From Archaeoglobaceae archaeon (GTDB taxonomy: Archaea > Halobacteriota > Archaeoglobi > Archaeoglobales > Archaeoglobaceae), in NCBI GenBank assembly GCA_025058735.1, contig JANXDX010000004.1:1-64000 (forward strand): DNA of 64,000 bases, read 5' to 3'. Shown in pieces: positions 1 through 64,000 of the stretch. The position numbers and the translations under genes were made by a program. How positions within the stretch are numbered: position 1 is the first letter of the stretch; each line of letters starts with the position of its first letter. The notes below the pieces were generated by a model, which was given only the letters and a program-made list of their open reading frames with translations, did not search any database and was not told the DNA's origin.

Positions 1-30
1 TATAGAAATTCCGTTCCACTCAAAATTGCA

Positions 31-38
31 AGGAGGTG
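31..38 (+). promoter_or_regulatory. Shine-Dalgarno of thermosome gene
   Basis: A strong AGGAGGTG sequence ends five bases before the ATG at 44. It fixes the start of the thermosome gene. The core promoter is probably cut off by the window edge. Confidence 0.8.
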
Positions 39-43
39 TATAG

Positions 44-1699
44 ATGGCTACTCTGCAAGGTGTTCCCGTACTTATACTTAAGGAGGGGACTCAAAGGACC
101 GTAGGTAGAGATGCGCAAAGGATGAACATAATGGCGGCAAGGATCATAGCTGAAGCTGTAAAAACAACCTTAGGACCGAAGGGAATGGACAAAATGCTAG
201 TAGATAGCTTGGGTGATGTAGTAATAACGAACGATGGAGTTACAATTCTAAAAGAGATGGACGTTGAACATCCAGCTGCAAAGATGGTAGTTGAAATTGC
301 GAAAACGCAGGAAAATGAAGTAGGAGATGGAACTACTACTGCAGTAGTTTTAGCTGGAGAACTTCTAAAAGAAGCGCAAAAGTTACTCGATCAGAACTTC
401 CATCCAACAACAATAGCTAAGGGATACAGATTAGCAGCTGCAAAGGCAATGGAAATTTTAGATAACTTTGCTATAACAATAAATGTCGAAGACGTTGAAA
501 CTCTGAAGAAAGTTGCAGCCACTGCTATAACTGGAAAACATGCTGAAATGGCTGCAGATAGGCTTGCACAAATAGTTGTAGATGCTGTGAAGAAAGTTGC
601 TGAAAAAAGACCAGATAACACCTATAAAGTCGATGAAGATAACATAAAACTCGAAAAAAGACATGGAGGTAGCGTAGCTGATACTCAGCTTGTGGATGGA
701 ATTGTTGTAGACAAAGAAGTTGTCCATCCAGCGATGCCAAAGAGAATAAAGAATGCAAAGATCGCTGTTTTAAAAGCTTCACTTGAAGTGAAAGAAACTG
801 AAATAGATGCTGAAATTAGGATAACTGATCCAGATCAGATAAAGAAATTTATTGAACAAGAAGAAAAGATGATAAAAGATATGGTTGATAAGATAGCTAA
901 AGTTGGTGCAAACGTTGTATTCTGTCAGAAAGGGATTGACGATCTTGCACAGTACTACTTAGCAAAGGCCGGCATATTAGCTGTGAGGAGGGTTAAGCAA
1001 AGTGATATAGAAAAAATTGCAAAAGCTACTGGGGCAAAGATACTAACAGATCTAAGAGACATAAAGCCAGAAGACCTTGGAACGGCTGAAATAGTTGAAG
1101 AAAGAAAAGTAGGAGATGAAAAGATGGTATTTGTAATGGGCTGCAAGAATCCAAAAGCTGTAACAATACTGATCAGAGGTGGAAGTGAACATGTAGTCGA
1201 TGAAGTTGAGAGAAGTTTGACCGATGCTATAAAAGTTACAAAGGCAGCAGTAGAAAATGGTAAAATAGTAGCAGGAGGAGGAGCTCCAGAGATAGAAGTC
1301 AGCTTAAGACTAAAGCAGTGGGCCCCCTCTTTAGGAGGAAGGGAGCAAATAGCTATAGAAGCTTTTGCAAATGCATTGGAAGTAATTCCAAGAGCCTTAT
1401 CTGAGAACGCAGGATTAGATCCGATCGATATACTTGTAAATCTAAGAAAAGCTCACGAAGAAGGAAAAACAACTTATGGAGTAGATGTGTTTAGCGGAAA
1501 AGTAACTTGTATGAAAGAAAAAAATGTTTTAGAGCCATTGAAAGTCAAAAAGCAAGCTATAAGCAGCGCAACAGAAGTTGCAATAATGATATTAAGAATA
1601 GATGATGTAATAGCTGCAAAAGGACTTGAAAAAGAGAGTAAAGCTGGCGGAGAAGAGAAGAAAGAGGAGGAAGAAGAAGAGACAACTGAGTCTGATTAA
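44..1699 (+). CDS. ths: Thermosome subunit (group II chaperonin)
   Basis: This is a subunit of the archaeal double-ring chaperonin that folds cytosolic proteins using ATP. The 551-residue length is normal for the family. Visible signatures are [11 protein letters not shown] (about 41-51), the nucleotide-binding GDGTTT (94-99) and VAGGGAPE near 408. The C-terminus is the usual disordered acidic tail, rich in Glu and Lys, without the GGM tail of bacterial GroEL. The start is fixed by a strong ribosome site. Archaea often carry two paralogues (alpha and beta), and I cannot say which this is. The gene stands alone, followed by a T-rich tract and a convergent exporter gene. Heat induction would be expected from the family but is not shown here. 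Confidence 0.97.
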
Positions 1700-1746
1700 A
1701 TTTATATATATTATTTTATATTTTTATATTTTATTTTAATTTTAGA
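1700..1746 (+). terminator. T-rich terminator tract after ths
   Basis: The 47 bases after the thermosome stop are almost pure A/T, with several runs of T. Archaeal RNA polymerase terminates at such tracts. The facing gene ends at 1813, so the tract may serve both directions. Assignment rests on composition only. Confidence 0.4.
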
Positions 1747-1812
1747 ACTCGCTTGAACATCAAGATGACCAAAATTTACTCATCTGCTTTGATTTTGTTT
1801 ACGGAATATTAA

Positions 1813-3009
1813 CTATTTTACATTGTAGGGTGTTCTTTTTGTCAAATGTAAAACGTAATCTAATGCATTTCTGACTTTTACTCTTTTCTTAAAAAGTATA
1901 GGAATTGCCAATGTTAAGTAAATAAAACTAAAAATGTACCTAGCTTCTATCGAAGGTATTAGAAGTTGTGTTGTGAAGAGGATGAAGAGTAGAGATGCCT
2001 CAAAAACTGTTACTTTTCTATCCAGTATAACTGCAAGTCCAAAAAGAGATTGAGCTGCAGTTAAAAGAAATTCCTCTTTTTGTCTAGCATCTAGCGGAAG
2101 AGCTTGAAGTTTTAAAGAGGATAGGCTGTAGATTATTGCAATGGTTCCTATAAGGAGGGACCATTGGTTTACCTTCGCAGAGATCAAAGCATTCATACCT
2201 GCAGAAACTCTTAACCTGTTAACTAAATAAGCTGCAACTATAAACTCTGGAGCTTCACTTGCAAGTGGAGCTATCCATTGTACTACTATGAACTCTTCAA
2301 TTCCAAACTTTTTTGCAGAGGCTATCAAACCTTCTGCAAAAGCTTTAACACTTATAAAAATCATCATAGCTGCGTAGAGAAACATCAAAATCACTGAAGA
2401 TCTCCTGATCCTTGGCTTTAAACAGGAAAGATACTTTGGAACACCCATAAGTTCGCACTCCTCTCTTTCAGCTCTAGTAGCTATGAATACGTAAGCTACA
2501 AACAAAAAAACTAGTACTAAGCTATCAAAAATTGTTATAGCTCCTGTAAGTGGGATCTTAAAGGAGTAAATAGTTGCTGCTAAAAGGAAGAAAACTTCTA
2601 GGTTTATTTTTTCATCTAACTCTACGAATCTTTTCTTGATTTTTAAAGCTGCAAGGAATATAACTAAGCTCCAACCTATGCCAATTAAGAGTCTATTTGC
2701 TCCAGTCATGTTAGCTGCGGTGTAATGAACATAATCTCCGCCAACTTTTCCAGCCATGTAAGCAAAATAACCATCTACAGCATATTCTGGTAAAATAGCT
2801 AGTAGAGCTACTATTGCTAAGCTGAAAGATCTAGGAACATCTATTTCAGCAGTTTCAGCTGCCCAAGATATGATGATCGCTGCACCGAATATAGCTATTC
2901 CAGAAAGGAAAGCATCAATTTCTGAAGAATAATTAATTTTAAATAAGTAACTTAAAAGCCAGGGTAAGGTAATTGATACAGCTGCAATTATCTGTAAACT
3001 TGGACCCAT
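1813..3009 (-). CDS. Cation/Ca2+ exchanger-like membrane protein (CaCA family)
   Basis: This is a predicted polytopic membrane antiporter of about ten hydrophobic segments and 398 residues. Two inverted alpha-type repeats are visible. The first has acidic and proline residues at about 50-79 (AETAEIDVP and ILPEYAVD) followed by NMTGANRLLIG. The second is APLASEAPEF near 247-257, followed by NALISAKVNQWSLLIG. Paired acidic helix repeats are the ion-binding signature of Na+/Ca2+ exchangers, so Ca2+ or another cation is the likely substrate, although the motifs are not the canonical GTSLPE. A soluble loop lies near 185-205. It is divergent from the Trm112-like gene and shares a promoter region of under 70 bp with it. 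Confidence 0.75.
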   Translation of the reverse strand: MGPSLQIIAAVSITLPWLLSYLFKINYSSEIDAFLSGIAIFGAAIIISWAAETAEIDVPRSFSLAIVALLAILPEYAVDGYFAYMAGKVGGDYVHYTAANMTGANRLLIGIGWSLVIFLAALKIKKRFVELDEKINLEVFFLLAATIYSFKIPLTGAITIFDSLVLVFLFVAYVFIATRAEREECELMGVPKYLSCLKPRIRRSSVILMFLYAAMMIFISVKAFAEGLIASAKKFGIEEFIVVQWIAPLASEAPEFIVAAYLVNRLRVSAGMNALISAKVNQWSLLIGTIAIIYSLSSLKLQALPLDARQKEEFLLTAAQSLFGLAVILDRKVTVFEASLLFILFTTQLLIPSIEARYIFSFIYLTLAIPILFKKRVKVRNALDYVLHLTKRTPYNVK

Positions 3010-3077
3010 ACTTTCTAGTTATACAAGGATTTTAAAATTTGTCGCAAGCTTTATTTTCTCCTCGATGGCCAAAAAAT

Positions 3078-3278
3078 GTGAGAAAGAAGTTGTTGGATAT
3101 AATATGCTGTCCAAAGTGTAGGGGAGATCTTGAACTTACGGCTGAGGAAACAAAAAGAGAAGAAATAAAAGGAGTTGAAGAAGAAATTATCATAACAGGA
3201 AAACTTGTTTGCAAGAATTGTGGTAAGATCTATCCTATTAAGGATGAAATACCTTATCTGCTAGTTGAGGAAGTATGA
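3078..3278 (+). CDS. Trm112-like zinc-ribbon methyltransferase activator
   Basis: A small protein of 66 residues when started at the GTG at 3078. Trm112-type proteins bind and stabilise several SAM methyltransferases acting on tRNA, rRNA and release factor. Two CxxC pairs (CCPKC near the N-terminus and CKNC in the second half) form a zinc ribbon, and the [13 protein letters not shown] tail is typical of the Trm112/UPF0434 family. An upstream in-frame TTG at 3039 would add 13 residues that do not resemble the family. The GTG start gives the usual LLDI-CCPKC opening. The stop overlaps the pyrG ATG by four bases, so the two are probably co-translated. Confidence 0.82.
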
Positions 3279-4900
3279 AGTACATAGTAATTACTGGCGG
3301 AGTAATGAGTGGGCTTGGGAAAGGAATTACTGCTGCATCGATCGGAAGATTGCTAGTTGACATGGGCTATAAAGTTGTTCCAATAAAAATAGATCCGTAC
3401 GTAAACATAGACGCTGGAACTATGAATCCTTTGCAGCATGGAGAAGTATTTGTCTTGAAGGATGGAACTGAAGTAGATCTAGATCTTGGCCACTACGAAA
3501 GGTTCATGGGAATAGAGTTGACTGGAGAACACAACATAACAACAGGGAAAATTTACAGGAACGTTATCCAAAAAGAGAGAGCTGGAGCTTACTTAGGTCA
3601 AACGGTTCAAATAATTCCACATGTAACTGATGAAATAAAAAATTGGATTAGAGAAGTTGCTAGGAAAAAAAATGCTGAGATCTGCTTAATAGAAGTTGGT
3701 GGCACCGTTGGAGATATAGAGAGCATGCCTTTTCTAGAAGCTATAAGGCAGTTGAGAAGTGAAGAAGGTGAAGAAAACTTCATCCTAGTTCACGTAACTT
3801 TAATACCTTTAGACACTGGAGGAGAGCAAAAAACAAAACCTACACAGCACAGCGTGATGAAGCTCAGAGAACTAGGTCTGCAGCCAGATGTAATAATAGG
3901 AAGGTGTAAAGAGAAGTTGAAAGATTCTACAAAGAAGAAAATATCTTTGTTCTGCGATGTTCCAGTAGAAGCTGTAATAAGTAATGAAGATGTAGAGGAC
4001 ATATACGAAGTACCCCTGATCTTTAAAAGAGAAGGTTTAGATAAGTACATTGCTAAAAAATTAAAATTAGAGTTTAGGGAAGAGAGAGAAGACTGGAAAA
4101 AACTTGTAGATAAGATAAAAAATTTGAAAGATGAAGTTTCAATAGCAATCGTAGGGAAGTATGTTGAAGTTAAAGATGCTTATCTAAGCATAAAAGAGGC
4201 TTTGAAGCATGCAGGAATAGCTGTTGGATGTAAAATTAAATGTATATGGGTTGAAAGTGATGAGTTGGAGAAGTTTAAAGATGTAGAGTTCGATGTGGAT
4301 GGTATTTTAGTTCCGGGAGGATTTGGAAAAAGAGGTGCTGAAGGTAAAATAAGAGCTATAAAATACGCTAGAGAGAAAAATGTACCTTTCTTAGGTATAT
4401 GTTTTGGATTTCAACTTTCAGTTATTGAATTTGCTAGAAACGTAGTTGGATTAGAGGATGCTAACAGCACTGAAATCGAAAAAACTCTACATCCAGTCAT
4501 AGATTTACTTCCAGAACAAAAAAACATCAAAGAATTGGGCGGTACTATGAGGCTGGGGGAAGTTGAAATAGAAATTAAGCTGGGAACTTTGGCTGAAAAA
4601 ATTTATAAAACTAATAAAATTTATGAAAGACATAGACATAGGTACGAGGTAAATCCTGCTTACATAAAAATTTTAGAAGAACATGGACTAGTTTTTAGCA
4701 GTTTTTCTGGAAATAGAGTTGAAACCCTTGAACTTCCAAATCATAAATTTTTCTTTGCAACACAGTTCCATCCAGAGTTCAAATCTAACCCGTTGTCTCC
4801 TTCTCCACCATTTGTAGCCTTTGTTTCTGCGGCTCTGCAGTTTAGGCAGGAGTCTTTGGCAAAAGCGCAAAAGAGATCATCTGAAAAATTGCTACAATAG
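3275..4900 (+). CDS. pyrG: CTP synthase
   Basis: Makes CTP from UTP, ATP and glutamine, the last step of de novo pyrimidine nucleotide synthesis. The 541-residue protein has the N-terminal synthetase domain with its P-loop ([10 protein letters not shown], about 7-16) and a C-terminal class I glutaminase domain. The nucleophile is Cys376 in GICFGFQ, and the His and Glu of the triad are in QFHPEF near 505. It overlaps the preceding Trm112-like gene by four bases. Its last 59 bases run into the 3' end of the opposing DUF996 gene. The C-terminal extension after the triad ([12 protein letters not shown] and beyond) lies in that overlap. Confidence 0.98.
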
Positions 4901-5429
4901 GTGTCAGCAGAACCCCGATCATTATCAAAGTTAATACTGCAACAACTATGTTAGCTATAGCAGTGAACTCAAAAAATCGAACTTTGAAAAGTCTAGATAT
5001 CTTTTTATAGCTCATGTACATGAAGATTGAGCCTAATATATAAAGTACTGAATATATTAAAAAAGCTGAAAGAAACAACCAAGCAGCACTTTGAAATTCT
5101 GGTAGATTTACTATGTTGGCAGGATTGTTCAAAATATCTTCTAAACCACTAACTCCGAGTACTAATTGGACAGCAAACATCACAGCTAAGATTAAAATTA
5201 CCGATGCTGCAATTGTAAGTGCAGCGAATATACTGTAATTTTTCAGTATTTTTGGTTCTTTAGCTTCGTTTGCTAGGTATTTTATCGCTAGTAAAACAAC
5301 TAACAAGCCTACTATTTTCGTAATGAAAAACTTGTGAACTAAGACATCCATTAGTATGAGGACACTTCCTAAAATTCCAACGATCTTGGCTTTTTCTACG
5401 TTGTTCACGTAGTTCGTTGTTTGGGACAT
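4842..5429 (-). CDS. DUF996 family integral membrane protein
   Basis: A 195-residue membrane protein with about five hydrophobic helices. It has the layout of the DUF996 family, common in Archaeoglobi and methanogens and of unknown function: a helix pair, the motif [17 protein letters not shown] before the last helices, and an aromatic FALLP end. The start at 5429 is reasonable, but an in-frame GTG (VNNVEKAK) a few codons in is an alternative. Its coding end overlaps the pyrG end by 59 bp on the opposite strand, the longest convergent overlap here. No partner gene in the same direction suggests a role. Confidence 0.7.
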
Positions 5430-5655
5430 ATATATTTTTTACTCGAAGATGATTTTTTTGTGTATACTTTGAAGTAATAATATAATTTTATATAAAGTAT
5501 ATATTTTTATAATAATGTAAAAACTGTTCAATTAAGAAGATTAAAAGATTTAATTTGTTTACTGAGAAAGAATTAAAACTGTATTAAAATACAAAGGACA
5601 TATGTATAATTTCAGTTTTTATTTAAACATATTAACTTTGTTTCTTTTAGGAAAA

Positions 5656-5663
5656 GCTTAAAT
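5656..5663 (+). promoter_or_regulatory. TATA box of pycA
   Basis: GCTTAAAT, preceded by purine-rich GAAAA as a possible BRE, is centred about 27 bp before the ATG at 5688. This spacing places the transcription start at or next to the start codon, so the mRNA is probably leaderless. Confidence 0.5.
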
Positions 5664-5687
5664 TCTAAACTTTAGTTAGAAAAAAAG

Positions 5688-7187
5688 ATGTTTAAAAAAA
5701 TTCTAGTAGCGAATAGAGGGGAAATTGCGATCAGAGTTATGAGAACTTGCAGAGAGATGGGTATAAAGACAGTTGCGATCTACAGTTCTGCAGATATAAA
5801 GGCTCTACATAGATTTTATGCAGACGAAGATTATTTTGTAGGAAAAGCAAATCCAAAAGAAAGCTACTTGAACATAGAAAAAATAATTGAAATAGCAAAA
5901 AAGAGTAAAGCTGAAGCTATACATCCAGGATACGGATTTCTTTCAGAAAATCCAGAATTTGCTAAAAGATGTGAAGAGGAGGGTATAGTTTTCATAGGAC
6001 CGTCGCCTAAAGTTTTAGAGGTCTCTGGTTCAAAAGTTGAATCTAGAAAAATGATAAAAGAAGCAGGAGTTCCAATAATTCCTGGTTCTACAGAACTTAA
6101 AAGTCTAGATGATGCGTTTGAGTGGGCTAAAAAGTTAAACTACCCTGTAGCTATAAAAGCTTCAGGTGGAGGTGGAGGAATCGGTATAACGATCGCAAGA
6201 AATGATGAGGAACTTGAAAGTGCTTACGAGAGATCAAAATCCTTTGGAGAGAAGTACTTCAGAGATCCAACGGTTTACATGGAGAAGTGGCTAGAAAGAC
6301 CTAGACATATAGAAGTTCAAGTACTTTCAGATGGAGAAAACTATGTTTATTTAGGTGAAAGGGAATGCAGTATTCAGAGGAGGAATCAGAAAGTAATTGA
6401 AGAAACCCCATCTCCAGTTATAAATGCTGAGCTTAGAAAAAAAATTGGTGAGTTAGCTGTAAAAGGGGCTAAAAAGATAAAATATAAAAATGCTGGAACA
6501 TTTGAGTTTCTGTATGAAAACGGTAACTTCTACTTTTTGGAGATAAACGCAAGGATCCAAGTTGAACATACGATAACTGAAATGGTAACTGGAGTAGACA
6601 TAGTAAAACAACAGATAAAAATAGCTGCAGGAGAAGAATTAGAATTTGGACAAGAAGATGTAGAAATTAGAGGACATGCCATAGAGTTTAGGATCTATGC
6701 AGAAGATCCGATCGACTTTATTCCGGCGAGTGGAACAATTCAATACTACAGAAGTCCAGGTGGTTATGGAATAAGGCTGGACAGCGGAGTCCACTTCGGT
6801 TGTAGAATTCCTGAGGAGTACGATCCATTGATATCCAAACTTACGGTTTTTGGAAATAATAGGGAAGAAGTAATAGCTAGAGCTAGGAGAGCTCTTCAAG
6901 AATATATCATAATAGGTGTTACGACTAACATACCACTTCATTTAGCGATTTTAGATGATGTAGAGTTTTTGAAAGGTAACCTGTCGACTAGATTTATAAA
7001 CGAGAGAGAGATTCAAAAAAGAGTCCCTCTTTACTTGGAAGAATATTTAAAGAAACAAGAAAGGTTGAGCAACATATTTTTTGAAATTGAGAAAGAAAAG
7101 ATAAGAGAAGCTTATAAACCAAAAAAAGTGAGCGAAGAAGAGATGACTGAAAGACTTTGGAAAATATATACTTCTCTAGGTTATTGA
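5688..7187 (+). CDS. pycA: Pyruvate carboxylase subunit A / biotin carboxylase
   Basis: A biotin carboxylase of 499 residues that carboxylates biotin on a separate carrier subunit using ATP and bicarbonate. In Archaeoglobi and methanogens this belongs to a two-subunit pyruvate carboxylase that makes oxaloacetate. An acyl-CoA carboxylase role cannot be excluded. The N-terminal domain starts [13 protein letters not shown]. The ATP-grasp glycine loop is [11 protein letters not shown] near 160, and the active-site strand is [14 protein letters not shown] near 290. The C-terminal 40 residues are charged and family-specific. No biotin-carrier or carboxyltransferase gene is in the window. It is followed one base later by cooT and then gap, so the three are probably one transcript. 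Confidence 0.93.
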
Positions 7188-7188
7188 T

Positions 7189-7371
7189 ATGTGCGAATCT
7201 AAGGTTCTTTTAAACGGAAAAGTTGTAATGGAAGACGTTGTAAGAATAGTTGTGAAAGATGACAAGGTTAAGGTCTACGACATACTGGGAAGTTCAAAAG
7301 AGTTAAAAGCAAAAGTCGTCGAAGTAGATCTGCTAGGACACAAAGTACTGTTGGAGGGGTTGGATGGTTAA
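7189..7371 (+). CDS. cooT: CooT-family nickel-binding protein
   Basis: A 60-residue protein with the CooT signature: an initiating Met-Cys-Glu-Ser, a VVMEDV segment, and a LKAKVVEVDLLGHKVLLEG end. CooT from carbon monoxide utilisers is a small dimer that binds Ni(II) through its N-terminal cysteine, and related proteins are widespread in anaerobes. The conserved Cys2 is present. Placement is odd: it lies one base after pycA and overlaps the start of gap by eight bases, with no CO dehydrogenase nearby. Nickel binding is inferred from the family. The link to carbon metabolism is inferred from context. Confidence 0.8.
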   Translation: MCESKVLLNGKVVMEDVVRIVVKDDKVKVYDILGSSKELKAKVVEVDLLGHKVLLEGLDG

Positions 7372-8383
7372 AGTTGCTGTAAATGGTTATGGGACGATAG
7401 GGAAAAGAGTGGCAGATGCTGTAGCTAAGCAAGAAGATATGAAAGTTTTAGGTGTTACAAAGACAAAGCCTGATTTTGATGCAGTGATAGCTTCAAAGAA
7501 GTTCGATCTATACGCTGTAAACGAGCAAAGTTTGAAAGTTTTTGAAGAAAATGGAATAGAAGTACATGGAACAGTTGAAGATCTTTTAAAGAAAGCAGAC
7601 ATCGTAATCGATTGCAGCCCAGACAAAGTTGGAGCTGAAAACAAAAAAATATATGAGAAATTTAATATAAAGGCAATTTTCCAAGGTGGAGAAAAGAAGA
7701 ATGTTGCAGAAATTTCTTTCAATTCTTTAGCAAACTACAATGCAGCAGTAGGTAAAAGATATGTTAGAGTTGTTAGCTGTAATACAACTGCACTTTGCAG
7801 ACTTATATACACTTTGAAAGAGAACTTCAAGATTGGAAAGATAAGAGCTACAATACTGAGGAGAGTTTCAGATCCAAAAGAAGATAGTAAAGGACTTATG
7901 AACGCTATAATGCCAGATCCTATAAACGTACCATCACACCATGGACCAGATGTTAAAACTGTGATCCCAGATGTAGACATAGTAACTGCCGCTTTCAAGC
8001 TTCCAACAACTTTGATGCACGTGCACTTCCTATCTATTGAAATGAAAGAAAAAATAAATCCATCAGATGTACTAACTGTACTCGAAAATGAACCAAGGAT
8101 TTTACTAGTATCAGTTGGCAAGGGATTTACTTCAACTGCAAAGATAATAGAGTATGCTAGAGAATTTAGAACTCGCTACGATCTATTTGAGAACGTAGTA
8201 TGGAAAGAATCTATAAACGTTGACGGAAACGATCTATTCATAACGCAAGCTGTTCATCAAGAGGCAATAGTAGTTCCAGAAAACGTTGATGCAATTAGAG
8301 CTATGCTGAACTTGTCAAGCAAAGATGAAAGTATTGAAAAAACTAACAAATCTTTAGGTATCGGTAAGCTCAGTATAGTATAG
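7364..8383 (+). CDS. gap: Type II glyceraldehyde-3-phosphate dehydrogenase (archaeal)
   Basis: Phosphorylating GAPDH of the archaeal class, 339 residues, converting glyceraldehyde 3-phosphate and 1,3-bisphosphoglycerate in gluconeogenesis or glycolysis. The N-terminal NAD(P) site is NGYGTIGKRVADA (about 7-19). The catalytic cysteine is Cys139 in VVSCNTTAL, and HHGPDVKTV is the conserved archaeal motif after it. The gene overlaps cooT by eight bases and follows pycA, which supports a gluconeogenic carbon-flow operon (pyruvate to oxaloacetate, then triose phosphate). Its last 14 bases overlap the converging dacZ. Confidence 0.97.
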   Translation: MVKVAVNGYGTIGKRVADAVAKQEDMKVLGVTKTKPDFDAVIASKKFDLYAVNEQSLKVFEENGIEVHGTVEDLLKKADIVIDCSPDKVGAENKKIYEKFNIKAIFQGGEKKNVAEISFNSLANYNAAVGKRYVRVVSCNTTALCRLIYTLKENFKIGKIRATILRRVSDPKEDSKGLMNAIMPDPINVPSHHGPDVKTVIPDVDIVTAAFKLPTTLMHVHFLSIEMKEKINPSDVLTVLENEPRILLVSVGKGFTSTAKIIEYAREFRTRYDLFENVVWKESINVDGNDLFITQAVHQEAIVVPENVDAIRAMLNLSSKDESIEKTNKSLGIGKLSIV

Positions 8384-9191
8384 ATTGTACCTTTAATATT
8401 TCTTCTCCATCTTTATAAACTCTAATATCTCCTCCAGTTTCAGATACAACAATAGCTATCGCCTTAGTTTCTTTAGTTATAGCTGCACAGGCCAAATGTC
8501 TACCACCTAATCCAAGGTTAAAATTCAAATTTTTTGATGGGACTTCTATATACCTTCCAGCAGAAACAATTATACCTTTCTCATCCAAAACAAAAACTCC
8601 ATCTATTTGGGCAAATTCCATCACACTTTCCCATATTTCTGGATTTTTTATATCTCTATCACTTTCCTTGTGCCCAAAAAATGGGTTGAGAACTAGCTGC
8701 GTAGATCTATTCAAAACCTCCTCTACATCTCCCATTATGAAAGCGGTCCCAATTTTTTTTCCTTCTCTACCTTTGAACGCTAAGTTCATTGCAACTCTTA
8801 GCACAGATCTAAAGGCTTCAGGATCTACTCTTTCAGCGCATCTTTCTATCGCTCTTAAGAAACTGCAACTCTCTAAATCAAAGATACTTAAAGCCTTTAA
8901 AGATTCCAGGTCTACAACGACTAAACTTTTCTTACTTTCAATCCCCTTCAAATAGAAAAGGGAGGCTACGTATTCTTTAACACCTTGCAAATAAGTGATC
9001 CCTTCGAAGATGAACTTATCAGCCTTATTTTCTACTTGACGAAGAACTGTGTCAAGCAGAATAGCATAGTTTTTTGGTGCAAAGACCAACGCTGGATCTT
9101 TTTCAGCTTCAGATTTTGTTATTACAACTATTTTGTCAATTTCAAGTTTTTCTGCCAACTCTTTAGCACTGTCTAAAAGTATTTTCAACAT
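8370..9191 (-). CDS. dacZ: Diadenylate cyclase DacZ (c-di-AMP synthase)
   Basis: A 273-residue protein with an N-terminal alpha/beta region and a C-terminal DisA_N-type cyclase domain. The family condenses two ATP into c-di-AMP, used in euryarchaea for osmotic control. The domain shows IDGVFVLDEKG (DGV at 197-199) and LGGRHLACAAIT (RHL at 231-233), then KAIAIVVSETGG. Canonical motifs are DGA and RHR. Here the third residue of each differs, although Asp, Gly, Arg and His are kept. Activity is therefore likely but not certain. The gene converges on gap with a 14-bp overlap, and tRNA-Gln lies just upstream on the same strand. Confidence 0.85.
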   Translation of the reverse strand: MLKILLDSAKELAEKLEIDKIVVITKSEAEKDPALVFAPKNYAILLDTVLRQVENKADKFIFEGITYLQGVKEYVASLFYLKGIESKKSLVVVDLESLKALSIFDLESCSFLRAIERCAERVDPEAFRSVLRVAMNLAFKGREGKKIGTAFIMGDVEEVLNRSTQLVLNPFFGHKESDRDIKNPEIWESVMEFAQIDGVFVLDEKGIIVSAGRYIEVPSKNLNFNLGLGGRHLACAAITKETKAIAIVVSETGGDIRVYKDGEEILKVQSILY

Positions 9192-9228
9192 TGAAGATTT
9201 TTTTACTCACAGCTATTTAAATTTTATA

Positions 9229-9301
9229 TAGCCCCGGCCGGATTCGAACCGGCGTCGCGGGATCCAGAGTCCCGCAGGATTGACCACTACCCCACGGGGC
9301 T
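9229..9301 (-). tRNA. tRNA-Gln (anticodon CTG)
   Basis: On the minus strand the sequence folds into a cloverleaf. The acceptor stem is AGCCCCG with CGGGGCT. The D-arm contains GGGTAGTGGTC, and the anticodon stem CGGGA/TCCCG has loop CTCTGGA with anticodon CTG. The T-arm is GCCGG-TTCGAAT-CCGGC, with discriminator A. It decodes CAG (glutamine). There is no intron and no encoded CCA. In archaea, Gln-tRNA is made by amidation of Glu-tRNA. Confidence 0.95.
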
Positions 9302-9398
9302 TTTACTTTTGTTTTTCAACTCTGTTTATCAAATTTTCGGGACGGATTAATACGTATAAAATTCGTAAAATTGATATTTCAGTGGAACACTTTGCTAC

Positions 9399-9641
9399 AT
9401 GAAACTTGCTAAGATTGTTGGTAAGGAAGAGGTAAGTTCCATTGAATTGCTTCGTTGGTTTAGAGAAAGATCATCGAAGTACAACTGTTTGTTCTGCAGA
9501 TCGAATTTTGGAAAAATAGTTTGGTACATAGATACAAGACCTGGAGATGACATAAAAATATCGGACAAAAACAACTGCAGCGTATTCATCGTATGCTGTA
9601 ACTGTGGAAAAGAGAACCCACTCTCTGAACTTTTGAAATGA
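9399..9641 (+). CDS. Small zinc-ribbon-like protein of unknown function
   Basis: An 80-residue protein I do not recognise. It has a CLFC pair near 30-33 and a CCNCG cluster near 67-71, spaced as a zinc ribbon with a long insert of hydrophobic strands between them (KIVWYID, VFIVC). The N-terminal 25 residues look helical. A likely TATA box, GTATAAAAT, lies at 9354-9362, so the leader is short. It overlaps the next gene by four bases (ATGA), which in turn overlaps an MBL-fold hydrolase, so the three form an operon. Function is unknown; metal binding is inferred from the cysteines only. Confidence 0.6.
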   Translation: MKLAKIVGKEEVSSIELLRWFRERSSKYNCLFCRSNFGKIVWYIDTRPGDDIKISDKNNCSVFIVCCNCGKENPLSELLK

Positions 9642-10240
9642 TCCTCATAGTTGGTGGTGGAAAGGTAGGTGAAAAAGCTTCAGACCATTTTTCCAGATGC
9701 GGAAAAAATTTTTTAATTATAGATCCTGATGAAAATTGCGGAGCTGCAAAGAAGTATCCAGAGAATTTTTCAAAAGCTTCAGCCTCTCAACTTGTTGAAA
9801 TAGCTGAAAAATATAAACCAGATTTTATAATTCCTGCTGCACCGATCCATGTAGCCGCCGAAGCTTTAACATCCTTAGGCTTCAAAGCTGATTATGAAGT
9901 TGCAGAAAGTTTTCTTTCATGGTTACCGTCTAGGATAATACTGAGCTATTCTATGGGGAGTGTTGTTGTAAGTTACAATAGAAAGATGTGTTTAGAAAAC
10001 TGTATACAGCCAGAAATTTGCCCTATAACAAAAATAAAAAAACCTACAGCTATGTATAAACTCTTAGAATTTTGTATTCCTAAAGTTTTTGTTTTAGTCA
10101 GTGAGAGTCTAGCTCCTGGAATCGGCGGATTCAAAGGAGAAAATTTTTTAGAAGTAGTTAGAAAAGCGAGAAGTTTAGAGAAAATAATCGTTGCTACAGC
10201 TTGCAATTGCCATGGAGTAGTTACAGCGCTGAGAAAATGA
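9638..10240 (+). CDS. Rossmann-like protein with cysteine cluster, unknown function
   Basis: A 200-residue protein opening with a nucleotide-binding-type loop (ILIVGGGKVGEKASDHF, then FLIIDPD), as in NAD(P)-binding TrkA-N or siroheme-type dehydrogenases. The middle region (DFIIPAAPIHVAAEAL) continues an alpha/beta fold. Around residues 119-130 there is a dense C-x3-C-x5-C-P motif, and near the end ATACNCHG adds two more cysteines. This could bind an iron-sulfur cluster or zinc. I know no family with this combination. It is sandwiched, with ATGA overlaps on both sides, between the zinc-ribbon protein and the MBL-fold hydrolase, so the three probably act together, perhaps in redox or metal chemistry (inference). 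Confidence 0.6.
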   Translation: MILIVGGGKVGEKASDHFSRCGKNFLIIDPDENCGAAKKYPENFSKASASQLVEIAEKYKPDFIIPAAPIHVAAEALTSLGFKADYEVAESFLSWLPSRIILSYSMGSVVVSYNRKMCLENCIQPEICPITKIKKPTAMYKLLEFCIPKVFVLVSESLAPGIGGFKGENFLEVVRKARSLEKIIVATACNCHGVVTALRK

Positions 10241-10833
10241 GACTTTTTGATAAAATCTATAGTTATATTTGGGGAAAAGCTTTTCTCGACTGTTCTAATG
10301 CTTACGTTATAGAAAGTGATTTTGTTCTCTTAATAGATCCGGGAAAATTGAAAAGCTATTCAAACTTACTCGGACTGATGAGAAACGATAAAATAAGAAA
10401 CGTAGATTTTATTCTAAACACACACCTTCATTTAGATCACTGCGAAAGTAACGTAATGTTCAAAGAACATGGGGCTACGGTAAGTTTTTATCCTATCAAA
10501 AAGCAACCAGATGTACTCCCAGAAGAACTTGAAGATCTGTTCGATTTTGAAATCTTGTTAACTTCGGGACATTCTGAAGATAGTATTTCAATATACTTCC
10601 AAAACTGCGATGCTGCAGTAGTTGGAGATATCGTTTCTGAAAGAGGAGTTGGTAGGTTCGATCTACCAGAAAGTAATCCAAAAAAATTTATAAAATCAAT
10701 AGAAAAAATTCAGGGTTTGGACGTTAACTACCTTTTACCAGGTCACGGAAGGATCTTAGAAGGAAGAGAAGGCATATATCTTTTGCTTGAAAAAGCAAAA
10801 GTTGTCTTAGAAAAATTTATCGAACTCCGATGA
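10237..10833 (+). CDS. Metallo-beta-lactamase-fold hydrolase
   Basis: A 198-residue MBL-fold protein. Metal ligands are visible in THLHLDHCES (HxHxDH), the next His in SGHSED, the bridging Asp in VVGDIV, and the last His in LPGHGRI. This is the set for a binuclear zinc or iron hydrolase of the glyoxalase II-like class; the substrate is unknown. An upstream in-frame TTG at 10201 would put 36 bases inside the previous gene. The ATG at 10237 overlaps the preceding stop as ATGA and gives a normal family start, so I prefer it. The 3' end overlaps the opposing enoyl-CoA hydratase gene by 17 bp. Confidence 0.85.
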   Translation: MRLFDKIYSYIWGKAFLDCSNAYVIESDFVLLIDPGKLKSYSNLLGLMRNDKIRNVDFILNTHLHLDHCESNVMFKEHGATVSFYPIKKQPDVLPEELEDLFDFEILLTSGHSEDSISIYFQNCDAAVVGDIVSERGVGRFDLPESNPKKFIKSIEKIQGLDVNYLLPGHGRILEGREGIYLLLEKAKVVLEKFIELR

Positions 10834-11596
10834 ATTTTCTCTTTTTTAACTTTCTTTTTTCAAGAAAATCTTTAGCTCTCTCTCTAAATTCTCCAGACAA
10901 CCATACCATCGAAGTTAGATCTCTGGCAAGTTGATAGTTCAGCATAGCAACGTCTGTCCAGAATTTTAGACCAGATTTTATAATTTTAAATGCTTGTGGA
11001 CTTACACTTTCAAATATCTCTCTTAAGTAATCTCTAGATCTTTTCATCAACTCATCATCATCAACAACATCGTTTATAAGACCGATCTTTAAAGCTTCTT
11101 CTGCGTCAATTATTTTTCCAGTCAACAGAAGTTCTCTTGCCTTTCTCTCACCTACAAGAAGTGGAAGGAGCTGAACACCTAAGCCCATAGCAGTAGATCC
11201 AACTCTAACCTCCGGCTGTCCAAACCTTGCAGATCTTGCTGCTATAACAAAATCACAGGCCATGGCTATCTCATTTCCACCTGCAACGCAAACTCCTTTG
11301 ACTGCTGCAAGTACAGGTTTACCAGTCGATCTTATTATGTCAATAACTTTCCAGTAAGTTTCAAACCATCTAACACAACCTTCAAAATCAAGTTCTATTA
11401 GTTCTTTTAGGTCAGCTCCGCCACAAAAATCTTTTCCAGCAGAAGTTAGAATTATTCCATTAACTTTCTCATCTTTATCTGCTAAAAGAAAAGCATCGTA
11501 AAGTTTTTCAAGTGAATTTTTTGTAAGCAATGGGATCTTTTCATCCAAGAACTTAATTGTAGCTATGTCATCTTCAACCAAGTATTCAACCTTCAC
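10817..11596 (-). CDS. Enoyl-CoA hydratase/isomerase family protein
   Basis: A crotonase-fold enzyme of 259 residues that acts on acyl-CoA thioesters. The oxyanion-hole segments are AGKDFCGGADL (about 53-63) and GVCVAGGNE. Both hydratase glutamates are present: Glu109 in GGNEIAM and Glu129 in FGQPEVRVG. Hydration of an enoyl-CoA is therefore plausible. The following region is STAMGLGVQLLPLLVG rather than the usual PGAGGTQRL, so a dedicated substrate such as a cyclic or branched enoyl-CoA is possible. It overlaps the upstream DUF169 gene as ATGA. Acyl-CoA synthetase and hydroxyacyl-CoA dehydrogenase genes lie within 4 kb. Confidence 0.9.
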   Translation of the reverse strand: MKVEYLVEDDIATIKFLDEKIPLLTKNSLEKLYDAFLLADKDEKVNGIILTSAGKDFCGGADLKELIELDFEGCVRWFETYWKVIDIIRSTGKPVLAAVKGVCVAGGNEIAMACDFVIAARSARFGQPEVRVGSTAMGLGVQLLPLLVGERKARELLLTGKIIDAEEALKIGLINDVVDDDELMKRSRDYLREIFESVSPQAFKIIKSGLKFWTDVAMLNYQLARDLTSMVWLSGEFRERAKDFLEKRKLKKRKFIGVR

Positions 11597-12342
11597 TTTC
11601 TCATCCTCTCCACAGCTTCTCTATAGCTTTCTATCATCGGCAACTCAACTCTTAAAGCTGTATACGGAACAGGGTATCTTATCCCCTTACTGTGAGTTTC
11701 TTCAAGCCCTCTAGCAATCTCTTCAGCCATGTTGAAAGGAAAAGAGAAAGCTACTTCCCAGTCCTGTGTTAGGCCAAAAAGTCTATCACCGTAGCAAGGT
11801 AAAACAAATTTAGGTTTATTCTTGATAAATGCTTCTAAGTACTCAGCACATGCAACTCTACCTAAAATGCAAGTTTCTAAACATCCACCCCTCTTGAACA
11901 AACTTGCATGTACTAAGCGAAGAATTTGTGCTGGACTTCCATAGACTACTATGAAATCCGGATTATCTATTCTGCTTATTGGAGCTACTAAGCATCCTAA
12001 ATACCTTTCATTAAGTCTAGGTAATACTTTTTCAAATTCTAAACCTACAGCTTCGTTTTCAGCATATCCCGCATCTTTTGCGAGCTTTCCAGATTTCCAA
12101 AGTTCATCAGGTTCACAAAAATTGTAAGCTATTATCCCCAAAGGACAGCTCGTATTTTTATCAAAGTACGTGATCCAGCCGTAACGTCTGGAGAGATTGT
12201 ATATTTGACAAATTGTTAAATTTTTAAACTTTCTAGCTTTTTCTGGTATCTCTTTCTCTTCCTTGACAAGTTTGAAACCTATTGGAAAAGTTTGTAGTTT
12301 TAGATATCTTTCTAAAACGTTTTCAAGCTCTTTGGTGTTCAT
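11593..12342 (-). CDS. DUF169 family protein
   Basis: A 249-residue soluble protein of the DUF169 family, frequent in anaerobic archaea and bacteria and of unknown function. Family-like features are the N-terminal PIGFKLVKEEKEIP, a cysteine-bearing CQIYN segment, TSCPLGIIAYNF, and the central VVYGSPAQILRLVHA. The last third carries CYGDRLFGL and a HSKGIRYPVPY end. Several conserved cysteines could bind metal or cofactor. It is co-transcribed with the enoyl-CoA hydratase (4-base overlap) and divergent from the acyl-CoA synthetase, which suggests but does not prove a role in acyl-CoA or aromatic degradation. Confidence 0.8.
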   Translation of the reverse strand: MNTKELENVLERYLKLQTFPIGFKLVKEEKEIPEKARKFKNLTICQIYNLSRRYGWITYFDKNTSCPLGIIAYNFCEPDELWKSGKLAKDAGYAENEAVGLEFEKVLPRLNERYLGCLVAPISRIDNPDFIVVYGSPAQILRLVHASLFKRGGCLETCILGRVACAEYLEAFIKNKPKFVLPCYGDRLFGLTQDWEVAFSFPFNMAEEIARGLEETHSKGIRYPVPYTALRVELPMIESYREAVERMRK

Positions 12343-12442
12343 GTCTGATCGTTGCTTTTGAAGAGATATTTTTTTCGTTTTTACAATTATATCGATAAAT
12401 TCTAATACTTTCAGTAAACTTTAAATAACCTTTTTTCGAAAT

Positions 12443-12450
12443 TTTTAAAT
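12443..12450 (+). promoter_or_regulatory. TATA box and BRE of acyl-CoA synthetase gene
   Basis: TTTTTAAA, preceded by CGAAA as a BRE, lies about 40 bp before the TTG start at 12488. Transcription would start near 12470 and give a short leader that carries the ribosome site GGAGGTG at 12475-12481. Confidence 0.5.
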
Positions 12451-12487
12451 ATTTTAGTTACCTACACTAGCTTAGGAGGTGAAATAG

Positions 12488-14254
12488 TTGGGTTTAGCGG
12501 AAGTGTATAGAGAATTTATAGAACTTATAAAAATGCCAGACGATGAAAGAAAAGAGAGAGCTATGAAAGCCTTCTTCAACAAATTGAACACTTTAAAACT
12601 TCCAGAGTATTTTAACTGGGCTGAGGAAGTTTTTGAAGGTATACACCTAAAAGAAAGAAAAGATCAGCCAGCTTTAGCTTGGTGGAATTCTGATACTGGA
12701 AAAAAAGAAGTTTTTAGTTATGAACAATTTGCTGCAGAAGGAAACAAACTTTTGAACTTTTTGAGAGCTAATGGAATTCAAAAGGGACAAAACATTTATC
12801 TCATGCTTCCTTTAATTCCAGAAATGTGGTTTGCCACTTATGCTCATGTTAAAGGAGGAATAGTTGGAGTCCCCACAGCTACCATAATGACTGCTAGAGA
12901 ACTTGAGTACAGATTCAAAACTTATCCGCCAGACTCTGTTTTTGCTGATGAAGTTTCTGCAAAAGTTATCGATGAAGCTCTAAAGAACGTTGGCTGTGAA
13001 CCTAAAGTTAAGATAGTTGCCGGCAGCAGATCAGGATGGACAAGCTACGATGAAGTAAAAAAGGAATCTTCAAAAGCTGAAGCTGCCAAAACAAAAATAA
13101 ATGATGTAGTTTTCTGCTTCTTCACATCTGGAACAACTGGTTTACCAAAAAGAGTAATTCATACAGCTACTACTTATCCTCTTGGTCATCTTTCAACTGC
13201 AATGATTGTAAATGCAAAACCTGGAGATGTTCATAACAACTTAAGTGCTCCTGGTTGGGCGAAATTTGCTTGGAGTTCCTTCTTTGCTCCATTAATAACT
13301 GGAGCTACTACTACTGGAATTTACAGAAGTGGAAGACTAGATGCTAACTCTTACTTTGAAGGTTTACAGGAATTGAAGGTAAACACTTTCTGCGCACCTC
13401 CAACTGCTTGGAGGTTGTTCATGGCTACAGGAGATCCTAAAAAGTACGATCTAAGTAGTTTAAGAGATATATTAAGCGCCGGAGAACCTTTAAATCCGGA
13501 ACTTTACGAATGGTGGAAGAAAGTAACTGAAACAGAGATAAGAGATTTCTATGGGCAAACTGAAAGTACAGCAATGATAGGAAATCCACCATGGTACAAA
13601 GGAGGAAAAATCGTACCAGGTTCCTTTGGAATACCTACCTTCCTGTACAATGTAGTGCTTCTAGATGATGAAGGAAAAGAGATAACAAAACCAAATGAAG
13701 TCGGTCACATAGCTGTTAAATTAAGCAAGTGGAGACCAATCGGTCTATTTGTTGAATACATGGGAGATCCTGAAAAGACAGCAAAAGTTTTTGTAGGAAA
13801 CTACTACTACACTGGAGATAAAGCTTTCATAGATGAAAAAGGATACTGGTGGTTCGTTGGAAGAGCTGACGATGTTATAAAGACTTCTGATTACAGAGTT
13901 GGACCGTTTGAAGTCGAAAGTGCACTGATAGAACATCCAGCAGTAGCTGAAGCTGCAGTAGTTGGAAGTCCAGATCCGATCAGATATCAACTTGTGAAAG
14001 CTTTTGTGACACTCAAACCTGGATACAAGCCTTCTAGAGAATTAGCTTTAGAACTCTTCAAGCACTGTAGAAAAGTTCTTGCTAGATACAAGATTCCAAG
14101 GATAATAGAGTTTGTTCCAGACTTGCCAAAGACAATAAGTGGAAAGATTAGAAGAATTGAACTCAGAGCAATTGAAACAGAAAAGAAGAAGAAAGGAGAA
14201 AGAGGAGAATTTGAATTCTTCTACGACGAATTCCCAGAACTCAAAGCTTCTTAA
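12488..14254 (+). CDS. AMP-forming acyl-CoA synthetase (medium-chain type)
   Basis: Activates a carboxylic acid to its CoA ester through an acyl-adenylate. The 588-residue protein has the adenylate-forming core motifs: FFTSGTTGLPK near 211, the DFYGQTES motif near 357, YYTGD near 438, GRADDVIKTSDYRVGPFEVES, and the C-terminal lysine in KTISGKIRR. The sequence resembles medium-chain and acetate-type synthetases; the acid it uses cannot be read directly. The start is TTG, chosen because GGAGGTG sits seven bases upstream. It is divergent from the DUF169/enoyl-CoA hydratase pair and converges on the hydroxyacyl-CoA dehydrogenase gene, so this block is an acyl-CoA catabolism neighbourhood. Confidence 0.93.
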   Translation: MGLAEVYREFIELIKMPDDERKERAMKAFFNKLNTLKLPEYFNWAEEVFEGIHLKERKDQPALAWWNSDTGKKEVFSYEQFAAEGNKLLNFLRANGIQKGQNIYLMLPLIPEMWFATYAHVKGGIVGVPTATIMTARELEYRFKTYPPDSVFADEVSAKVIDEALKNVGCEPKVKIVAGSRSGWTSYDEVKKESSKAEAAKTKINDVVFCFFTSGTTGLPKRVIHTATTYPLGHLSTAMIVNAKPGDVHNNLSAPGWAKFAWSSFFAPLITGATTTGIYRSGRLDANSYFEGLQELKVNTFCAPPTAWRLFMATGDPKKYDLSSLRDILSAGEPLNPELYEWWKKVTETEIRDFYGQTESTAMIGNPPWYKGGKIVPGSFGIPTFLYNVVLLDDEGKEITKPNEVGHIAVKLSKWRPIGLFVEYMGDPEKTAKVFVGNYYYTGDKAFIDEKGYWWFVGRADDVIKTSDYRVGPFEVESALIEHPAVAEAAVVGSPDPIRYQLVKAFVTLKPGYKPSRELALELFKHCRKVLARYKIPRIIEFVPDLPKTISGKIRRIELRAIETEKKKKGERGEFEFFYDEFPELKAS

Positions 14255-14277
14255 TATTTTTATTTATTTCTTTATAT

Positions 14278-15165
14278 TTATTTCTTTATTTTGTAATAGT
14301 CGTACCATCCTCCTCTACTGTTCGGCTTTTTTCCTAGATAACCTGACAAAACTAGTTTCTTCAAAGTTATTGGCGGTGAGTAGTGTTCATCCTTTGTTTC
14401 GTTGTAGATATATTCGGCTATATGGTATACAGTATCCAATCCGATCAAATCCATCAATTCAAATGGCCCCATTGGAAAGCCAAAAGCTAACTTGCACATA
14501 TCATCGATCTCCTTAATGCCAGCGATACCAATTTCAAAAAGTCTTATCGCCTCAGCTAGCCAAGAATTTATGAATCTAGTTGTAAAAAATCCTGGTCCAT
14601 CTTTTGCTTCGATTGGGATCTTTCCAAACTTTTTTGAAAGTTCTACTGTTATCTCAAACGTCTCATCTGAAGTTAAGGGCCCTCTAACGATCTCTATAAG
14701 CCTCATAACTGGAGCTGGATTGAACCAGTGCATTCCTATGAATTTATCTTTTCTTTCAACTGCTGATGCCAGTTCAGAAACCATTATTCCTGAAGTGTTC
14801 GTTGCAAAAATAGCTTCAGGTTTGCAGATTTTATCAAGCTGAGAAAAGACCTTCTTTTTTAGTTCTACAATTTCTGGAATAGCTTCTATTATGAAATCAC
14901 AATCTTTAAAGTCGTTGTAAGAGGTTGAAATTTTTATTCTAGACATGCAAGCTTTCAACTCTTCTTCACTCATTTTTCCTTTTTCTACAAGCCTTCTTAA
15001 TCCAAATGGACCAGATTCTATAAGTTCTAAAGCTTTTTTCAAAATTTCCTCACTTATGTCCACAAGCAGAACTTCATATCCACTTCTAGCAACTACTTGA
15101 ACAATTCCATGCCCCATTACTCCAGCGCCAACAATACCTATCTTTTTAATACTTTCGTGTTTCAT
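14278..15165 (-). CDS. 3-hydroxyacyl-CoA dehydrogenase
   Basis: NAD-dependent oxidation of a 3-hydroxyacyl-CoA to the 3-ketoacyl-CoA in beta-oxidation. The 295-residue length matches the single-domain 3-hydroxybutyryl-CoA dehydrogenase class. The NAD loop is GIVGAGVMGHGIVQ (about 10-23). The catalytic His is in GMHWFNPAPVMRL near 145, and the conserved Ser/Asn region is NTSGIMVSEL. The C-terminal dimer domain has the GFFTTRF and GFPMGPFELMDLIGLD motifs. It lies tail-to-tail with the acyl-CoA synthetase. Upstream is a 757-bp gap, so it has its own promoter. Confidence 0.95.
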   Translation of the reverse strand: MKHESIKKIGIVGAGVMGHGIVQVVARSGYEVLLVDISEEILKKALELIESGPFGLRRLVEKGKMSEEELKACMSRIKISTSYNDFKDCDFIIEAIPEIVELKKKVFSQLDKICKPEAIFATNTSGIMVSELASAVERKDKFIGMHWFNPAPVMRLIEIVRGPLTSDETFEITVELSKKFGKIPIEAKDGPGFFTTRFINSWLAEAIRLFEIGIAGIKEIDDMCKLAFGFPMGPFELMDLIGLDTVYHIAEYIYNETKDEHYSPPITLKKLVLSGYLGKKPNSRGGWYDYYKIKK

Positions 15166-15343
15166 ATTATTACTAGATTCAACCTTATATTATCTTTTCT
15201 ATTTTTGTTTTTGTACAATTGTCAAGAGTGTTCATCAAAGTTACCAGCGAAACGTGATCACAAGTTGTATATAATCTAAAAATTGCAGAGCAATCTTTTA
15301 TATTAGATTTTTAATTTTAAAATTTTATAATAGTTTTTTGGAA

Positions 15344-15366
15344 GTAGATTTTCTGCAAAAATCTAC
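15344..15366. repeat. Perfect 9-bp inverted repeat
   Basis: GTAGATTTT, loop CTGCA, AAAATCTAC. The arms are exact. It may be a hairpin in a transcript or an operator. It is 179 bp upstream of the hydroxyacyl-CoA dehydrogenase start and far from the AAA ATPase start. Confidence 0.6.
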
Positions 15367-15520
15367 GCATCCAAAAGCTAATTTAAAGGGTTCATCAAAT
15401 TGTTAAAGTGTTGGATCCATTTTGTTGGTATTCCTGAAAAATGTCAGCGATTCAATTGTTATAATCAATTTTTTGTTAGTATGTTAATATATATTAAAAA
15501 CCAAGCTTTTGCAGATAAAA

Positions 15521-15619
15521 ATGAAAATAGCAGAAATGTTAGTTTATCCAGCAGATTTGGTTTTCTGTAGATTTGATCTCTCAACGTGCTGTCTACGTGA
15601 GAGTAACGTTATTGTCTAG
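15521..15619 (+). pseudogene. Possible truncated HTH-regulator remnant
   Basis: A 32-codon ATG frame with protein-like sequence (opening MKIAEMLVYPADLVFC, then DLSTCC) that stops at a TAG without a following HTH in any frame. Similar openings occur at the N-termini of archaeal TrmB-like regulators, which is from memory and not a search. It could equally be chance. The frame contains the bulged hairpin 15578-15603. Confidence 0.25.
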
Positions 15620-15922
15620 TTTTTAACTCCATGTTGCTAATTTTTTAAAATATTAAAAAGCTACAAAGGATTAGATAAACATTTTTTAAACTTTTTGAGC
15701 TGTACCTTTCTTGGATCAATCTTTATACAGTTACCGTCATGTGCAACATTTTACTCTTACTGATTACTGCACAAACCTAATATTTTATTTTATTTAATAT
15801 TTATATTAAATTTTAAAATATAAATTTATTAAAGTATATTAAATAAATATATATAATATATAATTTTTATATTTTATAATAAAATTAAATCTAAATAATT
15901 ACAAGCTCACCACAAAGTTTTA

Positions 15923-17167
15923 ATGCATGGAAGTATTATTTTACAAGTGGGATCTGTCAAACTTGTAGAATTGCTGTTGACAGCTGAAATCTTTAACAGG
16001 TTTGAAGAACTGAGTGAAGACGATATACCAAAAGAAATAAGAAAATTGTTTTACTCGAAAGGAGACATAAAAAGACCTTTGGTTGTTAAAGAAGATATAG
16101 CTAAAGCCTATGCAGGAGAAATTGAAAAGTTACCTTTCATAGAATACAATCCTCTAACAAAGCAGCTAAAGTTGACATCTTTCGAAATTGCAACAAAGTG
16201 GTTAGTTTCGAAGGGATTGAATTTGATATCGAAGAATCCAGTTCTAGCTTACTACTACGAAAACTTCGATTCTATAGGTGTATCTTATGAGGAAGCTAAA
16301 AAGTGCAACCTCCCAAAACATGGAGATAGAGAATGGTTGAAGAAAGTCTTGTCTGAACTTGAGAAAAACGAAGAAACAAAGGATATGCTTAGCCTAGTTA
16401 AAGTAATATCTCCCGAAGATATTCCAGTAGATTTTAACGAAGTTGCACTTACTGAAGAGCAGATGGAAGAAATAAGGAAAATAGAGATCGCTTTGAAGGA
16501 AAGAGATTGGCTAAAAAAAGTTGGACTGATAGACATAGGGAAGTTGCTCTTCATAGGTCCTCCTGGGACTGGAAAAACTACAACTGCTAGAGCTTTGAGT
16601 AAAAGATTGTACTTACCATTAGTTGAAGTTAGACTTTCGATGGTTACAAGTCAATATTTGGGAGAGACTTCAAAGAATATAGAAAAAGTTTTCGAGATCG
16701 CTAAAAGATTGGCTCCATGTATTCTTTTCATAGATGAATTTGATTACGTAGCTAAGATGAGAACAAGTGATGAGCATGCTGCAGTAAAAAGAGCTGTTAA
16801 CATGCTTTTAAAGTGCATAGATGATATAAATTTGGTGAACGATGGAGTTCTTTTGATCGCTGCGACAAATCATCCAAGCCTGTTAGATTTAGCAGTTTGG
16901 AGAAGGTTTGACAAAGTTGTTGAATTCCCAGAACCTGTAGAAAAAGTTAGAAAAAGGATATTTGAGATATTTCTATCAAAAATTGATGGAAATTTCAACT
17001 TGGATGAACTCGTAAAGATAACCGAAGGATTCACTGGAGCAGATATAAAGCTTGTAGTTAGAGAAGCTATACTGAAAGCCCTTCTGGATGGTAGGAAAGA
17101 AGTACGTCAAGAAGATCTCGTTGAAGCTATAAAGAATATAAGAGAAAGGTTGAAGTTGAGAGGATGA
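15923..17167 (+). CDS. AAA-family ATPase of unknown function
   Basis: A 414-residue protein with one classical AAA domain after a roughly 190-residue N-terminal domain I do not recognise. Walker A is GPPGTGKT (212-219), Walker B is ILFIDEFD near 268, and the second region of homology is IAATNHPSLLDLAVWRRFD with the arginine finger. The C-terminal helical domain has GFTGADIKLVVREA. AAA proteins of this class remodel or unfold protein substrates as hexamers. The N-domain would choose the substrate and lacks the coiled coil of proteasomal ATPases. It overlaps the following PhnP-like gene as ATGA. An in-frame GTG at 15947 is an alternative start. Confidence 0.85.
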   Translation: MHGSIILQVGSVKLVELLLTAEIFNRFEELSEDDIPKEIRKLFYSKGDIKRPLVVKEDIAKAYAGEIEKLPFIEYNPLTKQLKLTSFEIATKWLVSKGLNLISKNPVLAYYYENFDSIGVSYEEAKKCNLPKHGDREWLKKVLSELEKNEETKDMLSLVKVISPEDIPVDFNEVALTEEQMEEIRKIEIALKERDWLKKVGLIDIGKLLFIGPPGTGKTTTARALSKRLYLPLVEVRLSMVTSQYLGETSKNIEKVFEIAKRLAPCILFIDEFDYVAKMRTSDEHAAVKRAVNMLLKCIDDINLVNDGVLLIAATNHPSLLDLAVWRRFDKVVEFPEPVEKVRKRIFEIFLSKIDGNFNLDELVKITEGFTGADIKLVVREAILKALLDGRKEVRQEDLVEAIKNIRERLKLRG

Positions 17168-17919
17168 AGATAGTATTCCTTGGAACAGGAGATTCAACTG
17201 GAACTCCTGTAATAAACTGTCACTGCAGAACTTGCGATGATGCTAGAACAAAAAATTGGGAGAGGAAGAGATTTTCTATATTGATAAAGCATAGAGGTAA
17301 AAACGTTCTAGTCGACACTTCTCCAGATCTTAGAAGGCAACTTCTAGATTTAAAGATTGAAAGGATCGATGCTGTACTATGGACACACGCACACTTCGAT
17401 CACTTCGGTGGAATTGCCGAATTTTACAGGGTTCAGGATGATGTTGAAGTTTTTTCAGCACCAGAAGTTCATGAGAGTGTGGAGATATTTGGAAACTTCA
17501 TTCCCTACAAAAAAAGAGAAGTTTCTGAAAATGAAAATTTCAAGATCGCTGACATAGAATTTGAACTTCTAAGAGTTCATCATCCTCCAGTAGATGCGTT
17601 TGGAGTTTTGATAAGATTTGAAGATGTAAAGATCGCGATCTCTGGAGACACGAATTCTGAAATACCTGAGAAAACCGTCAAAGAGTTTGAAGATTCTGAA
17701 CTTTTCATAGTAAATGCTTTAGCACCTACGGGAAAATTCAAAAAACACATGAACGCATTAGATGCTCTAAGAATTTCGAAGAGGCTTAGAGTAAAAAATC
17801 TAAAGATCTCACACGCAAGTCATCTCTATCCACCTAAAGATGAAGCTAAAAAAATTTATCCTCTAGCTGAGGATTACGAAGAGATATGCTTGGACTCGAT
17901 GTTGGAGGGGCAAATTTAA
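17164..17919 (+). CDS. PhnP-like metallo-beta-lactamase phosphodiesterase
   Basis: A 251-residue MBL-fold hydrolase of the PhnP type. The N-terminal GTGDSTGTPV loop is followed by CHCRTCDDAR, the structural zinc site of PhnP-like enzymes. Catalytic metal ligands are THAHFDHFGG, the His pair RVHHPP, SGDTNSE and ISHASHLYPP. PhnP is a cyclic ribose phosphodiesterase in phosphonate use, but no other phn gene is here, so the substrate is unknown. It overlaps the AAA gene by four bases and the mfnF gene by 34 bases, which argues for tight co-expression with methanofuran synthesis. Confidence 0.85.
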   Translation: MKIVFLGTGDSTGTPVINCHCRTCDDARTKNWERKRFSILIKHRGKNVLVDTSPDLRRQLLDLKIERIDAVLWTHAHFDHFGGIAEFYRVQDDVEVFSAPEVHESVEIFGNFIPYKKREVSENENFKIADIEFELLRVHHPPVDAFGVLIRFEDVKIAISGDTNSEIPEKTVKEFEDSELFIVNALAPTGKFKKHMNALDALRISKRLRVKNLKISHASHLYPPKDEAKKIYPLAEDYEEICLDSMLEGQI

Positions 17920-18839
17920 AAGTTGCTCATGAAAGTGGAGCAGAGATAATTTATTTTCCAATTTGGAAAAAGTACTTGGAACTCGAAAGAACTTTAAGTT
18001 CTATAGCTAAAAAATACAATTCAAAGATTGCAGGAGTTGTAATCACAGCTGAATTGTCAGATGTTTTTAAAAACAAAGATGAAGGAATAAACTTTGTCTC
18101 TTCAGTTTGTAAAAGAGTTTTTGAAAAAGTTTATTTCCTAGACATATATGGAAACTTGAAAGATGAAATATTAGATCCAAGGAAATTTGCTGCAAGCAAT
18201 TGGGTAGCTTCAGTCAAATTTTTGATGATGGAAGGATTTTCCAATTTTCTTTTTGTGGATGTAGGTTCAACAACTTCAGATCTAATACCTGTAACAAAAA
18301 AGATCGAGGCCTCTCTGACAGACTTTGAAAGGTTAAAGAGGGATGAATTGATATACTTTGGTATACTGAGAACGCCCGTTTTTCACATTTTGAAAAGATT
18401 TAGTGGTGCAAGGTTAGCTGCAGAATTCTTTGCAACAACAGCAGATGTTTTTTTAGTTACTGGTGATATAAAGGAAGAAGATTATACTTGTGAAACTGCA
18501 GATGGAAAAGGAAAAGACAAGATAAGCTGCATGAGAAGGCTTGCAAGAGTTCTGTGCTGCGATCTTGAAGAAATAGGTGAGAAAAACGTTGAAACTTTTG
18601 CTTTCGAGGTTAAAAAAGCTATGATCGACGAACTTTCGAAAGCTATTATGGAAAAATTTGAATCTTACGATCTAGAGAAAGTAATAGGCTGTGGAATAGG
18701 AGAGTTTTTGATCGAAGAAGCCTGCAGATCAGCTGGAGTCGAGTACTTAGCTGCATCAAGCATCTACAAAGAATACTCTAAACTTTTTCCAGCGTTTGCA
18801 ATGCTAAAACTTGTTGAGAGTTCTTTGAAAACCAGTTGA
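17886..18839 (+). CDS. mfnF: Methanofuran biosynthesis protein MfnF (ASKHA fold)
   Basis: MfnF joins the aminomethylfuran phosphate ester and gamma-glutamyltyramine, making the core of methanofuran, the C1 carrier used by formylmethanofuran dehydrogenase. The family is also listed as H4MPT-linked C1 transfer pathway protein. The 317-residue sequence has ASKHA phosphate loops: MLGLDVGGANLKVA at the N-terminus and FLFVDVGSTTSDLIPV near 120. The ATG at 17886 gives the expected opening, although it lies 34 bases inside the previous gene. The product serves fwdDBAC at 36.5 kb. The 3' end overlaps the opposing aldolase gene by 36 bp. Confidence 0.87.
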   Translation: MLGLDVGGANLKVAHESGAEIIYFPIWKKYLELERTLSSIAKKYNSKIAGVVITAELSDVFKNKDEGINFVSSVCKRVFEKVYFLDIYGNLKDEILDPRKFAASNWVASVKFLMMEGFSNFLFVDVGSTTSDLIPVTKKIEASLTDFERLKRDELIYFGILRTPVFHILKRFSGARLAAEFFATTADVFLVTGDIKEEDYTCETADGKGKDKISCMRRLARVLCCDLEEIGEKNVETFAFEVKKAMIDELSKAIMEKFESYDLEKVIGCGIGEFLIEEACRSAGVEYLAASSIYKEYSKLFPAFAMLKLVESSLKTS

Positions 18840-19361
18840 TTCTAGAAGCTTACACAAATAAAGTACTTTGCAAGAATGCTCAGCGTAACTAGCTAAGTTG
18901 AAAGCTTGCATAAAATCTTTTGCAGCTACGTATATTCCGTGTGCTTTAGCTATTGCAATACTATTCTCTGCAACTAGTTCAGATATTTTTTCAGCGTACT
19001 TTTCAGTTCCGAACTCTTCATCTACGACCTTCAAAGATCCAAAGTACATTTTACCTTCTAAATCTATGGGATTGATCTCTCTCATAAAAATACTCAGAAC
19101 GACGTTGAAAGTTCCATGGCAGTGGAGTACGCACTTGAAATTTGTTTTATCGTATATAGCTTTGTGAACCTTTCTATCTCTTGAAGCATTAAGATCATCT
19201 ATTTTTACAAAATCTTCAGGTTTTAAATTGAAAAGCTCTGCACCAGTTCTAGTGATGACTACGTTGTTCTTTTCATCTCTAAAACTCATGTTTCCACTTG
19301 CACCATCTATTAATTCAACTTCTAGTAGAAGTTTTCCAACCTTTATCGCTTCATCGATCAT
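18804..19361 (-). CDS. Class II (FucA/AraD-type) aldolase family protein
   Basis: A 185-residue zinc-dependent aldolase of the fuculose-phosphate type. The metal-binding histidines are in VLHCHGTFN and in SYAEHSCKVL, and GASGNMSFRD is the phosphate-binding loop near the N-terminus. Archaeal homologues cleave fuculose 1-phosphate to dihydroxyacetone phosphate and lactaldehyde, which can feed coenzyme F420 side-chain lactate; that link is from the family and is only suggestive here. It is shorter than bacterial FucA, in line with archaeal members. It converges on mfnF with a 36-bp overlap and is divergent from the RecJ-like gene. Confidence 0.85.
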   Translation of the reverse strand: MIDEAIKVGKLLLEVELIDGASGNMSFRDEKNNVVITRTGAELFNLKPEDFVKIDDLNASRDRKVHKAIYDKTNFKCVLHCHGTFNVVLSIFMREINPIDLEGKMYFGSLKVVDEEFGTEKYAEKISELVAENSIAIAKAHGIYVAAKDFMQAFNLASYAEHSCKVLYLCKLLESTGFQRTLNKF

Positions 19362-19400
19362 GTTGAAAAGTATATATTCTTTTTATATCATTTCTCAGAG

Positions 19401-21443
19401 ATGACGTGCGAAACTTGCAACGGTAAAGGCTTTATAGAAGTAGATAAACTTTGTGAAGTTTGCAGTGGAACTGGGAAATCTAAATCTTTCGATGTAAAAG
19501 TTACGGAGGAATTGAGTAAGGAACAGATAGAAATGTTTTTGAAGGGAATATGCGGCATTTGCAAGGGAAAAGGTAAAATAACTAAAATAGAAGTTTGCAA
19601 AATTTGTAATGGAACTGGAAAAGTTAAAAAATGTAAGATCTGTGGAAGCAAAGTTTTCGGTGATTATGAGTTATGTCAAGTTTGCAGAAAAAAGCCACAT
19701 GTCTTCAAGTTGAGAAATGCATGTGGTTTAGAAGATATTAGACTGAACAGAGTTTATGTTGGAACTGTAAGTGCAGTTACGGATATAGGTACTTTTGTTC
19801 AATTAAACAAGAGGTTGAGGGGTTTAATGAAAAAAAGTAACTTCAAGGAGGGAGATACAGTTTTAGTAAAAGTTGTAGGAATTTCTCCCAGTGGAGAAAT
19901 AGACCTTCAGCACGTAGAAATGGAAAATTATGAACTTGTAGAGGTTTCAAAGGAGGTCGAATCAGTTAGCTTTGAAGATCTTGAGAGGAAAGTTGGAAAG
20001 ATCGTTGAAATAAAGGGACTCGTTACTCGCATAAAACAAACTGCAGGCCCAGTAATTTTAACTTTGTTAGATGGAAGGAAAACTTTGAACGTTTCATCTT
20101 TTGAGCTGCAAGATCTAGCTTTAGGTGATGTTGTAAGTTTGATTGGAATAGTTAAGAAAAAAGACAAAATTGAAGCGTTAGAAATCAACAGAATTTATGG
20201 AGAAGAAGCTTATGAAATAAGAAAAAAGGTTAGAGAAGAGGTTGAAAAAGTTAGCAAACCCGAGTTTAAAGGTTTTCTAATAAAAAGCGAAGTTTTGGAG
20301 AGAATGAAAGAAGACATGATCTTGGTTGCAAAAGAACTGAAAAAAGCGATATACGAATCTAGACCTATAATAATAAGACATCACTGGGATTCAGATGGAA
20401 CGTGCGGTGGCGTAGCTCTTGAAAAGGCTTTGATGGATCTTGTTGAAAAGGTTCATGGAGATAATGAAGAAAAATATTATTTGGTAAAAAGAAGAGTATC
20501 TAGAGCACCTTTTTATGAGCTTGAAGACGTTTTGAGAGATCTAGATGAGAGCTTGGAAGATGTGGAGAAGTTTGGAGATAAGATACCAGTTGTTGTTTTA
20601 GTTGATAATGGAAGTGGAAGAGAAGATATTCCTGCGATAAGGCAGTTCTTGACATTTGGAGCAGATGTTGTAGTTATAGACCATCACTATCCAGACAGTG
20701 AAGTAGACAAATATCTACTTTACCACATAAATCCGTACAAAGTTGGAGGAGATAGTAATTATACAGCAGGAGTCATGTGCGTAGAAATAGCTAGGATGGT
20801 GAGCGATCTAGATCTGAAACATCTAGCAGCTGTAAGTGTAGTTGGTGACAGAGCTAGTGGAGAAGTTGAAAAGTATGTAGAAATTTCAGGGCTGAGTAGA
20901 GAGGAGTTACAAGATATAGTCCTTGCAGTAGAATTTGAATCTTTTCACTTGAGATTCAGATCTGCTAGCACAATAATTCACGAACTTTTAGGTTTTGGAA
21001 AAAAAGATAGACAAAAGAAGTTGATCGAAATTCTTTCAAGCTGCGCTAAACAAGCTATAGAGGAACAAGTTTCGATTGTTGTGGAAAGTTTGAAAGTTCA
21101 AGTCCTTCCTAATGGAGTAACCTTAGCTGTAATTGATGTAGAAAACTATGCTAAGAAGTTTACATTTCCTCCACCTGGAAAGTTGACTGGAGAAGTTCAC
21201 GATAGGTTGAAGAAGAGGTACCAAAAAATAGTCACAATAGGTTATGGTCCAGACTTTGCAATAATAAGATCTGATGGTGTCGAGATAAACGTACCTAAGT
21301 TAGTTTATGAACTGAAGAATGAAGTGATCGCAGGAGTAGACGGAGGAGGACACTTAAACGTTGGATCTATAAAATTTGTTCAAGCTAAGAGAAAAGATGT
21401 CTTAGCTAAGTTAGCAGCTAAGATAGGGGGTTTGAAAACTTAA
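19401..21443 (+). CDS. RecJ-like DHH phosphoesterase with zinc-finger, S1 and OB domains
   Basis: A 680-residue archaeal nuclease-type protein. The order is a DnaJ-like zinc finger with repeated CxxCxGxG motifs (residues 3-90), an S1 RNA-binding domain (about 105-175), an OB-type segment (about 185-275), then a DHH phosphoesterase domain. Catalytic motifs are RHHWDSDGTCGG near 327 and VVIDHHYPD near 428. The C-terminal DHHA1-like part ends with GVDGGGHLNVGSIKF. Archaeal RecJ/Cdc45-family proteins act as exonucleases in replication or RNA turnover. The S1 and zinc-finger parts suggest an RNA or primer substrate (inference). It starts just after a TATA-like element and is divergent from the aldolase. 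Confidence 0.9.
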   Translation: MTCETCNGKGFIEVDKLCEVCSGTGKSKSFDVKVTEELSKEQIEMFLKGICGICKGKGKITKIEVCKICNGTGKVKKCKICGSKVFGDYELCQVCRKKPHVFKLRNACGLEDIRLNRVYVGTVSAVTDIGTFVQLNKRLRGLMKKSNFKEGDTVLVKVVGISPSGEIDLQHVEMENYELVEVSKEVESVSFEDLERKVGKIVEIKGLVTRIKQTAGPVILTLLDGRKTLNVSSFELQDLALGDVVSLIGIVKKKDKIEALEINRIYGEEAYEIRKKVREEVEKVSKPEFKGFLIKSEVLERMKEDMILVAKELKKAIYESRPIIIRHHWDSDGTCGGVALEKALMDLVEKVHGDNEEKYYLVKRRVSRAPFYELEDVLRDLDESLEDVEKFGDKIPVVVLVDNGSGREDIPAIRQFLTFGADVVVIDHHYPDSEVDKYLLYHINPYKVGGDSNYTAGVMCVEIARMVSDLDLKHLAAVSVVGDRASGEVEKYVEISGLSREELQDIVLAVEFESFHLRFRSASTIIHELLGFGKKDRQKKLIEILSSCAKQAIEEQVSIVVESLKVQVLPNGVTLAVIDVENYAKKFTFPPPGKLTGEVHDRLKKRYQKIVTIGYGPDFAIIRSDGVEINVPKLVYELKNEVIAGVDGGGHLNVGSIKFVQAKRKDVLAKLAAKIGGLKT

Positions 21444-21452
21444 TCGATAGAG

Positions 21453-21460
21453 CTTATATA
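21453..21460 (+). promoter_or_regulatory. TATA box of tRNA-Leu
   Basis: CTTATATA is centred about 27 bp before the first tRNA base at 21484, the standard spacing for an archaeal promoter. Confidence 0.65.
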
Positions 21461-21483
21461 CCGATCGATCGACTTTTGTTTGA

Positions 21484-21566
21484 GCGGGGGTTGCCGAGTG
21501 GCCAAAGGCGGGGGACTCAAGATCCCCTCCCGTAGGGGTTCGAGGGTTCGAATCCCTCCCCCCGCA
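21484..21566 (+). tRNA. tRNA-Leu (anticodon CAA)
   Basis: An 83-nt class II tRNA. The acceptor stem is GCGGGGG with CCCCCGC, the anticodon stem GGGGA/TCCCC has loop CTCAAGA giving anticodon CAA, and a long variable arm follows (about 21531-21541). The T-arm is GAGGG-TTCGAAT-CCCTC, with discriminator A. It decodes UUG. No intron and no encoded CCA are present. Confidence 0.96.
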
Positions 21567-21821
21567 TAGTTTTTACTTTTTAGCTTTCAAGATCTTTCGT
21601 AGATATTCTTGATCTGAAACTTAATTTATAGTATGAAATAATTATTATATATTATCAAAATATTTTAAATTTTGAGGTTTTTACTCAAATTAAACTTTTT
21701 TAGAACATAAACTATCAAATAGACAAAAAAGCTAGAAGCTTTTTCAATTTCAACGATTAAAAAGTTTTTCATTTAAAAAGGATGCGAGCTCGTAACTTAA
21801 GTAGAATTAAACATAAAAAAG

Positions 21822-21829
21822 TTTTTAAA
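21822..21829 (+). promoter_or_regulatory. TATA box of the 49-residue gene
   Basis: TTTTTAAA lies about 26 bp before the ATG at 21851. This fits a leaderless transcript and supports that ATG over the upstream one at 21782. Confidence 0.45.
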
Positions 21830-21850
21830 CTTAAAATATCAATATTTATT

Positions 21851-22000
21851 ATGAGACGTTTTGACTGGAGACGTTTCAGAGAAAAAGGATATAAAAAGCT
21901 TTTAAGTAAAGATGAAAGGGAGCTTGCTAAAGGGGTAGGTGAGATCAAGGAAGAACTGAGGTGCAAAATAAGAGACCTTAAGGTGATCGATGAAGGTTAA
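21851..22000 (+). CDS. Small basic protein (49 residues) coupled to a ubiquitin-like gene
   Basis: A 49-residue, highly charged protein opening MRRFDWRRFREKGYKK and continuing with helical, Lys/Glu-rich sequence and a single Cys near residue 37. I do not recognise it. An upstream ATG at 21782 would lengthen it to 72 residues, but a TATA box sits between the two, so the shorter form is preferred. Its last 11 bases overlap the start of the ubiquitin-like gene, so translation is probably coupled. This could be a partner or target of that protein, which is inference from position only. Confidence 0.5.
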   Translation: MRRFDWRRFREKGYKKLLSKDERELAKGVGEIKEELRCKIRDLKVIDEG

Positions 22001-22196
22001 ACTAAAATTTTTAAACATAAACAGAAGCGATTTGGAATTGGAGATTGAAGGTGAAAAAACTTTTTCAGATTTGTTGGAATCTATTGGAATAAATCCTGAG
22101 ACAGTGATCATTTTGAAGGATAAGACTCCTTTACCGAGTGAGGATAAAATTGTAGAAGGGGAGTATAGAGTAGTTAGAGTAATATCTGGAGGTTGA
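21990..22196 (+). CDS. Ubiquitin-like MoaD/ThiS-family protein (SAMP type)
   Basis: A 68-residue beta-grasp protein ending in Gly-Gly (VISGG). The opening beta strand KVKLKFLNI, the LLESIGINPETVIILKD core and the GEYRVVRVISGG tail match MoaD/ThiS and archaeal SAMP proteins. Its C-terminal glycine is adenylated and then either thiolated for sulfur transfer or joined to lysines of target proteins. The E1-like enzyme is not in the window. The gene overlaps an upstream 49-residue gene by 11 bases. Sulfur carrier for tRNA thiolation, cofactor synthesis or protein tagging are all possible. Confidence 0.87.
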   Translation: MKVKLKFLNINRSDLELEIEGEKTFSDLLESIGINPETVIILKDKTPLPSEDKIVEGEYRVVRVISGG

Positions 22197-22274
22197 TCTG
22201 TCTACAGATTTCAAATTATTTTTTGATCAAAAAAAGTTTTTTATTCTTTTCATCGACATCGATCGGTGACCTAG

Positions 22275-22544
22275 ATGCAAAAAGATGAAGTAGTTTTGCT
22301 TCATTTGACACTTTTTCAAGTAAAAAAGATCCTCGAAGACGCTGGATTTTCCAGCCCATATTTTAGAGAATACGACGAACTTGGAATAGAGCCAAACAAA
22401 ATCAACAGAAGCAAGTTAGATCACAAAAAAGCAATATTTTTGCTTTGTAGAGGAATTTCTGAAATACTAAATACAAAACAGCCGAAAGATTTGATTGAAA
22501 ATGAGAAATTTAGAAACTTAATTCTTTCAGCTACTGTTCGTTGA
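22275..22544 (+). CDS. UPF0058 family protein
   Basis: An 89-residue, largely helical protein of the UPF0058 family, a euryarchaeal group of unknown function. The family layout is recognisable: an MQKDEVVLLHLTLFQVKKIL start, a central Y-DELGIEPNKINRSKLDHKKAIFLL, and a final helix. A GGTGA ribosome site lies a few bases before the ATG. It is transcribed toward rimI, and the two coding ends overlap by 14 bp. The small all-helical form suggests a regulatory or protein-binding role, but nothing here shows one. Confidence 0.8.
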   Translation: MQKDEVVLLHLTLFQVKKILEDAGFSSPYFREYDELGIEPNKINRSKLDHKKAIFLLCRGISEILNTKQPKDLIENEKFRNLILSATVR

Positions 22545-22977
22545 TCTCTAAAGACATGAGGTAAGCACTTTCTCCATCGCTGTAGTAACTTGGTAGAACC
22601 TTTTCAATTCTAAAACCAAATTTTTTGTACAACCTCTGAGCTTGAAGGTTTGAAACTCTAACTTCTAAAAGGATCTTTTTCTTACCTTTAGTCCTTAACC
22701 TTTCTATTGCCCTTTTCAAAAGAGTAGATCCGATCCCTTTTCCTCTAAACTCTTTTTTTACGGCAAAAGATATTATTTTTCCAGTGTTCTTGTCAACATC
22801 CATCGTAGCGATGTAACCAACTATCTTTCCGCCTATATCTGCGACTAAAAAATCGCTTCCAAAAGTCAAATAGATGTATACATCGTAGGCAGGATTTCTG
22901 GAACTGAAAGCTTCCTTATCTATTTCAAGCAGGTCTTTGAAATCTTTTGTGTTGTATTCTCTGACAACTATTTGCAC
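22531..22977 (-). CDS. rimI: N-acetyltransferase RimI-like (GNAT)
   Basis: A 148-residue GNAT acetyltransferase. The acetyl-CoA loop is KKEFRGKGIGSTLLKRAI near 90, and the family ending NLQAQRLYKKFGFRIEKVLPSYY is present. In bacteria RimI acetylates ribosomal S18; archaeal homologues acetylate protein N-termini broadly and act on many proteins. Archaeal genomes use one such enzyme in the role of NatA. The gene is monocistronic, overlaps the UPF0058 end by 14 bp, and is divergent from the UPF0146 gene. Confidence 0.9.
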   Translation of the reverse strand: MQIVVREYNTKDFKDLLEIDKEAFSSRNPAYDVYIYLTFGSDFLVADIGGKIVGYIATMDVDKNTGKIISFAVKKEFRGKGIGSTLLKRAIERLRTKGKKKILLEVRVSNLQAQRLYKKFGFRIEKVLPSYYSDGESAYLMSLEINEQ

Positions 22978-23010
22978 AAAAAATCTAAAAATTGAAGTTT
23001 AATAATCTTT

Positions 23011-23394
23011 GTGATCCAGCTGGCCGAATACATTGCGCTTAGATGGAAAAAAGTTGCGGAGATAGGGATTGGTAATTACTTTGAAGTTGCAAAGAAACTA
23101 AAAGAAATAGGAATAGAAGTTTTAGCAACAGATGTAATTGAAAGAAAAGTTCCTAATGGAATAAAATTTTTTGTTGATGATGTTACTAATCCAAAGATCG
23201 AAATCTACAGAGGAGTTGAGCTGATATATTCAATAAGACCTCCAATAGAACTTTACAAACCAATAACAAATTTGGCAAAAAGGCTAAAAGTTAGTTGCAT
23301 AATAAAGCCTTTAAGTGGTGAATTTCCTGGATTTCTTGAAGGAAAACTCATAAATTACAAAGGTTTGAGTTTTTATGAACAAACTTTTCCTTGA
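23011..23394 (+). CDS. UPF0146 family protein
   Basis: A 127-residue protein of UPF0146, a euryarchaeal family of unknown function. The fold looks like a small Rossmann-type or truncated SAM methyltransferase: VAEIGIGNYFEVAKKL resembles the methyltransferase glycine loop, VLATDVIERK the acidic strand, and VELIYSIRPPIEL the next strand. The catalytic half of a normal methyltransferase is missing, so it may bind a nucleotide without methylating. The start codon is GTG. It overlaps the primase gene by 20 bases, so the two are probably co-expressed. Confidence 0.8.
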   Translation: MIQLAEYIALRWKKVAEIGIGNYFEVAKKLKEIGIEVLATDVIERKVPNGIKFFVDDVTNPKIEIYRGVELIYSIRPPIELYKPITNLAKRLKVSCIIKPLSGEFPGFLEGKLINYKGLSFYEQTFP

Positions 23395-24277
23395 GAAAAA
23401 ATTTAAGGATTACTATATCAAAAACAAGATAGATCTTCCGAGATATTTTGAGAAGAGAGAATTTGCTTTCGTTCCAATCACATCTCAGCATTTTACTATG
23501 CAGAGACATTTAGCTTTCAAAAGTTATCAGGAATTCAAAAGCTACGTTTTGAGAAATGTCCCCGCTCACATTTACTACTCATCAGCTTACTACTTGAAAC
23601 CTGATGCAGAAAAGATGGATGAAAAGGGCTGGATAGCAGCGGATCTAATTTTTGACATAGATGCAGATCATTTACCGGTCAAACTAGACTTTGAAAGATC
23701 CCTTAAACTTGCAAAGAAGGAACTAAAGAAACTCTTGATCGTGTTGAGGAAAGATTTTGGAATAAAAGATGATGAAGTTGAAGTCTATTTTTCAGGAAGT
23801 AGAGGTTACCACGTCCACGTTTACAGCGAAGATTTTATAAAATTGAATTCTCAGGAAAGGAAAGAAATAGTAGATTATATAGTTTTGAATTCACCAGACA
23901 TTAAATTCGATTCAAACGTTTCTGAAAGAGTTTTGAAGTATATGAAAAAATATTCGAAAAGTTTTGAAGAAGCTTTGGAGAAACTTAGAATACATATAGA
24001 TTCTCCAGTGACTGCAGACGTTAAAAGATTGATAAGATTACCTGGAAGCTTACATGGAAAAACTGGTCTGAAAGTTGTTAAAGTTGAAGACGTTGATAAC
24101 TTTGATCCGCTGACAGACTCTGTAGTTTTTGGAGAGGAGAGAATTTCTGTTAGATTGTTGAGTAACGTTAATCTAAGGTTAAAAGATTTCAAGTTGAAAG
24201 CAAAAGCTGGAGAAGTAGTTTCAGTTCCAGAGTTTATGGCGATCTTTTTAATTTGTAGAGAAGTTGCTAAGTTCTGA
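23375..24277 (+). CDS. priS: DNA primase small subunit
   Basis: Catalytic subunit of the archaeal/eukaryotic-type primase that makes primers for DNA replication. The 300-residue protein shows the catalytic FDIDAD motif near 93, the nucleotide-binding FSGSRGYHVHV near 140, and the RLIRLPGSLHGKTGLKV region near 218. The length is at the short end for archaeal PriS. The partner PriL is not in the window. The gene overlaps UPF0146 by 20 bases upstream and runs 30 bp into the opposing hisC end, so the final Arg-Glu-Val-Ala-Lys-Phe residues are encoded opposite the HisC C-terminus. Confidence 0.94.
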   Translation: MNKLFLEKKFKDYYIKNKIDLPRYFEKREFAFVPITSQHFTMQRHLAFKSYQEFKSYVLRNVPAHIYYSSAYYLKPDAEKMDEKGWIAADLIFDIDADHLPVKLDFERSLKLAKKELKKLLIVLRKDFGIKDDEVEVYFSGSRGYHVHVYSEDFIKLNSQERKEIVDYIVLNSPDIKFDSNVSERVLKYMKKYSKSFEEALEKLRIHIDSPVTADVKRLIRLPGSLHGKTGLKVVKVEDVDNFDPLTDSVVFGEERISVRLLSNVNLRLKDFKLKAKAGEVVSVPEFMAIFLICREVAKF

Positions 24278-25270
24278 AATTACTTTTATTAGCAAGTCAT
24301 TCTCTTCCTTTTTTCCAACTGTTATCCTCAAATGGTAACCTCTTAACCCTGGTAAACTTGGAAGCTCCCTTACAGCTATACCTTTTTTCAAAAGATCTAG
24401 AGCTTTAATTTTATCTGTTTTTATCAAAAGGAAGTTTGCTTCACTTGGGTAAATTTTTCCAAGAAAACTCAACTCGTTTTTTAACCTTTCTCTCTCAGCT
24501 ACTATTTTCTTCGAAATTTTTCTGTAATATTCTAAATCTTCAAGAGCTGCTATTGCACAACTTAAAGCTGGCTGAGAGACTGCAAAAGGTAATCTAATTT
24601 TTTCTATAGCTTCAACCAACTCTTTGCTAGCAACAGCGTATCCGATCCTCAACCCTGCCAAGCCAAAGAACTTCGAAAAAGATCTTAGAACTATCACGTT
24701 ATCTTTTTCTAATGCTAAGTTCACGTTTGTTTTTTCAGAAAACTCTGCGTAAGCTTCATCTAACACAAGATACTTAGATCTTTCAGCTAAAATTTCAACA
24801 ATTTCTTTTTTAACAAAATTTCCAGTTGGATTGTTTGGTGTACAAATGAAAGTTAAGTTTGGCTTGAATTCTGCAATTTTTTCAGAAATCTCGTAGCTTT
24901 CGAATTCAGGTGTTAGTAAACGAGCATTTCTCAGCATTGAGTAGAGAAGATATAAAGAATAGCTTGGCATTGGTATTAAAACTTCATCTAATTCTTCTAA
25001 AAAACAATCGCAAACTCTGTTTATCAACTCAGATGCACCACAGCCGATGGCTATGTTCTCCTTTGAACATTTAATGTATTCTGCAATTTTTTCCTTCAAT
25101 TCATTGTACTGAGCATCAGGATATCTATTTATCTTTTCAAGTGACTTTAAATAAGCTTTTTTTACATTCTCGCTCGGTTCATACGGATTTTCATTGGAGC
25201 CAAGCTGTAGAACATTTCCAAAGAAACCAGCGTTGTAGGGATTTATAATCTTAACAACACTCCTCATCAC
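24248..25270 (-). CDS. hisC: Histidinol-phosphate aminotransferase
   Basis: PLP-dependent transamination of imidazole-acetol phosphate in histidine biosynthesis. The 340-residue fold type I enzyme has the PLP lysine in RSFSKFFGLAGLRIGYA near 198, CTPNNPTGN near 140 and the substrate motif LGSNENPYEPS near 24. The C-terminal arginine region is RELPSLPGLRGYHLRITVG. HisF is 3 kb away on the same strand but not in the same operon. It overlaps the upstream ribbon-helix-helix gene by four bases and the priS end by 30 bp. Confidence 0.94.
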   Translation of the reverse strand: MMRSVVKIINPYNAGFFGNVLQLGSNENPYEPSENVKKAYLKSLEKINRYPDAQYNELKEKIAEYIKCSKENIAIGCGASELINRVCDCFLEELDEVLIPMPSYSLYLLYSMLRNARLLTPEFESYEISEKIAEFKPNLTFICTPNNPTGNFVKKEIVEILAERSKYLVLDEAYAEFSEKTNVNLALEKDNVIVLRSFSKFFGLAGLRIGYAVASKELVEAIEKIRLPFAVSQPALSCAIAALEDLEYYRKISKKIVAERERLKNELSFLGKIYPSEANFLLIKTDKIKALDLLKKGIAVRELPSLPGLRGYHLRITVGKKEENDLLIKVISELSNFSTN

Positions 25271-25725
25271 AAATCTAGCAATTTCTCAATTTTCTCTTCA
25301 TCACTTCTCTTCTTTGATCTGTAAAAAATTCTATCTCCATAAAGGTCAACTACTAGTTTTGCAGCAAGCTTCGCAATGTCTAAAACTTTTGTATCAACTT
25401 CTTTTTTAGGTTTTTCCTTTCTTCTATCTACGTAGTAAACACAGAAGAGACAGCGATATGGGGAGATTGGTTCAACTTTTACTTCACTGAAAACATCTTC
25501 TAAAGCTTTCAAAGAGCAAAAAGATTCATCACTAAATTTACACGTTTTAACTTTTTCTTCAGCAACTTCTTTTGCTACTCTGAAGAATTCAGATTCACTT
25601 TTCTGTCTTTTGAAGTACCATTCTATTAATGAATATATAAACTGTTCAGGAGATAAGCCTTTTTCTTTACATTTTTCAACCAGAACTTTTTCTATATCTG
25701 GGGGCAATTCTATTGTTACTTTCAC
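25267..25725 (-). CDS. Ribbon-helix-helix protein with C-terminal cysteine cluster
   Basis: A 152-residue protein from the GTG at 25725, which has an AGGAGG site just before it. A longer reading from 25776 would add a basic stretch across that ribosome site and is unlikely. The N-terminus (KVTIELPPDIEKVLVEKC, then LSPEQFIYSLIEWYF) is a CopG/MetJ-type DNA-binding fold. The middle has cysteines at KTCKFSDESFCS and YRCLFCVYY, which could hold a metal. The end is helical and charged. It precedes hisC with a four-base overlap and may be a metal- or redox-sensing regulator of that gene (inference). Confidence 0.7.
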   Translation of the reverse strand: MKVTIELPPDIEKVLVEKCKEKGLSPEQFIYSLIEWYFKRQKSESEFFRVAKEVAEEKVKTCKFSDESFCSLKALEDVFSEVKVEPISPYRCLFCVYYVDRRKEKPKKEVDTKVLDIAKLAAKLVVDLYGDRIFYRSKKRSDEEKIEKLLDL

Positions 25726-26027
25726 TTTTTCTCCTCCTCTTTTCCTTTTCCTCAATCTTTTTAAATTTTTTTGCAAGAACTTAGAACCTTAAAAGTTGCT
25801 TTTTATCAGACCGTCGAATTCCTTCACCTTTCTAACTTCCGAAAACTTTTGTCTAAAGATCAAACACTTTTAGAATTAATGAACTCAATTATTAGAAATT
25901 TTTCAAGATCGATAAACCTTCGATACGTTATTTTGGCTCTGCTAAATATTTTATAGATCTATGTATTTTAATTTTTTCATAATTTTCCGTACTTCAAATG
26001 ATGCGCGTCTTCAGGGCTGTGCTTGTT

Positions 26028-26153
26028 TCAATTTCGATTATATTTCAGTGATTCATACAGCTGTTCATCCCGATCAGAAAGATATTCCATTAAATATTCT
26101 ATTTCAGCGATGATGACAATGTTAGTTGTTTCAAGAACAAGTTCCAGTTTCAA
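26028..26153 (-). pseudogene. Protein-like fragment in intergenic region
   Basis: A 41-codon frame on the minus strand opening MKLELVLETTNIVIIAEI and ending SLKYNRN. It has the composition of real protein, without the long Phe/Lys runs of shadow frames in this AT-rich DNA. No ribosome site precedes the TTG, and I recognise no family. It may be the remains of a longer gene or chance. Confidence 0.25.
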
Positions 26154-26520
26154 CCTTTATGTAAGCTAAGGAGGAAAAATTAGAGTTTCCCATCCTAAGG
26201 TTTTACTAATTTTTTTCTTTCACTTTTTAAAGATTTTAAGAGTAAACCCGTTGCTACAACTTTTGGTGCAAGTTCAGCTTTGATACTTATACTTAGTCAA
26301 TTCCACGTAAGACTCGCGGAAATTCTTATGGATTGACGAACAACTTCAACGTCTTTTTCGATTTTAAAAATTTAAAGCATTATTACTAACGTTCTAGAGC
26401 TCCTTATAATCTTGATAAAATAATATACAGTTTGAAAATCTGTAACTTTTGTACAACTTGTTCCAACTTTTAGTTCAGCAATCAAGTAAACAATCTTCAC
26501 CTTTTACTCTTCAACAAAAG

Positions 26521-26527
26521 CTTTATA
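26521..26527 (+). promoter_or_regulatory. TATA box of acyl-CoA dehydrogenase gene
   Basis: CTTTATA, preceded by AAAAG, is centred 24 bp before the ATG at 26548. It implies a leaderless message and decides between that ATG and the upstream one at 26449. Confidence 0.5.
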
Positions 26528-26547
26528 GCAGAAAAAAAATTGAGAAC

Positions 26548-27792
26548 ATGCTTGAAAACAACGTTCTTTTAAGTGAAGAAGAGACGAAGCTTAGAGAAGA
26601 GGTGAAAGAATTTGTCGCTAGCATAGATCCAGAGTTACTTAGGAAGATGGATAGAAATGAAGTAGATTATCCATTTGAATTTTTAAAAGTTGCAGCAGAG
26701 AAAAAATTATTAGGTTTGAGATTTCCAAAGGAGTACGGTGGAAGAGATTTAACTTGGGCTGCAGAAAGCGTTGCAGTTGAGGAAATAGGAGTGCTAGGAT
26801 ATGGTATTGGGTGCGCTTATTCAATGGTCAGCATAGTTGGTGAGGCTATAAACAGGTTTGGAAGTGAATGGCAGAAAGAAGAATTCCTGAAACCAATAAT
26901 AGGAGGTAAGAAGATATGCGCTGAAGGTTTAACTGAGCCAAGAGGAGGTAGTGATTTCTTTGGAACTACAACGAAAGCTGAAAAAAAGGGAAACATCTGG
27001 ATTCTAAATGGGCAGAAGAGGTTTATAGCAGGAGGAAAGGTTGCGGACTTTTACCTTCTTTATGCAAGAACAGACCCAAACGCTCCATCTCATAAAGCTT
27101 TGACAGCTTTCATAGTTGAAAAAGAGATGGGAGTAGAAGTTGAAGAAGTTTACAACCTTCTAGGCTTTAGAGGAATGGGTACTGCAAGGATAGTTTTGAA
27201 GAACGTTGAAGTTCCTGATGAATACGTTGTTGGAGAAGTAAATGGAGCTAGAGAAATATTCAATAGAATGATGATTCCAGAAAGATTAACTTCTGCTGCA
27301 GGTGCAGTTGGATTAGCTAGAGCTGCTTTAGAAATTGCTGTAAAGTATTCAGATAAAAGAAAAGCTTTTGGCAAAAAAATAAGAGAATTTCAGGGTGTAA
27401 GTTTTATGATTGCTGATGCCATTACTAAGCTTGATGCTGCAAGATCTTTAGTTTATACTGCAGCAAAAGCTTCAGATCTTTACGATGCTGGTTTTGGAAA
27501 TGATCCTAGAAGACTTGTAAGTGAGGCTAAGTACTTTGCAACAGAAGTTGGATGGGAGGTTGTAAACTTAGCTATGCAAATACTTGGAGGGATAGGATAT
27601 ACCCAAGTATATCCTGTTGAAAGGATGCTCAGAGATATGCGTTTAGGTACAATTTGGACTGGAAGCAATGAAATAATGAAGCTTCTAATTCAACATGAAA
27701 CTTATAAAATGATGGGTCTACCTTCGAAAGAAAGAGATTATGAAAAAGATGCCATGGACTGGTACAAGGAGTGGGAGAAAGTTTACGAGTAG
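26548..27792 (+). CDS. Acyl-CoA dehydrogenase
   Basis: FAD-dependent alpha,beta-oxidation of an acyl-CoA, the first step of beta-oxidation; electrons normally go to ETF. From the ATG at 26548 the protein has 414 residues. Features are LTEPRGGSDFFGTTTKAEK near 128, the FAD region KRKAFGKKIREFQGVSF near 270, and GGIGYTQVYPVERMLRDMR near 348. The usual catalytic Glu of the short- and medium-chain enzymes is replaced by Thr371 (IWTGSNEIM). A glutamate at 245 (IPERLTSAAG) sits where isovaleryl-CoA and long-chain dehydrogenases keep theirs. The enzyme is thus of that class, and a branched or long substrate is likely. No ETF gene is in the window. Confidence 0.93.
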   Translation: MLENNVLLSEEETKLREEVKEFVASIDPELLRKMDRNEVDYPFEFLKVAAEKKLLGLRFPKEYGGRDLTWAAESVAVEEIGVLGYGIGCAYSMVSIVGEAINRFGSEWQKEEFLKPIIGGKKICAEGLTEPRGGSDFFGTTTKAEKKGNIWILNGQKRFIAGGKVADFYLLYARTDPNAPSHKALTAFIVEKEMGVEVEEVYNLLGFRGMGTARIVLKNVEVPDEYVVGEVNGAREIFNRMMIPERLTSAAGAVGLARAALEIAVKYSDKRKAFGKKIREFQGVSFMIADAITKLDAARSLVYTAAKASDLYDAGFGNDPRRLVSEAKYFATEVGWEVVNLAMQILGGIGYTQVYPVERMLRDMRLGTIWTGSNEIMKLLIQHETYKMMGLPSKERDYEKDAMDWYKEWEKVYE

Positions 27793-28610
27793 ATCTTTAC
27801 ATTTATCCCTCTGTTTGCTAGATACTTTTTCAATTCTTTTATTTCTATTTCTCTGAAATGAAAAACACTTGCAGCTAAAACTGCATCTGCTTTTCCATAG
27901 ACTATTGCATCATAAAAATGTTCGAACTTTCCAGCTCCTCCAGATGCTATAACTGGTATTCTTACTTCTTCACTTATCGCCCTAGTTATAGGTATATCGT
28001 ATCCGAGCTTTGTTCCATCTCTATCAACAGAAGTCAAAAGTATCTCTCCTGCTCCGAGATCTTCAACTTTTTTTGCCCACTCAACTGCATCGAATCCAGT
28101 AGCTTTTTTACCTCCATAGATCATAACTTCATACCAAGCCCTTTTTCCATCTTCAAGTTCGATTACGTTCTTTTTTTCAGAAATTGAAAAGTTTCTCTTA
28201 CAATCTATTGCAGCTACAATTTTCTCACTTCCAAATTTCTCTGAAGCTCTTTTGATCAACTCAGGTTTAAGGAAAGCGGAGGTTCCAATTGAAACTTTGC
28301 TTGCACCTAAAGAGAGAATTTTTTCCATGTCTTCAACAGAACTGATCCCTCCACCTACTATGAGTGGTATAGATATTTTTTCAACTATCTTTTTTACAAC
28401 GTTAAGTACCGTTTTTCTTCCTTCTATTGAAGCTGATATATCTAAGAAGACGAGCTCGTCTGCACCCTCATCATTGTAACGTTTTGCTAGAGTTAAAGGA
28501 TCTCCTGCAATTCGAACGTTTTCAAATTCAACTCCTTTTACAACCATTTCTCCGTCTTTAAAAACTTTTACATCCAAGCACGGTATTACTCTTTTGAATT
28601 TCGTTTTCAT
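27783..28610 (-). CDS. hisF: Imidazole glycerol phosphate synthase, cyclase subunit
   Basis: The TIM-barrel cyclase subunit that, with glutaminase HisH, forms imidazole glycerol phosphate and AICAR. The 275-residue length is slightly above the usual. Catalytic aspartates are in [17 protein letters not shown]-type opening (Asp near 13) and [10 protein letters not shown] near 133. Phosphate-binding glycine loops are [10 protein letters not shown] near 80, and [13 protein letters not shown] and [12 protein letters not shown] near the end. It is monocistronic, lies just upstream of tRNA-Val on the other strand, and overlaps the acyl-CoA dehydrogenase end by 10 bp. HisH is not in the window. Confidence 0.96.
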
Positions 28611-28681
28611 GACGACTTAAGCGTTACTCAGAATATAACCTTTTAGGGAAAAAGATAAAAACTTCCGCAGTAACTTGCAAT

Positions 28682-28753
28682 GGGCTCGTGGTCTAGTGGT
28701 ATGACGCCGTCTTCACACGGCGGAGGTCGAGGGTTCGAATCCCTCCGAGCCCA
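28682..28753 (+). tRNA. tRNA-Val (anticodon CAC)
   Basis: A 72-nt cloverleaf. The acceptor stem is GGGCTCG with CGAGCCC, and the D-arm contains GGTCTAGTGGTATGAC. The anticodon stem CCGTC/GGCGG includes one T-G wobble and gives loop TTCACAC with anticodon CAC. The T-arm is GAGGG-TTCGAAT-CCCTC, with discriminator A. It decodes GUG. No intron or encoded CCA is present. Confidence 0.95.
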
Positions 28754-28800
28754 TATTTTGCTTTAAAGTCTCTAAAGCTTCTTGTTGAAATATTTAAAAT

Positions 28801-28825
28801 CAGAGTTAAATTTTGTTTAACTCTG
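28801..28825. repeat. Perfect 10-bp inverted repeat downstream of tRNA-Val
   Basis: CAGAGTTAAA, loop TTTTG, TTTAACTCTG. The arms match exactly, 47 bp after the tRNA. No gene start is near on either strand, so a terminator-like or processing hairpin is more likely than an operator. A weaker 6-bp inverted repeat (ATCTGT and ACAGAT) follows near 28910. Confidence 0.55.
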
Positions 28826-29018
28826 TAAAATTTTCGTAGTAAACATTTTCAATCAAACTTTTCAAGCTTTCAATTTTTTCATTAAAAGTCAACTTACAAA
28901 TTTTATCTGTTTTTACAGATGAATTGAGTCTATGAAAGCTTGGCTGCTAAGATAAGAATTTTATGAGAATACCAACAGTGTTACTTCTCGTGTAGGTTTG
29001 AATCTGATTGCCAAAAGT

Positions 29019-29408
29019 TTAAAGATCGAAGCCCGCAAAGTCTGGGCTAAATTCGCCGAAGGTAGGATGAAAACTATCTATTAGTCCTAGCCAGAGTAAT
29101 AGTGGTAATAGATAATGAATTTCAGAGAAACTAATTGGCTTTGTACTATCTTTTATCGATTTTGCCAAATTTTCAAGCTCTTTAAGAGCTTTTAAAGCTT
29201 TATCATTTCCTTTTGGGGTTAAATAAATTTTTTTTGATTTAAAAAATAGTTTTTTGGATTCCTCAATTTTTACAAGACCTTTTTCTTCAAGATTTTTTAA
29301 AATTTTTTCTACTTCGCTCAGCTTGACTTTCAATACAGACGATACTTTTTTAGGATCGTTTGTACCTTTCAGCACCGCAACTAACACAGCATCTTCGAGT
29401 GAGAGCAT
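29019..29408 (-). CDS. Winged-helix DNA-binding regulator
   Basis: A 129-residue protein. Its first 75 residues form a winged helix: a helix at LEDAVLVAVLKGTND, a recognition region VSSVLKVKLSEVEKILKNLEEKGLVKIEE, and a wing with FKSKKIYLTPKGN. The last 50 residues include a hydrophobic segment (IHYLLPLLLWLGLI) and an acidic, Phe-rich end, which may serve as a dimerisation or sensor part. The ligand is unknown. The upstream region carries a 16-bp imperfect inverted repeat at 29493-29543 that could be its own operator. Confidence 0.7.
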   Translation of the reverse strand: MLSLEDAVLVAVLKGTNDPKKVSSVLKVKLSEVEKILKNLEEKGLVKIEESKKLFFKSKKIYLTPKGNDKALKALKELENLAKSIKDSTKPISFSEIHYLLPLLLWLGLIDSFHPTFGEFSPDFAGFDL

Positions 29409-29492
29409 AGATCATGTAGTCTCAAGATTTAAAAAAACATCTCAAAAAATTTACAACTAAAGACCACTTTTACTTTCTACGATGCAAAAACT

Positions 29493-29543
29493 AGTTGCTT
29501 AAAACTTATGGTTTAAATGTCATTTCCTAAGTTTTTAGCAACT
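29493..29543. repeat. 16-bp inverted repeat upstream of regulator gene
   Basis: Left arm AGTTGCTTAAAACTTA (29493-29508) and right arm TAAGTTTTTAGCAACT (29528-29543) pair with one mismatch across a 19-base spacer. It lies between two minus-strand genes, after the exporter stop (29563) and 85 bp before the regulator start (29408). It could be an operator, a terminator hairpin, or the ends of a tiny mobile element. Confidence 0.65.
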
Positions 29544-29562
29544 GTAAATTCTAAATTTTGAC

Positions 29563-30540
29563 TCAACTTTGCTTAACGTTTGAAGTAACGTAGTTAAAAG
29601 TTGTAACAACGATCGCAACTACTATCGGTGCTAAGAAAAAACCTTTTATCCCAGCAACTAATCCACCACCTATAAAAGCTAACATTAAAAGTACTGGGTG
29701 AATTTTAGCTCTTGTACCAACAAAATACGGTCTAATAAAGAGTTCTGGGATCATGTAAAAAAAGATCACTCCTATGATTAAGAAAGTGACCCCTGTCCAG
29801 AGGTCTTTCAAGATCAAGTACACACCTACTGGTAATATCACCATCCATTCTGCAAAGACTGGTATGAGTGCAGCTAGAAACATCAATGCGGAAAGCAATG
29901 GAGCAAACGGAACTTTGAAAATTATAAAGAATGGTAAACTAGCTAAACCCATCAACAGAGCAAAGACAAAGTTTCCAAACCATAGAGAAGTTAAAGTTTT
30001 ATCAACTTCAAAAATAAACTTCTTCAGATCTTCTCTTCTCTCTTCTGGAACGATGTACACAACTCTACTGAAGATGTGTTCCGAAGATGTCAAAAAATAG
30101 TAACAGACTATAGCAGATATTAAAAAGTTTAGAAGGATCAGGACCGCACCAGTTGTAAGTTCAACTGCTGAACCGCTTAATCTATTTTGAAGGTAGTTGA
30201 AGATCGATTCGATGTAACTATGGATCCTCTCATCGATCTTGATTCCATGTTTTTCTAAGGTCTCAGCGAAGTATTGTTGATACTCTTTCAAGTGCGTCAG
30301 AACGTAGATCGCTTGACTTATACCTGTGTAAACTCCGTAGAACAGTAAGAAAAAAACTGGTATTACTATGATCAAAGTTGCGAAGAGGGATGAGAATGGT
30401 ATATTTTTCAACTTATTTTTTATCGGCTTTGCGGCGTAAGCAAAAGCCATACCCATGATTATCCCATCAAAAAGCGGTGAAAAAAAGTAAGCTACGGCTA
30501 AAACTAAGATTATCATTATCAAAACTCCTAACCATTTCAC
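29563..30540 (-). CDS. AI-2E family (UPF0118) membrane transporter
   Basis: A 325-residue polytopic membrane protein of the AI-2E/UPF0118 family. It has about eight hydrophobic segments, with the soluble region between them at about 70-135 (QYFAETLEKHGIKIDERIHSYIESIFNY). The family ends with IPELFIRPYFVGTRAKIHPVLLMLAFIGGG and ends in a glycine-rich helix, all visible. Members export small molecules or act as Na+(Li+)/H+ antiporters; which applies here is unknown. The start is a GTG at 30540. The gene is followed by an inverted repeat and a winged-helix regulator on the same strand. Confidence 0.88.
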   Translation of the reverse strand: MKWLGVLIMIILVLAVAYFFSPLFDGIIMGMAFAYAAKPIKNKLKNIPFSSLFATLIIVIPVFFLLFYGVYTGISQAIYVLTHLKEYQQYFAETLEKHGIKIDERIHSYIESIFNYLQNRLSGSAVELTTGAVLILLNFLISAIVCYYFLTSSEHIFSRVVYIVPEERREDLKKFIFEVDKTLTSLWFGNFVFALLMGLASLPFFIIFKVPFAPLLSALMFLAALIPVFAEWMVILPVGVYLILKDLWTGVTFLIIGVIFFYMIPELFIRPYFVGTRAKIHPVLLMLAFIGGGLVAGIKGFFLAPIVVAIVVTTFNYVTSNVKQS

Positions 30541-30673
30541 GTATAAGATAAACTTTGATTAAATATTTTGTGTTTGTTGCGAGTTATCAAACTGTACTAT
30601 AATAAATAAAAATTTTTATATTTATTTATATAAATTAAATAAATGTTATTAGTCAAAAACTTTTTATTTACAG

Positions 30674-30850
30674 GTGAACTTGGAAGTGTCCAAATTTAGA
30701 CTTCCATACGTTGATGTAAAAGTTGCGAAATGTAAAGGTAGTTTATCGATCCACGACTCGAGTCATAAAGCAGGAGTTAGGAACTTTTCAACTGAAGTCG
30801 ATATAAAAGTGACGTTTGATCTGTTAAGGTTTTATGAAAAGCGTTTTTAA
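30674..30850 (+). CDS. Possible small protein (58 residues) before the nuclease
   Basis: A GTG-start frame of 58 codons, too short for most ORF callers. It opens VNLEVSKFRLPYVDVKV and ends DLLRFYEKRF. The sequence alternates hydrophobic and polar residues, as in beta strands, with one Cys and three His. Its end overlaps the start of the secreted nuclease gene by 17 bases in another frame, a common arrangement for coupled genes here. I recognise no family, and the ribosome site (AGGTG) overlaps the start, so expression is uncertain. Confidence 0.35.
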   Translation: MNLEVSKFRLPYVDVKVAKCKGSLSIHDSSHKAGVRNFSTEVDIKVTFDLLRFYEKRF

Positions 30851-31334
30851 ATATAAGGTTCTGCTGATGATCTTTGTTCTCTTCTCCTCCTGCATTCAGT
30901 ATGAGGCTTTAGTAGTTGAAGTGATCGATGGAGATACGATGAAAGTTTATATTGATGAAAAAGTTGAATTTGTAAGAATCTTGGGAATAGATTGCCCAGA
31001 AATAAAATTGGAAAAAAATAGACCAGAAAAGTTTGAAAATATATCAGCAGAAAATTTAACTTATTGGGCTTTTGTTGCCAAAAATTTCACAAAAAATTTG
31101 GTTGAAGGGAAAAGGATCAAGTTTTCTTACGATCATTTCTCAGATAAAAGGGATCAGTACAACAGAATACTAGCGTACGTCTACGTTGACGGAGTTGATG
31201 TTGGTTCTGAGATTATAAAGAATGGCCTTGCAAGGGTTTATGTTGAAGCAGAGTTTTTAAAGATGAGAGAATATTTGAAGCTACAAGATGAAGCTAAAAA
31301 AAGAAAAGCTGGCTTATGGAGTGAATTGAAATGA
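30834..31334 (+). CDS. Secreted thermonuclease-family nuclease (lipoprotein-like)
   Basis: A 166-residue protein with a signal sequence of about 20 residues ending LFSSC, a possible lipobox, followed by a staphylococcal-nuclease domain. The catalytic set is VIDGDTMKVYI (Asp), EFVRILGIDCPEIK (Arg and Asp), and DKRDQYNRILAYVYVDG (Arg of the Ca2+ nuclease). These degrade DNA or RNA with Ca2+. Location outside the cytoplasmic membrane is inferred from the signal. The last four bases overlap the glycosyltransferase gene, so the nuclease is in an operon with membrane glycosylation-type proteins. Confidence 0.88.
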   Translation: MKSVFKYKVLLMIFVLFSSCIQYEALVVEVIDGDTMKVYIDEKVEFVRILGIDCPEIKLEKNRPEKFENISAENLTYWAFVAKNFTKNLVEGKRIKFSYDHFSDKRDQYNRILAYVYVDGVDVGSEIIKNGLARVYVEAEFLKMREYLKLQDEAKKRKAGLWSELK

Positions 31335-32899
31335 AAGTTAGTATAATTTTGCCAGCGTACAACGAAGCTGAAAGACTGGAGAAAGCTGTTAAAGAAGTCA
31401 AGAATGTAGCAGAAAAGATTGGATACGATTTCGAAATATTGATAGCTGAAGATGGCTCAAAAGATGGGACTGACAAAATTGCTGCAGAGATTGCAAAAAA
31501 AGATTTGAAAGTAAAACATCTACACAGCGATGAAAGACTTGGAAGGGGAAGGGCTTTGATGAATGCCATTAGAAAATCTGAAGGGGACATTGTAGTTTTC
31601 ATGGACGTGGATCTGTCTACAGATCTGTCTCATCTAAAAGATCTCATCGATGCAATTTTGATAGAAAAATACGACATATCGATCGGTTCTAGGTTAATGA
31701 AAAGTAGCTCAGTTGAGAGACCTTTAAAGAGAGAGCTTGCTTCGAGAATATACAACTTTCTTGTTAGGTTTCTATTAGGATCAAAAGTGAGGGACCATCA
31801 ATGTGGCTTTAAAGCTTTTAAAAAAGATGTTGCATTAAAAGTTGGAGAAAAAGCAAAGGATAACCACTGGTTTTGGGATACAGAAGTTCTAGTGCTGGCT
31901 CAAAGAGATGGATACAAGATCAAAGAGATACCAGTCAAGTGGAAGCATGGTGGAAAAACTAAAGTAGATCTGACAAGAGATTCAATTTACATGCTTTTTC
32001 AATTGTTAAGAATGTTTTTTAGTGAGAAAAAAAGAAAAATTCTAGTTTTTTCAACATTTTTAGCAATTTTCATAATTCTTTCTTTAATTTATCTTTCATC
32101 TCATTCATTTTTTGATTATTTTCTAAATATTAAGCTAGATCTAGTTCTGATCGCTTTTCTTGTTTGTCTTTTTTCTTTCGCTTTGAGAGGTTTTAGATAT
32201 TCTTACATTTTGAACAAAAGCGGAGCTAAAAATAGCATCTTCCTATCTACTGCAGCTATAAGTATAGGTCAAACGATAAACGTTTTGACGCCGATTAGGA
32301 TCGGTGATCTTGCAAGGGCTTATGTTTTATCTAAGCAAAAGATATCTTACGAACTCTCTCTTGGAAGTTTAGCTACTGAAAGGTTTTTCGATGTAGCTAC
32401 AGTTTCTTTCTTAGCAATCGTTTCATCAGCTTACCTTGGAATATCGACCGGTGAAATATACTATGGATTAGCTTTTACAGTCTTGATAATAATAATAATT
32501 TTATCTTTGTCTAAAATGGAAAATTTCGTTGGAAGGATCTTTAGAGCTGCAAAAAAAAGTATTAATAGAAAAGATTTTTTTGTGATCTTCTCTTTATCAA
32601 TTTTTGTATGGCTTTCAGATGTTTTTATATGTTATTTGATACTTAGCAGTTTTTTTTCGAACTTTCCTCTAGCAACTCTAGCTGTAGCGGTTGGAAATAT
32701 AGTAAAAGCTATTCCAATAACTCCAGGTGGTATAGGAACTTACGAGGCAGCTTTAGTTGCGATACTCAGTAGAAGTTTTGATCTAGGTTTAGCGACGGTA
32801 GTTGCAATAGTTGATCATGCGATCAAGAACATCACAACAATTCTCTTAGGTATTATTTCTATGCTCCTTTTAAACATCAAATTGAAAGATTTGAGATGA
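31331..32899 (+). CDS. Glycosyltransferase family 2 fused to LPG-synthase-type membrane domain (AglD-like)
   Basis: A 522-residue fusion. Residues 1-235 are a GT2 dolichol-phosphate sugar transferase: ILPAYNEAERLEKAV, LIAEDGSKDGT, VFMDVDLSTDL (the DxD motif), and HQCGFKAFKKD. Residues 240-515 form about eight membrane helices of the flippase-like family, with the signature VGNIVKAIPITPGGIGTYEAAL near 460. The pair is the layout of haloarchaeal AglD, which adds a sugar to dolichol phosphate in N-glycosylation. Sugar identity is unknown. It overlaps the DUF2298 gene by four bases. Confidence 0.9.
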   Translation: MKVSIILPAYNEAERLEKAVKEVKNVAEKIGYDFEILIAEDGSKDGTDKIAAEIAKKDLKVKHLHSDERLGRGRALMNAIRKSEGDIVVFMDVDLSTDLSHLKDLIDAILIEKYDISIGSRLMKSSSVERPLKRELASRIYNFLVRFLLGSKVRDHQCGFKAFKKDVALKVGEKAKDNHWFWDTEVLVLAQRDGYKIKEIPVKWKHGGKTKVDLTRDSIYMLFQLLRMFFSEKKRKILVFSTFLAIFIILSLIYLSSHSFFDYFLNIKLDLVLIAFLVCLFSFALRGFRYSYILNKSGAKNSIFLSTAAISIGQTINVLTPIRIGDLARAYVLSKQKISYELSLGSLATERFFDVATVSFLAIVSSAYLGISTGEIYYGLAFTVLIIIIILSLSKMENFVGRIFRAAKKSINRKDFFVIFSLSIFVWLSDVFICYLILSSFFSNFPLATLAVAVGNIVKAIPITPGGIGTYEAALVAILSRSFDLGLATVVAIVDHAIKNITTILLGIISMLLLNIKLKDLR

Positions 32900-34722
32900 T
32901 TGAAGCCGCAGTCTTTTACGCAACATCTCTCCTCATAACTCAAATTTTTAGAAAATATTTCAGTTATGCTATAGCCAGAGCTTTTTCTCTTCTTTTTTTA
33001 TCTCTTTCAACCTACACTTTATCTATTTTTATTCCATTCAAGATCTCTTTTTACATTTCTTTTGCAGTTATTTTATCTTTGTCAATATATTACTATATTA
33101 AATTATATTATTTTAATATATTAGAAAAGTCTGAGATCGTATTTGCAGCCGTTTACACTTTCTTTTTGACTTTGAGATATATGGATCCGACGATCTTCGA
33201 TTCTGAAAAATTCATGGACATGGCAATAGTAAATTCGATCTTGAAAGCAAAGTCTATGCATCCAAACGATCCATTTCTAGCAGGTTTCAAACTCGACTGC
33301 TATTACTACTTCGGCCACGTAATTGCTGCAGTTATAGTACTTCTATCTTTTTCACCTCCAGAGGTTGGATACAATATAGCTGTTGCAGCTATTCCAGCGT
33401 ATTCAGCTCTACTTTTCTTTGAATTATCAAAGTCAATTAGATTTTTAACTCTAGCTTTATTTTCTGGAAACCTTTACTCGGTTGTTGATTTCTTTAACAG
33501 GTTTGTGAATTCGAAACCGATCGATATCCTCTACTACTGGAACTCTACAAGGGTTATTGAAGGTACGATAAACGAATTTCCGTACTTCAGTTTTATCCAC
33601 GCTGACTTGCATGCGCATGTAATAGCAATTTTTCTAAAAATACTTCTTTTCTCCCTTATTTTAAGAAAAAACTATTTTCCAACAACTTTAACACTCTTTG
33701 CAATCTTTGCAACAAATTCTTGGGACTATCCATTAGCTTTTCTGCTTGTTTTACTAATTTCATTTACAGAAAAAGATAAGAAATTGTTATACTATTCTTT
33801 CTTCTCCTTTTTACTCGTAATACCTTTTTATCTGTCGATGAACTTTCCGGCAGCAAAAATCTTTTTGTCTACAGAGAAAACAGATCCGGTTCAATTCTTG
33901 ATGTACGCATTTTTCCCAATTTCACTTTGTTACCTCTTACTTAGACAGAAAATAGTGATTGTAACTTCCATACCTGCTTTCATAATTTCTCCTATTCTAG
34001 CAATTGTCTCACCACTTTTAACCTCAGCTCTGATAAATTTAAAAAAAGATTCCAGAGAAGCTTTTTTAATAGCTTCAGTAGTCTCTTTTGCTTTACCAGA
34101 ATTCTTAGCAATAGAAAGTAGAATGAATACTGTTTTTAAGTTCTACCTCTTTGCCTGGATTTCAGCATATTTATATATATCTCTAAAATTTAATTCAAAT
34201 AAAAAATGGAAGAATATTATTGTAAATATTTTATTAATTTTATCTTTAATTTATCCGATCGCTGCAACCCCTGTAAGGTACCATGGGTTTGAGAACACTT
34301 TAGACGGTATGTACTTTCTAAAATACTACGGAGAGTATGAAGCTGTAAAATGGCTTCAGGGTAAAGATGGAATAATAATAGAGGAAGGGTGTTCAAAGAT
34401 CTTATGCGGTTACAGCTACGCTGGAAGAGTAGCAGCTTTTACTGGAAATCCGGCTGTAGTTGCTTGGACAAATCATGAATTTTCTTGGCGTAGAAATCTT
34501 GAAGTTTTAATCGAAAGATCGAAAGACGTTGAAAGCTTTTACAGAGCAGAAAATTGTGAAGATATGTACAAAATTATAGAAAAATATAATATAAAATATA
34601 TTTTTGTTGGAGTTGAAGAAATAAAAACCTTCGATGTAGATCCAAAGAAGTTTGAAAATTGCTTTGAAGTAGTTTTTAAACATGGAAACGCTGTAATTTT
34701 TACAAAAAATAGATCAGCGTAG
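32896..34722 (+). CDS. DUF2298 multi-pass membrane protein
   Basis: A 608-residue protein with about twelve hydrophobic helices. It carries the DUF2298 hallmark: DSEKFMDMAIVNSILKA near 107 followed by MHPNDPFLAGFKLDCYYYFGH, and HADLHAHV near 235. The arrangement resembles GT-C glycosyltransferases, in which such acidic and His loops outside the membrane handle lipid-linked sugar, but function is not established. The last 130 residues (WLQGKDGIIIEEGC, then ENCEDMYKIIEKYNIKYIFVG) are soluble. It follows the AglD-like gene with a 4-base overlap. The 3' end overlaps the M20 peptidase gene by 9 bp. Confidence 0.87.
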   Translation: MIEAAVFYATSLLITQIFRKYFSYAIARAFSLLFLSLSTYTLSIFIPFKISFYISFAVILSLSIYYYIKLYYFNILEKSEIVFAAVYTFFLTLRYMDPTIFDSEKFMDMAIVNSILKAKSMHPNDPFLAGFKLDCYYYFGHVIAAVIVLLSFSPPEVGYNIAVAAIPAYSALLFFELSKSIRFLTLALFSGNLYSVVDFFNRFVNSKPIDILYYWNSTRVIEGTINEFPYFSFIHADLHAHVIAIFLKILLFSLILRKNYFPTTLTLFAIFATNSWDYPLAFLLVLLISFTEKDKKLLYYSFFSFLLVIPFYLSMNFPAAKIFLSTEKTDPVQFLMYAFFPISLCYLLLRQKIVIVTSIPAFIISPILAIVSPLLTSALINLKKDSREAFLIASVVSFALPEFLAIESRMNTVFKFYLFAWISAYLYISLKFNSNKKWKNIIVNILLILSLIYPIAATPVRYHGFENTLDGMYFLKYYGEYEAVKWLQGKDGIIIEEGCSKILCGYSYAGRVAAFTGNPAVVAWTNHEFSWRRNLEVLIERSKDVESFYRAENCEDMYKIIEKYNIKYIFVGVEEIKTFDVDPKKFENCFEVVFKHGNAVIFTKNRSA

Positions 34723-35907
34723 AGGTTCGAATGGTAGAAGGTAGAAGATCTTAGCATCTTCAACCATATTCTGGATTATACAATACTCGTTTGGCTTGTG
34801 AGCCGTCCCATCTGCGGTAAACCATGCAACTGTATCTAAAAATCTTTCACTTCTTAGAACAGCTGCGCAAGTATTTCCTCCAATTCCTATGAGTCGTGGT
34901 TCTACTTTTCTAACTTCGATCAGAAGTTTTTTCAATCTATTTACTATTTCTACGTTTTCTGGAGTCTGAGGAGAGCTCGATCTGTGAACAACCTCTATAT
35001 CAACCCTCTTCCCATCTCTCATCTCGTAAAACCTTCTTATGTTTTCTATGTAATCTAGAACTTCCTGTAAATCGTAGTTTGGTAAAATTCTACAATCCAT
35101 GTAACTCACATCTACTCCTGGAATTGTGTTTATATTGTCTACATTCTTTTCTCTTTTTGTTGGTTCAAAAGTCGAGTATGGAAGATCGAAGAGGTAATTT
35201 CTAGCAGAAAATTTGTTGTGTAATTTTTCATCCAGATCTAATACTATCTTCATAGCTCTTCTCGACGCGTTGATGCCAAGTGGTCTACTTCCGTGCATCT
35301 GATCTCCATGTACTGTAATTTTGAGCCAAAGGACGCTCTTTTCAGCGATCTCTATAGCATCACCTTTCGGACTACTTACGTCTGGGACTAAGAACATATC
35401 ATCTTTCGAAAAAATTCTTTCTTTTACAAGTTTTTTTATACCATATTCGTTTCCACTTTCTTCATCTGATACAAAAACTAATCCAAAGCTAAATTTTGGT
35501 AATTTCTTCGATTCATGAATAGCTTTTGCTGCATAGAATGAAGATACTATAGCTTGTCCATTGTCTTCAGCCCCTCTCCCATATATTTTATTCCCTTCGA
35601 TGTTAGCTTTGAATGGATCGTACTTCCATAAGTTCTTGTTTCCAGCAGGTACAACGTCTAGATGAGTTATTATCCATATCGTTCTATTTAAAACTCCCTT
35701 AATTTTTGCAACTATGTTTGGTCTTACTCCATCTTTTGCCCTTTCATCTTTGTAGTCATACCTTTGGATCAGATCGAAAAAATCTAGTTTCTTCATTAGA
35801 TAATCTGCTTTTTCAACTTCTCCTTCTCCTTCAAAATCAGGAGACACTGCTTTGATCTCTATGAGATCGCAGAGCATTTTTATCATATCTTTTTTATATT
35901 CATTCAT
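34714..35907 (-). CDS. M20 family metallopeptidase (DapE/ArgE-like)
   Basis: A 397-residue zinc peptidase or deacylase. The metal ligands are THLDVVPAGN, the bridging Asp in YGRGAEDNGQA, and the catalytic FVSDEESGNEYG with its paired glutamates. A lid domain occupies about 185-300 (WLKITVHGDQMHGSRP, then DCRILPNYD). The family includes DapE, ArgE and dipeptidases. Genome context does not decide the substrate. It overlaps an upstream winged-helix gene as ATGA, so it is probably regulated by or with it. Confidence 0.9.
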   Translation of the reverse strand: MNEYKKDMIKMLCDLIEIKAVSPDFEGEGEVEKADYLMKKLDFFDLIQRYDYKDERAKDGVRPNIVAKIKGVLNRTIWIITHLDVVPAGNKNLWKYDPFKANIEGNKIYGRGAEDNGQAIVSSFYAAKAIHESKKLPKFSFGLVFVSDEESGNEYGIKKLVKERIFSKDDMFLVPDVSSPKGDAIEIAEKSVLWLKITVHGDQMHGSRPLGINASRRAMKIVLDLDEKLHNKFSARNYLFDLPYSTFEPTKREKNVDNINTIPGVDVSYMDCRILPNYDLQEVLDYIENIRRFYEMRDGKRVDIEVVHRSSSPQTPENVEIVNRLKKLLIEVRKVEPRLIGIGGNTCAAVLRSERFLDTVAWFTADGTAHKPNEYCIIQNMVEDAKIFYLLPFEPLR

Positions 35908-36350
35908 ATTTTTTCCCTCACCTTCTTGAGTAACTTTTCAGCCTTCTCTCTAACTTCCTCATCATAACTCTTTCTTAAAATTTCGAGCTCTGCTAAAATT
36001 CCAGCAAGTTGTCTAAATCCTTTTCCATCTTCAGCAAGTTTTTCAAGGATTCTCAATCTATGACGTCCTTTTAAATCTTTATTTAACTCTCTAACTAATT
36101 GATCAAGTATTTCAGCGATCTTTCTTCCCTCTTCTGTTAAAAAGATCGTTCTAGTTCTACCTTCTATCTTAGTTTCAACTAAGCAATTTTCTTCAAGTAT
36201 TTTTATTAACCTAAAAACATAATTATATGTTGAGTTTGTTAGAGAGGATAACTGAGAAATGTACATCTTTTGGACATTATTACTATTATTAAATATTTTT
36301 AATAATACTTCAACTGCTTTTTTGTTCAGAAAGACATCGTGAATGTTCAA
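35904..36350 (-). CDS. Winged-helix transcriptional regulator
   Basis: A 148-residue protein from a TTG start. The first 75 residues are a winged helix with helix LNKKAVEVLLKIFNN, a recognition helix in TNSTYNYVFRLIKILEENCLVETK, and a wing ending GRTRTIFLTEEG. The C-terminal 65 residues are helical and charged and could dimerise. It is divergent from the formylmethanofuran dehydrogenase operon across a 212-bp AT-rich gap, so it could control fwdDBAC, the M20 gene it overlaps, or both (inference). Confidence 0.75.
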   Translation of the reverse strand: MNIHDVFLNKKAVEVLLKIFNNSNNVQKMYISQLSSLTNSTYNYVFRLIKILEENCLVETKIEGRTRTIFLTEEGRKIAEILDQLVRELNKDLKGRHRLRILEKLAEDGKGFRQLAGILAELEILRKSYDEEVREKAEKLLKKVREKI

Positions 36351-36460
36351 ACTAACACCCTACTTTCAAACTGAAGAATAATATTTAACTTTCACTGATA
36401 AAATTTACAGTATTATTAATTTAATTATTAAAATTTAATATTAATATAAAATTCATAATA

Positions 36461-36486
36461 TTTTTAAACAACTAGTTTGTTAAAAG
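36461..36486. promoter_or_regulatory. Imperfect palindrome between regulator and fwd operon
   Basis: Centred on CTAG at 36472-36475, eight of eleven flanking positions on each side are complementary, with core AACAA and TTGTT arms. It lies between the divergent winged-helix gene and fwdD and overlaps an A/T tract. It is a candidate operator. In such AT-rich DNA this could be chance. Confidence 0.3.
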
Positions 36487-36562
36487 TCATGTATAATTGT
36501 TTTCAAAAAAAAGAAAAGGATTAAAAATAACGTGATCTAATTTTTTAAGGTTTGGTGATAGC

Positions 36563-36931
36563 ATGATAGAAGTTGAACTCGTCACAGGAAGAACTCTTGA
36601 ACAAGGTGCTACAGTTGAAGAGAAGTTGACCGAAAACTACTTTTACGCAGTTAACTACATCGAACTTAACGAAGAAGATTTTGCATCTCTCAAACTTAAG
36701 GATGGAGATAGAGTAAAAGTGAAAACAAAATTTGGAGAAGTTGTAGTTTTTGCTAAAAAAGGTGATTTGCCGAAAGGAGTAGCTTTTATGCCCCTTGGAC
36801 CTTATGCAAACATTGTAATTGATCCAAATACTGCAGGAACTGGAATGCCAAAGTTTAAAGGTGTAAGAGCAAAAATTGAGAAGACTGAGGAGAGAGTTTT
36901 GAGTATAAGGGAGCTTTTAGAGGTGATCTGA
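36563..36931 (+). CDS. fwdD: Formylmethanofuran dehydrogenase subunit D
   Basis: A 122-residue protein of the molybdopterin dinucleotide-binding fold, a subunit of the enzyme that interconverts CO2 and formylmethanofuran. The family opening VTGRTLEQGATVEEKLTENYFYAV and the beta-barrel KDGDRVKVKTKFGEVVVFAK are visible. It binds the pterin of the tungsten or molybdenum cofactor with FwdB. It heads the D-B-A-C operon, overlapping fwdB by one base. A weak GGTGAT site lies shortly before the ATG, and a TATA-like TTAAAAATA at about 36522. Confidence 0.95.
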   Translation: MIEVELVTGRTLEQGATVEEKLTENYFYAVNYIELNEEDFASLKLKDGDRVKVKTKFGEVVVFAKKGDLPKGVAFMPLGPYANIVIDPNTAGTGMPKFKGVRAKIEKTEERVLSIRELLEVI

Positions 36932-38184
36932 TGAACATTGTATGTACCTTCTGCGGTAGTGTCTGCGACGATGGTATTTATGAAGAAGGGAAAGTTAAAA
37001 GGTTGTGCAAGCTTGGAAGTTCTAAATTTTCTATTGAAAATAAACAACGCTTGAAAGCTCCTTTAGTTGATGGAAAAGAAGTTAGCTATGAAGAAGCTAT
37101 AGAAAAAGCTGCGGAAATACTTGTAAATGCTAAAAGGCCTTTACTTTATGGATGGGCCTCCACTGCTAATGAAGCTATAAGGTTGGGTGTTATATTAGCT
37201 GAAAAACTTGGAGGAATTTACGATCAATGTGCAAGTGTTTGCCATGCTCCAGGTGTTTTAGCTGTAATTGAAGAGGGGCTTCCTGGTGGAACTCTTGGCT
37301 CAATAAAAAATAGAGCAGAGACGATAGTATTCTGGGGAGCTAATCCAATGGAAGCCCATCCAAGGCATGGAGTTAGATACTCCATATCTGCCAAGGGTAT
37401 ACTTGTTAAAGATAGGAAGCATAGAAAAGTTATAGTTGTAGATGTTAGAAAAACAAAAACAGCTAAAGTAGCTGACATGTTTGTTCAAATAAATCCAGGT
37501 TCTGATTTTGCTATATTTACAGCTTTAAGATCGATATTGAATGGAAATGAAAACGCTGTTCCAAGCGAAGTCGGAGGTGTAAAGAAGGAACAGCTGATCG
37601 AATTAGCAAACATACTGAAAAATACAAAGTATGGAGCAATCTTATATGGTCTTGGAGTTTCTCAGTCGAGAGGAAGAGATAGGAACGTTGAGGCTGCAAT
37701 TAAGTTAGTTCAACTCTTGAATAGATTCACAAGATGGGTAATATGGCCAATGAGAGGACATTACAACGTTGTAGGTGCTGGAGAAATCCCAGCTTGGGAA
37801 GCTGGTTATCAATACGCTATAGATTTTAGTAGAGGCTATCCAAGATTCTTCCCAAACGAATTTTCTGCAGTTGAAGTTTTAAAGAGAGGAGACTGCGACG
37901 CAGCATTAGTAGTTGCCTCAGATCCAGCTGCACACTTCCCTGCAGCAGCTGTAAAGCATTTGAAGAAGATCCCTGTAATTCAAATAGATCCTTACATTAA
38001 TATGACGAGTTTGTTGGCAAAGATAATAATTCCTTCAGCAATTTATGGCCTTGAAGCTGAAGGATCAGCTTACAGGATGGATGGGGTAGTTCTGAGGTTG
38101 AAGAAAGTTGTAGATTCTCCGTACTGGACTGATGAGGATATACTTGAGTTGTTGCTTAAGAGAGTTGAAGAATTGAAGAGGTGA
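36931..38184 (+). CDS. fwdB: Formylmethanofuran dehydrogenase subunit B
   Basis: The catalytic formate dehydrogenase-like subunit, 417 residues. It binds a [4Fe-4S] cluster through CTFCGSVCDDG at the N-terminus and the metal-pterin cofactor. The ligand to tungsten or molybdenum is the cysteine in CASVCHAPGVL near 105; it is encoded as Cys, not selenocysteine. Other family motifs are GWASTANEA and WGANPMEAHPRHGVRY. Metal choice (FwdB or FmdB) cannot be told. It overlaps fwdD by one base and fwdA by four or is adjacent to it, depending on the start. Confidence 0.97.
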   Translation: MNIVCTFCGSVCDDGIYEEGKVKRLCKLGSSKFSIENKQRLKAPLVDGKEVSYEEAIEKAAEILVNAKRPLLYGWASTANEAIRLGVILAEKLGGIYDQCASVCHAPGVLAVIEEGLPGGTLGSIKNRAETIVFWGANPMEAHPRHGVRYSISAKGILVKDRKHRKVIVVDVRKTKTAKVADMFVQINPGSDFAIFTALRSILNGNENAVPSEVGGVKKEQLIELANILKNTKYGAILYGLGVSQSRGRDRNVEAAIKLVQLLNRFTRWVIWPMRGHYNVVGAGEIPAWEAGYQYAIDFSRGYPRFFPNEFSAVEVLKRGDCDAALVVASDPAAHFPAAAVKHLKKIPVIQIDPYINMTSLLAKIIIPSAIYGLEAEGSAYRMDGVVLRLKKVVDSPYWTDEDILELLLKRVEELKR

Positions 38185-38189
38185 TCTTT

Positions 38190-39866
38190 GTGCTTTATAT
38201 AAAGAACGGAATTGTTGTTGACCCAAAGAACAAGATCAAAGCTGAAAAAATGGACATATTTATTAAAGACGGTAAAATAGTTGAAGAAAAAGATGTAAAA
38301 AAGAGTGAATGTAAAGTTATTGACGCCAGTGGAAAACTTGTAGTTGCTGGAGGGGTTGAACTCCATTCTCACATTGCAGGAAGCAAGATAAACACTGGTA
38401 GAGTGATGAGACCAGAGGAGATGAGATACGTAAGATTAGTTGCTGGGAAATTTAGAGCTTGTGTTGGTAGAATTTTGATGAACGCTCCAGCTATAGGTTA
38501 TGAATATGCGAAAATGGGATATACAACTGCCGTAGAACCTGCAGTTCCACCGATTGGTTCTCCACACACGCACGAGGAGTTGGACTCGATTCCAATGTTA
38601 GATAAATTAGCTTTACCAGTTTTTGGAAACTGGCACCTTGTTTTAAAATTTGTTGCCGAAAAAAACATCGAAAAGTTAAAAGCATTTATAGCCTGGGCAC
38701 TTGAAAGGACGAAAGGTTTTGGAGTTAAAGTAGTGAATCCTGGAGGAGTAGAAGCTTGGATGTATGGAGGAAACATGAAAAGTTTAGACGATAAAGTTCC
38801 AGGCTTTGGAGTTACTCCAAGAGAAATAATACTTTCTCTAGTTGAAGCTAATGAAAAACTTAAGCTACCTCATTCTGTTCATCTGCATTGCAACAATCTG
38901 GGAATTCCAGGAAACTATACAACTACAGTAGAAAGTATAAAATTGGCTTCAAAGTTCAGCAATGATAAGAGACAAGTTTTACATATCACACATGTTCAAT
39001 TCAATGCGTACGCTGGAGACAGTTGGAGAAACGTTGCTAGTGGAGCTGCAGAGATAGCGAAAGCAGTTAATTCTGAAAACGTTACGATAGATATGGGACA
39101 AGCTATATTTGGGCCAGCGACGGCTATGACTGGAGATGCCCCATTCCAGTTTACGCTCCACAAATTACTAGGAGCAAGGTGGAGTAACAAAGATAGTGAA
39201 GTTGAAAGCGGAGCTGGAATAGTTCCGATTGCTTATCTTCCAAGTAATCCGGTTCATACAGTGCAGTGGGCTATAGGATTAGAGCTAGGATTGCTTTGCG
39301 ATAGTAACAAAGTTGTAATTGCTACTGACTATCCAAACGGTGGACCTTTTACAGAGTACGCCTACGTAATAGCTATGCTCATGAGCAAAAAGATGAGAGA
39401 AAATGAGTTGAAAAGAGTTCATCAGTACGCTCAGAAAGCAACTGTACTTCCCACAATAGAAACTGAAAGAACTTTAGAAGAAGTGATCAACATGACAAGA
39501 TCTTTACCAGCCAAAATTTTAGGATTAGAAAACAAGGGTCATCTTGGTATTGGAGCAGACGCTGACGTTGCTATCTACGACATGAATCCTCTGGAAGTCG
39601 ATACGAGTTCAGAGTTTGAAAAAGTTTACAAGGTATTCAAAACTGCTCTATACACGATAAAAGGTGGTGAAATTATAGTTAAAGATAAAGAACTAGTAAA
39701 AGAGGTTTGGGGAAGAACTTTCTGGATCGACGCTACGAAAAAAGTTGATCCATCACTGATCAAACAAGATCTCGAAGACTACTTCAAGTACTACACCGTA
39801 GAAATTGAAAACTACGGAGTAGATGAGGCTTGGATGAGGAATCCCCAAAGGATCAAGGTGGTTTGA
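38190..39866 (+). CDS. fwdA: Formylmethanofuran dehydrogenase subunit A
   Basis: The amidohydrolase-like subunit of the complex, about 558 residues, which in the enzyme complex releases or takes up formate from methanofuran at a binuclear metal centre. The metal motif is VELHSHIAGSKINTGR near 57. Further ligands are in PHSVHLHCNNLG and ITHVQFNAYAG, and the final aspartate is in IATDYPNGGPFTE. The start codon at 38190 (GTG) is preferred over the GTG at 38181 because a GAGGTGAT site precedes it and the family begins LYIKNGIVVDPKN. It is followed directly by fwdC. Confidence 0.96.
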   Translation: MLYIKNGIVVDPKNKIKAEKMDIFIKDGKIVEEKDVKKSECKVIDASGKLVVAGGVELHSHIAGSKINTGRVMRPEEMRYVRLVAGKFRACVGRILMNAPAIGYEYAKMGYTTAVEPAVPPIGSPHTHEELDSIPMLDKLALPVFGNWHLVLKFVAEKNIEKLKAFIAWALERTKGFGVKVVNPGGVEAWMYGGNMKSLDDKVPGFGVTPREIILSLVEANEKLKLPHSVHLHCNNLGIPGNYTTTVESIKLASKFSNDKRQVLHITHVQFNAYAGDSWRNVASGAAEIAKAVNSENVTIDMGQAIFGPATAMTGDAPFQFTLHKLLGARWSNKDSEVESGAGIVPIAYLPSNPVHTVQWAIGLELGLLCDSNKVVIATDYPNGGPFTEYAYVIAMLMSKKMRENELKRVHQYAQKATVLPTIETERTLEEVINMTRSLPAKILGLENKGHLGIGADADVAIYDMNPLEVDTSSEFEKVYKVFKTALYTIKGGEIIVKDKELVKEVWGRTFWIDATKKVDPSLIKQDLEDYFKYYTVEIENYGVDEAWMRNPQRIKVV

Positions 39867-40574
39867 ATGTTGGTATTGAGACCAAAAACAAAATTCGATA
39901 TTAGTGTAGAAGCTGAAATAACTCCAGAATTGGCTACAAAGAATTTAAAAGAGATAGAAAATTTTCAGATATACTGCGGAAACAGGACATTAAAACTTAA
40001 AGATCTCTTTGAAATCTCAAAGCAAGGAGATGAGAAGAAGATTTTGCTAGAGGGAGATTTCAGTAAAGTGAAGTACATAGGTTTTGGAATGGATGGCGGC
40101 GAAATCATTGTTAAAGGAAATGTAGGAACTCACTGCGGAGCTCTAATGAAAAACGGTAAAATTGTAATAGAAGGAAATGCTGATGACTGGCTAGGAGCTG
40201 AGATGAAGGGAGGAGAAATAATTGTAAAAGGAAACGCTGCAAATCTAGTAGGTAGTGCGTACTACGGAGATCTAGCAGGTATGAGTGGTGGAAAAATTTT
40301 GATTGAAGGAAATGCAGGAAATTACATAGGAGACAAGATGACTGGAGGTATTATAGAGATAAAAGGTGATGCGGGCGACTTCATAGGAACGGAAATGAGA
40401 GGTGGACAAATAATAATTCATGGCTCATGTGGATTTGTTGGATCAGACATGAGAGGGGGAGAGATAATTATCAAGGGCAACTTTGAGCTTCTACCTTCTT
40501 TCGTTGAAAAGGAAGGTTTTTGGATCGGAGACGTCAATGTGAAGGGGGAGGGGAAGATCAAAAAATTGCAGTGA
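39867..40574 (+). CDS. fwdC: Formylmethanofuran dehydrogenase subunit C
   Basis: A 235-residue protein made of GltB-like parallel beta-helix repeats, visible as successive blocks of GGEIIVKGN and GGKILIEGNAG from about 70 to 220. This subunit builds a scaffold in the complex, and in some organisms binds the formate-channel partner. It starts one base after the fwdA stop, completing the D-B-A-C operon. Subunits E, F, G and H are not here; in other archaea these electron-transfer parts vary or lie elsewhere. Together with mfnF it supports a methanofuran-dependent C1 pathway. Confidence 0.95.
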   Translation: MLVLRPKTKFDISVEAEITPELATKNLKEIENFQIYCGNRTLKLKDLFEISKQGDEKKILLEGDFSKVKYIGFGMDGGEIIVKGNVGTHCGALMKNGKIVIEGNADDWLGAEMKGGEIIVKGNAANLVGSAYYGDLAGMSGGKILIEGNAGNYIGDKMTGGIIEIKGDAGDFIGTEMRGGQIIIHGSCGFVGSDMRGGEIIIKGNFELLPSFVEKEGFWIGDVNVKGEGKIKKLQ

Positions 40575-40601
40575 TATTATTAATTATTTATTTATCATAT
40601 T

Positions 40602-40609
40602 TTTATATT
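40602..40609 (+). promoter_or_regulatory. TATA box of mqnD
   Basis: TTTATATT lies about 30-37 bp before the ATG at 40639 in the 64-bp gap after fwdC. A short leader transcript is likely. Confidence 0.4.
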
Positions 40610-40638
40610 TAACTATAATTTAAAGAAGAAGTGTTTTT

Positions 40639-41415
40639 ATGTTGAAAGTTGCTCACACACCAGACCCTGACGATGCTTTCATGTTCTACGCTTTGATGAA
40701 TAAAAAAGTTGATACTTGGCTTGAGTTTGAACATTTTATAGAAGATATAGAAACTTTGAACAGAAAAGCTCTCAAAGGTGTTTACGAAGTGACGGCAATT
40801 TCAGTCCATGCTTATAAGTACGCAAAAGATAAGTATAGAATTCTTTCAGCCGGTTCAAGCGTTGGCGATGGCTATGGACCGGTAGTGGTTGCGAGAGAAA
40901 AAATAGACTTGAGGGGTAAAAGGATAGCAGTCCCGGGGAAGTTGACAACAGCATATTTACTTCTAAAGATGGCCTTAGATCACTTTGAACCAGTGGAGAT
41001 GAGATTTGATGAAGTTGTAAAAGCTGTTTTAGATAAAAAATGCGATGCTGCTTTAATAATTCACGATCTTCAACTTGTTTTTGAAGATCTTGGACTCTCA
41101 AAAGTTTTAGATCTTTGGGAGTGGTGGTATAAAAATTTCAAGTTACCTTTACCTTTGGGTTTGAATGTTGTAAGGAGAGATGTTGAAAGTGAAGTTCAAA
41201 AAGAATTTTTAAATTGCATGAAGGAAAGTATAAGCTACGCTTTAAAAAACGTAGAAGAAGCTTTGAATTACGCTATGCGCTTTTCTAGATTGGATAAAGA
41301 AAAGACAAAAACTTTTGTGCTCATGTATGTTAACAAGTACACTTACGAGATGCCAGAAAACGTAGTCGAAGCTTTGAAGATTATTTACAGAGAAGAGCCA
41401 GACATTCTTTATTAG
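40639..41415 (+). CDS. mqnD: 1,4-dihydroxy-6-naphthoate synthase (futalosine pathway)
   Basis: MqnD cleaves cyclic de-hypoxanthinyl futalosine to 1,4-dihydroxy-6-naphthoate in the alternative menaquinone route. The 258-residue protein has the periplasmic-binding-protein-like fold: HTPDPDDAFMFYAL at the N-terminus, SAGSSVGDGYGPVVV near 74, a substrate loop RIAVPGKLTTAYLL, and LIIHDLQLVFEDLG near 138 where MqnD usually has IHE. Presence indicates menaquinone, typical of Archaeoglobi. Other mqn genes are elsewhere. It is monocistronic, downstream of fwdC with its own TATA box. Confidence 0.88.
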   Translation: MLKVAHTPDPDDAFMFYALMNKKVDTWLEFEHFIEDIETLNRKALKGVYEVTAISVHAYKYAKDKYRILSAGSSVGDGYGPVVVAREKIDLRGKRIAVPGKLTTAYLLLKMALDHFEPVEMRFDEVVKAVLDKKCDAALIIHDLQLVFEDLGLSKVLDLWEWWYKNFKLPLPLGLNVVRRDVESEVQKEFLNCMKESISYALKNVEEALNYAMRFSRLDKEKTKTFVLMYVNKYTYEMPENVVEALKIIYREEPDILY

Positions 41416-41453
41416 ACGAAAAGGATTTATTTCTGAAAAACTTCTAGGTAAAG

Positions 41454-42317
41454 ATGAGAAGACTCGAAAGAAGATCGGCAAGAATTTTAGCTGTACTTTT
41501 AGTGTTAGTTATGCTTTCTTCTGTATTTGCTACAGCGATACCTTACATTTTTCCACAAAGAGTAGAAAAAAGAGAATTGGTTGCAGAATTCAAGGACTTT
41601 AGAGAACTTGCTTCAAGGTTGAACGCCTCCTATTACATATACTTCAACTACAGCTACTTGGAAAAGCTTTCAGATAAAGATCTGCTTAAATTGTTAATTT
41701 TTAATAAAACAGAGGAAGTTTTAGATCCTAGAATTTTTAACAGACTTGTTATCGAGCTTCCAACCGGTTTCAACGAAGTTTTGATCGTTTTCTATAGAGA
41801 TGAAGATTATCCAGTTTACTTCGTTGCAAACAATGGACAAAGGATCTTTTTTGCTGGAACTGAAAGTAGAAACGTGGAAGGTTACCAAATTAAACTTTAC
41901 AGAAGTATAGCTTTAGTTGATACAATAGAACCTTTCGCTTTGGGATTTTATCCATCAATTTACAAAGCTTTAAGCGATTTAAAAGAAAGAAAAAAAGTAA
42001 TAGAACACCTAGATAGAATAAATGGAAGCTTTGCGTATGCCTATTTCTTAGTAGGTGAATATGCACTCGAGAGAGTAAAATCAAACAACACTTCCATCTG
42101 CGACTTCTTCTTCGAAGGTTATAGATACGAGAATGGATCTTACGAAAAGGTGTGGGCGATCAATTTTGTTCAAAACTTCTTCTTTGTTGAAAGTGAAGAT
42201 TACTACGTAGAGATGTTCGAAGATGGATTTGGAATAGCTGTGGTGAGAGATAAAGATTTTGAGAAACTTTTGGAATTTCAGCCGGAGATAAGAGGTATAG
42301 TAATAGTAACACAATAA
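41454..42317 (+). CDS. Uncharacterised membrane-anchored extracytoplasmic protein
   Basis: A 287-residue protein with an N-terminal basic stretch (RRLERRSAR) followed by a hydrophobic helix (ILAVLLVLVMLSSVFATAI, about 12-30), then an extracytoplasmic part. Repeated Asn-rich triplets (NAS, NYS, NGS, NNTS, ENGS) are candidate N-glycosylation sites. I recognise no domain. The core alternates strands and helices. It lies between mqnD and the Clp1-like gene, each with its own promoter, so context says little. Function is unknown; secretion is inferred from the N-terminal anchor. Confidence 0.6.
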   Translation: MRRLERRSARILAVLLVLVMLSSVFATAIPYIFPQRVEKRELVAEFKDFRELASRLNASYYIYFNYSYLEKLSDKDLLKLLIFNKTEEVLDPRIFNRLVIELPTGFNEVLIVFYRDEDYPVYFVANNGQRIFFAGTESRNVEGYQIKLYRSIALVDTIEPFALGFYPSIYKALSDLKERKKVIEHLDRINGSFAYAYFLVGEYALERVKSNNTSICDFFFEGYRYENGSYEKVWAINFVQNFFFVESEDYYVEMFEDGFGIAVVRDKDFEKLLEFQPEIRGIVIVTQ

Positions 42318-42357
42318 AATATTATTATTTTATTTTTATTATTTTAAACTTTAATTG

Positions 42358-42387
42358 TAAGAATAAGTTTTAATAAGAATAAGTTTT
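42358..42387. repeat. Direct repeat overlapping the Clp1-like gene promoter
   Basis: TAAGAATAAGTTTT occurs exactly twice (42358-42371 and 42374-42387), separated by two bases, a 16-bp period. The second copy runs into the TATA box. The upstream copy could bind a regulator or be a duplicated promoter element. Confidence 0.6.
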
Positions 42388-42392
42388 TAAAT
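42384..42392 (+). promoter_or_regulatory. TATA box of Clp1-like gene
   Basis: TTTTTAAAT is centred 25 bp before the ATG at 42413, so the transcript is probably leaderless. Confidence 0.55.
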
Positions 42393-42412
42393 TTTGAATC
42401 TACATTTCCTAA

Positions 42413-43537
42413 ATGATCGTTGAGAAGGGTAAAACTATTGTAGCGAAGGGGAAAATTAAAATTGCAGGAAATGCAGAGGTCTTGGGAGCTAAGAGATTTG
42501 ATTTTGAAGTAGAAAAGTTTGTTCCAATATACTGTATTGAAGATTGCGATGTCGTCGTTGATGGTGAATATATGACTCTAGAAGGGAACACCATACCAGA
42601 GTCTTGGGAGAAGTTAGCTAAGATCGATTGGGATACTATTTTTCTCTACGGCGGAATTGATAAAGGAAAAAGCACATTAGCAACCTTTTTGGCTAACAGA
42701 GTTGGCGGAGCTTTTGTGGTAGATCTGGACATAGGTCAATCTGACATAGCACATCCAGGAGCCATGGGATATGGTTATGCTAAAAACGTGGTAACTCTCT
42801 CAGAAGTAAAGATGGAAAACGGAATATTTGTAGGCTGCACATCCCCAAGTTATAGAGAAGTTAAATGTTTAAAAGCAGTTACCAAAATTTGGAAAGAAGT
42901 TTCAAAGCTAGAAGGTAAAAAAATAGTCGATACTACTGGATGGATAAAGGGAAGAAGAGCTAAAGACTACAAGCTAGCAAAACTTGAGATAATAAATCCT
43001 GACATCGTCGTATCTTTTGAGGGAAAACCAGATTTTCTCGAAAACTACGAAGTTTTTGAAGTGGAAAATAAATTGGTCATTCCAAGGAGTAGAGAACAGA
43101 GAGCTGCTATCAGAGCTAGAAACTACAACAAATGGCTTAAAGGATCTAAAAGGATCAAAATAGACTTTTCACTTCCAGGAAAAGAAATACCGAAAGATTT
43201 TCTTTCCGATGTGCTTGGAAAAGATATTGAATTTGTTAGGAAGGGAGAAGATTTCTTGCTAATATGTTTGAAAAATGAGGAGGACTTTGATCCAGTAATA
43301 GTACGTGGAATTAAGGAGCTTTACGAAGTAGATGAGGTGTGTTTCCTGTCTAAAAACGATCTGAAAGGGATAGTTGTAGGGCTCTACAAGAATAAAAAGT
43401 ATCTAGGTATAGGTTTGCTGAGTCTTGAAAACGATCAATGGATCTTAGAAACACCTTTGAACGATTTCGACAAGATTGAACTTGGAGAAATAAGGTTTGA
43501 TGGTGAAAGAGAGTACGTAATTAGGTTACCAGTTTAG
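42413..43537 (+). CDS. Clp1-like polynucleotide 5'-hydroxyl kinase
   Basis: Clp1/Grc3-family kinases phosphorylate the 5'-OH end of RNA, for instance after tRNA intron cleavage. The 374-residue protein has an N-terminal beta domain (1-85), a P-loop LYGGIDKGKSTLATFL near 80, the Walker B and lid region VVDLDIGQSDIAHPGAMGYG, and the family C-terminal domain (about 245-374). The ATP-binding Lys and Ser are intact, so activity is likely. It is one base before a YjbQ gene and its operon continues with the RlmE gene, all pointing to RNA modification. Confidence 0.87.
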   Translation: MIVEKGKTIVAKGKIKIAGNAEVLGAKRFDFEVEKFVPIYCIEDCDVVVDGEYMTLEGNTIPESWEKLAKIDWDTIFLYGGIDKGKSTLATFLANRVGGAFVVDLDIGQSDIAHPGAMGYGYAKNVVTLSEVKMENGIFVGCTSPSYREVKCLKAVTKIWKEVSKLEGKKIVDTTGWIKGRRAKDYKLAKLEIINPDIVVSFEGKPDFLENYEVFEVENKLVIPRSREQRAAIRARNYNKWLKGSKRIKIDFSLPGKEIPKDFLSDVLGKDIEFVRKGEDFLLICLKNEEDFDPVIVRGIKELYEVDEVCFLSKNDLKGIVVGLYKNKKYLGIGLLSLENDQWILETPLNDFDKIELGEIRFDGEREYVIRLPV

Positions 43538-43538
43538 T

Positions 43539-43916
43539 ATGGAAGTTTTGGAAATAAGAACTACGAAAAGAGTAGAAGTTGTAGACATAACAGATAAAGT
43601 TGAAAAGTTAGCAGGAGGAGAGGCAGTTCTAGTCTACACACCACACACAACGACAGCTATAGTTTTAAATGAAGCAGAGAGCGGGCTTTTGAAAGATCTT
43701 TTGAATTTCCTTGAAAAACTTGTTCCGAGTGGCGAATATTATGAACACAACAGAATAGATGACAATGCAGATGCACACATAAGAGCATCAATTTTAGGCA
43801 ACTCTGTACTAATTCCAGTTTTCAACGGTAAACTAGCTTTAGGAACTTGGCAAAGGATCCTTTTTCTCGAGTTCGACGGGCCCAGGAGTAGAAAAATTTT
43901 TATTAAAAAATTATGA
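43539..43916 (+). CDS. YjbQ (UPF0047) family protein
   Basis: A 125-residue protein of the YjbQ family, a widespread small beta-fold enzyme group. The conserved YTPHTTTAIVLNEAESGL, the EHNRIDDNADAHIRASILG metal-like motif, and LALGTWQRILFLEFDGPRSRK are all visible. Bacterial members have weak thiamin-phosphate synthase activity; the true role is unresolved. It is in an operon with the Clp1-like kinase (one base apart) and RlmE (four-base overlap), which suggests an RNA role in this lineage (inference). Confidence 0.9.
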   Translation: MEVLEIRTTKRVEVVDITDKVEKLAGGEAVLVYTPHTTTAIVLNEAESGLLKDLLNFLEKLVPSGEYYEHNRIDDNADAHIRASILGNSVLIPVFNGKLALGTWQRILFLEFDGPRSRKIFIKKL

Positions 43917-44491
43917 AAGATAGGAGAGATCACTACTACTGGCAGGCGAAAAAGCTTGGCTACAGAAGTAGAGCGGCTTTCAAGCTTATTCAGATGAACG
44001 AAAAGTTCAATTTAATAAAAAAAGGTGATTGGGTATTAGATCTAGGATCATCTCCAGGTGGCTGGAGTCAGGTTGCAGTTGAACTTGGAGCAAACGTTGT
44101 AGCAGTTGATATAAACCCGATGAAACCTTTGGAGAATGTCCATTTCATACTTGGAGATATAACTAAAGCTGAAACTTTAGAAAGGATAAAAAGTTTTAGA
44201 GAAAAGTTCGACTTAGTTATGAGTGATGCGTCCCCAAAAATTACTGGAGTTTGGACGATCGATCACTTAAAATCTGTAGAACTTGCAAGAGCTAGCTTTT
44301 CGATTGCAAAAGAGGTGCTGAAAGTTGGAGGAAACTTCGTTGTAAAAGTGTTTCAAGGTGAGGAAATTCAGAAATTCTTCAACGAAATAAAAGATTATTT
44401 CCACTTTAAAAAATTTCACAGCCCAAAAGCGTCGAGAAAGCAGAGCGCTGAAATATATTTCATTGGAAAAGGGTTTAAATTGATTAGCTAG
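43913..44491 (+). CDS. rlmE: 23S rRNA 2'-O-ribose methyltransferase RlmE
   Basis: The FtsJ/RrmJ-type enzyme that methylates a uridine of 23S rRNA in the ribosomal A-loop using SAM. The 192-residue protein has the N-terminal RDHYYWQAKKLGYRSRAAFKL, SAM loop DLGSSPGGWSQVA near 42, and the catalytic K-D-K-E set: Lys in RAAFKLIQ, Asp in MSDASPKITGV, Lys in VVKVFQGEE, and Glu near the end (SAEIYF). It ends an operon with Clp1 and YjbQ genes. Its final eight bases overlap the opposing tatA gene. Confidence 0.95.
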   Translation: MKDRRDHYYWQAKKLGYRSRAAFKLIQMNEKFNLIKKGDWVLDLGSSPGGWSQVAVELGANVVAVDINPMKPLENVHFILGDITKAETLERIKSFREKFDLVMSDASPKITGVWTIDHLKSVELARASFSIAKEVLKVGGNFVVKVFQGEEIQKFFNEIKDYFHFKKFHSPKASRKQSAEIYFIGKGFKLIS

Positions 44492-44786
44492 CTTTTTTCT
44501 CTCTAAGAAGTTTATTTATATCGTTCAAAAGCTCTTCATCGCTTTTTCCTGTAGGATCTATTCCCAACTCTCTTGCAATTTTTTCAATTTTCTCTCTTTT
44601 AATTTGTTGCTGTTTTTCGAGTTGTTTTTCTAGTTCTCTAAGTTCAATTTCTGACTCTCTTTGGGCTTTTCTAAATTCGGCAACACTTCTACCTAAACTC
44701 CTTGCTACTTCTGGTAACTTGCTTGCTCCAAAAAGTATCAAGATTATGAGCAATATTACTAACCACTCTTGCGGTCCAGGAAGCAT
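44484..44786 (-). CDS. tatA: Twin-arginine translocase subunit TatA
   Basis: A 100-residue TatA/TatE/TatB-type protein of the folded-protein export system. The transmembrane segment is WLVILLIILILFGASKLP (8-25), with the usual FG-x-x-KLPE hinge, followed by an amphipathic helix (VARSLGRSVAEFRKAQRE) and a long charged coiled-coil tail (residues 45-80) before a short C-terminus. TatA and TatB are not easily told apart by sequence; the long tail hints at TatB-like length. TatC is not in the window. The last eight bases overlap rlmE. Confidence 0.9.
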   Translation of the reverse strand: MLPGPQEWLVILLIILILFGASKLPEVARSLGRSVAEFRKAQRESEIELRELEKQLEKQQQIKREKIEKIARELGIDPTGKSDEELLNDINKLLREKKAS

Positions 44787-44856
44787 GAAAAAAGTTCTTT
44801 AACTCTTATAAAAATTTTACCGAAAAAATTTACAAAGCGACCAACAATTTCAGGTG

Positions 44857-46347
44857 ATGAGAACTGTTCGAATATTTGATACTACATTACGTGACGGAGA
44901 ACAAACGCCCGGAGTATCTTTACCTGTTAACTACAAGATTCAAATTGCAAAACAGTTAGACAAACTCGGTGTAGATATCATAGAAGCCGGTTTTCCAGCC
45001 ACTTCAAAGGGAGAATTTGAAGCTGTGAAAGAGATCGCAAATTTGGGATTGAATGCAGAAATATGCGGATTAGCGAGAGTTGTTAAGGAAGATATAGATC
45101 TAGCGATCAAAACTGACGTTGACATGGTCCACATCTTCGTTCCAACTTCGAGGATACAGGTTGAACATACAATAATGAAGGATCGTGAAGAGATTATTAA
45201 TATAGCGGTTAAATTTGTAGACTACATAAAGTCTTATGGTGTTAAATGCATGTTTTCTGCTATGGATGCTACGAGGACAGAAGTTGAGTATCTAAAAAGA
45301 ATATACAAGGCAGTTGAAGAAGCTAAAGTTGATATAATAAATGTTCCAGACACAGTCGGAGTCTCTACACCATTTAAATTTTACGATTTGATAAAGCAAA
45401 TAAAAGAGCATTTAAAAGTTCCAGTTGACGTTCACTGTCACAACGATTTTGGATTGGCTGTAGCTAATTCATTTGCAGCAGTTTTAGCTGGAGCAGATGA
45501 AGTTCAAGTCACCGTAAATGGGATCGGTGAGAGAGCTGGTAACGCAGATCTTTCACAAGTTGTAATGATATTGCACGCAATAGAAGGTATAAAGACGAAC
45601 ATAAAAACTGAACATCTTTACGAAACATCGAAATTGGTAGAGAGGCTTACAGGTATTAAAATGCCCCCAAACACACCTATAATTGGAGAAAATGCATTCA
45701 GCCATGAAAGCGGAATACATGCTCACGGAGTGATCAGAGATTCAAGAACTTTTGAACCAGGAATATTAACTCCTGAAATGGTTGGACATAGGAGGAGGAT
45801 AGTTGTAGGGAAGCACGCTGGAAGACATCAAATAAAGAAAATCTTGGAAGATGCAGGTTATTCTATAGACGATGAGAAGTTGAACAGGATCTTTGAAAAG
45901 GTCAAAGAACTCGGCGATAAAGGAAAAAAAGTTACAGATCTTGATCTTTTTACGATTGCTGAAGTTGTTCTGGGGGAACTGAAGAAAGATGAGAGAGTTT
46001 TGACTGTAGAAGAAGTTACTGTAATTACTGGGAATAGGATAACTCCTACAGCGGTTGTAAATGCAATAATCAATGGAGAGAAGAAGATTACATCTGCAAT
46101 CGGGGTTGGGCCAGTTGACGCATCTTTAAAAGCTGTAGCATCTTTACTTGGTAAGTCTATAAAAATCGTTGATTTCAAGCTAGATGCCGTTAGTGGAGGA
46201 AGTGATGCGATTGCTGAAGTTTACGTTACAGTTGAAGATGAAAGTGGAAGAGTTTTCACAGCTAGAGGTGCATCGCAAGATATAGTTATGGCATCCGTGG
46301 AAGCTTTAGTAAATGCTATAAATTACTTGATGATGATCAGGAAATGA
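44857..46347 (+). CDS. leuA: 2-isopropylmalate synthase (or citramalate synthase)
   Basis: Condenses acetyl-CoA with a 2-oxo acid, entering leucine biosynthesis (or isoleucine if citramalate). The protein has 496 residues from the ATG at 44857 (a GTG just before it, at 44854, is the alternative). The TIM barrel starts IFDTTLRDGEQTPG near 6, the metal-binding HCHNDFGLAVANS near 200, and GIGERAGNADL near 225. The allosteric LeuA dimer domain (about 385-496) is present, so end-product feedback is expected. The choice between LeuA and the citramalate or homocitrate enzymes needs the substrate-pocket residues. It overlaps purB as ATGA, an odd amino-acid and purine pairing. Confidence 0.9.
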   Translation: MRTVRIFDTTLRDGEQTPGVSLPVNYKIQIAKQLDKLGVDIIEAGFPATSKGEFEAVKEIANLGLNAEICGLARVVKEDIDLAIKTDVDMVHIFVPTSRIQVEHTIMKDREEIINIAVKFVDYIKSYGVKCMFSAMDATRTEVEYLKRIYKAVEEAKVDIINVPDTVGVSTPFKFYDLIKQIKEHLKVPVDVHCHNDFGLAVANSFAAVLAGADEVQVTVNGIGERAGNADLSQVVMILHAIEGIKTNIKTEHLYETSKLVERLTGIKMPPNTPIIGENAFSHESGIHAHGVIRDSRTFEPGILTPEMVGHRRRIVVGKHAGRHQIKKILEDAGYSIDDEKLNRIFEKVKELGDKGKKVTDLDLFTIAEVVLGELKKDERVLTVEEVTVITGNRITPTAVVNAIINGEKKITSAIGVGPVDASLKAVASLLGKSIKIVDFKLDAVSGGSDAIAEVYVTVEDESGRVFTARGASQDIVMASVEALVNAINYLMMIRK

Positions 46348-47696
46348 TGATCGTACATCCGATAGATTACAGGTATGGAACAAAGGAGATGAAGAGAATT
46401 TGGAGTGAAGACAGTAAAATTAGAAGGATGATCTGGGTAGAGATAGCTTTACTTAAAGCTTTGGCAAAAAAAGGTTATTTGAGTTATGAAGAAGTAAAAA
46501 AAGTTAAAGATGCTGCAAAAAAAATTAAACCACAAAGAGTTAAAGAAATAGAAGCTGAAATAAAGCATGATATAATGGCTTTAGTTAAAGCGATCAGCGA
46601 GGTAAGTGGATGTAAATGGGTTCACTTCGGTGCAACTTCAAACGATATAATAGACACTGCAACTGCAACTCAACTTAGAGACTCTTTGCAAGTAATCGAA
46701 ACAAAGCTGAAAAAAATGATCAAAATCCTCTGTGAAAAAGCGTTGGAATACAAAGATGTTGTTTGTTTAGGAAGAACTCATGGACAAGCTGCTTTACCAA
46801 CTACTTATGGATTCAGATTTGCTCTTTGGGCGTATGAGTTCTCAAGGCACTTGGAAAGGCTAAAAGAGATGAAGAAAAGGATTTTAATAGGTAAGATGAG
46901 TGGAGCAGTTGGAACTCAAGCTGCTTTCGGAGAAGATGGATTCGAGATAGAAGAGGAAGTTATGAGACTTCTAAATTTAAAACCTGCAATGATTTCGAGT
47001 CAAATAGTTCCGAGAGATGCTTATTGTGAATATATAGAATTCCTATCAAATCTGGCAACTTCTTTGGAAAAAGTAGCAACAAACATAAGGATACTTCAAA
47101 GATCGGAAGTTGGAGAAGTTTTCGAATTCTTTGGGGAAAAACAAGTTGGTAGTTCGACGATGCCACACAAGAGGAATCCAATAGATAGTGAAAACATATG
47201 TGGACTTGCGAGAGTTGTTAGAGGTTTTGTTGAGCCCCAGCATCAATCTGCAATACTTTGGGAGGAGAGAGATCTTACAAATTCTTCAGCTGAACGCATA
47301 ACTTTAGTTGAGGCTACGGTTTTAGCTGATCATATTTTAACTAAGGCTATAGATGTTTTATCAAAAATAAAAATAGACATTGAAAATGTAAGAAGGAATT
47401 TGGATGCTCAAAGGGGTTTGAACTTGAGCGAGGCTGTGATGGTTGAACTTACAAAGAAAGGAATAGATAGACAAGAGGCGCATGAAATAGTTAGAAGAGC
47501 ATCCATGAGAGCTTACGTTAACAAGACTACTTTGCTTGAAGAGTTGTTAAAAGAAAAAGAAGTATTCAAAAAGATGAGTAAGGATGAACTTGAAGAAATA
47601 TTGAAGCCGGAAAACTACATAGGAAATGCAGTTGAAAGAGTTGAAAGAGTTGTGAGGTATCTACTTGAAAGTCAAGTTCACGATCGGAGAAGTTGA
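46344..47696 (+). CDS. purB: Adenylosuccinate lyase
   Basis: Cleaves SAICAR and adenylosuccinate in purine synthesis, releasing fumarate. The 450-residue protein has the fumarase-superfamily signature GSSTMPHKRNP near 273, the His region FGATSNDIIDTATATQ near 92 and GRTHGQAALPTTYG near 146. A mobile loop precedes the signature. The gene overlaps leuA by four bases and extends 32 bp past the start of the cyclophilin-like gene, so the three are a single expression unit. Confidence 0.96.
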   Translation: MMIVHPIDYRYGTKEMKRIWSEDSKIRRMIWVEIALLKALAKKGYLSYEEVKKVKDAAKKIKPQRVKEIEAEIKHDIMALVKAISEVSGCKWVHFGATSNDIIDTATATQLRDSLQVIETKLKKMIKILCEKALEYKDVVCLGRTHGQAALPTTYGFRFALWAYEFSRHLERLKEMKKRILIGKMSGAVGTQAAFGEDGFEIEEEVMRLLNLKPAMISSQIVPRDAYCEYIEFLSNLATSLEKVATNIRILQRSEVGEVFEFFGEKQVGSSTMPHKRNPIDSENICGLARVVRGFVEPQHQSAILWEERDLTNSSAERITLVEATVLADHILTKAIDVLSKIKIDIENVRRNLDAQRGLNLSEAVMVELTKKGIDRQEAHEIVRRASMRAYVNKTTLLEELLKEKEVFKKMSKDELEEILKPENYIGNAVERVERVVRYLLESQVHDRRS

Positions 47697-48033
47697 ATGC
47701 ATCGCTGAACTTGACGAGAAGCTTGAAACAGTTTTAGAAATTAAAAAAGCTTTACCGATAAAAAGTTATGCAAATAGATGGGGAGATGAAGTTTACTTTG
47801 AAACAAGTTTAGATTTTGAAAAAGAGGAGAATTCTAAAGACGTAGTTGAAATTGGAGATGTAGCTTTTTGGATACCTGGAAAAGCTATCTGCATATTTTT
47901 TGGAAAAACTCCAATAAGTGATGAAAAAATAAGACCAGCAAGTGCTGTAAATGTTATAGGGAGAGTTGTTAGCGGGCTTGAAAATTTAAAAAAGGTTAAA
48001 GATGGAGATCAAGTTTTTTTGAATCTCTTGTAA
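47665..48033 (+). CDS. Cyclophilin-like fold protein (DUF369/TM1367 type)
   Basis: A 122-residue protein of the small cyclophilin-like family. The markers are KSYANRWGDEVYFET near 34, the VEIGDVAFWIPGKAICIFFGKTP core, and the tail RPASAVNVIGRVVSGLENLKKVKDGDQV. Family members share a beta-barrel with cyclophilin but lack the proline-isomerase active-site residues. Function is unknown. The start is a TTG lying 32 bp inside purB, which has a ribosome-like GTGAGG before it. The end overlaps the opposing Lon-like gene by 25 bp. Confidence 0.87.
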   Translation: MKVKFTIGEVECIAELDEKLETVLEIKKALPIKSYANRWGDEVYFETSLDFEKEENSKDVVEIGDVAFWIPGKAICIFFGKTPISDEKIRPASAVNVIGRVVSGLENLKKVKDGDQVFLNLL

Positions 48034-49748
48034 GCTAAAAACAGGACAGTTAGGGCTAAAAAGATCTCAAAACCAGGGATCTCTTTGATCTCTTTTTTAA
48101 TTTGATCAACTTTCGTCTGTTGTTTTGGAACGTAAGTTGCTTGGACTATTTCAGCTTCACCATGTCCCTTCGTCATAACAGTTAGAAGTTTAGCCAACCT
48201 CTCCGACATCTTGTAGTACATGAATTTTATGTAGATGTTTTCTAGATTTTCTGCATATTCAAAGTAAGCTGCAGGTAGTATCGGAGTTATTACGCTTTCA
48301 GCTTCTCCTATTGCACTTTTAGCTCTCTCTCTTGTAAAATTCATCTTTTCATATATATCTCTCTCTATAGACAAGGATGAGCTGACTATTGAATCTATTG
48401 CAGAAAAAGCTGCTCCAGCGTACATGCCTTCTGAAAACAAATTTCTTGCAACTCTAAATGAATCTACTGCCATGGAAAGAAAATTTCCAGATCCACCAAG
48501 GGATTGGGCGTAAACGATCATGGAAGCTGCTTGAGTTATGTAAAATTCAGCTCTTTTCCTTAATTCGTCTTTATTGATCTCGTAATCTCCTTTTAGAACG
48601 TTAAGTAAAGACAACCAAACTTTTGCACTTTCAACTCTCTCTTTTGCAAAGGCTAAATTGTACAAAGCTTCGTTATCGTTTCTAGCATTTTGAGCTTTAT
48701 AGAGTAACAATTCAGCTTCTCCAATTCTTTCTTCAGCAGCAGCTATTATCTGTAAAGAATTTATTCCCAACTTTGCGGCTTTGAGATATTCTTTCAAAGA
48801 ATTTATCTCTTCTCTGATCAACTCAACTTCTCTATCGAACTGTTGAGCATTAAGTATCTTTTCCAGATACTCCTGATACCTAGCCTGCACTAGAGCTTGG
48901 AAGTACTTACTTGTAGCAGTGTAGTAGTTTCCTTTGAGATAATCTTCTTCAGCCTGTTTTATTAAGTTTAAAGCCTGAGGGGATTTTATATTTTCTGTTC
49001 TCTTCCTCATCTCTTCTGCGAGTTTCTTTAGAATTTCTGAATAATCGTAGGTTGTTAAGTAAACTTCTTTTTGTCTTATTTCGAATCCTGAATAAAATTT
49101 TAGTGCATCGTTTATTGTATAAACTTCGTAAACTTCTACACCGATTTGCTTTCCAAACTCAACAAGGTCTACTTGTTTGTAAACTTTTGAAATGACATTT
49201 ACAATACCTACTCTCCTGACAACAGTCTCTTCAACGTACGAAATTCTCTGACCTTCAGGGATCAGGAAAATTTTTCCTCCACTATATGCTGCAGCTTCAA
49301 GTTTTTGCTTTAATCCACCGACAGGTCCTACAAAGCCGTCCGGATATATTGTTCCAGTCATAAAAACGTCGTTTCTTAGCGTTAAATTCTTTAGAGCTGC
49401 TATCGTTGCAACTGTCATCACAGCTCCTGCAGAGGGGCCGCCGACTATTGGTGCATCTGCTTGGATTTCGTAGAAAAAGTTGTAATCCATAAAATCTATT
49501 CCAAGTAGATCGCAAGCAGTAACTGCAGCTAATCTAGCACTGCCTTGCATATCTATTTCTGTCATTGGTCCAGTTGCGACAAACACTTTTCCAGTTCCTT
49601 TACTTACTGTAACAGTTATATCTATCGTAACTCCTTTACTACCATCACTGGTAACTGCTACAGCTTTAACTGTAACACTGTTTCCTTCCAAAGCTAGTGC
49701 TGAATTTATCAGCAGTAACAATAAAATCAAGGTTAGTTTTTTACACAC
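48009..49748 (-). CDS. Membrane-anchored Lon-type (S16) serine protease, extracytoplasmic
   Basis: A 579-residue protein with an N-terminal signal (LTLILLLLLINSALA), a Lon-type protease domain and a C-terminal membrane helix (FEIFLALTVLFLAYKRFKK). The catalytic Ser is in VGGPSAGAVMTVA near 105 and Lys in GGLKQKLEAAAYSGG near 148, with IYPDGFVGPVGG between, so the dyad is intact. Residues 230-535 are long helical segments with coiled-coil-like periodicity, which may bind substrates. There is no ATPase domain, so it works without direct ATP use, unlike cytosolic Lon. A surface protease anchored at its C-terminus is inferred. It overlaps the cyclophilin-like gene by 25 bp. Confidence 0.88.
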   Translation of the reverse strand: MCKKLTLILLLLLINSALALEGNSVTVKAVAVTSDGSKGVTIDITVTVSKGTGKVFVATGPMTEIDMQGSARLAAVTACDLLGIDFMDYNFFYEIQADAPIVGGPSAGAVMTVATIAALKNLTLRNDVFMTGTIYPDGFVGPVGGLKQKLEAAAYSGGKIFLIPEGQRISYVEETVVRRVGIVNVISKVYKQVDLVEFGKQIGVEVYEVYTINDALKFYSGFEIRQKEVYLTTYDYSEILKKLAEEMRKRTENIKSPQALNLIKQAEEDYLKGNYYTATSKYFQALVQARYQEYLEKILNAQQFDREVELIREEINSLKEYLKAAKLGINSLQIIAAAEERIGEAELLLYKAQNARNDNEALYNLAFAKERVESAKVWLSLLNVLKGDYEINKDELRKRAEFYITQAASMIVYAQSLGGSGNFLSMAVDSFRVARNLFSEGMYAGAAFSAIDSIVSSSLSIERDIYEKMNFTRERAKSAIGEAESVITPILPAAYFEYAENLENIYIKFMYYKMSERLAKLLTVMTKGHGEAEIVQATYVPKQQTKVDQIKKEIKEIPGFEIFLALTVLFLAYKRFKKT

Positions 49749-49767
49749 AAAAGGACACTTTTGGAAT

Positions 49768-51237
49768 TTAAAAAGTTTGTGTCAAGTAGGAACTTTTTAA
49801 CTCCTTTAACCTTTTCTCTCCCTCTTTAACTACAAAATCGATAAATTTATGCATAAAAATTCTACTAATTGCTGGCATTTTTGCTAAATATTCTTTAGCT
49901 AACACCTTAAGCCATTTTACATCATGTTCCCAGCATTCTATCATCAAATTCCAATGGTATGGCTTCATATCATCACTTGAAAACGATTTTTGACCACTTA
50001 AACCTGCTATTGGAACGAAGAACAGTGGAACTATTAAACTCTTGTAATCTTTCAACCTGTCGAGAAGTTCTAAGGTTTTCAAAACATCATCTTCAGTTTC
50101 ACTTGGAAATCCTATTATGAGTGTAGCACATGGAAGCCAATTGTTGTCTGAACAAATTCCAAAGCTTTGCTCAACAACATCGCACCAATCTTCAGCTTTA
50201 AATGGTAAAACTTTCCCATGCATATATTCTTTCACAATTTTTGGACTTCCAGTTTCTATTCCAGTTTGTCCAGCAAGCCACGGTTGTATTTTGTTTGGAA
50301 TCCCTAAGATTGTAGATATTTCACTTACAACTCCTTCTGCAGAAGCTACTGAAGCTAGAGAGAAGTGGCTTATTCCAACTTTACAATACTTCGAAACTTC
50401 TGAAAACAGTTCTAATACAGCTTTTTCATTTATTTTGAATCGATCAGCTTTATATCTCAGAACGTCTTCAGCGTGAAGTGTTACAAGTTTGTTCACTTTG
50501 GCGTTTATTTTCACTTCCTCCACTATATCTTCTATGGGCCTACTTCTAAGTTTTTGAAGTGTTGGTTGACAAAATTTACATCCCCTTCCACAACCTCTTG
50601 CAATCTCTACTAACCCACCTATAGTAGCCCCTTTTATAATTGGAATTCTTTCTACTGCACCTCCATAAAAGATCCCCTTAAGATCTTCTCCGTTCAGAAT
50701 TCTCTTGAAAAGCTCTGGAACTAGATCTTCTCCTTCTCCAACAACAACTAAATCTATTCCAAATTCGTCCATAACTTTTTTTTCTGCAAGTTGCCAGGCT
50801 CCAGCCCCTCCAACTACTATCTTTGCACTGCTTTTCTCTTTAATTTTTTCGACAAGTTCTCTAAAGCAAAAAACATTGTAGGATTCTTCTTTTATAAGTC
50901 CATTTTTACCAGAAAAAGTGGTCGACGCAGGACCTAAGCCGAGGGGATCGTTTGTCGTTATTCCAACAATTTTTGTATTTTTCAAATATTTTTCTATTTT
51001 ATCTGGTGGAATTACTGCTACATTGAATCCCTTTTCTAACAGAGCAGCTTCTATTTTTCTAGTTCCGTATGGAGCTATTACAGCTTTTCCATTTTCAGTT
51101 TTGACAGGTGGACATATAAATTTAAAGAACATCTTTGGAGGGATCAGGTTTTTAGGAGCACAAGCCATGAAGCCTAGAAACAGTGCTCCATGATAGTTAC
51201 TCATTAAACACCTTTCCGCGGTAAGAATAATTTCCAT
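49768..51237 (-). CDS. Radical SAM protein with N-terminal cobalamin-binding-like domain
   Basis: A 489-residue protein. Residues 40-190 form a B12-binding-like Rossmann domain (FNVAVIPPDKIE, IVVGGAGAWQLAEKK, LVVVGEGEDLVPEL), without the DxHxxG cobalamin motif. The radical SAM core follows with CGRGCKFCQP (CxxxCxxC) near 215-223, and IETGSPKIVKEYMHG, TLIIGFPSETEDDVLK near 375. The C-terminal helices resemble the methylthiotransferase-like class. Substrate is unknown. It is divergent from the HTH regulator, with a short 73-bp promoter gap, so the regulator may control it. Confidence 0.85.
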   Translation of the reverse strand: MEIILTAERCLMSNYHGALFLGFMACAPKNLIPPKMFFKFICPPVKTENGKAVIAPYGTRKIEAALLEKGFNVAVIPPDKIEKYLKNTKIVGITTNDPLGLGPASTTFSGKNGLIKEESYNVFCFRELVEKIKEKSSAKIVVGGAGAWQLAEKKVMDEFGIDLVVVGEGEDLVPELFKRILNGEDLKGIFYGGAVERIPIIKGATIGGLVEIARGCGRGCKFCQPTLQKLRSRPIEDIVEEVKINAKVNKLVTLHAEDVLRYKADRFKINEKAVLELFSEVSKYCKVGISHFSLASVASAEGVVSEISTILGIPNKIQPWLAGQTGIETGSPKIVKEYMHGKVLPFKAEDWCDVVEQSFGICSDNNWLPCATLIIGFPSETEDDVLKTLELLDRLKDYKSLIVPLFFVPIAGLSGQKSFSSDDMKPYHWNLMIECWEHDVKWLKVLAKEYLAKMPAISRIFMHKFIDFVVKEGEKRLKELKSSYLTQTF

Positions 51238-51280
51238 GTAACCTATGAATTTTTCACTGCATATATACGTTTCGAAAAAG

Positions 51281-51288
51281 TATTTATA
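51281..51288 (+). promoter_or_regulatory. TATA box of HTH gene
   Basis: TATTTATA, preceded by CGAAAAA as a good BRE, is centred 26 bp before the ATG at 51311. It implies a leaderless transcript. Confidence 0.6.
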
Positions 51289-51310
51289 GTTCCAAAACGA
51301 AGTTTGACCA

Positions 51311-51607
51311 ATGCTAGAGAAGATAGCTGAGGTAATTGAAAAATTTCGTTTAAAACCTTCAGACCTTAAGATCTACTACTTATTGGTTGGAAAGCATATG
51401 AGTGCCAGTGAGATAGCTAAAGAGTTAAAACTTTCTTCCAGATTTGTTAGAGAGAGGTTGAAAGATCTTTACAGCAAAGGGATATTGAAGAGAACGATTA
51501 TAGTGAAAGGATGGATAGGTTATGTTTATACTGCAGAAGATCCTCAGATCGTTTTGAAAAAGATAAAAAATCAGATTTTAAGTGAACTTTCAAAACTAGA
51601 AAATTAA
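51311..51607 (+). CDS. HTH transcriptional regulator (TrmB/ArsR-like)
   Basis: A 98-residue protein, mostly one winged helix. The HTH runs from LKPSDLKIYYLLVGKHMSASEIAKELKL through SSRFVRERLKDLYSKGILKR, with the wing TIIVKGWIGYVYTAED. A C-terminal helix of about 20 residues may mediate dimer contacts; no ligand domain is present, unlike full TrmB proteins. It is divergent from the radical SAM gene and is followed by a hairpin at 51610-51630 and the CBS gene. Confidence 0.8.
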   Translation: MLEKIAEVIEKFRLKPSDLKIYYLLVGKHMSASEIAKELKLSSRFVRERLKDLYSKGILKRTIIVKGWIGYVYTAEDPQIVLKKIKNQILSELSKLEN

Positions 51608-51609
51608 TT

Positions 51610-51630
51610 CTTATTTTTATTTAAAATAAG
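51610..51630. terminator. Hairpin downstream of HTH gene
   Basis: CTTATTTT, loop TATTT, AAAATAAG: perfect 8-bp arms starting two bases after the regulator stop. It can act as a terminator hairpin or as an operator upstream of the CBS gene, which has a TATA box at 51644-51651. Confidence 0.4.
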
Positions 51631-51643
51631 TAATATTAAAAAG

Positions 51644-51651
51644 ATTTATTT
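51644..51651 (+). promoter_or_regulatory. TATA box of CBS-domain gene
   Basis: ATTTATTT is centred about 25 bp before the ATG at 51672. It supports that start codon and a leaderless message. Confidence 0.45.
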
Positions 51652-51671
51652 ACCAGTTTCAACCCTAGTTG

Positions 51672-52511
51672 ATGAAAGCTTCAGAAATAATGAATCCAAA
51701 TGTAAAATTCGCTACTCTTCCAGGTACAAGAGAGAGGGTCTTGCAGCTTTTCAAGGAACATGGAATTTCTGCTGTTCCAGTGGTTAAAGATGGTAAAGTT
51801 GTTGGTATAGTGACAAGAAAAGATATATTAAGGAAAATTGATGAAAGACAGCTAGCCCTCCTTATGACTCCGAATCCTGTTTGTGTTGAAGAAAACACTC
51901 CTTTAAAAGATGTAGTTAAAGTTCTTACAACTACACCTTTTAGAAGGTTACCCGTCGTTAAAAAGGGTGAACTTGTTGGAATAATAACTGTTATGGACAT
52001 AATAAAAAAGATTGCAGAAATGAACATTGAAAAACCTATAAGAGACTACATCACACCTTCTATAGTTTGCGTTTGGGAAATGACTCCTTTAAACGTTGTT
52101 GGAGAAATAATGCGTCTAAGTAATTCAGAGTTGTGCGGTGTTTTGGATGATGAAGATAGATTGGTTGGAATAGTAGATGAAAAAATAATGCTTACAGAAA
52201 CTTTGATCGAAGAGTTCATTGAACAAACTAAGTACTCTTCATCCAGCAATACAGATGATGAGTGGAGCTGGGATGGCCTTAGAGATCACTTCGTCAAATA
52301 CTTTGAAGTGAGCGTAGTTAAGTTGCCGAAAGAACCTGTAAAGAACTTCATGAAAAAGCCTGAATTTGTTTATCCTCAAACTTCTGTCTCTAAGTGTGCT
52401 AAAAAGATGATCGCAAACGATCTAGATCACGTCCCAGTCTTAGATTCTTTGAACAGAGTTGCAGGACTTGTGAAAGACAAGGATTTAATTAAAGTTCTTT
52501 TGGAAGTATAG
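51672..52511 (+). CDS. CBS domain protein (four CBS motifs)
   Basis: A 279-residue protein composed of two tandem CBS pairs (about 1-120 and 122-279), with the CBS signatures GISAVPVVKDGKVVGIVTRKDIL, PFRRLPVVKKGELVGIITVMDII, GVLDDEDRLVGIVDEK and HVPVLDSLNRVAGLVKDKDL. CBS pairs bind adenosine ligands such as AMP, ATP or SAM, so this probably senses energy or methyl state, but no catalytic domain is attached. The protein partner is unknown. Its 3' end overlaps the opposing thymidylate kinase gene by 23 bp. Confidence 0.93.
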   Translation: MKASEIMNPNVKFATLPGTRERVLQLFKEHGISAVPVVKDGKVVGIVTRKDILRKIDERQLALLMTPNPVCVEENTPLKDVVKVLTTTPFRRLPVVKKGELVGIITVMDIIKKIAEMNIEKPIRDYITPSIVCVWEMTPLNVVGEIMRLSNSELCGVLDDEDRLVGIVDEKIMLTETLIEEFIEQTKYSSSSNTDDEWSWDGLRDHFVKYFEVSVVKLPKEPVKNFMKKPEFVYPQTSVSKCAKKMIANDLDHVPVLDSLNRVAGLVKDKDLIKVLLEV

Positions 52512-53061
52512 AAGTGACAATCTTTAAAACTTCTTTTTTAACTTCTTCTACAGGCCTTGAGGCATCGACTATCTTTATGTTGTCATCTTTCAACTTCAAA
52601 AATTCTTCTCTAACTTTTTTTAAATACTCTTTATCTTCAAAGACACTTCTACTTTCTTTTCTGCTCAGAGCAGTTTCAACATCTAGATCTAAAAGTATAA
52701 CCAGATCAGGCTTTGGAGCAATTTTCTCATTTTCTCTCTTTATAATTTCGGCGTTCAATCCTCTAGCTGCTTGGTATGCTATGTTTGAGTAGTAGTAGCG
52801 ATCCATGATCACTATTTTTCCACTACTCAAAGCTGGAATTATGTTCTTTTGAACATCTATCGATCTATCTTTCAGAAACAACTCAAGTTCTTTTTCAGCA
52901 TCTAACCTTTCTTTCATCGATCTTAGAATCTTCCCGTATTCACTGTCACTCGGTTCTTTAAAAGTTACAACGTCATAACTCAACTTTTTCAACTCTTCAG
53001 CCAGAAACTTGACAATTGTACTTTTACCAGCACCATCTATCCCTTCAACCGCTATCAACAC
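52489..53061 (-). CDS. tmk: Thymidylate kinase
   Basis: Phosphorylates dTMP to dTDP for DNA synthesis. The 190-residue protein has P-loop EGIDGAGKSTIVKFLAEEL (near 5-23), the TMK signature MDRYYYSNIAYQAARGL near 91, and VILLDLDVETALSRK near 122 as the lid region. The DRY motif and the Asp that contacts the substrate are intact. It is monocistronic and convergent with the CBS gene (23-bp overlap), and divergent from the peptidase gene with a short gap. No other thymidylate gene is in this window. Confidence 0.95.
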   Translation of the reverse strand: MLIAVEGIDGAGKSTIVKFLAEELKKLSYDVVTFKEPSDSEYGKILRSMKERLDAEKELELFLKDRSIDVQKNIIPALSSGKIVIMDRYYYSNIAYQAARGLNAEIIKRENEKIAPKPDLVILLDLDVETALSRKESRSVFEDKEYLKKVREEFLKLKDDNIKIVDASRPVEEVKKEVLKIVTSILPKEL

Positions 53062-53129
53062 AGTTGTGTAGTTAATGAACTTTTAATTTTTTCTAGCAAC
53101 TTTTTTTAGCAAAGATCTATGCTTTTTTT

Positions 53130-54185
53130 ATGAGATGCTTTATACTTTACGCTTCGAGCAAGGATGCAAATTTCTACTACATGACACGCTTTAAAACTAC
53201 AGACCCTTGCATATACTTGCTTTGTGAAGATAAAACGGAACTCTTGATCGTTCCAAAGATGGAACTTAGGAGAGCTGAAAGAGAAAGTAAGGTTAAAGAG
53301 TTAGCATCTTTTGAGGATCTTGGATACAAGGAATTTATAAAGAAATTAGATCCTAAGGAAGCAGTTTTACAGGTTTTGATAAGAATTTTGAATGAGTGCA
53401 AAGTCAAGGAAGTTGTAGTTCCAGAAAATTTTCCAGCTTATTATGCTTTCAAACTTTCGGAAAATTTCAAGATCGTGTTCGATAACCCTGTGAAAAAGAG
53501 GAGAGTTATAAAGTCTATATCAGAAATAAATGAAATTGAAAAAGTTGCTAGAAAGATTTTAGAAACTTTTGATTGGCTTTTGAAGAACTTCAAATTCAAT
53601 AGGTGTGAGGAAGTTAGAAGAACTGTTGAAATGAAACTTTATGAGATGGGATGTTTAGCTGAAGGTACTATAGCATCTTCTGGAAAAATATCTTCAGATC
53701 CACATGAAATTGGTAGAGGGAAAATAGAAGACCACTTAGTTTTAGACATCTTTCCAAAAAGCTTAGAAAGTCTTTACTATGCAGATTTCACCAGAACTAT
53801 ATTTTTAAACAAAAATTTGGAATTAGAAGAGATGTTCGATGCTGTTTTAGATGCACAGAGTGAAGCTCTATCTATGATCAAAGATGGAGTTAATGCTAGA
53901 GACGTCCATGAAATGGTGAAATGCAAGCTTGAAGAGAGAGGTTTCAAAACTGATAAAGGAGAAGGGTTCATACATTCAACTGGCCACGGTGTTGGACTTG
54001 AAATTCATGAGGAGCCAAGAATTTCAGAGCAAAATTATACTTTGAGAAGTGGAATGGTTGTAACTGTAGAACCAGGTCTCTATTACAGGGAAGTTGGTGG
54101 TGTAAGGGTTGAAGATTTGATTGTGATCACTAAAGATGGCTGCAAAATTTTGACGGATTATGAAAAAAAGATCAAACTTTTTTAG
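53130..54185 (+). CDS. pepQ: Xaa-Pro aminopeptidase-like M24 metallopeptidase
   Basis: A 351-residue enzyme with an N-terminal creatinase-like domain (1-125) and a C-terminal M24 pita-bread domain. Metal ligands are VLDIFPKSLESLYYADFTRT (two aspartates), the His in HSTGHGVGLEIHEEP, and two glutamates in TVEPGLYYREVGGVRVED. This gives a binuclear metal peptidase cleaving Xaa-Pro bonds. Archaeal homologues are usually prolidases with Co2+ or Mn2+. The end overlaps the serS gene by 14 bp on the opposite strand. Confidence 0.92.
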   Translation: MRCFILYASSKDANFYYMTRFKTTDPCIYLLCEDKTELLIVPKMELRRAERESKVKELASFEDLGYKEFIKKLDPKEAVLQVLIRILNECKVKEVVVPENFPAYYAFKLSENFKIVFDNPVKKRRVIKSISEINEIEKVARKILETFDWLLKNFKFNRCEEVRRTVEMKLYEMGCLAEGTIASSGKISSDPHEIGRGKIEDHLVLDIFPKSLESLYYADFTRTIFLNKNLELEEMFDAVLDAQSEALSMIKDGVNARDVHEMVKCKLEERGFKTDKGEGFIHSTGHGVGLEIHEEPRISEQNYTLRSGMVVTVEPGLYYREVGGVRVEDLIVITKDGCKILTDYEKKIKLF

Positions 54186-55530
54186 GCTTTATGTATTCTT
54201 TTGGTGCTGAATCTATGTTTTCTAAATATTTTCTTAGAACTTTTGGGATCTCGACTATTCCATCTTCAAGTTGAAAGTTCTCTATTATAGCAGTTATGGC
54301 TCTAGTAGTTGCTATTGCTGTTGAATTCAAAGTATGAACAAAACCTTTGCTTGGATAACCTTTCTTTTCAGCGTACCTTATGTTCAACCTATAACTTTGC
54401 CAATCGGTACAGTTGCTGCAGGAGACCATTTCTCTATATCTAGCCTGAGCCGGCATCCATGCTTCTAAATCGTATTTCTTTGAAGCTACAACTCCTAGAT
54501 CTCCACTGCAAACATTTACAATTCTGTAAGGAATTCTAAGCTTTTGCCACATTTCTTCTACATTTTCTATAAGTTTTTCGTGCCAACTCCAGCTATTTTC
54601 TGGTAAACAAAAGATGAATTGCTCAACTTTGTTGAAATGATGAACTCTAAATATTCCTTTTGTATCTTTTCCATGAGCTCCAGCTTCTTTTCTAAAGCAA
54701 GGACTTACTCCTGCATAAAGTATAGGAAGTTCGTTTTCTTCAAGAACTTCGTTCATGTATATCGCAGCGATGCTGTGCTCACTTGTAGCTATTAGGTAAA
54801 GATCTTCACCCTCTATTTTGTACAAAACTTCTTCAAAATCTGAAAAAGTTGTTACACCTTCATAAGCTTCTCTTTTTAGCATGTAAGGTGGTACAACAAC
54901 TTTAAATCCTTTTTTAGTTAAGAAATCTAAAGCAAAAAGTGTTAGAGCAAAGTCCAGCCATACTAGATCGTCAAAAAGATAGTAAAACCTTGATCCTGCA
55001 ACTTTTCCAGCTCTAGCTGTATCTGCCCAACCAAAGATCTCTACAGCATCTGCATGAGCTAATGGCATAACGTCGACGACTTCGTATTCAGCGTTACCCT
55101 TCGTCATCTTTAAGAATTTGTCTAGATGTTCAAAGTAAACTTTAGCTTTTCCCCAATACTTAATTGGAACGTTGTCATCTTCGCTCTTTCCTATAGGAAC
55201 ACTTTCGTGGATTATGTTTGGAATACTTAAAAGAGTTTTTTCTAATTCTTTTTCAATATCTTTAAGTTCTTTTTCAACTCTTTCAACTTCTTCAGATAAC
55301 TTCTTCGCCTCTTCTATCGCTTTAATTTTTTCGTCTCCATTTAAATTTTTTATTATAGTTGAAAGTTCTCTTCTCTTTTTTCTGAGTTTATTAACTTCTT
55401 TTAGTTTTTCTCTCCAATATCTGTCTAAATTTACAGCTTTTTCGACAATTTCAATATTTTCTCCTCTTCTTCTTTGTGATTCAATTAGAATTCTAGGATC
55501 TTCTCTCAAAGCTTTTAATATGCTCCACAC
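54172..55530 (-). CDS. serS: Seryl-tRNA synthetase
   Basis: Charges tRNA-Ser with serine. The 452-residue protein is the common (bacterial/eukaryotic-like) form: an N-terminal tRNA-binding coiled coil (about 28-105: long alternating Lys/Glu helices) and the class II catalytic domain. Motif 2 is PCFRKEAGAHGKDTKGIFRVHHFNKVEQF near 278, and motif 3 has LNSTAIATTRAITAIIENFQ near 403. The rare archaeal methanogen-type SerRS is thus absent here. It is followed by ctaB upstream on the same strand by 19 bp, so they may share a transcript. It overlaps pepQ by 14 bp. Confidence 0.96.
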   Translation of the reverse strand: MWSILKALREDPRILIESQRRRGENIEIVEKAVNLDRYWREKLKEVNKLRKKRRELSTIIKNLNGDEKIKAIEEAKKLSEEVERVEKELKDIEKELEKTLLSIPNIIHESVPIGKSEDDNVPIKYWGKAKVYFEHLDKFLKMTKGNAEYEVVDVMPLAHADAVEIFGWADTARAGKVAGSRFYYLFDDLVWLDFALTLFALDFLTKKGFKVVVPPYMLKREAYEGVTTFSDFEEVLYKIEGEDLYLIATSEHSIAAIYMNEVLEENELPILYAGVSPCFRKEAGAHGKDTKGIFRVHHFNKVEQFIFCLPENSWSWHEKLIENVEEMWQKLRIPYRIVNVCSGDLGVVASKKYDLEAWMPAQARYREMVSCSNCTDWQSYRLNIRYAEKKGYPSKGFVHTLNSTAIATTRAITAIIENFQLEDGIVEIPKVLRKYLENIDSAPKEYIKPKKV

Positions 55531-55549
55531 AGAGAAAGATTCTTCTATG

Positions 55550-56392
55550 CTATATTAACTTTCCGAAAAGTATTGAAAAGTAAACAATTCCCAAAGTAAA
55601 GCTCGCAATTTTGTACATGATTCTAGCAAGAGCTCTACTCGGTTTTAGAGCAAACTTTACAGCTTTGTAAAGAAACATCAAAATTGCCAAGATAGAGACC
55701 AAGAGAGCAAATACGTTCAATGGTAAAACGTAGTATAAAATGATGATAACGAAGAGCATAGATGCTATTGAGGTCACGATCACCCAAGAAGCAACATCCA
55801 TTCCAACAACCAATGGTAGCATCGGAATTCCAGCTTTCCTGTAATCTTCCTCGTAGTAAATACTTATGTACCATATGTGTGAAGGTATCCAGAGAAAAAC
55901 TATTAAAGCTAGAAGTATTCCAGCTAAACTAAATGTATCAACTGCTACCCATCCTGCTAAAGCTGGCATTGCTCCAGCAATTCCGCCGAGAAGTATTGAT
56001 AAACTACTTCTACGTTTCAATAAAATCGTATATATAGGTATATCGAAGATAAAGCCTAAAAAAAGTACTATGAGGAGTTCTAAGTCGACCAATAAGGAGA
56101 TCAGAAGACCGATTGAGAGAAGTGTTGAGCCGTAAACTAAGCAATGATTAGGTTTGAGCCGACCAGAAGGTACTGGTCTTTTCCTCGTTCTCTGCATAAT
56201 CATGTCCACATCTTTGTCAAAAAACATGTTTAAAGCCGTAGTTCCTGCTATTGCTAAAAAGGTTGCGAAGAAAGATTTGAAAAGAATGAAATTGAAACCT
56301 CCACCGGCGACAAAGTAAGCTATTAAGAACGTTACCATGAGAAGAAACGTTTGTTTAGGCTTTATAGCATCGATCAAAGCTTTCACTATCAC
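55550..56392 (-). CDS. ctaB: Protoheme IX farnesyltransferase (heme O synthase)
   Basis: A 280-residue UbiA-superfamily membrane prenyltransferase with about nine helices. It shows both aspartate motifs in the CtaB form: NMFFDKDVDMIMQRTRKRPVP near 60 and YEEDYRKAGIPMLPLVVG near 185, with ILLKRRSSLSILLGGIAGAMPALAGW between. CtaB converts heme B to heme O for oxygen-reducing oxidases. In an archaeon otherwise anaerobic by its neighbours this is unexpected; related UbiA enzymes for archaeal lipids lack this heme-specific pattern. No oxidase or CtaA gene is in the window. It lies between serS and htpX. Confidence 0.85.
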   Translation of the reverse strand: MIVKALIDAIKPKQTFLLMVTFLIAYFVAGGGFNFILFKSFFATFLAIAGTTALNMFFDKDVDMIMQRTRKRPVPSGRLKPNHCLVYGSTLLSIGLLISLLVDLELLIVLFLGFIFDIPIYTILLKRRSSLSILLGGIAGAMPALAGWVAVDTFSLAGILLALIVFLWIPSHIWYISIYYEEDYRKAGIPMLPLVVGMDVASWVIVTSIASMLFVIIILYYVLPLNVFALLVSILAILMFLYKAVKFALKPSRALARIMYKIASFTLGIVYFSILFGKLI

Positions 56393-56497
56393 ATCAAAAG
56401 CTATTTCTTTAGGAAATAAAATCTTTTTGAAAAGAAAAACAGTTGACTAAAAATTGAAAATTTGCTCGTTCGATTGAAGATAAAAATTATATAATAA

Positions 56498-57499
56498 TTA
56501 TAACTTAATAGTATCAATAAACTTAAGCCTTTTCGGTATCGGTGGATGAGTTGACAGAAATTCTTCGATCGCTGAAACTTTAGCACTTTTTATCCTTTCT
56601 ATGTCACCTCTAGTTAATGGATTTGCTGCGGCGTTTGCGAAAGCATATATGAAGAGTGTTCTAAACTTGTTGTCAGCTATTACATCGTGCATCTGTGGAT
56701 AGCGATGATAGAAGAGGAATATCTTTGCTAAACTTCTCTGCATAGCCTCTTTACCTGCAGCAAAGGTTCCTTCAAAGTCAGCATAATATTCTCTCAACCT
56801 GCTGAAAGCCAAAACCAGTATTTGAACTATGAAAGATATCACTACTGCAGCAAGTCCAACAGCAGCTAGTTGTAAACCTCTTCTTTCATCGTGCATAGCA
56901 GCGTGTATCAAAGCGTAGCCTAGGTAGAAGATTATCGACGGAAGTAGACCGAAGAACAACATCACTAAGTTATCTCTATGCTTGTGATGGCCTATCTCAT
57001 GCCCTACAACTGCTTCAAGCTCTTCCTTAGTAAGCATCCTCATCAGAGAATCTGAAACTGCAACGTATTTTCCAGTTAAAAAGTTTCCGTATGCAAAGGC
57101 ATTTGGTGGAGAACTTACTACTACTGCTTTTGGTGGCTTTACTTTCAATCTTTGTGCTACGCTGTTCACTACTGCTTGAAGTTCTTCGCTCGATTTAGCT
57201 CCAAAGCTCAAGTTTATCATGTATGGTGAAACTAAGTATATCAGAAGGTTTACTATTACGAGGAAAATTAGAAGTCCTATGAAGCTTATGACTACTCCTG
57301 CAAAAGACAATATCAAGTAGATGACAGATGCAGATATAGCTAGTATAAGTATGGCTAGCAGTACCATAGAAACGTGCAGCGAAAACCTGCCAGATACTTT
57401 GTTCGCTACCTTTGGCGCTATCAGAGTTGCCAATGCGAACATTAGAAGGTATCCTGCGATCGCTAGTATCCAATATATCGGATCAAATATCAGGAACAT
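56498..57499 (-). CDS. htpX: M48 family membrane zinc protease HtpX
   Basis: A 333-residue membrane protease for misfolded membrane proteins. The zinc site is VVGHEIGHHKHRD near 165 with the third ligand in YYADFEGTFAAG near 240. Membrane helices lie at about 8-28, 38-65, 67-95, and 180-235. The ending LSTHPPIPKRLKFIDTI is a family hallmark. It is in the same orientation as ctaB, 105 bp away, with its own leader region. Stress response is inferred from the family. Confidence 0.93.
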   Translation of the reverse strand: MFLIFDPIYWILAIAGYLLMFALATLIAPKVANKVSGRFSLHVSMVLLAILILAISASVIYLILSFAGVVISFIGLLIFLVIVNLLIYLVSPYMINLSFGAKSSEELQAVVNSVAQRLKVKPPKAVVVSSPPNAFAYGNFLTGKYVAVSDSLMRMLTKEELEAVVGHEIGHHKHRDNLVMLFFGLLPSIIFYLGYALIHAAMHDERRGLQLAAVGLAAVVISFIVQILVLAFSRLREYYADFEGTFAAGKEAMQRSLAKIFLFYHRYPQMHDVIADNKFRTLFIYAFANAAANPLTRGDIERIKSAKVSAIEEFLSTHPPIPKRLKFIDTIKL

Positions 57500-57532
57500 G
57501 TATCTAGTTACAGCCCCAAGTTAAAAAATTTT

Positions 57533-58642
<1,110 letters not shown>

Positions 58643-58659
<17 letters not shown>

Positions 58660-58948
58660 CTCCTCCCTCCATCTTTCCAAAGTTTCTCTCGATTATGTGT
58701 TCTTCTTCGATCGAAACAAGATCATCTTTTGTATCGTAAATTTTTATATAACACTTAGCTTCTGCCTTTCCAAACTCTGTTTTTATATAGTCAACTACGA
58801 TCCTGTCTACTTCAGCATTAAAAAGACCTGAAACTCTCTGTCTAACTTCGTTTCTGTTCGGAGTACTTTTGTCAAAAACAATTTTGCAAAAAATTTCTTT
58901 TCTCTTCAACAGAGGATTGTAACGTTCATTTTCAACTACAATTTCCAA
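58643..58948 (-). CDS. rps24e: 30S ribosomal protein S24e
   Basis: A 101-residue small-subunit protein. The opening [19 protein letters not shown] and the central [16 protein letters not shown] match archaeal S24e, and the middle [26 protein letters not shown] completes the fold. The TTG at 58948 is chosen because a GGAGGTG lies seven bases before it and the family starts there; longer ATG and TTG starts at 58954 and 58963 would place the ribosome site inside the gene. It overlaps the dephospho-CoA kinase gene end by 17 bases. Confidence 0.92.
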
Positions 58949-59471
58949 AAACATCACCTCCAACTTTTTCCATCATTTTAACAAATTCGAGCATTTGAAC
59001 CTTCTTCTCTTCAGTAATTTCCACTGCAACTACACCTTCTCTTGGCTGTCCATATATTAAAACAGATTTTAGTGGTAAAAGTATTATAAGTGGTATTGCA
59101 GCTAGATCTTCTTCACCTTCTACAAAAACGCAGACCCTTTTTCCATTTAAAGCGAGATCTACTGCTATTTTTAGCGTCTCCACAAGTTCTTTAGTTATAA
59201 AGCCAGCCGGATTTTTTGTATTTAGAATTTCAAATCCCTCAAGTTTTTCTAACTTGTAACGATCTCTGAGAGTTTTTCCGTCGATCACAGCTATGTCTAA
59301 TTTTACTCTACACTTCAAAGCGCAACTAGTGACTACATCTCCAACAAAAGCTGCAATTTTAGCTCTTTTCAGCTCTTCTACATGTTTTAAAACATTTTCT
59401 CCATCTCTGTACAATTTTCCTTGAGGTTTGGAAAGTTCTGCTCTAAGTTTTTCTGGTAGCTTAAGCATCAA
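58932..59471 (-). CDS. GTP-dependent dephospho-CoA kinase (DUF359)
   Basis: Adds the 3'-phosphate to dephospho-CoA, the last step of CoA synthesis, using GTP as archaea do. The 179-residue protein has the DUF359 features: FVGDVVTSCAL near 42, LDIAVIDGKTLRD near 57, an NPAGFIT loop, CVFVEGEEDLAAIPLIILLP near 115, and YGQPREGVVAVEIT near 142. It is a member of the conserved Rpo7-Spt4-DPCK-S24e-S27ae-Kae1 operon and overlaps both neighbours. The double Met start (MMLKLPEKL) leaves a one-codon doubt. Confidence 0.93.
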   Translation of the reverse strand: MMLKLPEKLRAELSKPQGKLYRDGENVLKHVEELKRAKIAAFVGDVVTSCALKCRVKLDIAVIDGKTLRDRYKLEKLEGFEILNTKNPAGFITKELVETLKIAVDLALNGKRVCVFVEGEEDLAAIPLIILLPLKSVLIYGQPREGVVAVEITEEKKVQMLEFVKMMEKVGGDVFGNCS

Positions 59472-59656
59472 TCAACCCTCAGTGCAAACTTTCCAGGAAC
59501 TTTTATTCCTAACTTTTTTGCAATTTCACTTTTTTCAGGATCCAATATTATTACATAACCAAACCACTCTTTTGTAAATTCTGAACTTCCACAGTTTTTA
59601 CAAATAGATGTGTCAGCGTTTATGTACTTGCATTTTTTGCATGCAAGCTCAGTCAT
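59468..59656 (-). CDS. spt4: Transcription elongation factor Spt4 (RpoE'')
   Basis: A 62-residue zinc protein that pairs with Spt5 and keeps RNA polymerase elongating. Zinc ligands are ACKKCKYI and SICKNCGSSEF, followed by WFGYVIILDPEKSEIAKKLGI, which binds Spt5. The length is typical. It overlaps rpo7 by four bases and the dephospho-CoA kinase gene by four bases, in the standard archaeal order. Confidence 0.96.
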   Translation of the reverse strand: MTELACKKCKYINADTSICKNCGSSEFTKEWFGYVIILDPEKSEIAKKLGIKVPGKFALRVD

Positions 59657-60210
59657 TGAGATCCCTTCTTTACCTCCTCATCTATCCATTTCAATGCTCC
59701 AAGCCAAGGTTGTCTCATAGTCAGCCCAATCCTACTTTTTTCAGGATCTCTTTCTTTCAAGCTCAGCGATACTATTCTAGCTCTTACAAGATCTCCCTCT
59801 TCCAACGTTTTTTTAGTTTCTCTTCCAACAAATCTCCTGTTCTTCTCATCAAATACAACGTAATCATCAGTTATCTGGCTCATGTGAAGTAGAGCATCGA
59901 AAGGTCCAATCGAAACGAAGGCTCCAAATTCAACAATTTCTACAACTTCTCCTTCAACTATTTCTTGAAGAATTGGTTTAAAACATATTGCGGTAAAAAC
60001 TACGTCGAAGTAAACTGCTCCATCTCCTTCAATCATTTTTCCTTCCCCGATCTCTTCAACACTTTCGATTCCTACGATCATTCCATGATCTCTATCAACT
60101 CTACCTTCAAACTGTTCCCAAAGCAGCGAATTAATTACTTCTTCAAAGTCTTCTCCTAGGCGAGATGGAGGAACGCGAACTGTATCACGCAACTTGATCC
60201 TAGCGTACAT
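59653..60210 (-). CDS. rpo7: DNA-directed RNA polymerase subunit Rpo7 (E')
   Basis: The 185-residue Rpb7-like stalk subunit of archaeal RNA polymerase. The N-terminal RNP-like domain (KLRDTVRVPPSRLGEDFEEVI) is followed by an S1/OB domain that binds nascent RNA (VEGEVVEIVEFGAFVSIGPFDALLHMSQI, residues 80-150) and a family C-terminus. It is the head of the conserved operon ending in kae1. A short AT-rich upstream region and the divergent metallophosphoesterase end precede it. Confidence 0.97.
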   Translation of the reverse strand: MYARIKLRDTVRVPPSRLGEDFEEVINSLLWEQFEGRVDRDHGMIVGIESVEEIGEGKMIEGDGAVYFDVVFTAICFKPILQEIVEGEVVEIVEFGAFVSIGPFDALLHMSQITDDYVVFDEKNRRFVGRETKKTLEEGDLVRARIVSLSLKERDPEKSRIGLTMRQPWLGALKWIDEEVKKGSQ

Positions 60211-60242
60211 GATAAGAGAAGCTGCTAGTTGGTAATATAAAT

Positions 60243-60956
60243 TTAACTTAAAGCACTTAAGAGCTCATCTATCGTCCCAAGGTAAAGTACATCTTTTTCT
60301 ATTGCATAGATTTCAATTTTTTTAACTTTTTTTAGTATAGGTGATAGGAACTCTCTAGATAGAACGTCGCAACCAGGCATCAACTTTGAAAAAGCAGGTA
60401 AAACTAGAATTTTACTATCGGCAAAAAGATAGCATGGATAACTGTAAACTGCTCCGTGTATCTTAACTTTTACAACTGGATGCTCATGGCCCATTACTAT
60501 TTTTTTGCATTCAACATCTCTATGCCCATGAACTATACAAAATCCTTGAACTTCTAACGCATCTTTTATCTCTAATCCAAACTTCGAAATTATGCTAGTT
60601 AAAAAGTTGTCGTGATTTCCTTTAACAATTTCAAGTTTTACACCAAATTCTAAAACTTTCTCAACAAATTCTCTAACATCTTCCCGCTCATATGGTAGAT
60701 TTTTACCGAACTCATGCTTTAGATCGCCAGCTATCACCAGTTCAACAATTCCATATTTGTTTATAATTTTTTTAACATTTTTAACGATCTCCTTTACTTG
60801 CAACCTTGGAATAGCTATTCCCATCTCTTGCAAAGCATTTTCAATTCCAAGGTGAAGATCAGATATTACTGCTACATCTCTTATTATGCAAGCTCTTTCA
60901 GGTGTAAGTTCAACATCACCAAACACATAAAAAAGTTTAAAAAATGCAGATAACAA
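60243..60956 (-). CDS. Archaeal calcineurin-like metallophosphoesterase
   Basis: A 237-residue protein of the archaeal SbcD/Mre11-like small metallophosphoesterase group. Metal motifs are AVISDLHLGIENA near 30, IAGDLKHEFG near 72, VKGNHDNF near 115, and GHEHPVVKV near 148. It is probably a phosphodiesterase or nuclease, but this group has no assigned role. Divergent from it by five bases is the P-loop gene, with opposing starts, so they share a promoter region. Confidence 0.9.
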   Translation of the reverse strand: MLSAFFKLFYVFGDVELTPERACIIRDVAVISDLHLGIENALQEMGIAIPRLQVKEIVKNVKKIINKYGIVELVIAGDLKHEFGKNLPYEREDVREFVEKVLEFGVKLEIVKGNHDNFLTSIISKFGLEIKDALEVQGFCIVHGHRDVECKKIVMGHEHPVVKVKIHGAVYSYPCYLFADSKILVLPAFSKLMPGCDVLSREFLSPILKKVKKIEIYAIEKDVLYLGTIDELLSALS

Positions 60957-60960
60957 TTTT

Positions 60961-61515
60961 GTGTTATTGCTACTCTTAGGTCCAACCGGAAGTGGAAAAT
61001 GTAAACTGATAGGATCTGTACTACAAGACTTTGAAAAAGTAATTTGGATTTCTACAGTTGCAAGTGCTAGACTTGTGAGAAAAATGTTGAAAAAAGAAGT
61101 TTGGATAATAGACGTCCTTGGATATAGAAATGAAAAAAACGTTTTAGTTTCAAATCCAATAAGTTTAAGCGAGATCGGTGTAGCTCTATCAAAGGTAGTG
61201 GAAAACGTTGGAAAGAACTACTTACTTGTTTTCAATTCAATTTCTGGACTTTTAATGCACCATCCTCACCAAAAGGTTCTACCTTTCCTAAAAAACATCA
61301 TAGCAAGGATCGATTACGACGACAGCTACGGTATCTTTACTTTAGTCAAAGGTTCTCAAAGTGTAGAAGCGGAAAACTCTATTTTAATGCTATTTCCGAA
61401 CATAATTGAAATTGAAAAGAATTTAAAAATATTGAAGACGATTCATCCTTTTGAAAAGAGAGAGTTTGAATTTGAATCAGGAAAAGATTTAATCAAGAAG
61501 ATACTCGAAATTTAA
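60961..61515 (+). CDS. P-loop protein with unusual Walker A (RecA-like)
   Basis: A 184-residue protein from a GTG start. The Walker A is GPTGSGKC (residues 7-14): Cys replaces the Ser/Thr that normally coordinates Mg2+. The Walker B-like strand is NYLLVFNSISGLLMHH near 87, without the usual Asp, and a later ILMLFPNIIEIE strand. It resembles the archaeal RecA/KaiC-like small ATPases in the order of strands, but probably binds nucleotide poorly or is regulatory. It is two bases before the DUF362 ferredoxin gene and shares its start region with the divergent metallophosphoesterase, so these may be functionally linked (inference). Confidence 0.6.
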   Translation: MLLLLLGPTGSGKCKLIGSVLQDFEKVIWISTVASARLVRKMLKKEVWIIDVLGYRNEKNVLVSNPISLSEIGVALSKVVENVGKNYLLVFNSISGLLMHHPHQKVLPFLKNIIARIDYDDSYGIFTLVKGSQSVEAENSILMLFPNIIEIEKNLKILKTIHPFEKREFEFESGKDLIKKILEI

Positions 61516-61517
61516 AC

Positions 61518-62600
61518 ATGGAGAAAGTTTACTTCACAGACGTTAGAGCTGAAGTTACAGAACCAGAAAAGTGGTTTCAACCAGAGCTGAGTGCAGTTAA
61601 CAAATTGAAAAGACTCTTAGATAGTAGTGGAATTTTAGATTCAATTCTACCTGGAGATTTAGTAGCTGTGAAGACCCATTTCGGCGATCTTGGAACAACA
61701 AGAACACTTAGAAGCGTATTCATAAGAACAGTAGTAGAGAAAATTAAAGAAGTTGGCGGTAAACCTTTTGTAACTGAGACGACAGGGCTGGGTTTAACTA
61801 GGCCAAGGTGTACTGCAATAGGTAGGCTTCTGATAGCGGAAACAAATGGTTATACTCAACAAACCCTAGCTGCACCAATAGTAATTGCCGATGGTCTTTT
61901 AGGGTTCGATTTTGTTAAAACCGATGTAGATGGAAAACATCTAAAAAGTGTTTACGTTGCAAAAGCTATAGCTGAAGCTGATGTAGTTGTCTGCTGTACA
62001 CACTTTAAACTTCACATGGTTGCTGGAATAGGTGGAAGCATAAAGAACGTCGGAGTTGGATGTGTAGCTAAGCCGAGCAAATTTGACATCCATGCACAGG
62101 GTTATCCTAAGATAAACGATAAGTGCATTAAATGTGATGAATGCGTAAAACTTTGTCCTGTAAAAGCTATAGAAGATTACAGAATAGTTGAAGAAAGATG
62201 TTTAAAATGTTTAGGATGTGAAGAAGTTTGTAGATACGGTGCAATAGATGTAAGTTGGCTTCCAGGAAAAATAATTTCAGAAAGGATAGCTGAATGCGCA
62301 AAAGGAGTTTTGAGTGTTAACAAAAATTTTGTTTACATAAACTTTCTCTTAGACATCTCACCTCACTGCGACTGCCATCCGTACAGTGATGTTCCAGTTG
62401 TTAGAGACGTAGGCATCTTAACATCTAAAGACTTAGTAGCGATAGATCTTGCATCTGTAGAACTCTACGAGAAGGAGTCGAAGATAGGTTTCATTCCAGA
62501 CGAAAAATACTGGCCATGGACTGATCCGCATAGAATGATCGAATACGCTGAAGAACTTGGCATCGGAAAAAGGAGCTACAGGATAATTGAAATAGAATAA
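61518..62600 (+). CDS. DUF362 domain protein with two [4Fe-4S] ferredoxin motifs
   Basis: A 360-residue protein. Residues 1-180 and 250-340 are the DUF362 domain (HFGDLGTTRTLRSVFIRTVVE and PHCDCHPYSDVPVVRDVGIL). In between is a bacterial-type 2[4Fe-4S] ferredoxin with CIKCDECVKLCPVKAI and CLKCLGCEEVCRYGAI near 195-235. Such proteins are frequent in anaerobes and are of unknown electron-transfer function. It probably reduces or is reduced by a partner. It follows the P-loop gene at two bases. Confidence 0.92.
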   Translation: MEKVYFTDVRAEVTEPEKWFQPELSAVNKLKRLLDSSGILDSILPGDLVAVKTHFGDLGTTRTLRSVFIRTVVEKIKEVGGKPFVTETTGLGLTRPRCTAIGRLLIAETNGYTQQTLAAPIVIADGLLGFDFVKTDVDGKHLKSVYVAKAIAEADVVVCCTHFKLHMVAGIGGSIKNVGVGCVAKPSKFDIHAQGYPKINDKCIKCDECVKLCPVKAIEDYRIVEERCLKCLGCEEVCRYGAIDVSWLPGKIISERIAECAKGVLSVNKNFVYINFLLDISPHCDCHPYSDVPVVRDVGILTSKDLVAIDLASVELYEKESKIGFIPDEKYWPWTDPHRMIEYAEELGIGKRSYRIIEIE

Positions 62601-62629
62601 AAATAATTTTTAATAATTTTATTTAAAAA

Positions 62630-63928
62630 TTAAATTTTATCTTCTGTTCTTCTTAATCTAACTTCAAAAACTGCTCCATGAGGAGCGTTATCGTAAACTT
62701 CAATCTCTCCTCCATAAATTTCTAGTAACTTTTTAACGATGTAAAGTCCAAGCCCGCTACCTTTTTTCGTAGTGAAACCTTCTTCAAAAATTTTATCTCT
62801 TAACTCGACAGGTACACCATCTCCTTTATCTTTAACTCTCAAGATCCCCCATTTATCAGTCCTTAAAACCTCTACTTCAACCCCTACTTTACCGTGGGTT
62901 ACGGCGTTGTGTATTAAGTTATTTATCAAACTTTTTAGTCCCTCGTTTGCAAGGACTGTTACAGGTTCAGCTTTTACATCAACTCCATAACTTTTGGCAA
63001 CATCTTTAGCATACTCGTCTAATCTAACAGCTTTAAGTTCTTCAACAGCTGTTTCAAGTTCTCTAACATCGTTTATCAAACTTTTAATATATTCAGCTTT
63101 TTCAAGAGCTTTATCTAATAGTTTGCAATCTTTCTCCTCTAAAGCAAGAACTATGACGGTTAAGGCATTTGCGATGTCATGTCTTAATATTTTGTTGAGA
63201 AGCTTCAGGTAACTGTAGCTTTGTTGAAGTTTTTCTCTCAAGTTATAGATTTCAGTTGTATCCAAAGATACTAGAATTTTTGCAGGTTTACCTTTGTAAG
63301 TTATTTCCGAACACCTTGCAGTTACCCATTTGGTTCCATATTTCGTAACTATTCTAAAGCTGCAGTCCTGTTTCTGTAACGGCGATAATTTTAGATCATC
63401 AGGATAAATTAAAGATTCGAAATTTTTTCCTATAATCTCCTCTTCTTTGTACCCTGTAACTTTTTCGGTAGTTTTGTTAGCGTAAACTATTATTCCATCT
63501 TGAATTATATAAATTGGAGCTAAACCCTCGTCTACTAAAGATCTCCAAAACTGTTCACTCTCTTTGATCTTCTCTTCATACTCCTTGGTTCTTGTAACGT
63601 CTATCCAGTTTCCTAAGATGTAAGATTCATCACCTATTTTTATTGGAGTAATGAATCCCCAGGCCCAACGAACTTCTCCACTTTTTGTTAAGTACCTAGT
63701 CTCATAAAAAGTTCTACCCTTATCAAAAACTTTTTTATGTGCTCTCCTCATCTCATCTCTATCCTCTGGATGTGCCAACTCGAATACACTTGGTAAAGAG
63801 TAGAGTTCCTCCCTACTGTACTTAGTAGCTTTTTCAACTATTTCGTTTACATACAAAATCTTCCCATCCTTGTCAGTTAAGTATATTGCAGCGAGAGTTT
63901 TATCTGCTACGAATTTCCAATCGATCAC
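62630..63928 (-). CDS. PAS-domain sensor histidine kinase
   Basis: A 432-residue soluble sensor. Two PAS domains occupy about 1-110 and 120-225 (AIYLTDKDGKILYVNE and PIYIIQDGIIVYANKTTEKVTGYKEEEIIG). The phosphorylated His is in ILRHDIANALTV near 250. The ATPase domain has NLIHNAVTHGKVG (N box), VKDKGDGVP (G1) and GSGLGLYIVKKLLEIYGGE (G2). No membrane segment is seen, so it senses an internal signal. The start is a GTG overlapping the stop of an upstream gene (GTGA). No response regulator gene is adjacent on the visible side. Confidence 0.93.
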   Translation of the reverse strand: MIDWKFVADKTLAAIYLTDKDGKILYVNEIVEKATKYSREELYSLPSVFELAHPEDRDEMRRAHKKVFDKGRTFYETRYLTKSGEVRWAWGFITPIKIGDESYILGNWIDVTRTKEYEEKIKESEQFWRSLVDEGLAPIYIIQDGIIVYANKTTEKVTGYKEEEIIGKNFESLIYPDDLKLSPLQKQDCSFRIVTKYGTKWVTARCSEITYKGKPAKILVSLDTTEIYNLREKLQQSYSYLKLLNKILRHDIANALTVIVLALEEKDCKLLDKALEKAEYIKSLINDVRELETAVEELKAVRLDEYAKDVAKSYGVDVKAEPVTVLANEGLKSLINNLIHNAVTHGKVGVEVEVLRTDKWGILRVKDKGDGVPVELRDKIFEEGFTTKKGSGLGLYIVKKLLEIYGGEIEVYDNAPHGAVFEVRLRRTEDKI

Positions 63929-64000
63929 ACTTTCTCACCCTTCTTCTTTTTTAGCAGAGATGGCAGATGTATGATGTACCTTCCATTCTCCTGTAGAGCT
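63925..64000 (-). CDS. Partial C-terminus of an upstream gene
   Basis: The last 25 codons of a minus-strand gene enter from beyond the window edge and stop at TGA (63925-63927), which overlaps the histidine kinase GTG. The visible end reads NGRYIIHLPSLLKKKK then GEKV. It is consistent with a real coding C-terminus and a co-transcribed partner of the kinase, but is too short to identify. Confidence 0.5.
   Translation of the reverse strand, partial: ALQENGRYIIHLPSLLKKKKGEKV

Follow-up and report, generated by a model that had tools for sequence, protein, structure and literature searches.

A previously unnamed protein family of anaerobic archaea and bacteria with a predicted Rossmann/Cys5-His architecture and a possible link to corrinoids

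The window analysed here is a stretch of 64,000 nucleotides from a contig of an Archaeoglobaceae archaeon, the source assembly of which amounts to 1.22 Mb and is 99.84% complete. It contains a cassette of three genes, termed A, B and C. The features of this region are:

8370-9191, reverse strand, DacZ-type diadenylate cyclase gene (DAC 72 bits, DacZ_A 37.5 bits)
9229-9301, reverse strand, tRNA-Gln gene, upstream of gene A
9399-9641, forward strand, gene A, 80 residues, zinc-ribbon-like, with C-x2-C ... C-C-x-C-G
9638-10240, forward strand, gene B, 200 residues, predicted Rossmann/RCK-like N-terminal domain followed by a predicted Cys5-His C-terminal domain
9638-9880, forward strand, residues 1-81 of B, RCK/TrkA-N-like Rossmann domain with GxGxxG and Asp29 (AF2 pLDDT 94)
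9923-10237, forward strand, residues 96-200 of B, C-terminal domain with Cys118/122/128/189/191 and His192
10237-10833, forward strand, gene C, 198 residues from the ATG at 10237, metallo-beta-lactamase (MBL)-fold hydrolase

The initial annotation had described three genes coupled by ATGA overlaps, encoding an 80-residue Cys protein, a 200-residue protein with a nucleotide loop and a C-x3-C-x5-C-P cluster, and a complete MBL hydrolase. All of this was borne out: the cassette spans exactly 9399-10833, ATGA forms a 4-base overlap at both the A/B and the B/C junction, gene A carries the two Cys motifs listed above, GGGKVG lies near the start of B, the cluster corresponds to C118-x3-C122-x5-C128-P, and gene C contains H-x-H-x-D-H. 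A second invariant group in B, C189-x-C191-H192-G, had been missed. A, B and C probably constitute a single transcript that is restricted to its own lineage. For gene C, the ORF program called a longer version of 210 residues from an upstream TTG start. On the 3’ side, the cassette is followed by an enoyl-CoA-hydratase-like gene (identified by eye) and a DUF169 gene, and no corrinoid (B12) gene adjoins B in the window itself. The DacZ-type cyclase gene adjoins tRNA-Gln just upstream of the cassette and, at 7189-7368 of the window, a CooT-type gene (60 residues, CO dehydrogenase accessory, PF10133, 66 bits) lies directly 3’ of a putative acetyl/propionyl-CoA carboxylase biotin carboxylase gene (read by eye).

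Judged by its sequence, C is an ordinary MBL-fold hydrolase: it scores 70.2 bits against Lactamase_B (PF00753), where the cut-off is 22.7, which places it in that family, and its metal motif reads HLHLDH. Relatives of C were found in 17 of 60 related genomes at E <= 1e-20, its own genome counted. In genus g5, a Fer4_16 protein that is QueG-like by eye adjoins one relative of C (L057, 712-1455), and a further QueG-like protein, also by eye, adjoins another (L059, 2175-2879); QueG-like enzymes are B12-dependent. Gene A matched no Pfam family. Its relatives are confined at E below 1e-10 to 5 of the 60 genomes, the window's own included, and comprise those of three genus g2 genomes (56-57% identity), in which C-x2-C and C-C-x-C-G are kept, and a weak match in G019.

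The tight coupling of the three genes had been taken to argue for a common function involving metal or redox chemistry. A neighbourhood survey was read for conserved co-occurrence of the trio, using the 60 related genomes and 24 fetched Archaeoglobaceae loci of B (Archaeoglobaceae being the family name that we apply to group f1, 36 genomes, after its named relatives in Archaeoglobi/Archaeoglobaceae). Among the 60 genomes, A adjoins B in the window's own genome only. B and C share an operon in four genomes, i.e. this one and those of genus g2, in which ATGA overlaps join the genes B - ExoIII-type - C and A lies far from the operon. Relatives of C in genera g5, g10 and g11 are accompanied by other genes, and the remaining B-bearing genomes of the window's own genus lack matches to A and C. 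Since A-B-C is found in one genome out of 60, the trio fails as a conserved functional unit. That the three proteins form one metal or redox pathway, for which the ATGA overlaps between all neighbours, the shared B-C operon of g2 and the possible metal sites in all three proteins could be cited, is thus largely refuted by the survey and appears very improbable. The metal or redox part of the proposal is retained for B, where such chemistry is likely, and not as a joint function of the trio. The middle protein, for its part, did turn out to have no characterised family in profile searches.

B matches were obtained in 27 of the 60 genomes, the window's own counted; the match in G002 is a fragment, and the weak ones in G041 and G050 are unlikely to be B. 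Together with the relatives of A and C, these matches indicate that the three ORFs are not a product of chance. The protein has no Pfam or NCBIfam model of its own and gives only sub-threshold matches to Rossmann families: TrkA_N (PF02254) scores 17.4 bits on the window's B, below the gathering threshold of 23.8, and NAD_binding_7 reaches E 0.011 and 16.8 bits with a cut-off of 22.1. A profile, A1, built without loci L042, L052 and L055, was used to scan genome contigs and retrieved 134 B loci. The best 80 of these 134 belong to Archaeoglobi, Jordarchaeia, Methanomicrobia, Methanomethylicota, Desulfobacterota and a few other taxa, including two Verrucomicrobia/Kiritimatiellaeota. In sampled genomes, B is present in 51 of 117 from the class that includes Desulfosarcina widdelii (at least two being fragments only), in 15 of 119 from the class of a Methanolinea genome, and in 1 of 288 from the phylum to which the Kiritimatiellaeota genome belongs, where the single match is to the genome on which the sample was centred. 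No match was found among plasmid records. From its sequences, B is a previously unnamed family of anaerobes, both archaea and bacteria; the literature searched, which covers few subscription journals, yielded no report of it.

The window's B and 79 loci were aligned in 80 rows, L098 being excluded as it has no complete B ORF; the window and 41 of the 79 loci make up a smaller alignment, A3, of 42 sequences. Identical in 80/80 are Gly6, Gly8 and Gly11 of the GxGxxG motif, Cys118, Cys122, Cys128, Cys189, Cys191 and His192, as well as Pro125, Ser155, Gly163, Thr187 and Ala188. Asp29 is identical in 42/42. An acidic residue at this place is usually associated with NAD, not NADP. It is the five invariant Cys and the one invariant His that make metal or redox chemistry of B likely. 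Among the 42 diverse members, the families listed are either nucleotide-binding ones or single chance matches; neither an RCK_C (TrkA_C) domain at E <= 0.01 nor Cob_adeno_trans (PF01923, PduO) was among them. Fusion of B to a second domain was considered and rejected, as the extra length of the ORFs covering B in L154-L158 looks, by eye, like unrelated start extensions.

The AF2 model of B has a mean pLDDT of 94.1 and a pTM of 0.89. It shows a small Rossmann domain in the N-terminal half, while the C-terminal domain, of about 100 residues, is beta-rich and reaches a pLDDT of 94.6 when modelled alone. The best VIA-align rows, at Z 5 to 6, are RCK, PurT/PurK and other Rossmann proteins; all rows for B lie below Z 8, where a match may reflect a common arrangement only. 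KtrA aligns with Z 5.9 over 85 residues (rmsd 3.1), many other Rossmann proteins having similar Z. For the C-terminal domain, Foldseek returned no PDB chain at E <= 0.001, which is no proof of a new fold. Searches of solved structures gave nothing better than E 0.037 with the B profile and, with a profile of the C-terminal domain, a best E of 0.021, the match being to part of a chaperonin subunit.

B thus defined can be compared with two Rossmann systems. With RCK/TrkA-N (KTN) proteins such as KtrA, it has in common the N-terminal Rossmann domain, GxGxxG and an acidic residue after strand 2; it differs in falling below the Pfam gathering threshold, in lacking RCK_C and in having its own Cys5-His C-terminal domain, and no potassium channel gene was seen near B. 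The precorrin-2 dehydrogenases SirC/Met8p, which are tetrapyrrole enzymes, are similar to B in size and have an NAD-binding Rossmann domain that aligns with it (Z 5.1, 81 residues, rmsd 3.0); however, the NAD_binding_7 match to B is under the cut-off, and the beta-rich C-terminal domain with its invariant Cys presumably differs from the SirC arrangement. The RCK resemblance raises the possibility that B senses redox state or NAD(H), the RCK-like domain reading the NAD pool and Cys5-His reading redox or metal state, with lineage-specific partners. The better structural matches include RCK/KtrA and Rex-family proteins, TrkA_N is the commonest family among the diverse members (31 of 42 at E <= 0.01), and the neighbours of B differ by lineage, as they would for a general regulator. 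Yet no DNA-binding or membrane domain was detected in the family, there is no constant partner, and a likeness to RCK at these Z values is general for small Rossmann domains. We therefore regard a sensor role as possible and rather unlikely.

We then considered the genes surrounding B. Corrinoid-related genes were encountered in several lineages. In one Archaeoglobi genome (G007, L037), the genes for methylmalonyl-CoA mutase (MCM) - B12-binding subunit - MeaB - CoA-transferase III - B - PYC_OADA follow one another on one strand, and in another (G006, L035) MCM, B12-binding and MeaB genes likewise lie on the strand of B. In a Verrucomicrobia locus, L108, a cobalamin riboswitch (RF00174, at 4791-4995) lies upstream of an operon in the order Peripla_BP_2 - B (4-nt overlap) - TonB receptor - FecCD - ABC ATPase. 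The TonB receptor has a B12 receptor as its best NCBIfam match, and the riboswitch-led operon is read as BtuF-B-BtuB-BtuC. L109 starts inside a Peripla_BP_2 gene, has the same order and ends with a Dph6-like gene. In five Methanolinea-type loci (L103, L104, L105, L110 and L194), a FecCD permease gene is oriented divergently to B and in L103 has BtuC as its best NCBIfam match, and the TIM barrel encoded near B in the three loci that were scanned has CbiR (NF041277) as its best NCBIfam match, at 53.5 (L104), 59.7 (L110) and 75 bits (L103), all below the cut-off of 105. The TonB, BtuC and CbiR assignments are thus best matches below curated cut-offs. CbiR is a TIM barrel (PMC7733943). In L106, FecCD is 13 bp from B; CobB/CfbB-type genes lie on the other strand, 127 bp (L113) and 132 bp (L199) from B; in L148, B is convergent with a Peripla_BP_2 - FecCD - ABC operon that has a riboswitch at its head; and in Desulfobacteria, a MeaB-like gene (L154) and an MCM-like gene (L164) lie less than 1 kb from B on the other strand. 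With respect to CbiR/CbiZ cobamide remodelling and BtuBFCD uptake systems, B adjoins BtuC-, CbiR- and BtuF-like genes, including in a riboswitch-led operon, but is unrelated to CbiR and to the listed Btu proteins.

A corrinoid-type gene lies within 5 kb of B in 16 of 136 loci, a set that includes some places fetched twice; counted by lineage, the figures are 11/62 at 60% identity and 7/31 at 50%. Two of 80 control regions contain such a gene. These controls, each of 10.6 kb, came from 20 closed genomes that carry B and were placed at fixed fractions of each, one region of the first set (G031) being shifted by 200 kb since it contained B. One-sided Fisher tests of B loci against controls gave P values of about 0.002 for both lineage counts and 0.012 by locus, which are optimistic because the list of query families is post hoc: it was chosen after some B loci had been seen and was partly taken from the B loci themselves. 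FecCD alone is common, with 1 to 10 matches in each of 30/30 genomes.

Across the 36 Archaeoglobaceae genomes, MCM and B are both present in 22, B only in 3 (G001, G009 and the fragment-bearing G002), MCM only in none, and neither in 11. The association has a Fisher P of 6e-7 by genome, a value confounded by kinship; by genus, in 12 genera without the mixed own genus g1, both are present in 8 and neither in 4 (P 0.002). Outside Archaeoglobaceae, MCM occurs without B in G036, G037, G045 and G054. Two MCM genes are present in the window's own genome, and one belongs to an operon that also encodes the B12-binding subunit, MeaB and an adenosyltransferase of PduO type (PF01923). The latter has a gene of its own in 8 of the 20 MCM loci fetched, this genome included. 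B resembles MeaB and the PduO adenosyltransferase in occurring in the same type of operon (MCM, B12-binding, MeaB) and co-occurring with MCM, but shares no Pfam family with them, and the presence of a PduO-type gene in the MCM operon of the window's own genome indicates that B is not a mere stand-in for PduO. The same co-occurrence could suit an acyl-CoA or carboxylic-acid enzyme acting with CoA-transferase III, the B12 genes being nearby through MCM metabolism; a CoA-transferase III gene lies directly 5’ of B, closely spaced or overlapping, in 13 of the 24 Archaeoglobaceae loci. Because the CoA-transferase cluster stands beside B only in Archaeoglobi loci and leaves the riboswitch/Btu and CobB neighbours unexplained, we consider such an enzyme improbable. 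A tie between B and sulfate reduction was also tried and rejected: dsrA (TIGR02064) is above the cut-off in 21 of the 60 genomes, and the counts in the 36 Archaeoglobaceae (B and dsrA, 11; dsrA only, 10; B only, 14; neither, 1) show no positive association.

A corrinoid-type neighbour is absent at 120 of the 136 loci, some of which are short contigs. The bulk of the family consists of Desulfobacterota-type loci, most of them without a B12 link, and none of 44 such loci (15, 13 and 16 sources) contains a cobalamin riboswitch. RF00174 occurs in 57/57 genomes searched, nearly all of them B-bearing Desulfobacteria; among the matches listed, the only one near B, by eye, is that of L148 (G070). Three contexts were seen in Desulfobacterota-type loci: Nif3 / zinc-ribbon / rnpB / YggT (Nif3 by eye), YggS / Maf (by eye), and TatD and FolC (both by eye) together with a phosphodiester-glycosidase gene and a sigma-54 activator; tRNA genes are also among the neighbours. 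Metal-type neighbours were seen too: in L154 a ZnuA-type gene adjoins B, in L162 DUF364/DUF4213, with a putative role in heavy-metal chelation, is near B, and in L200 DUF2284. Together with the Cys-rich invariant site, these would fit a general handler of Zn, Fe or Co, a cytosolic chaperone or sensor that does not act on corrinoids. Each metal-type neighbour, however, occurs in one locus only, and corrinoid-type neighbours outnumber them and are spread over several phyla, so that a general metal handler is also an unlikely explanation.

Taking the observations on B together (the family, its invariant residues and predicted two-domain fold, its gene linkages and its co-occurrence with MCM in Archaeoglobaceae), an NAD-type Rossmann domain joined to Cys5-His in anaerobes, repeatedly beside genes for corrinoid uptake, remodelling, amidation and mutases, leads us to read B as a corrinoid handler. 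More precisely, B is tentatively proposed to be an NAD(H)-binding Cys-metal protein (Fe-S or thiolate-metal) involved in corrinoid (vitamin B12) handling, with Cys5-His as the predicted ligands; genomic linkage similarly points, tentatively, to a corrinoid as its substrate, and reduction as its specific reaction is less likely than corrinoid handling as such. The Rossmann domain would bind NADH, while Cys5-His in the C-terminal domain would carry a metal centre or serve as thiolate ligand. B might then reduce or pass on incoming or inactivated corrinoid and so make it available for remodelling, for adenosylation or for loading on methylmalonyl-CoA mutase. More speculatively, B could found a new kind of corrinoid-handling protein, in which an NADH Rossmann domain and a hitherto unseen Cys5-His metal domain activate or reduce cobamides; this kind might even be common to anaerobic archaea and bacteria and serve uptake, remodelling and methylmalonyl-CoA mutase alike. 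The B12 link of B is testable and moderately supported.

How B12-type cofactors are reduced and recycled in strict anaerobes, which do not use the flavin reductases of aerobes, is only partly understood. B is a concrete candidate, with six invariant metal-type ligands, a presence in Desulfobacterota, methanogens and Archaeoglobi, and a place in B12 uptake and mutase operons. Even if the B12 link fails, B is a family without a Pfam or NCBIfam model, the C-terminal domain of which has no detectable solved relative.

Three minor observations were made along the way. In the window's own genome, FecCD matches with several in-frame stops (G000:C25:46515-47181) look like a decayed transporter gene. 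In the Desulfobacterota-type loci L120, L127, L128, L130, L132, L135, L138 and L149, B is closely preceded by the gene for bacterial RNase P RNA. Finally, L127, filed under Aenigmatarchaeota, has B together with YggT, DUF167 and rnpB, resembling the locus of the deltaproteobacterium L128; YggT is identical in the two, indicating that the L127 contig is probably mis-binned.
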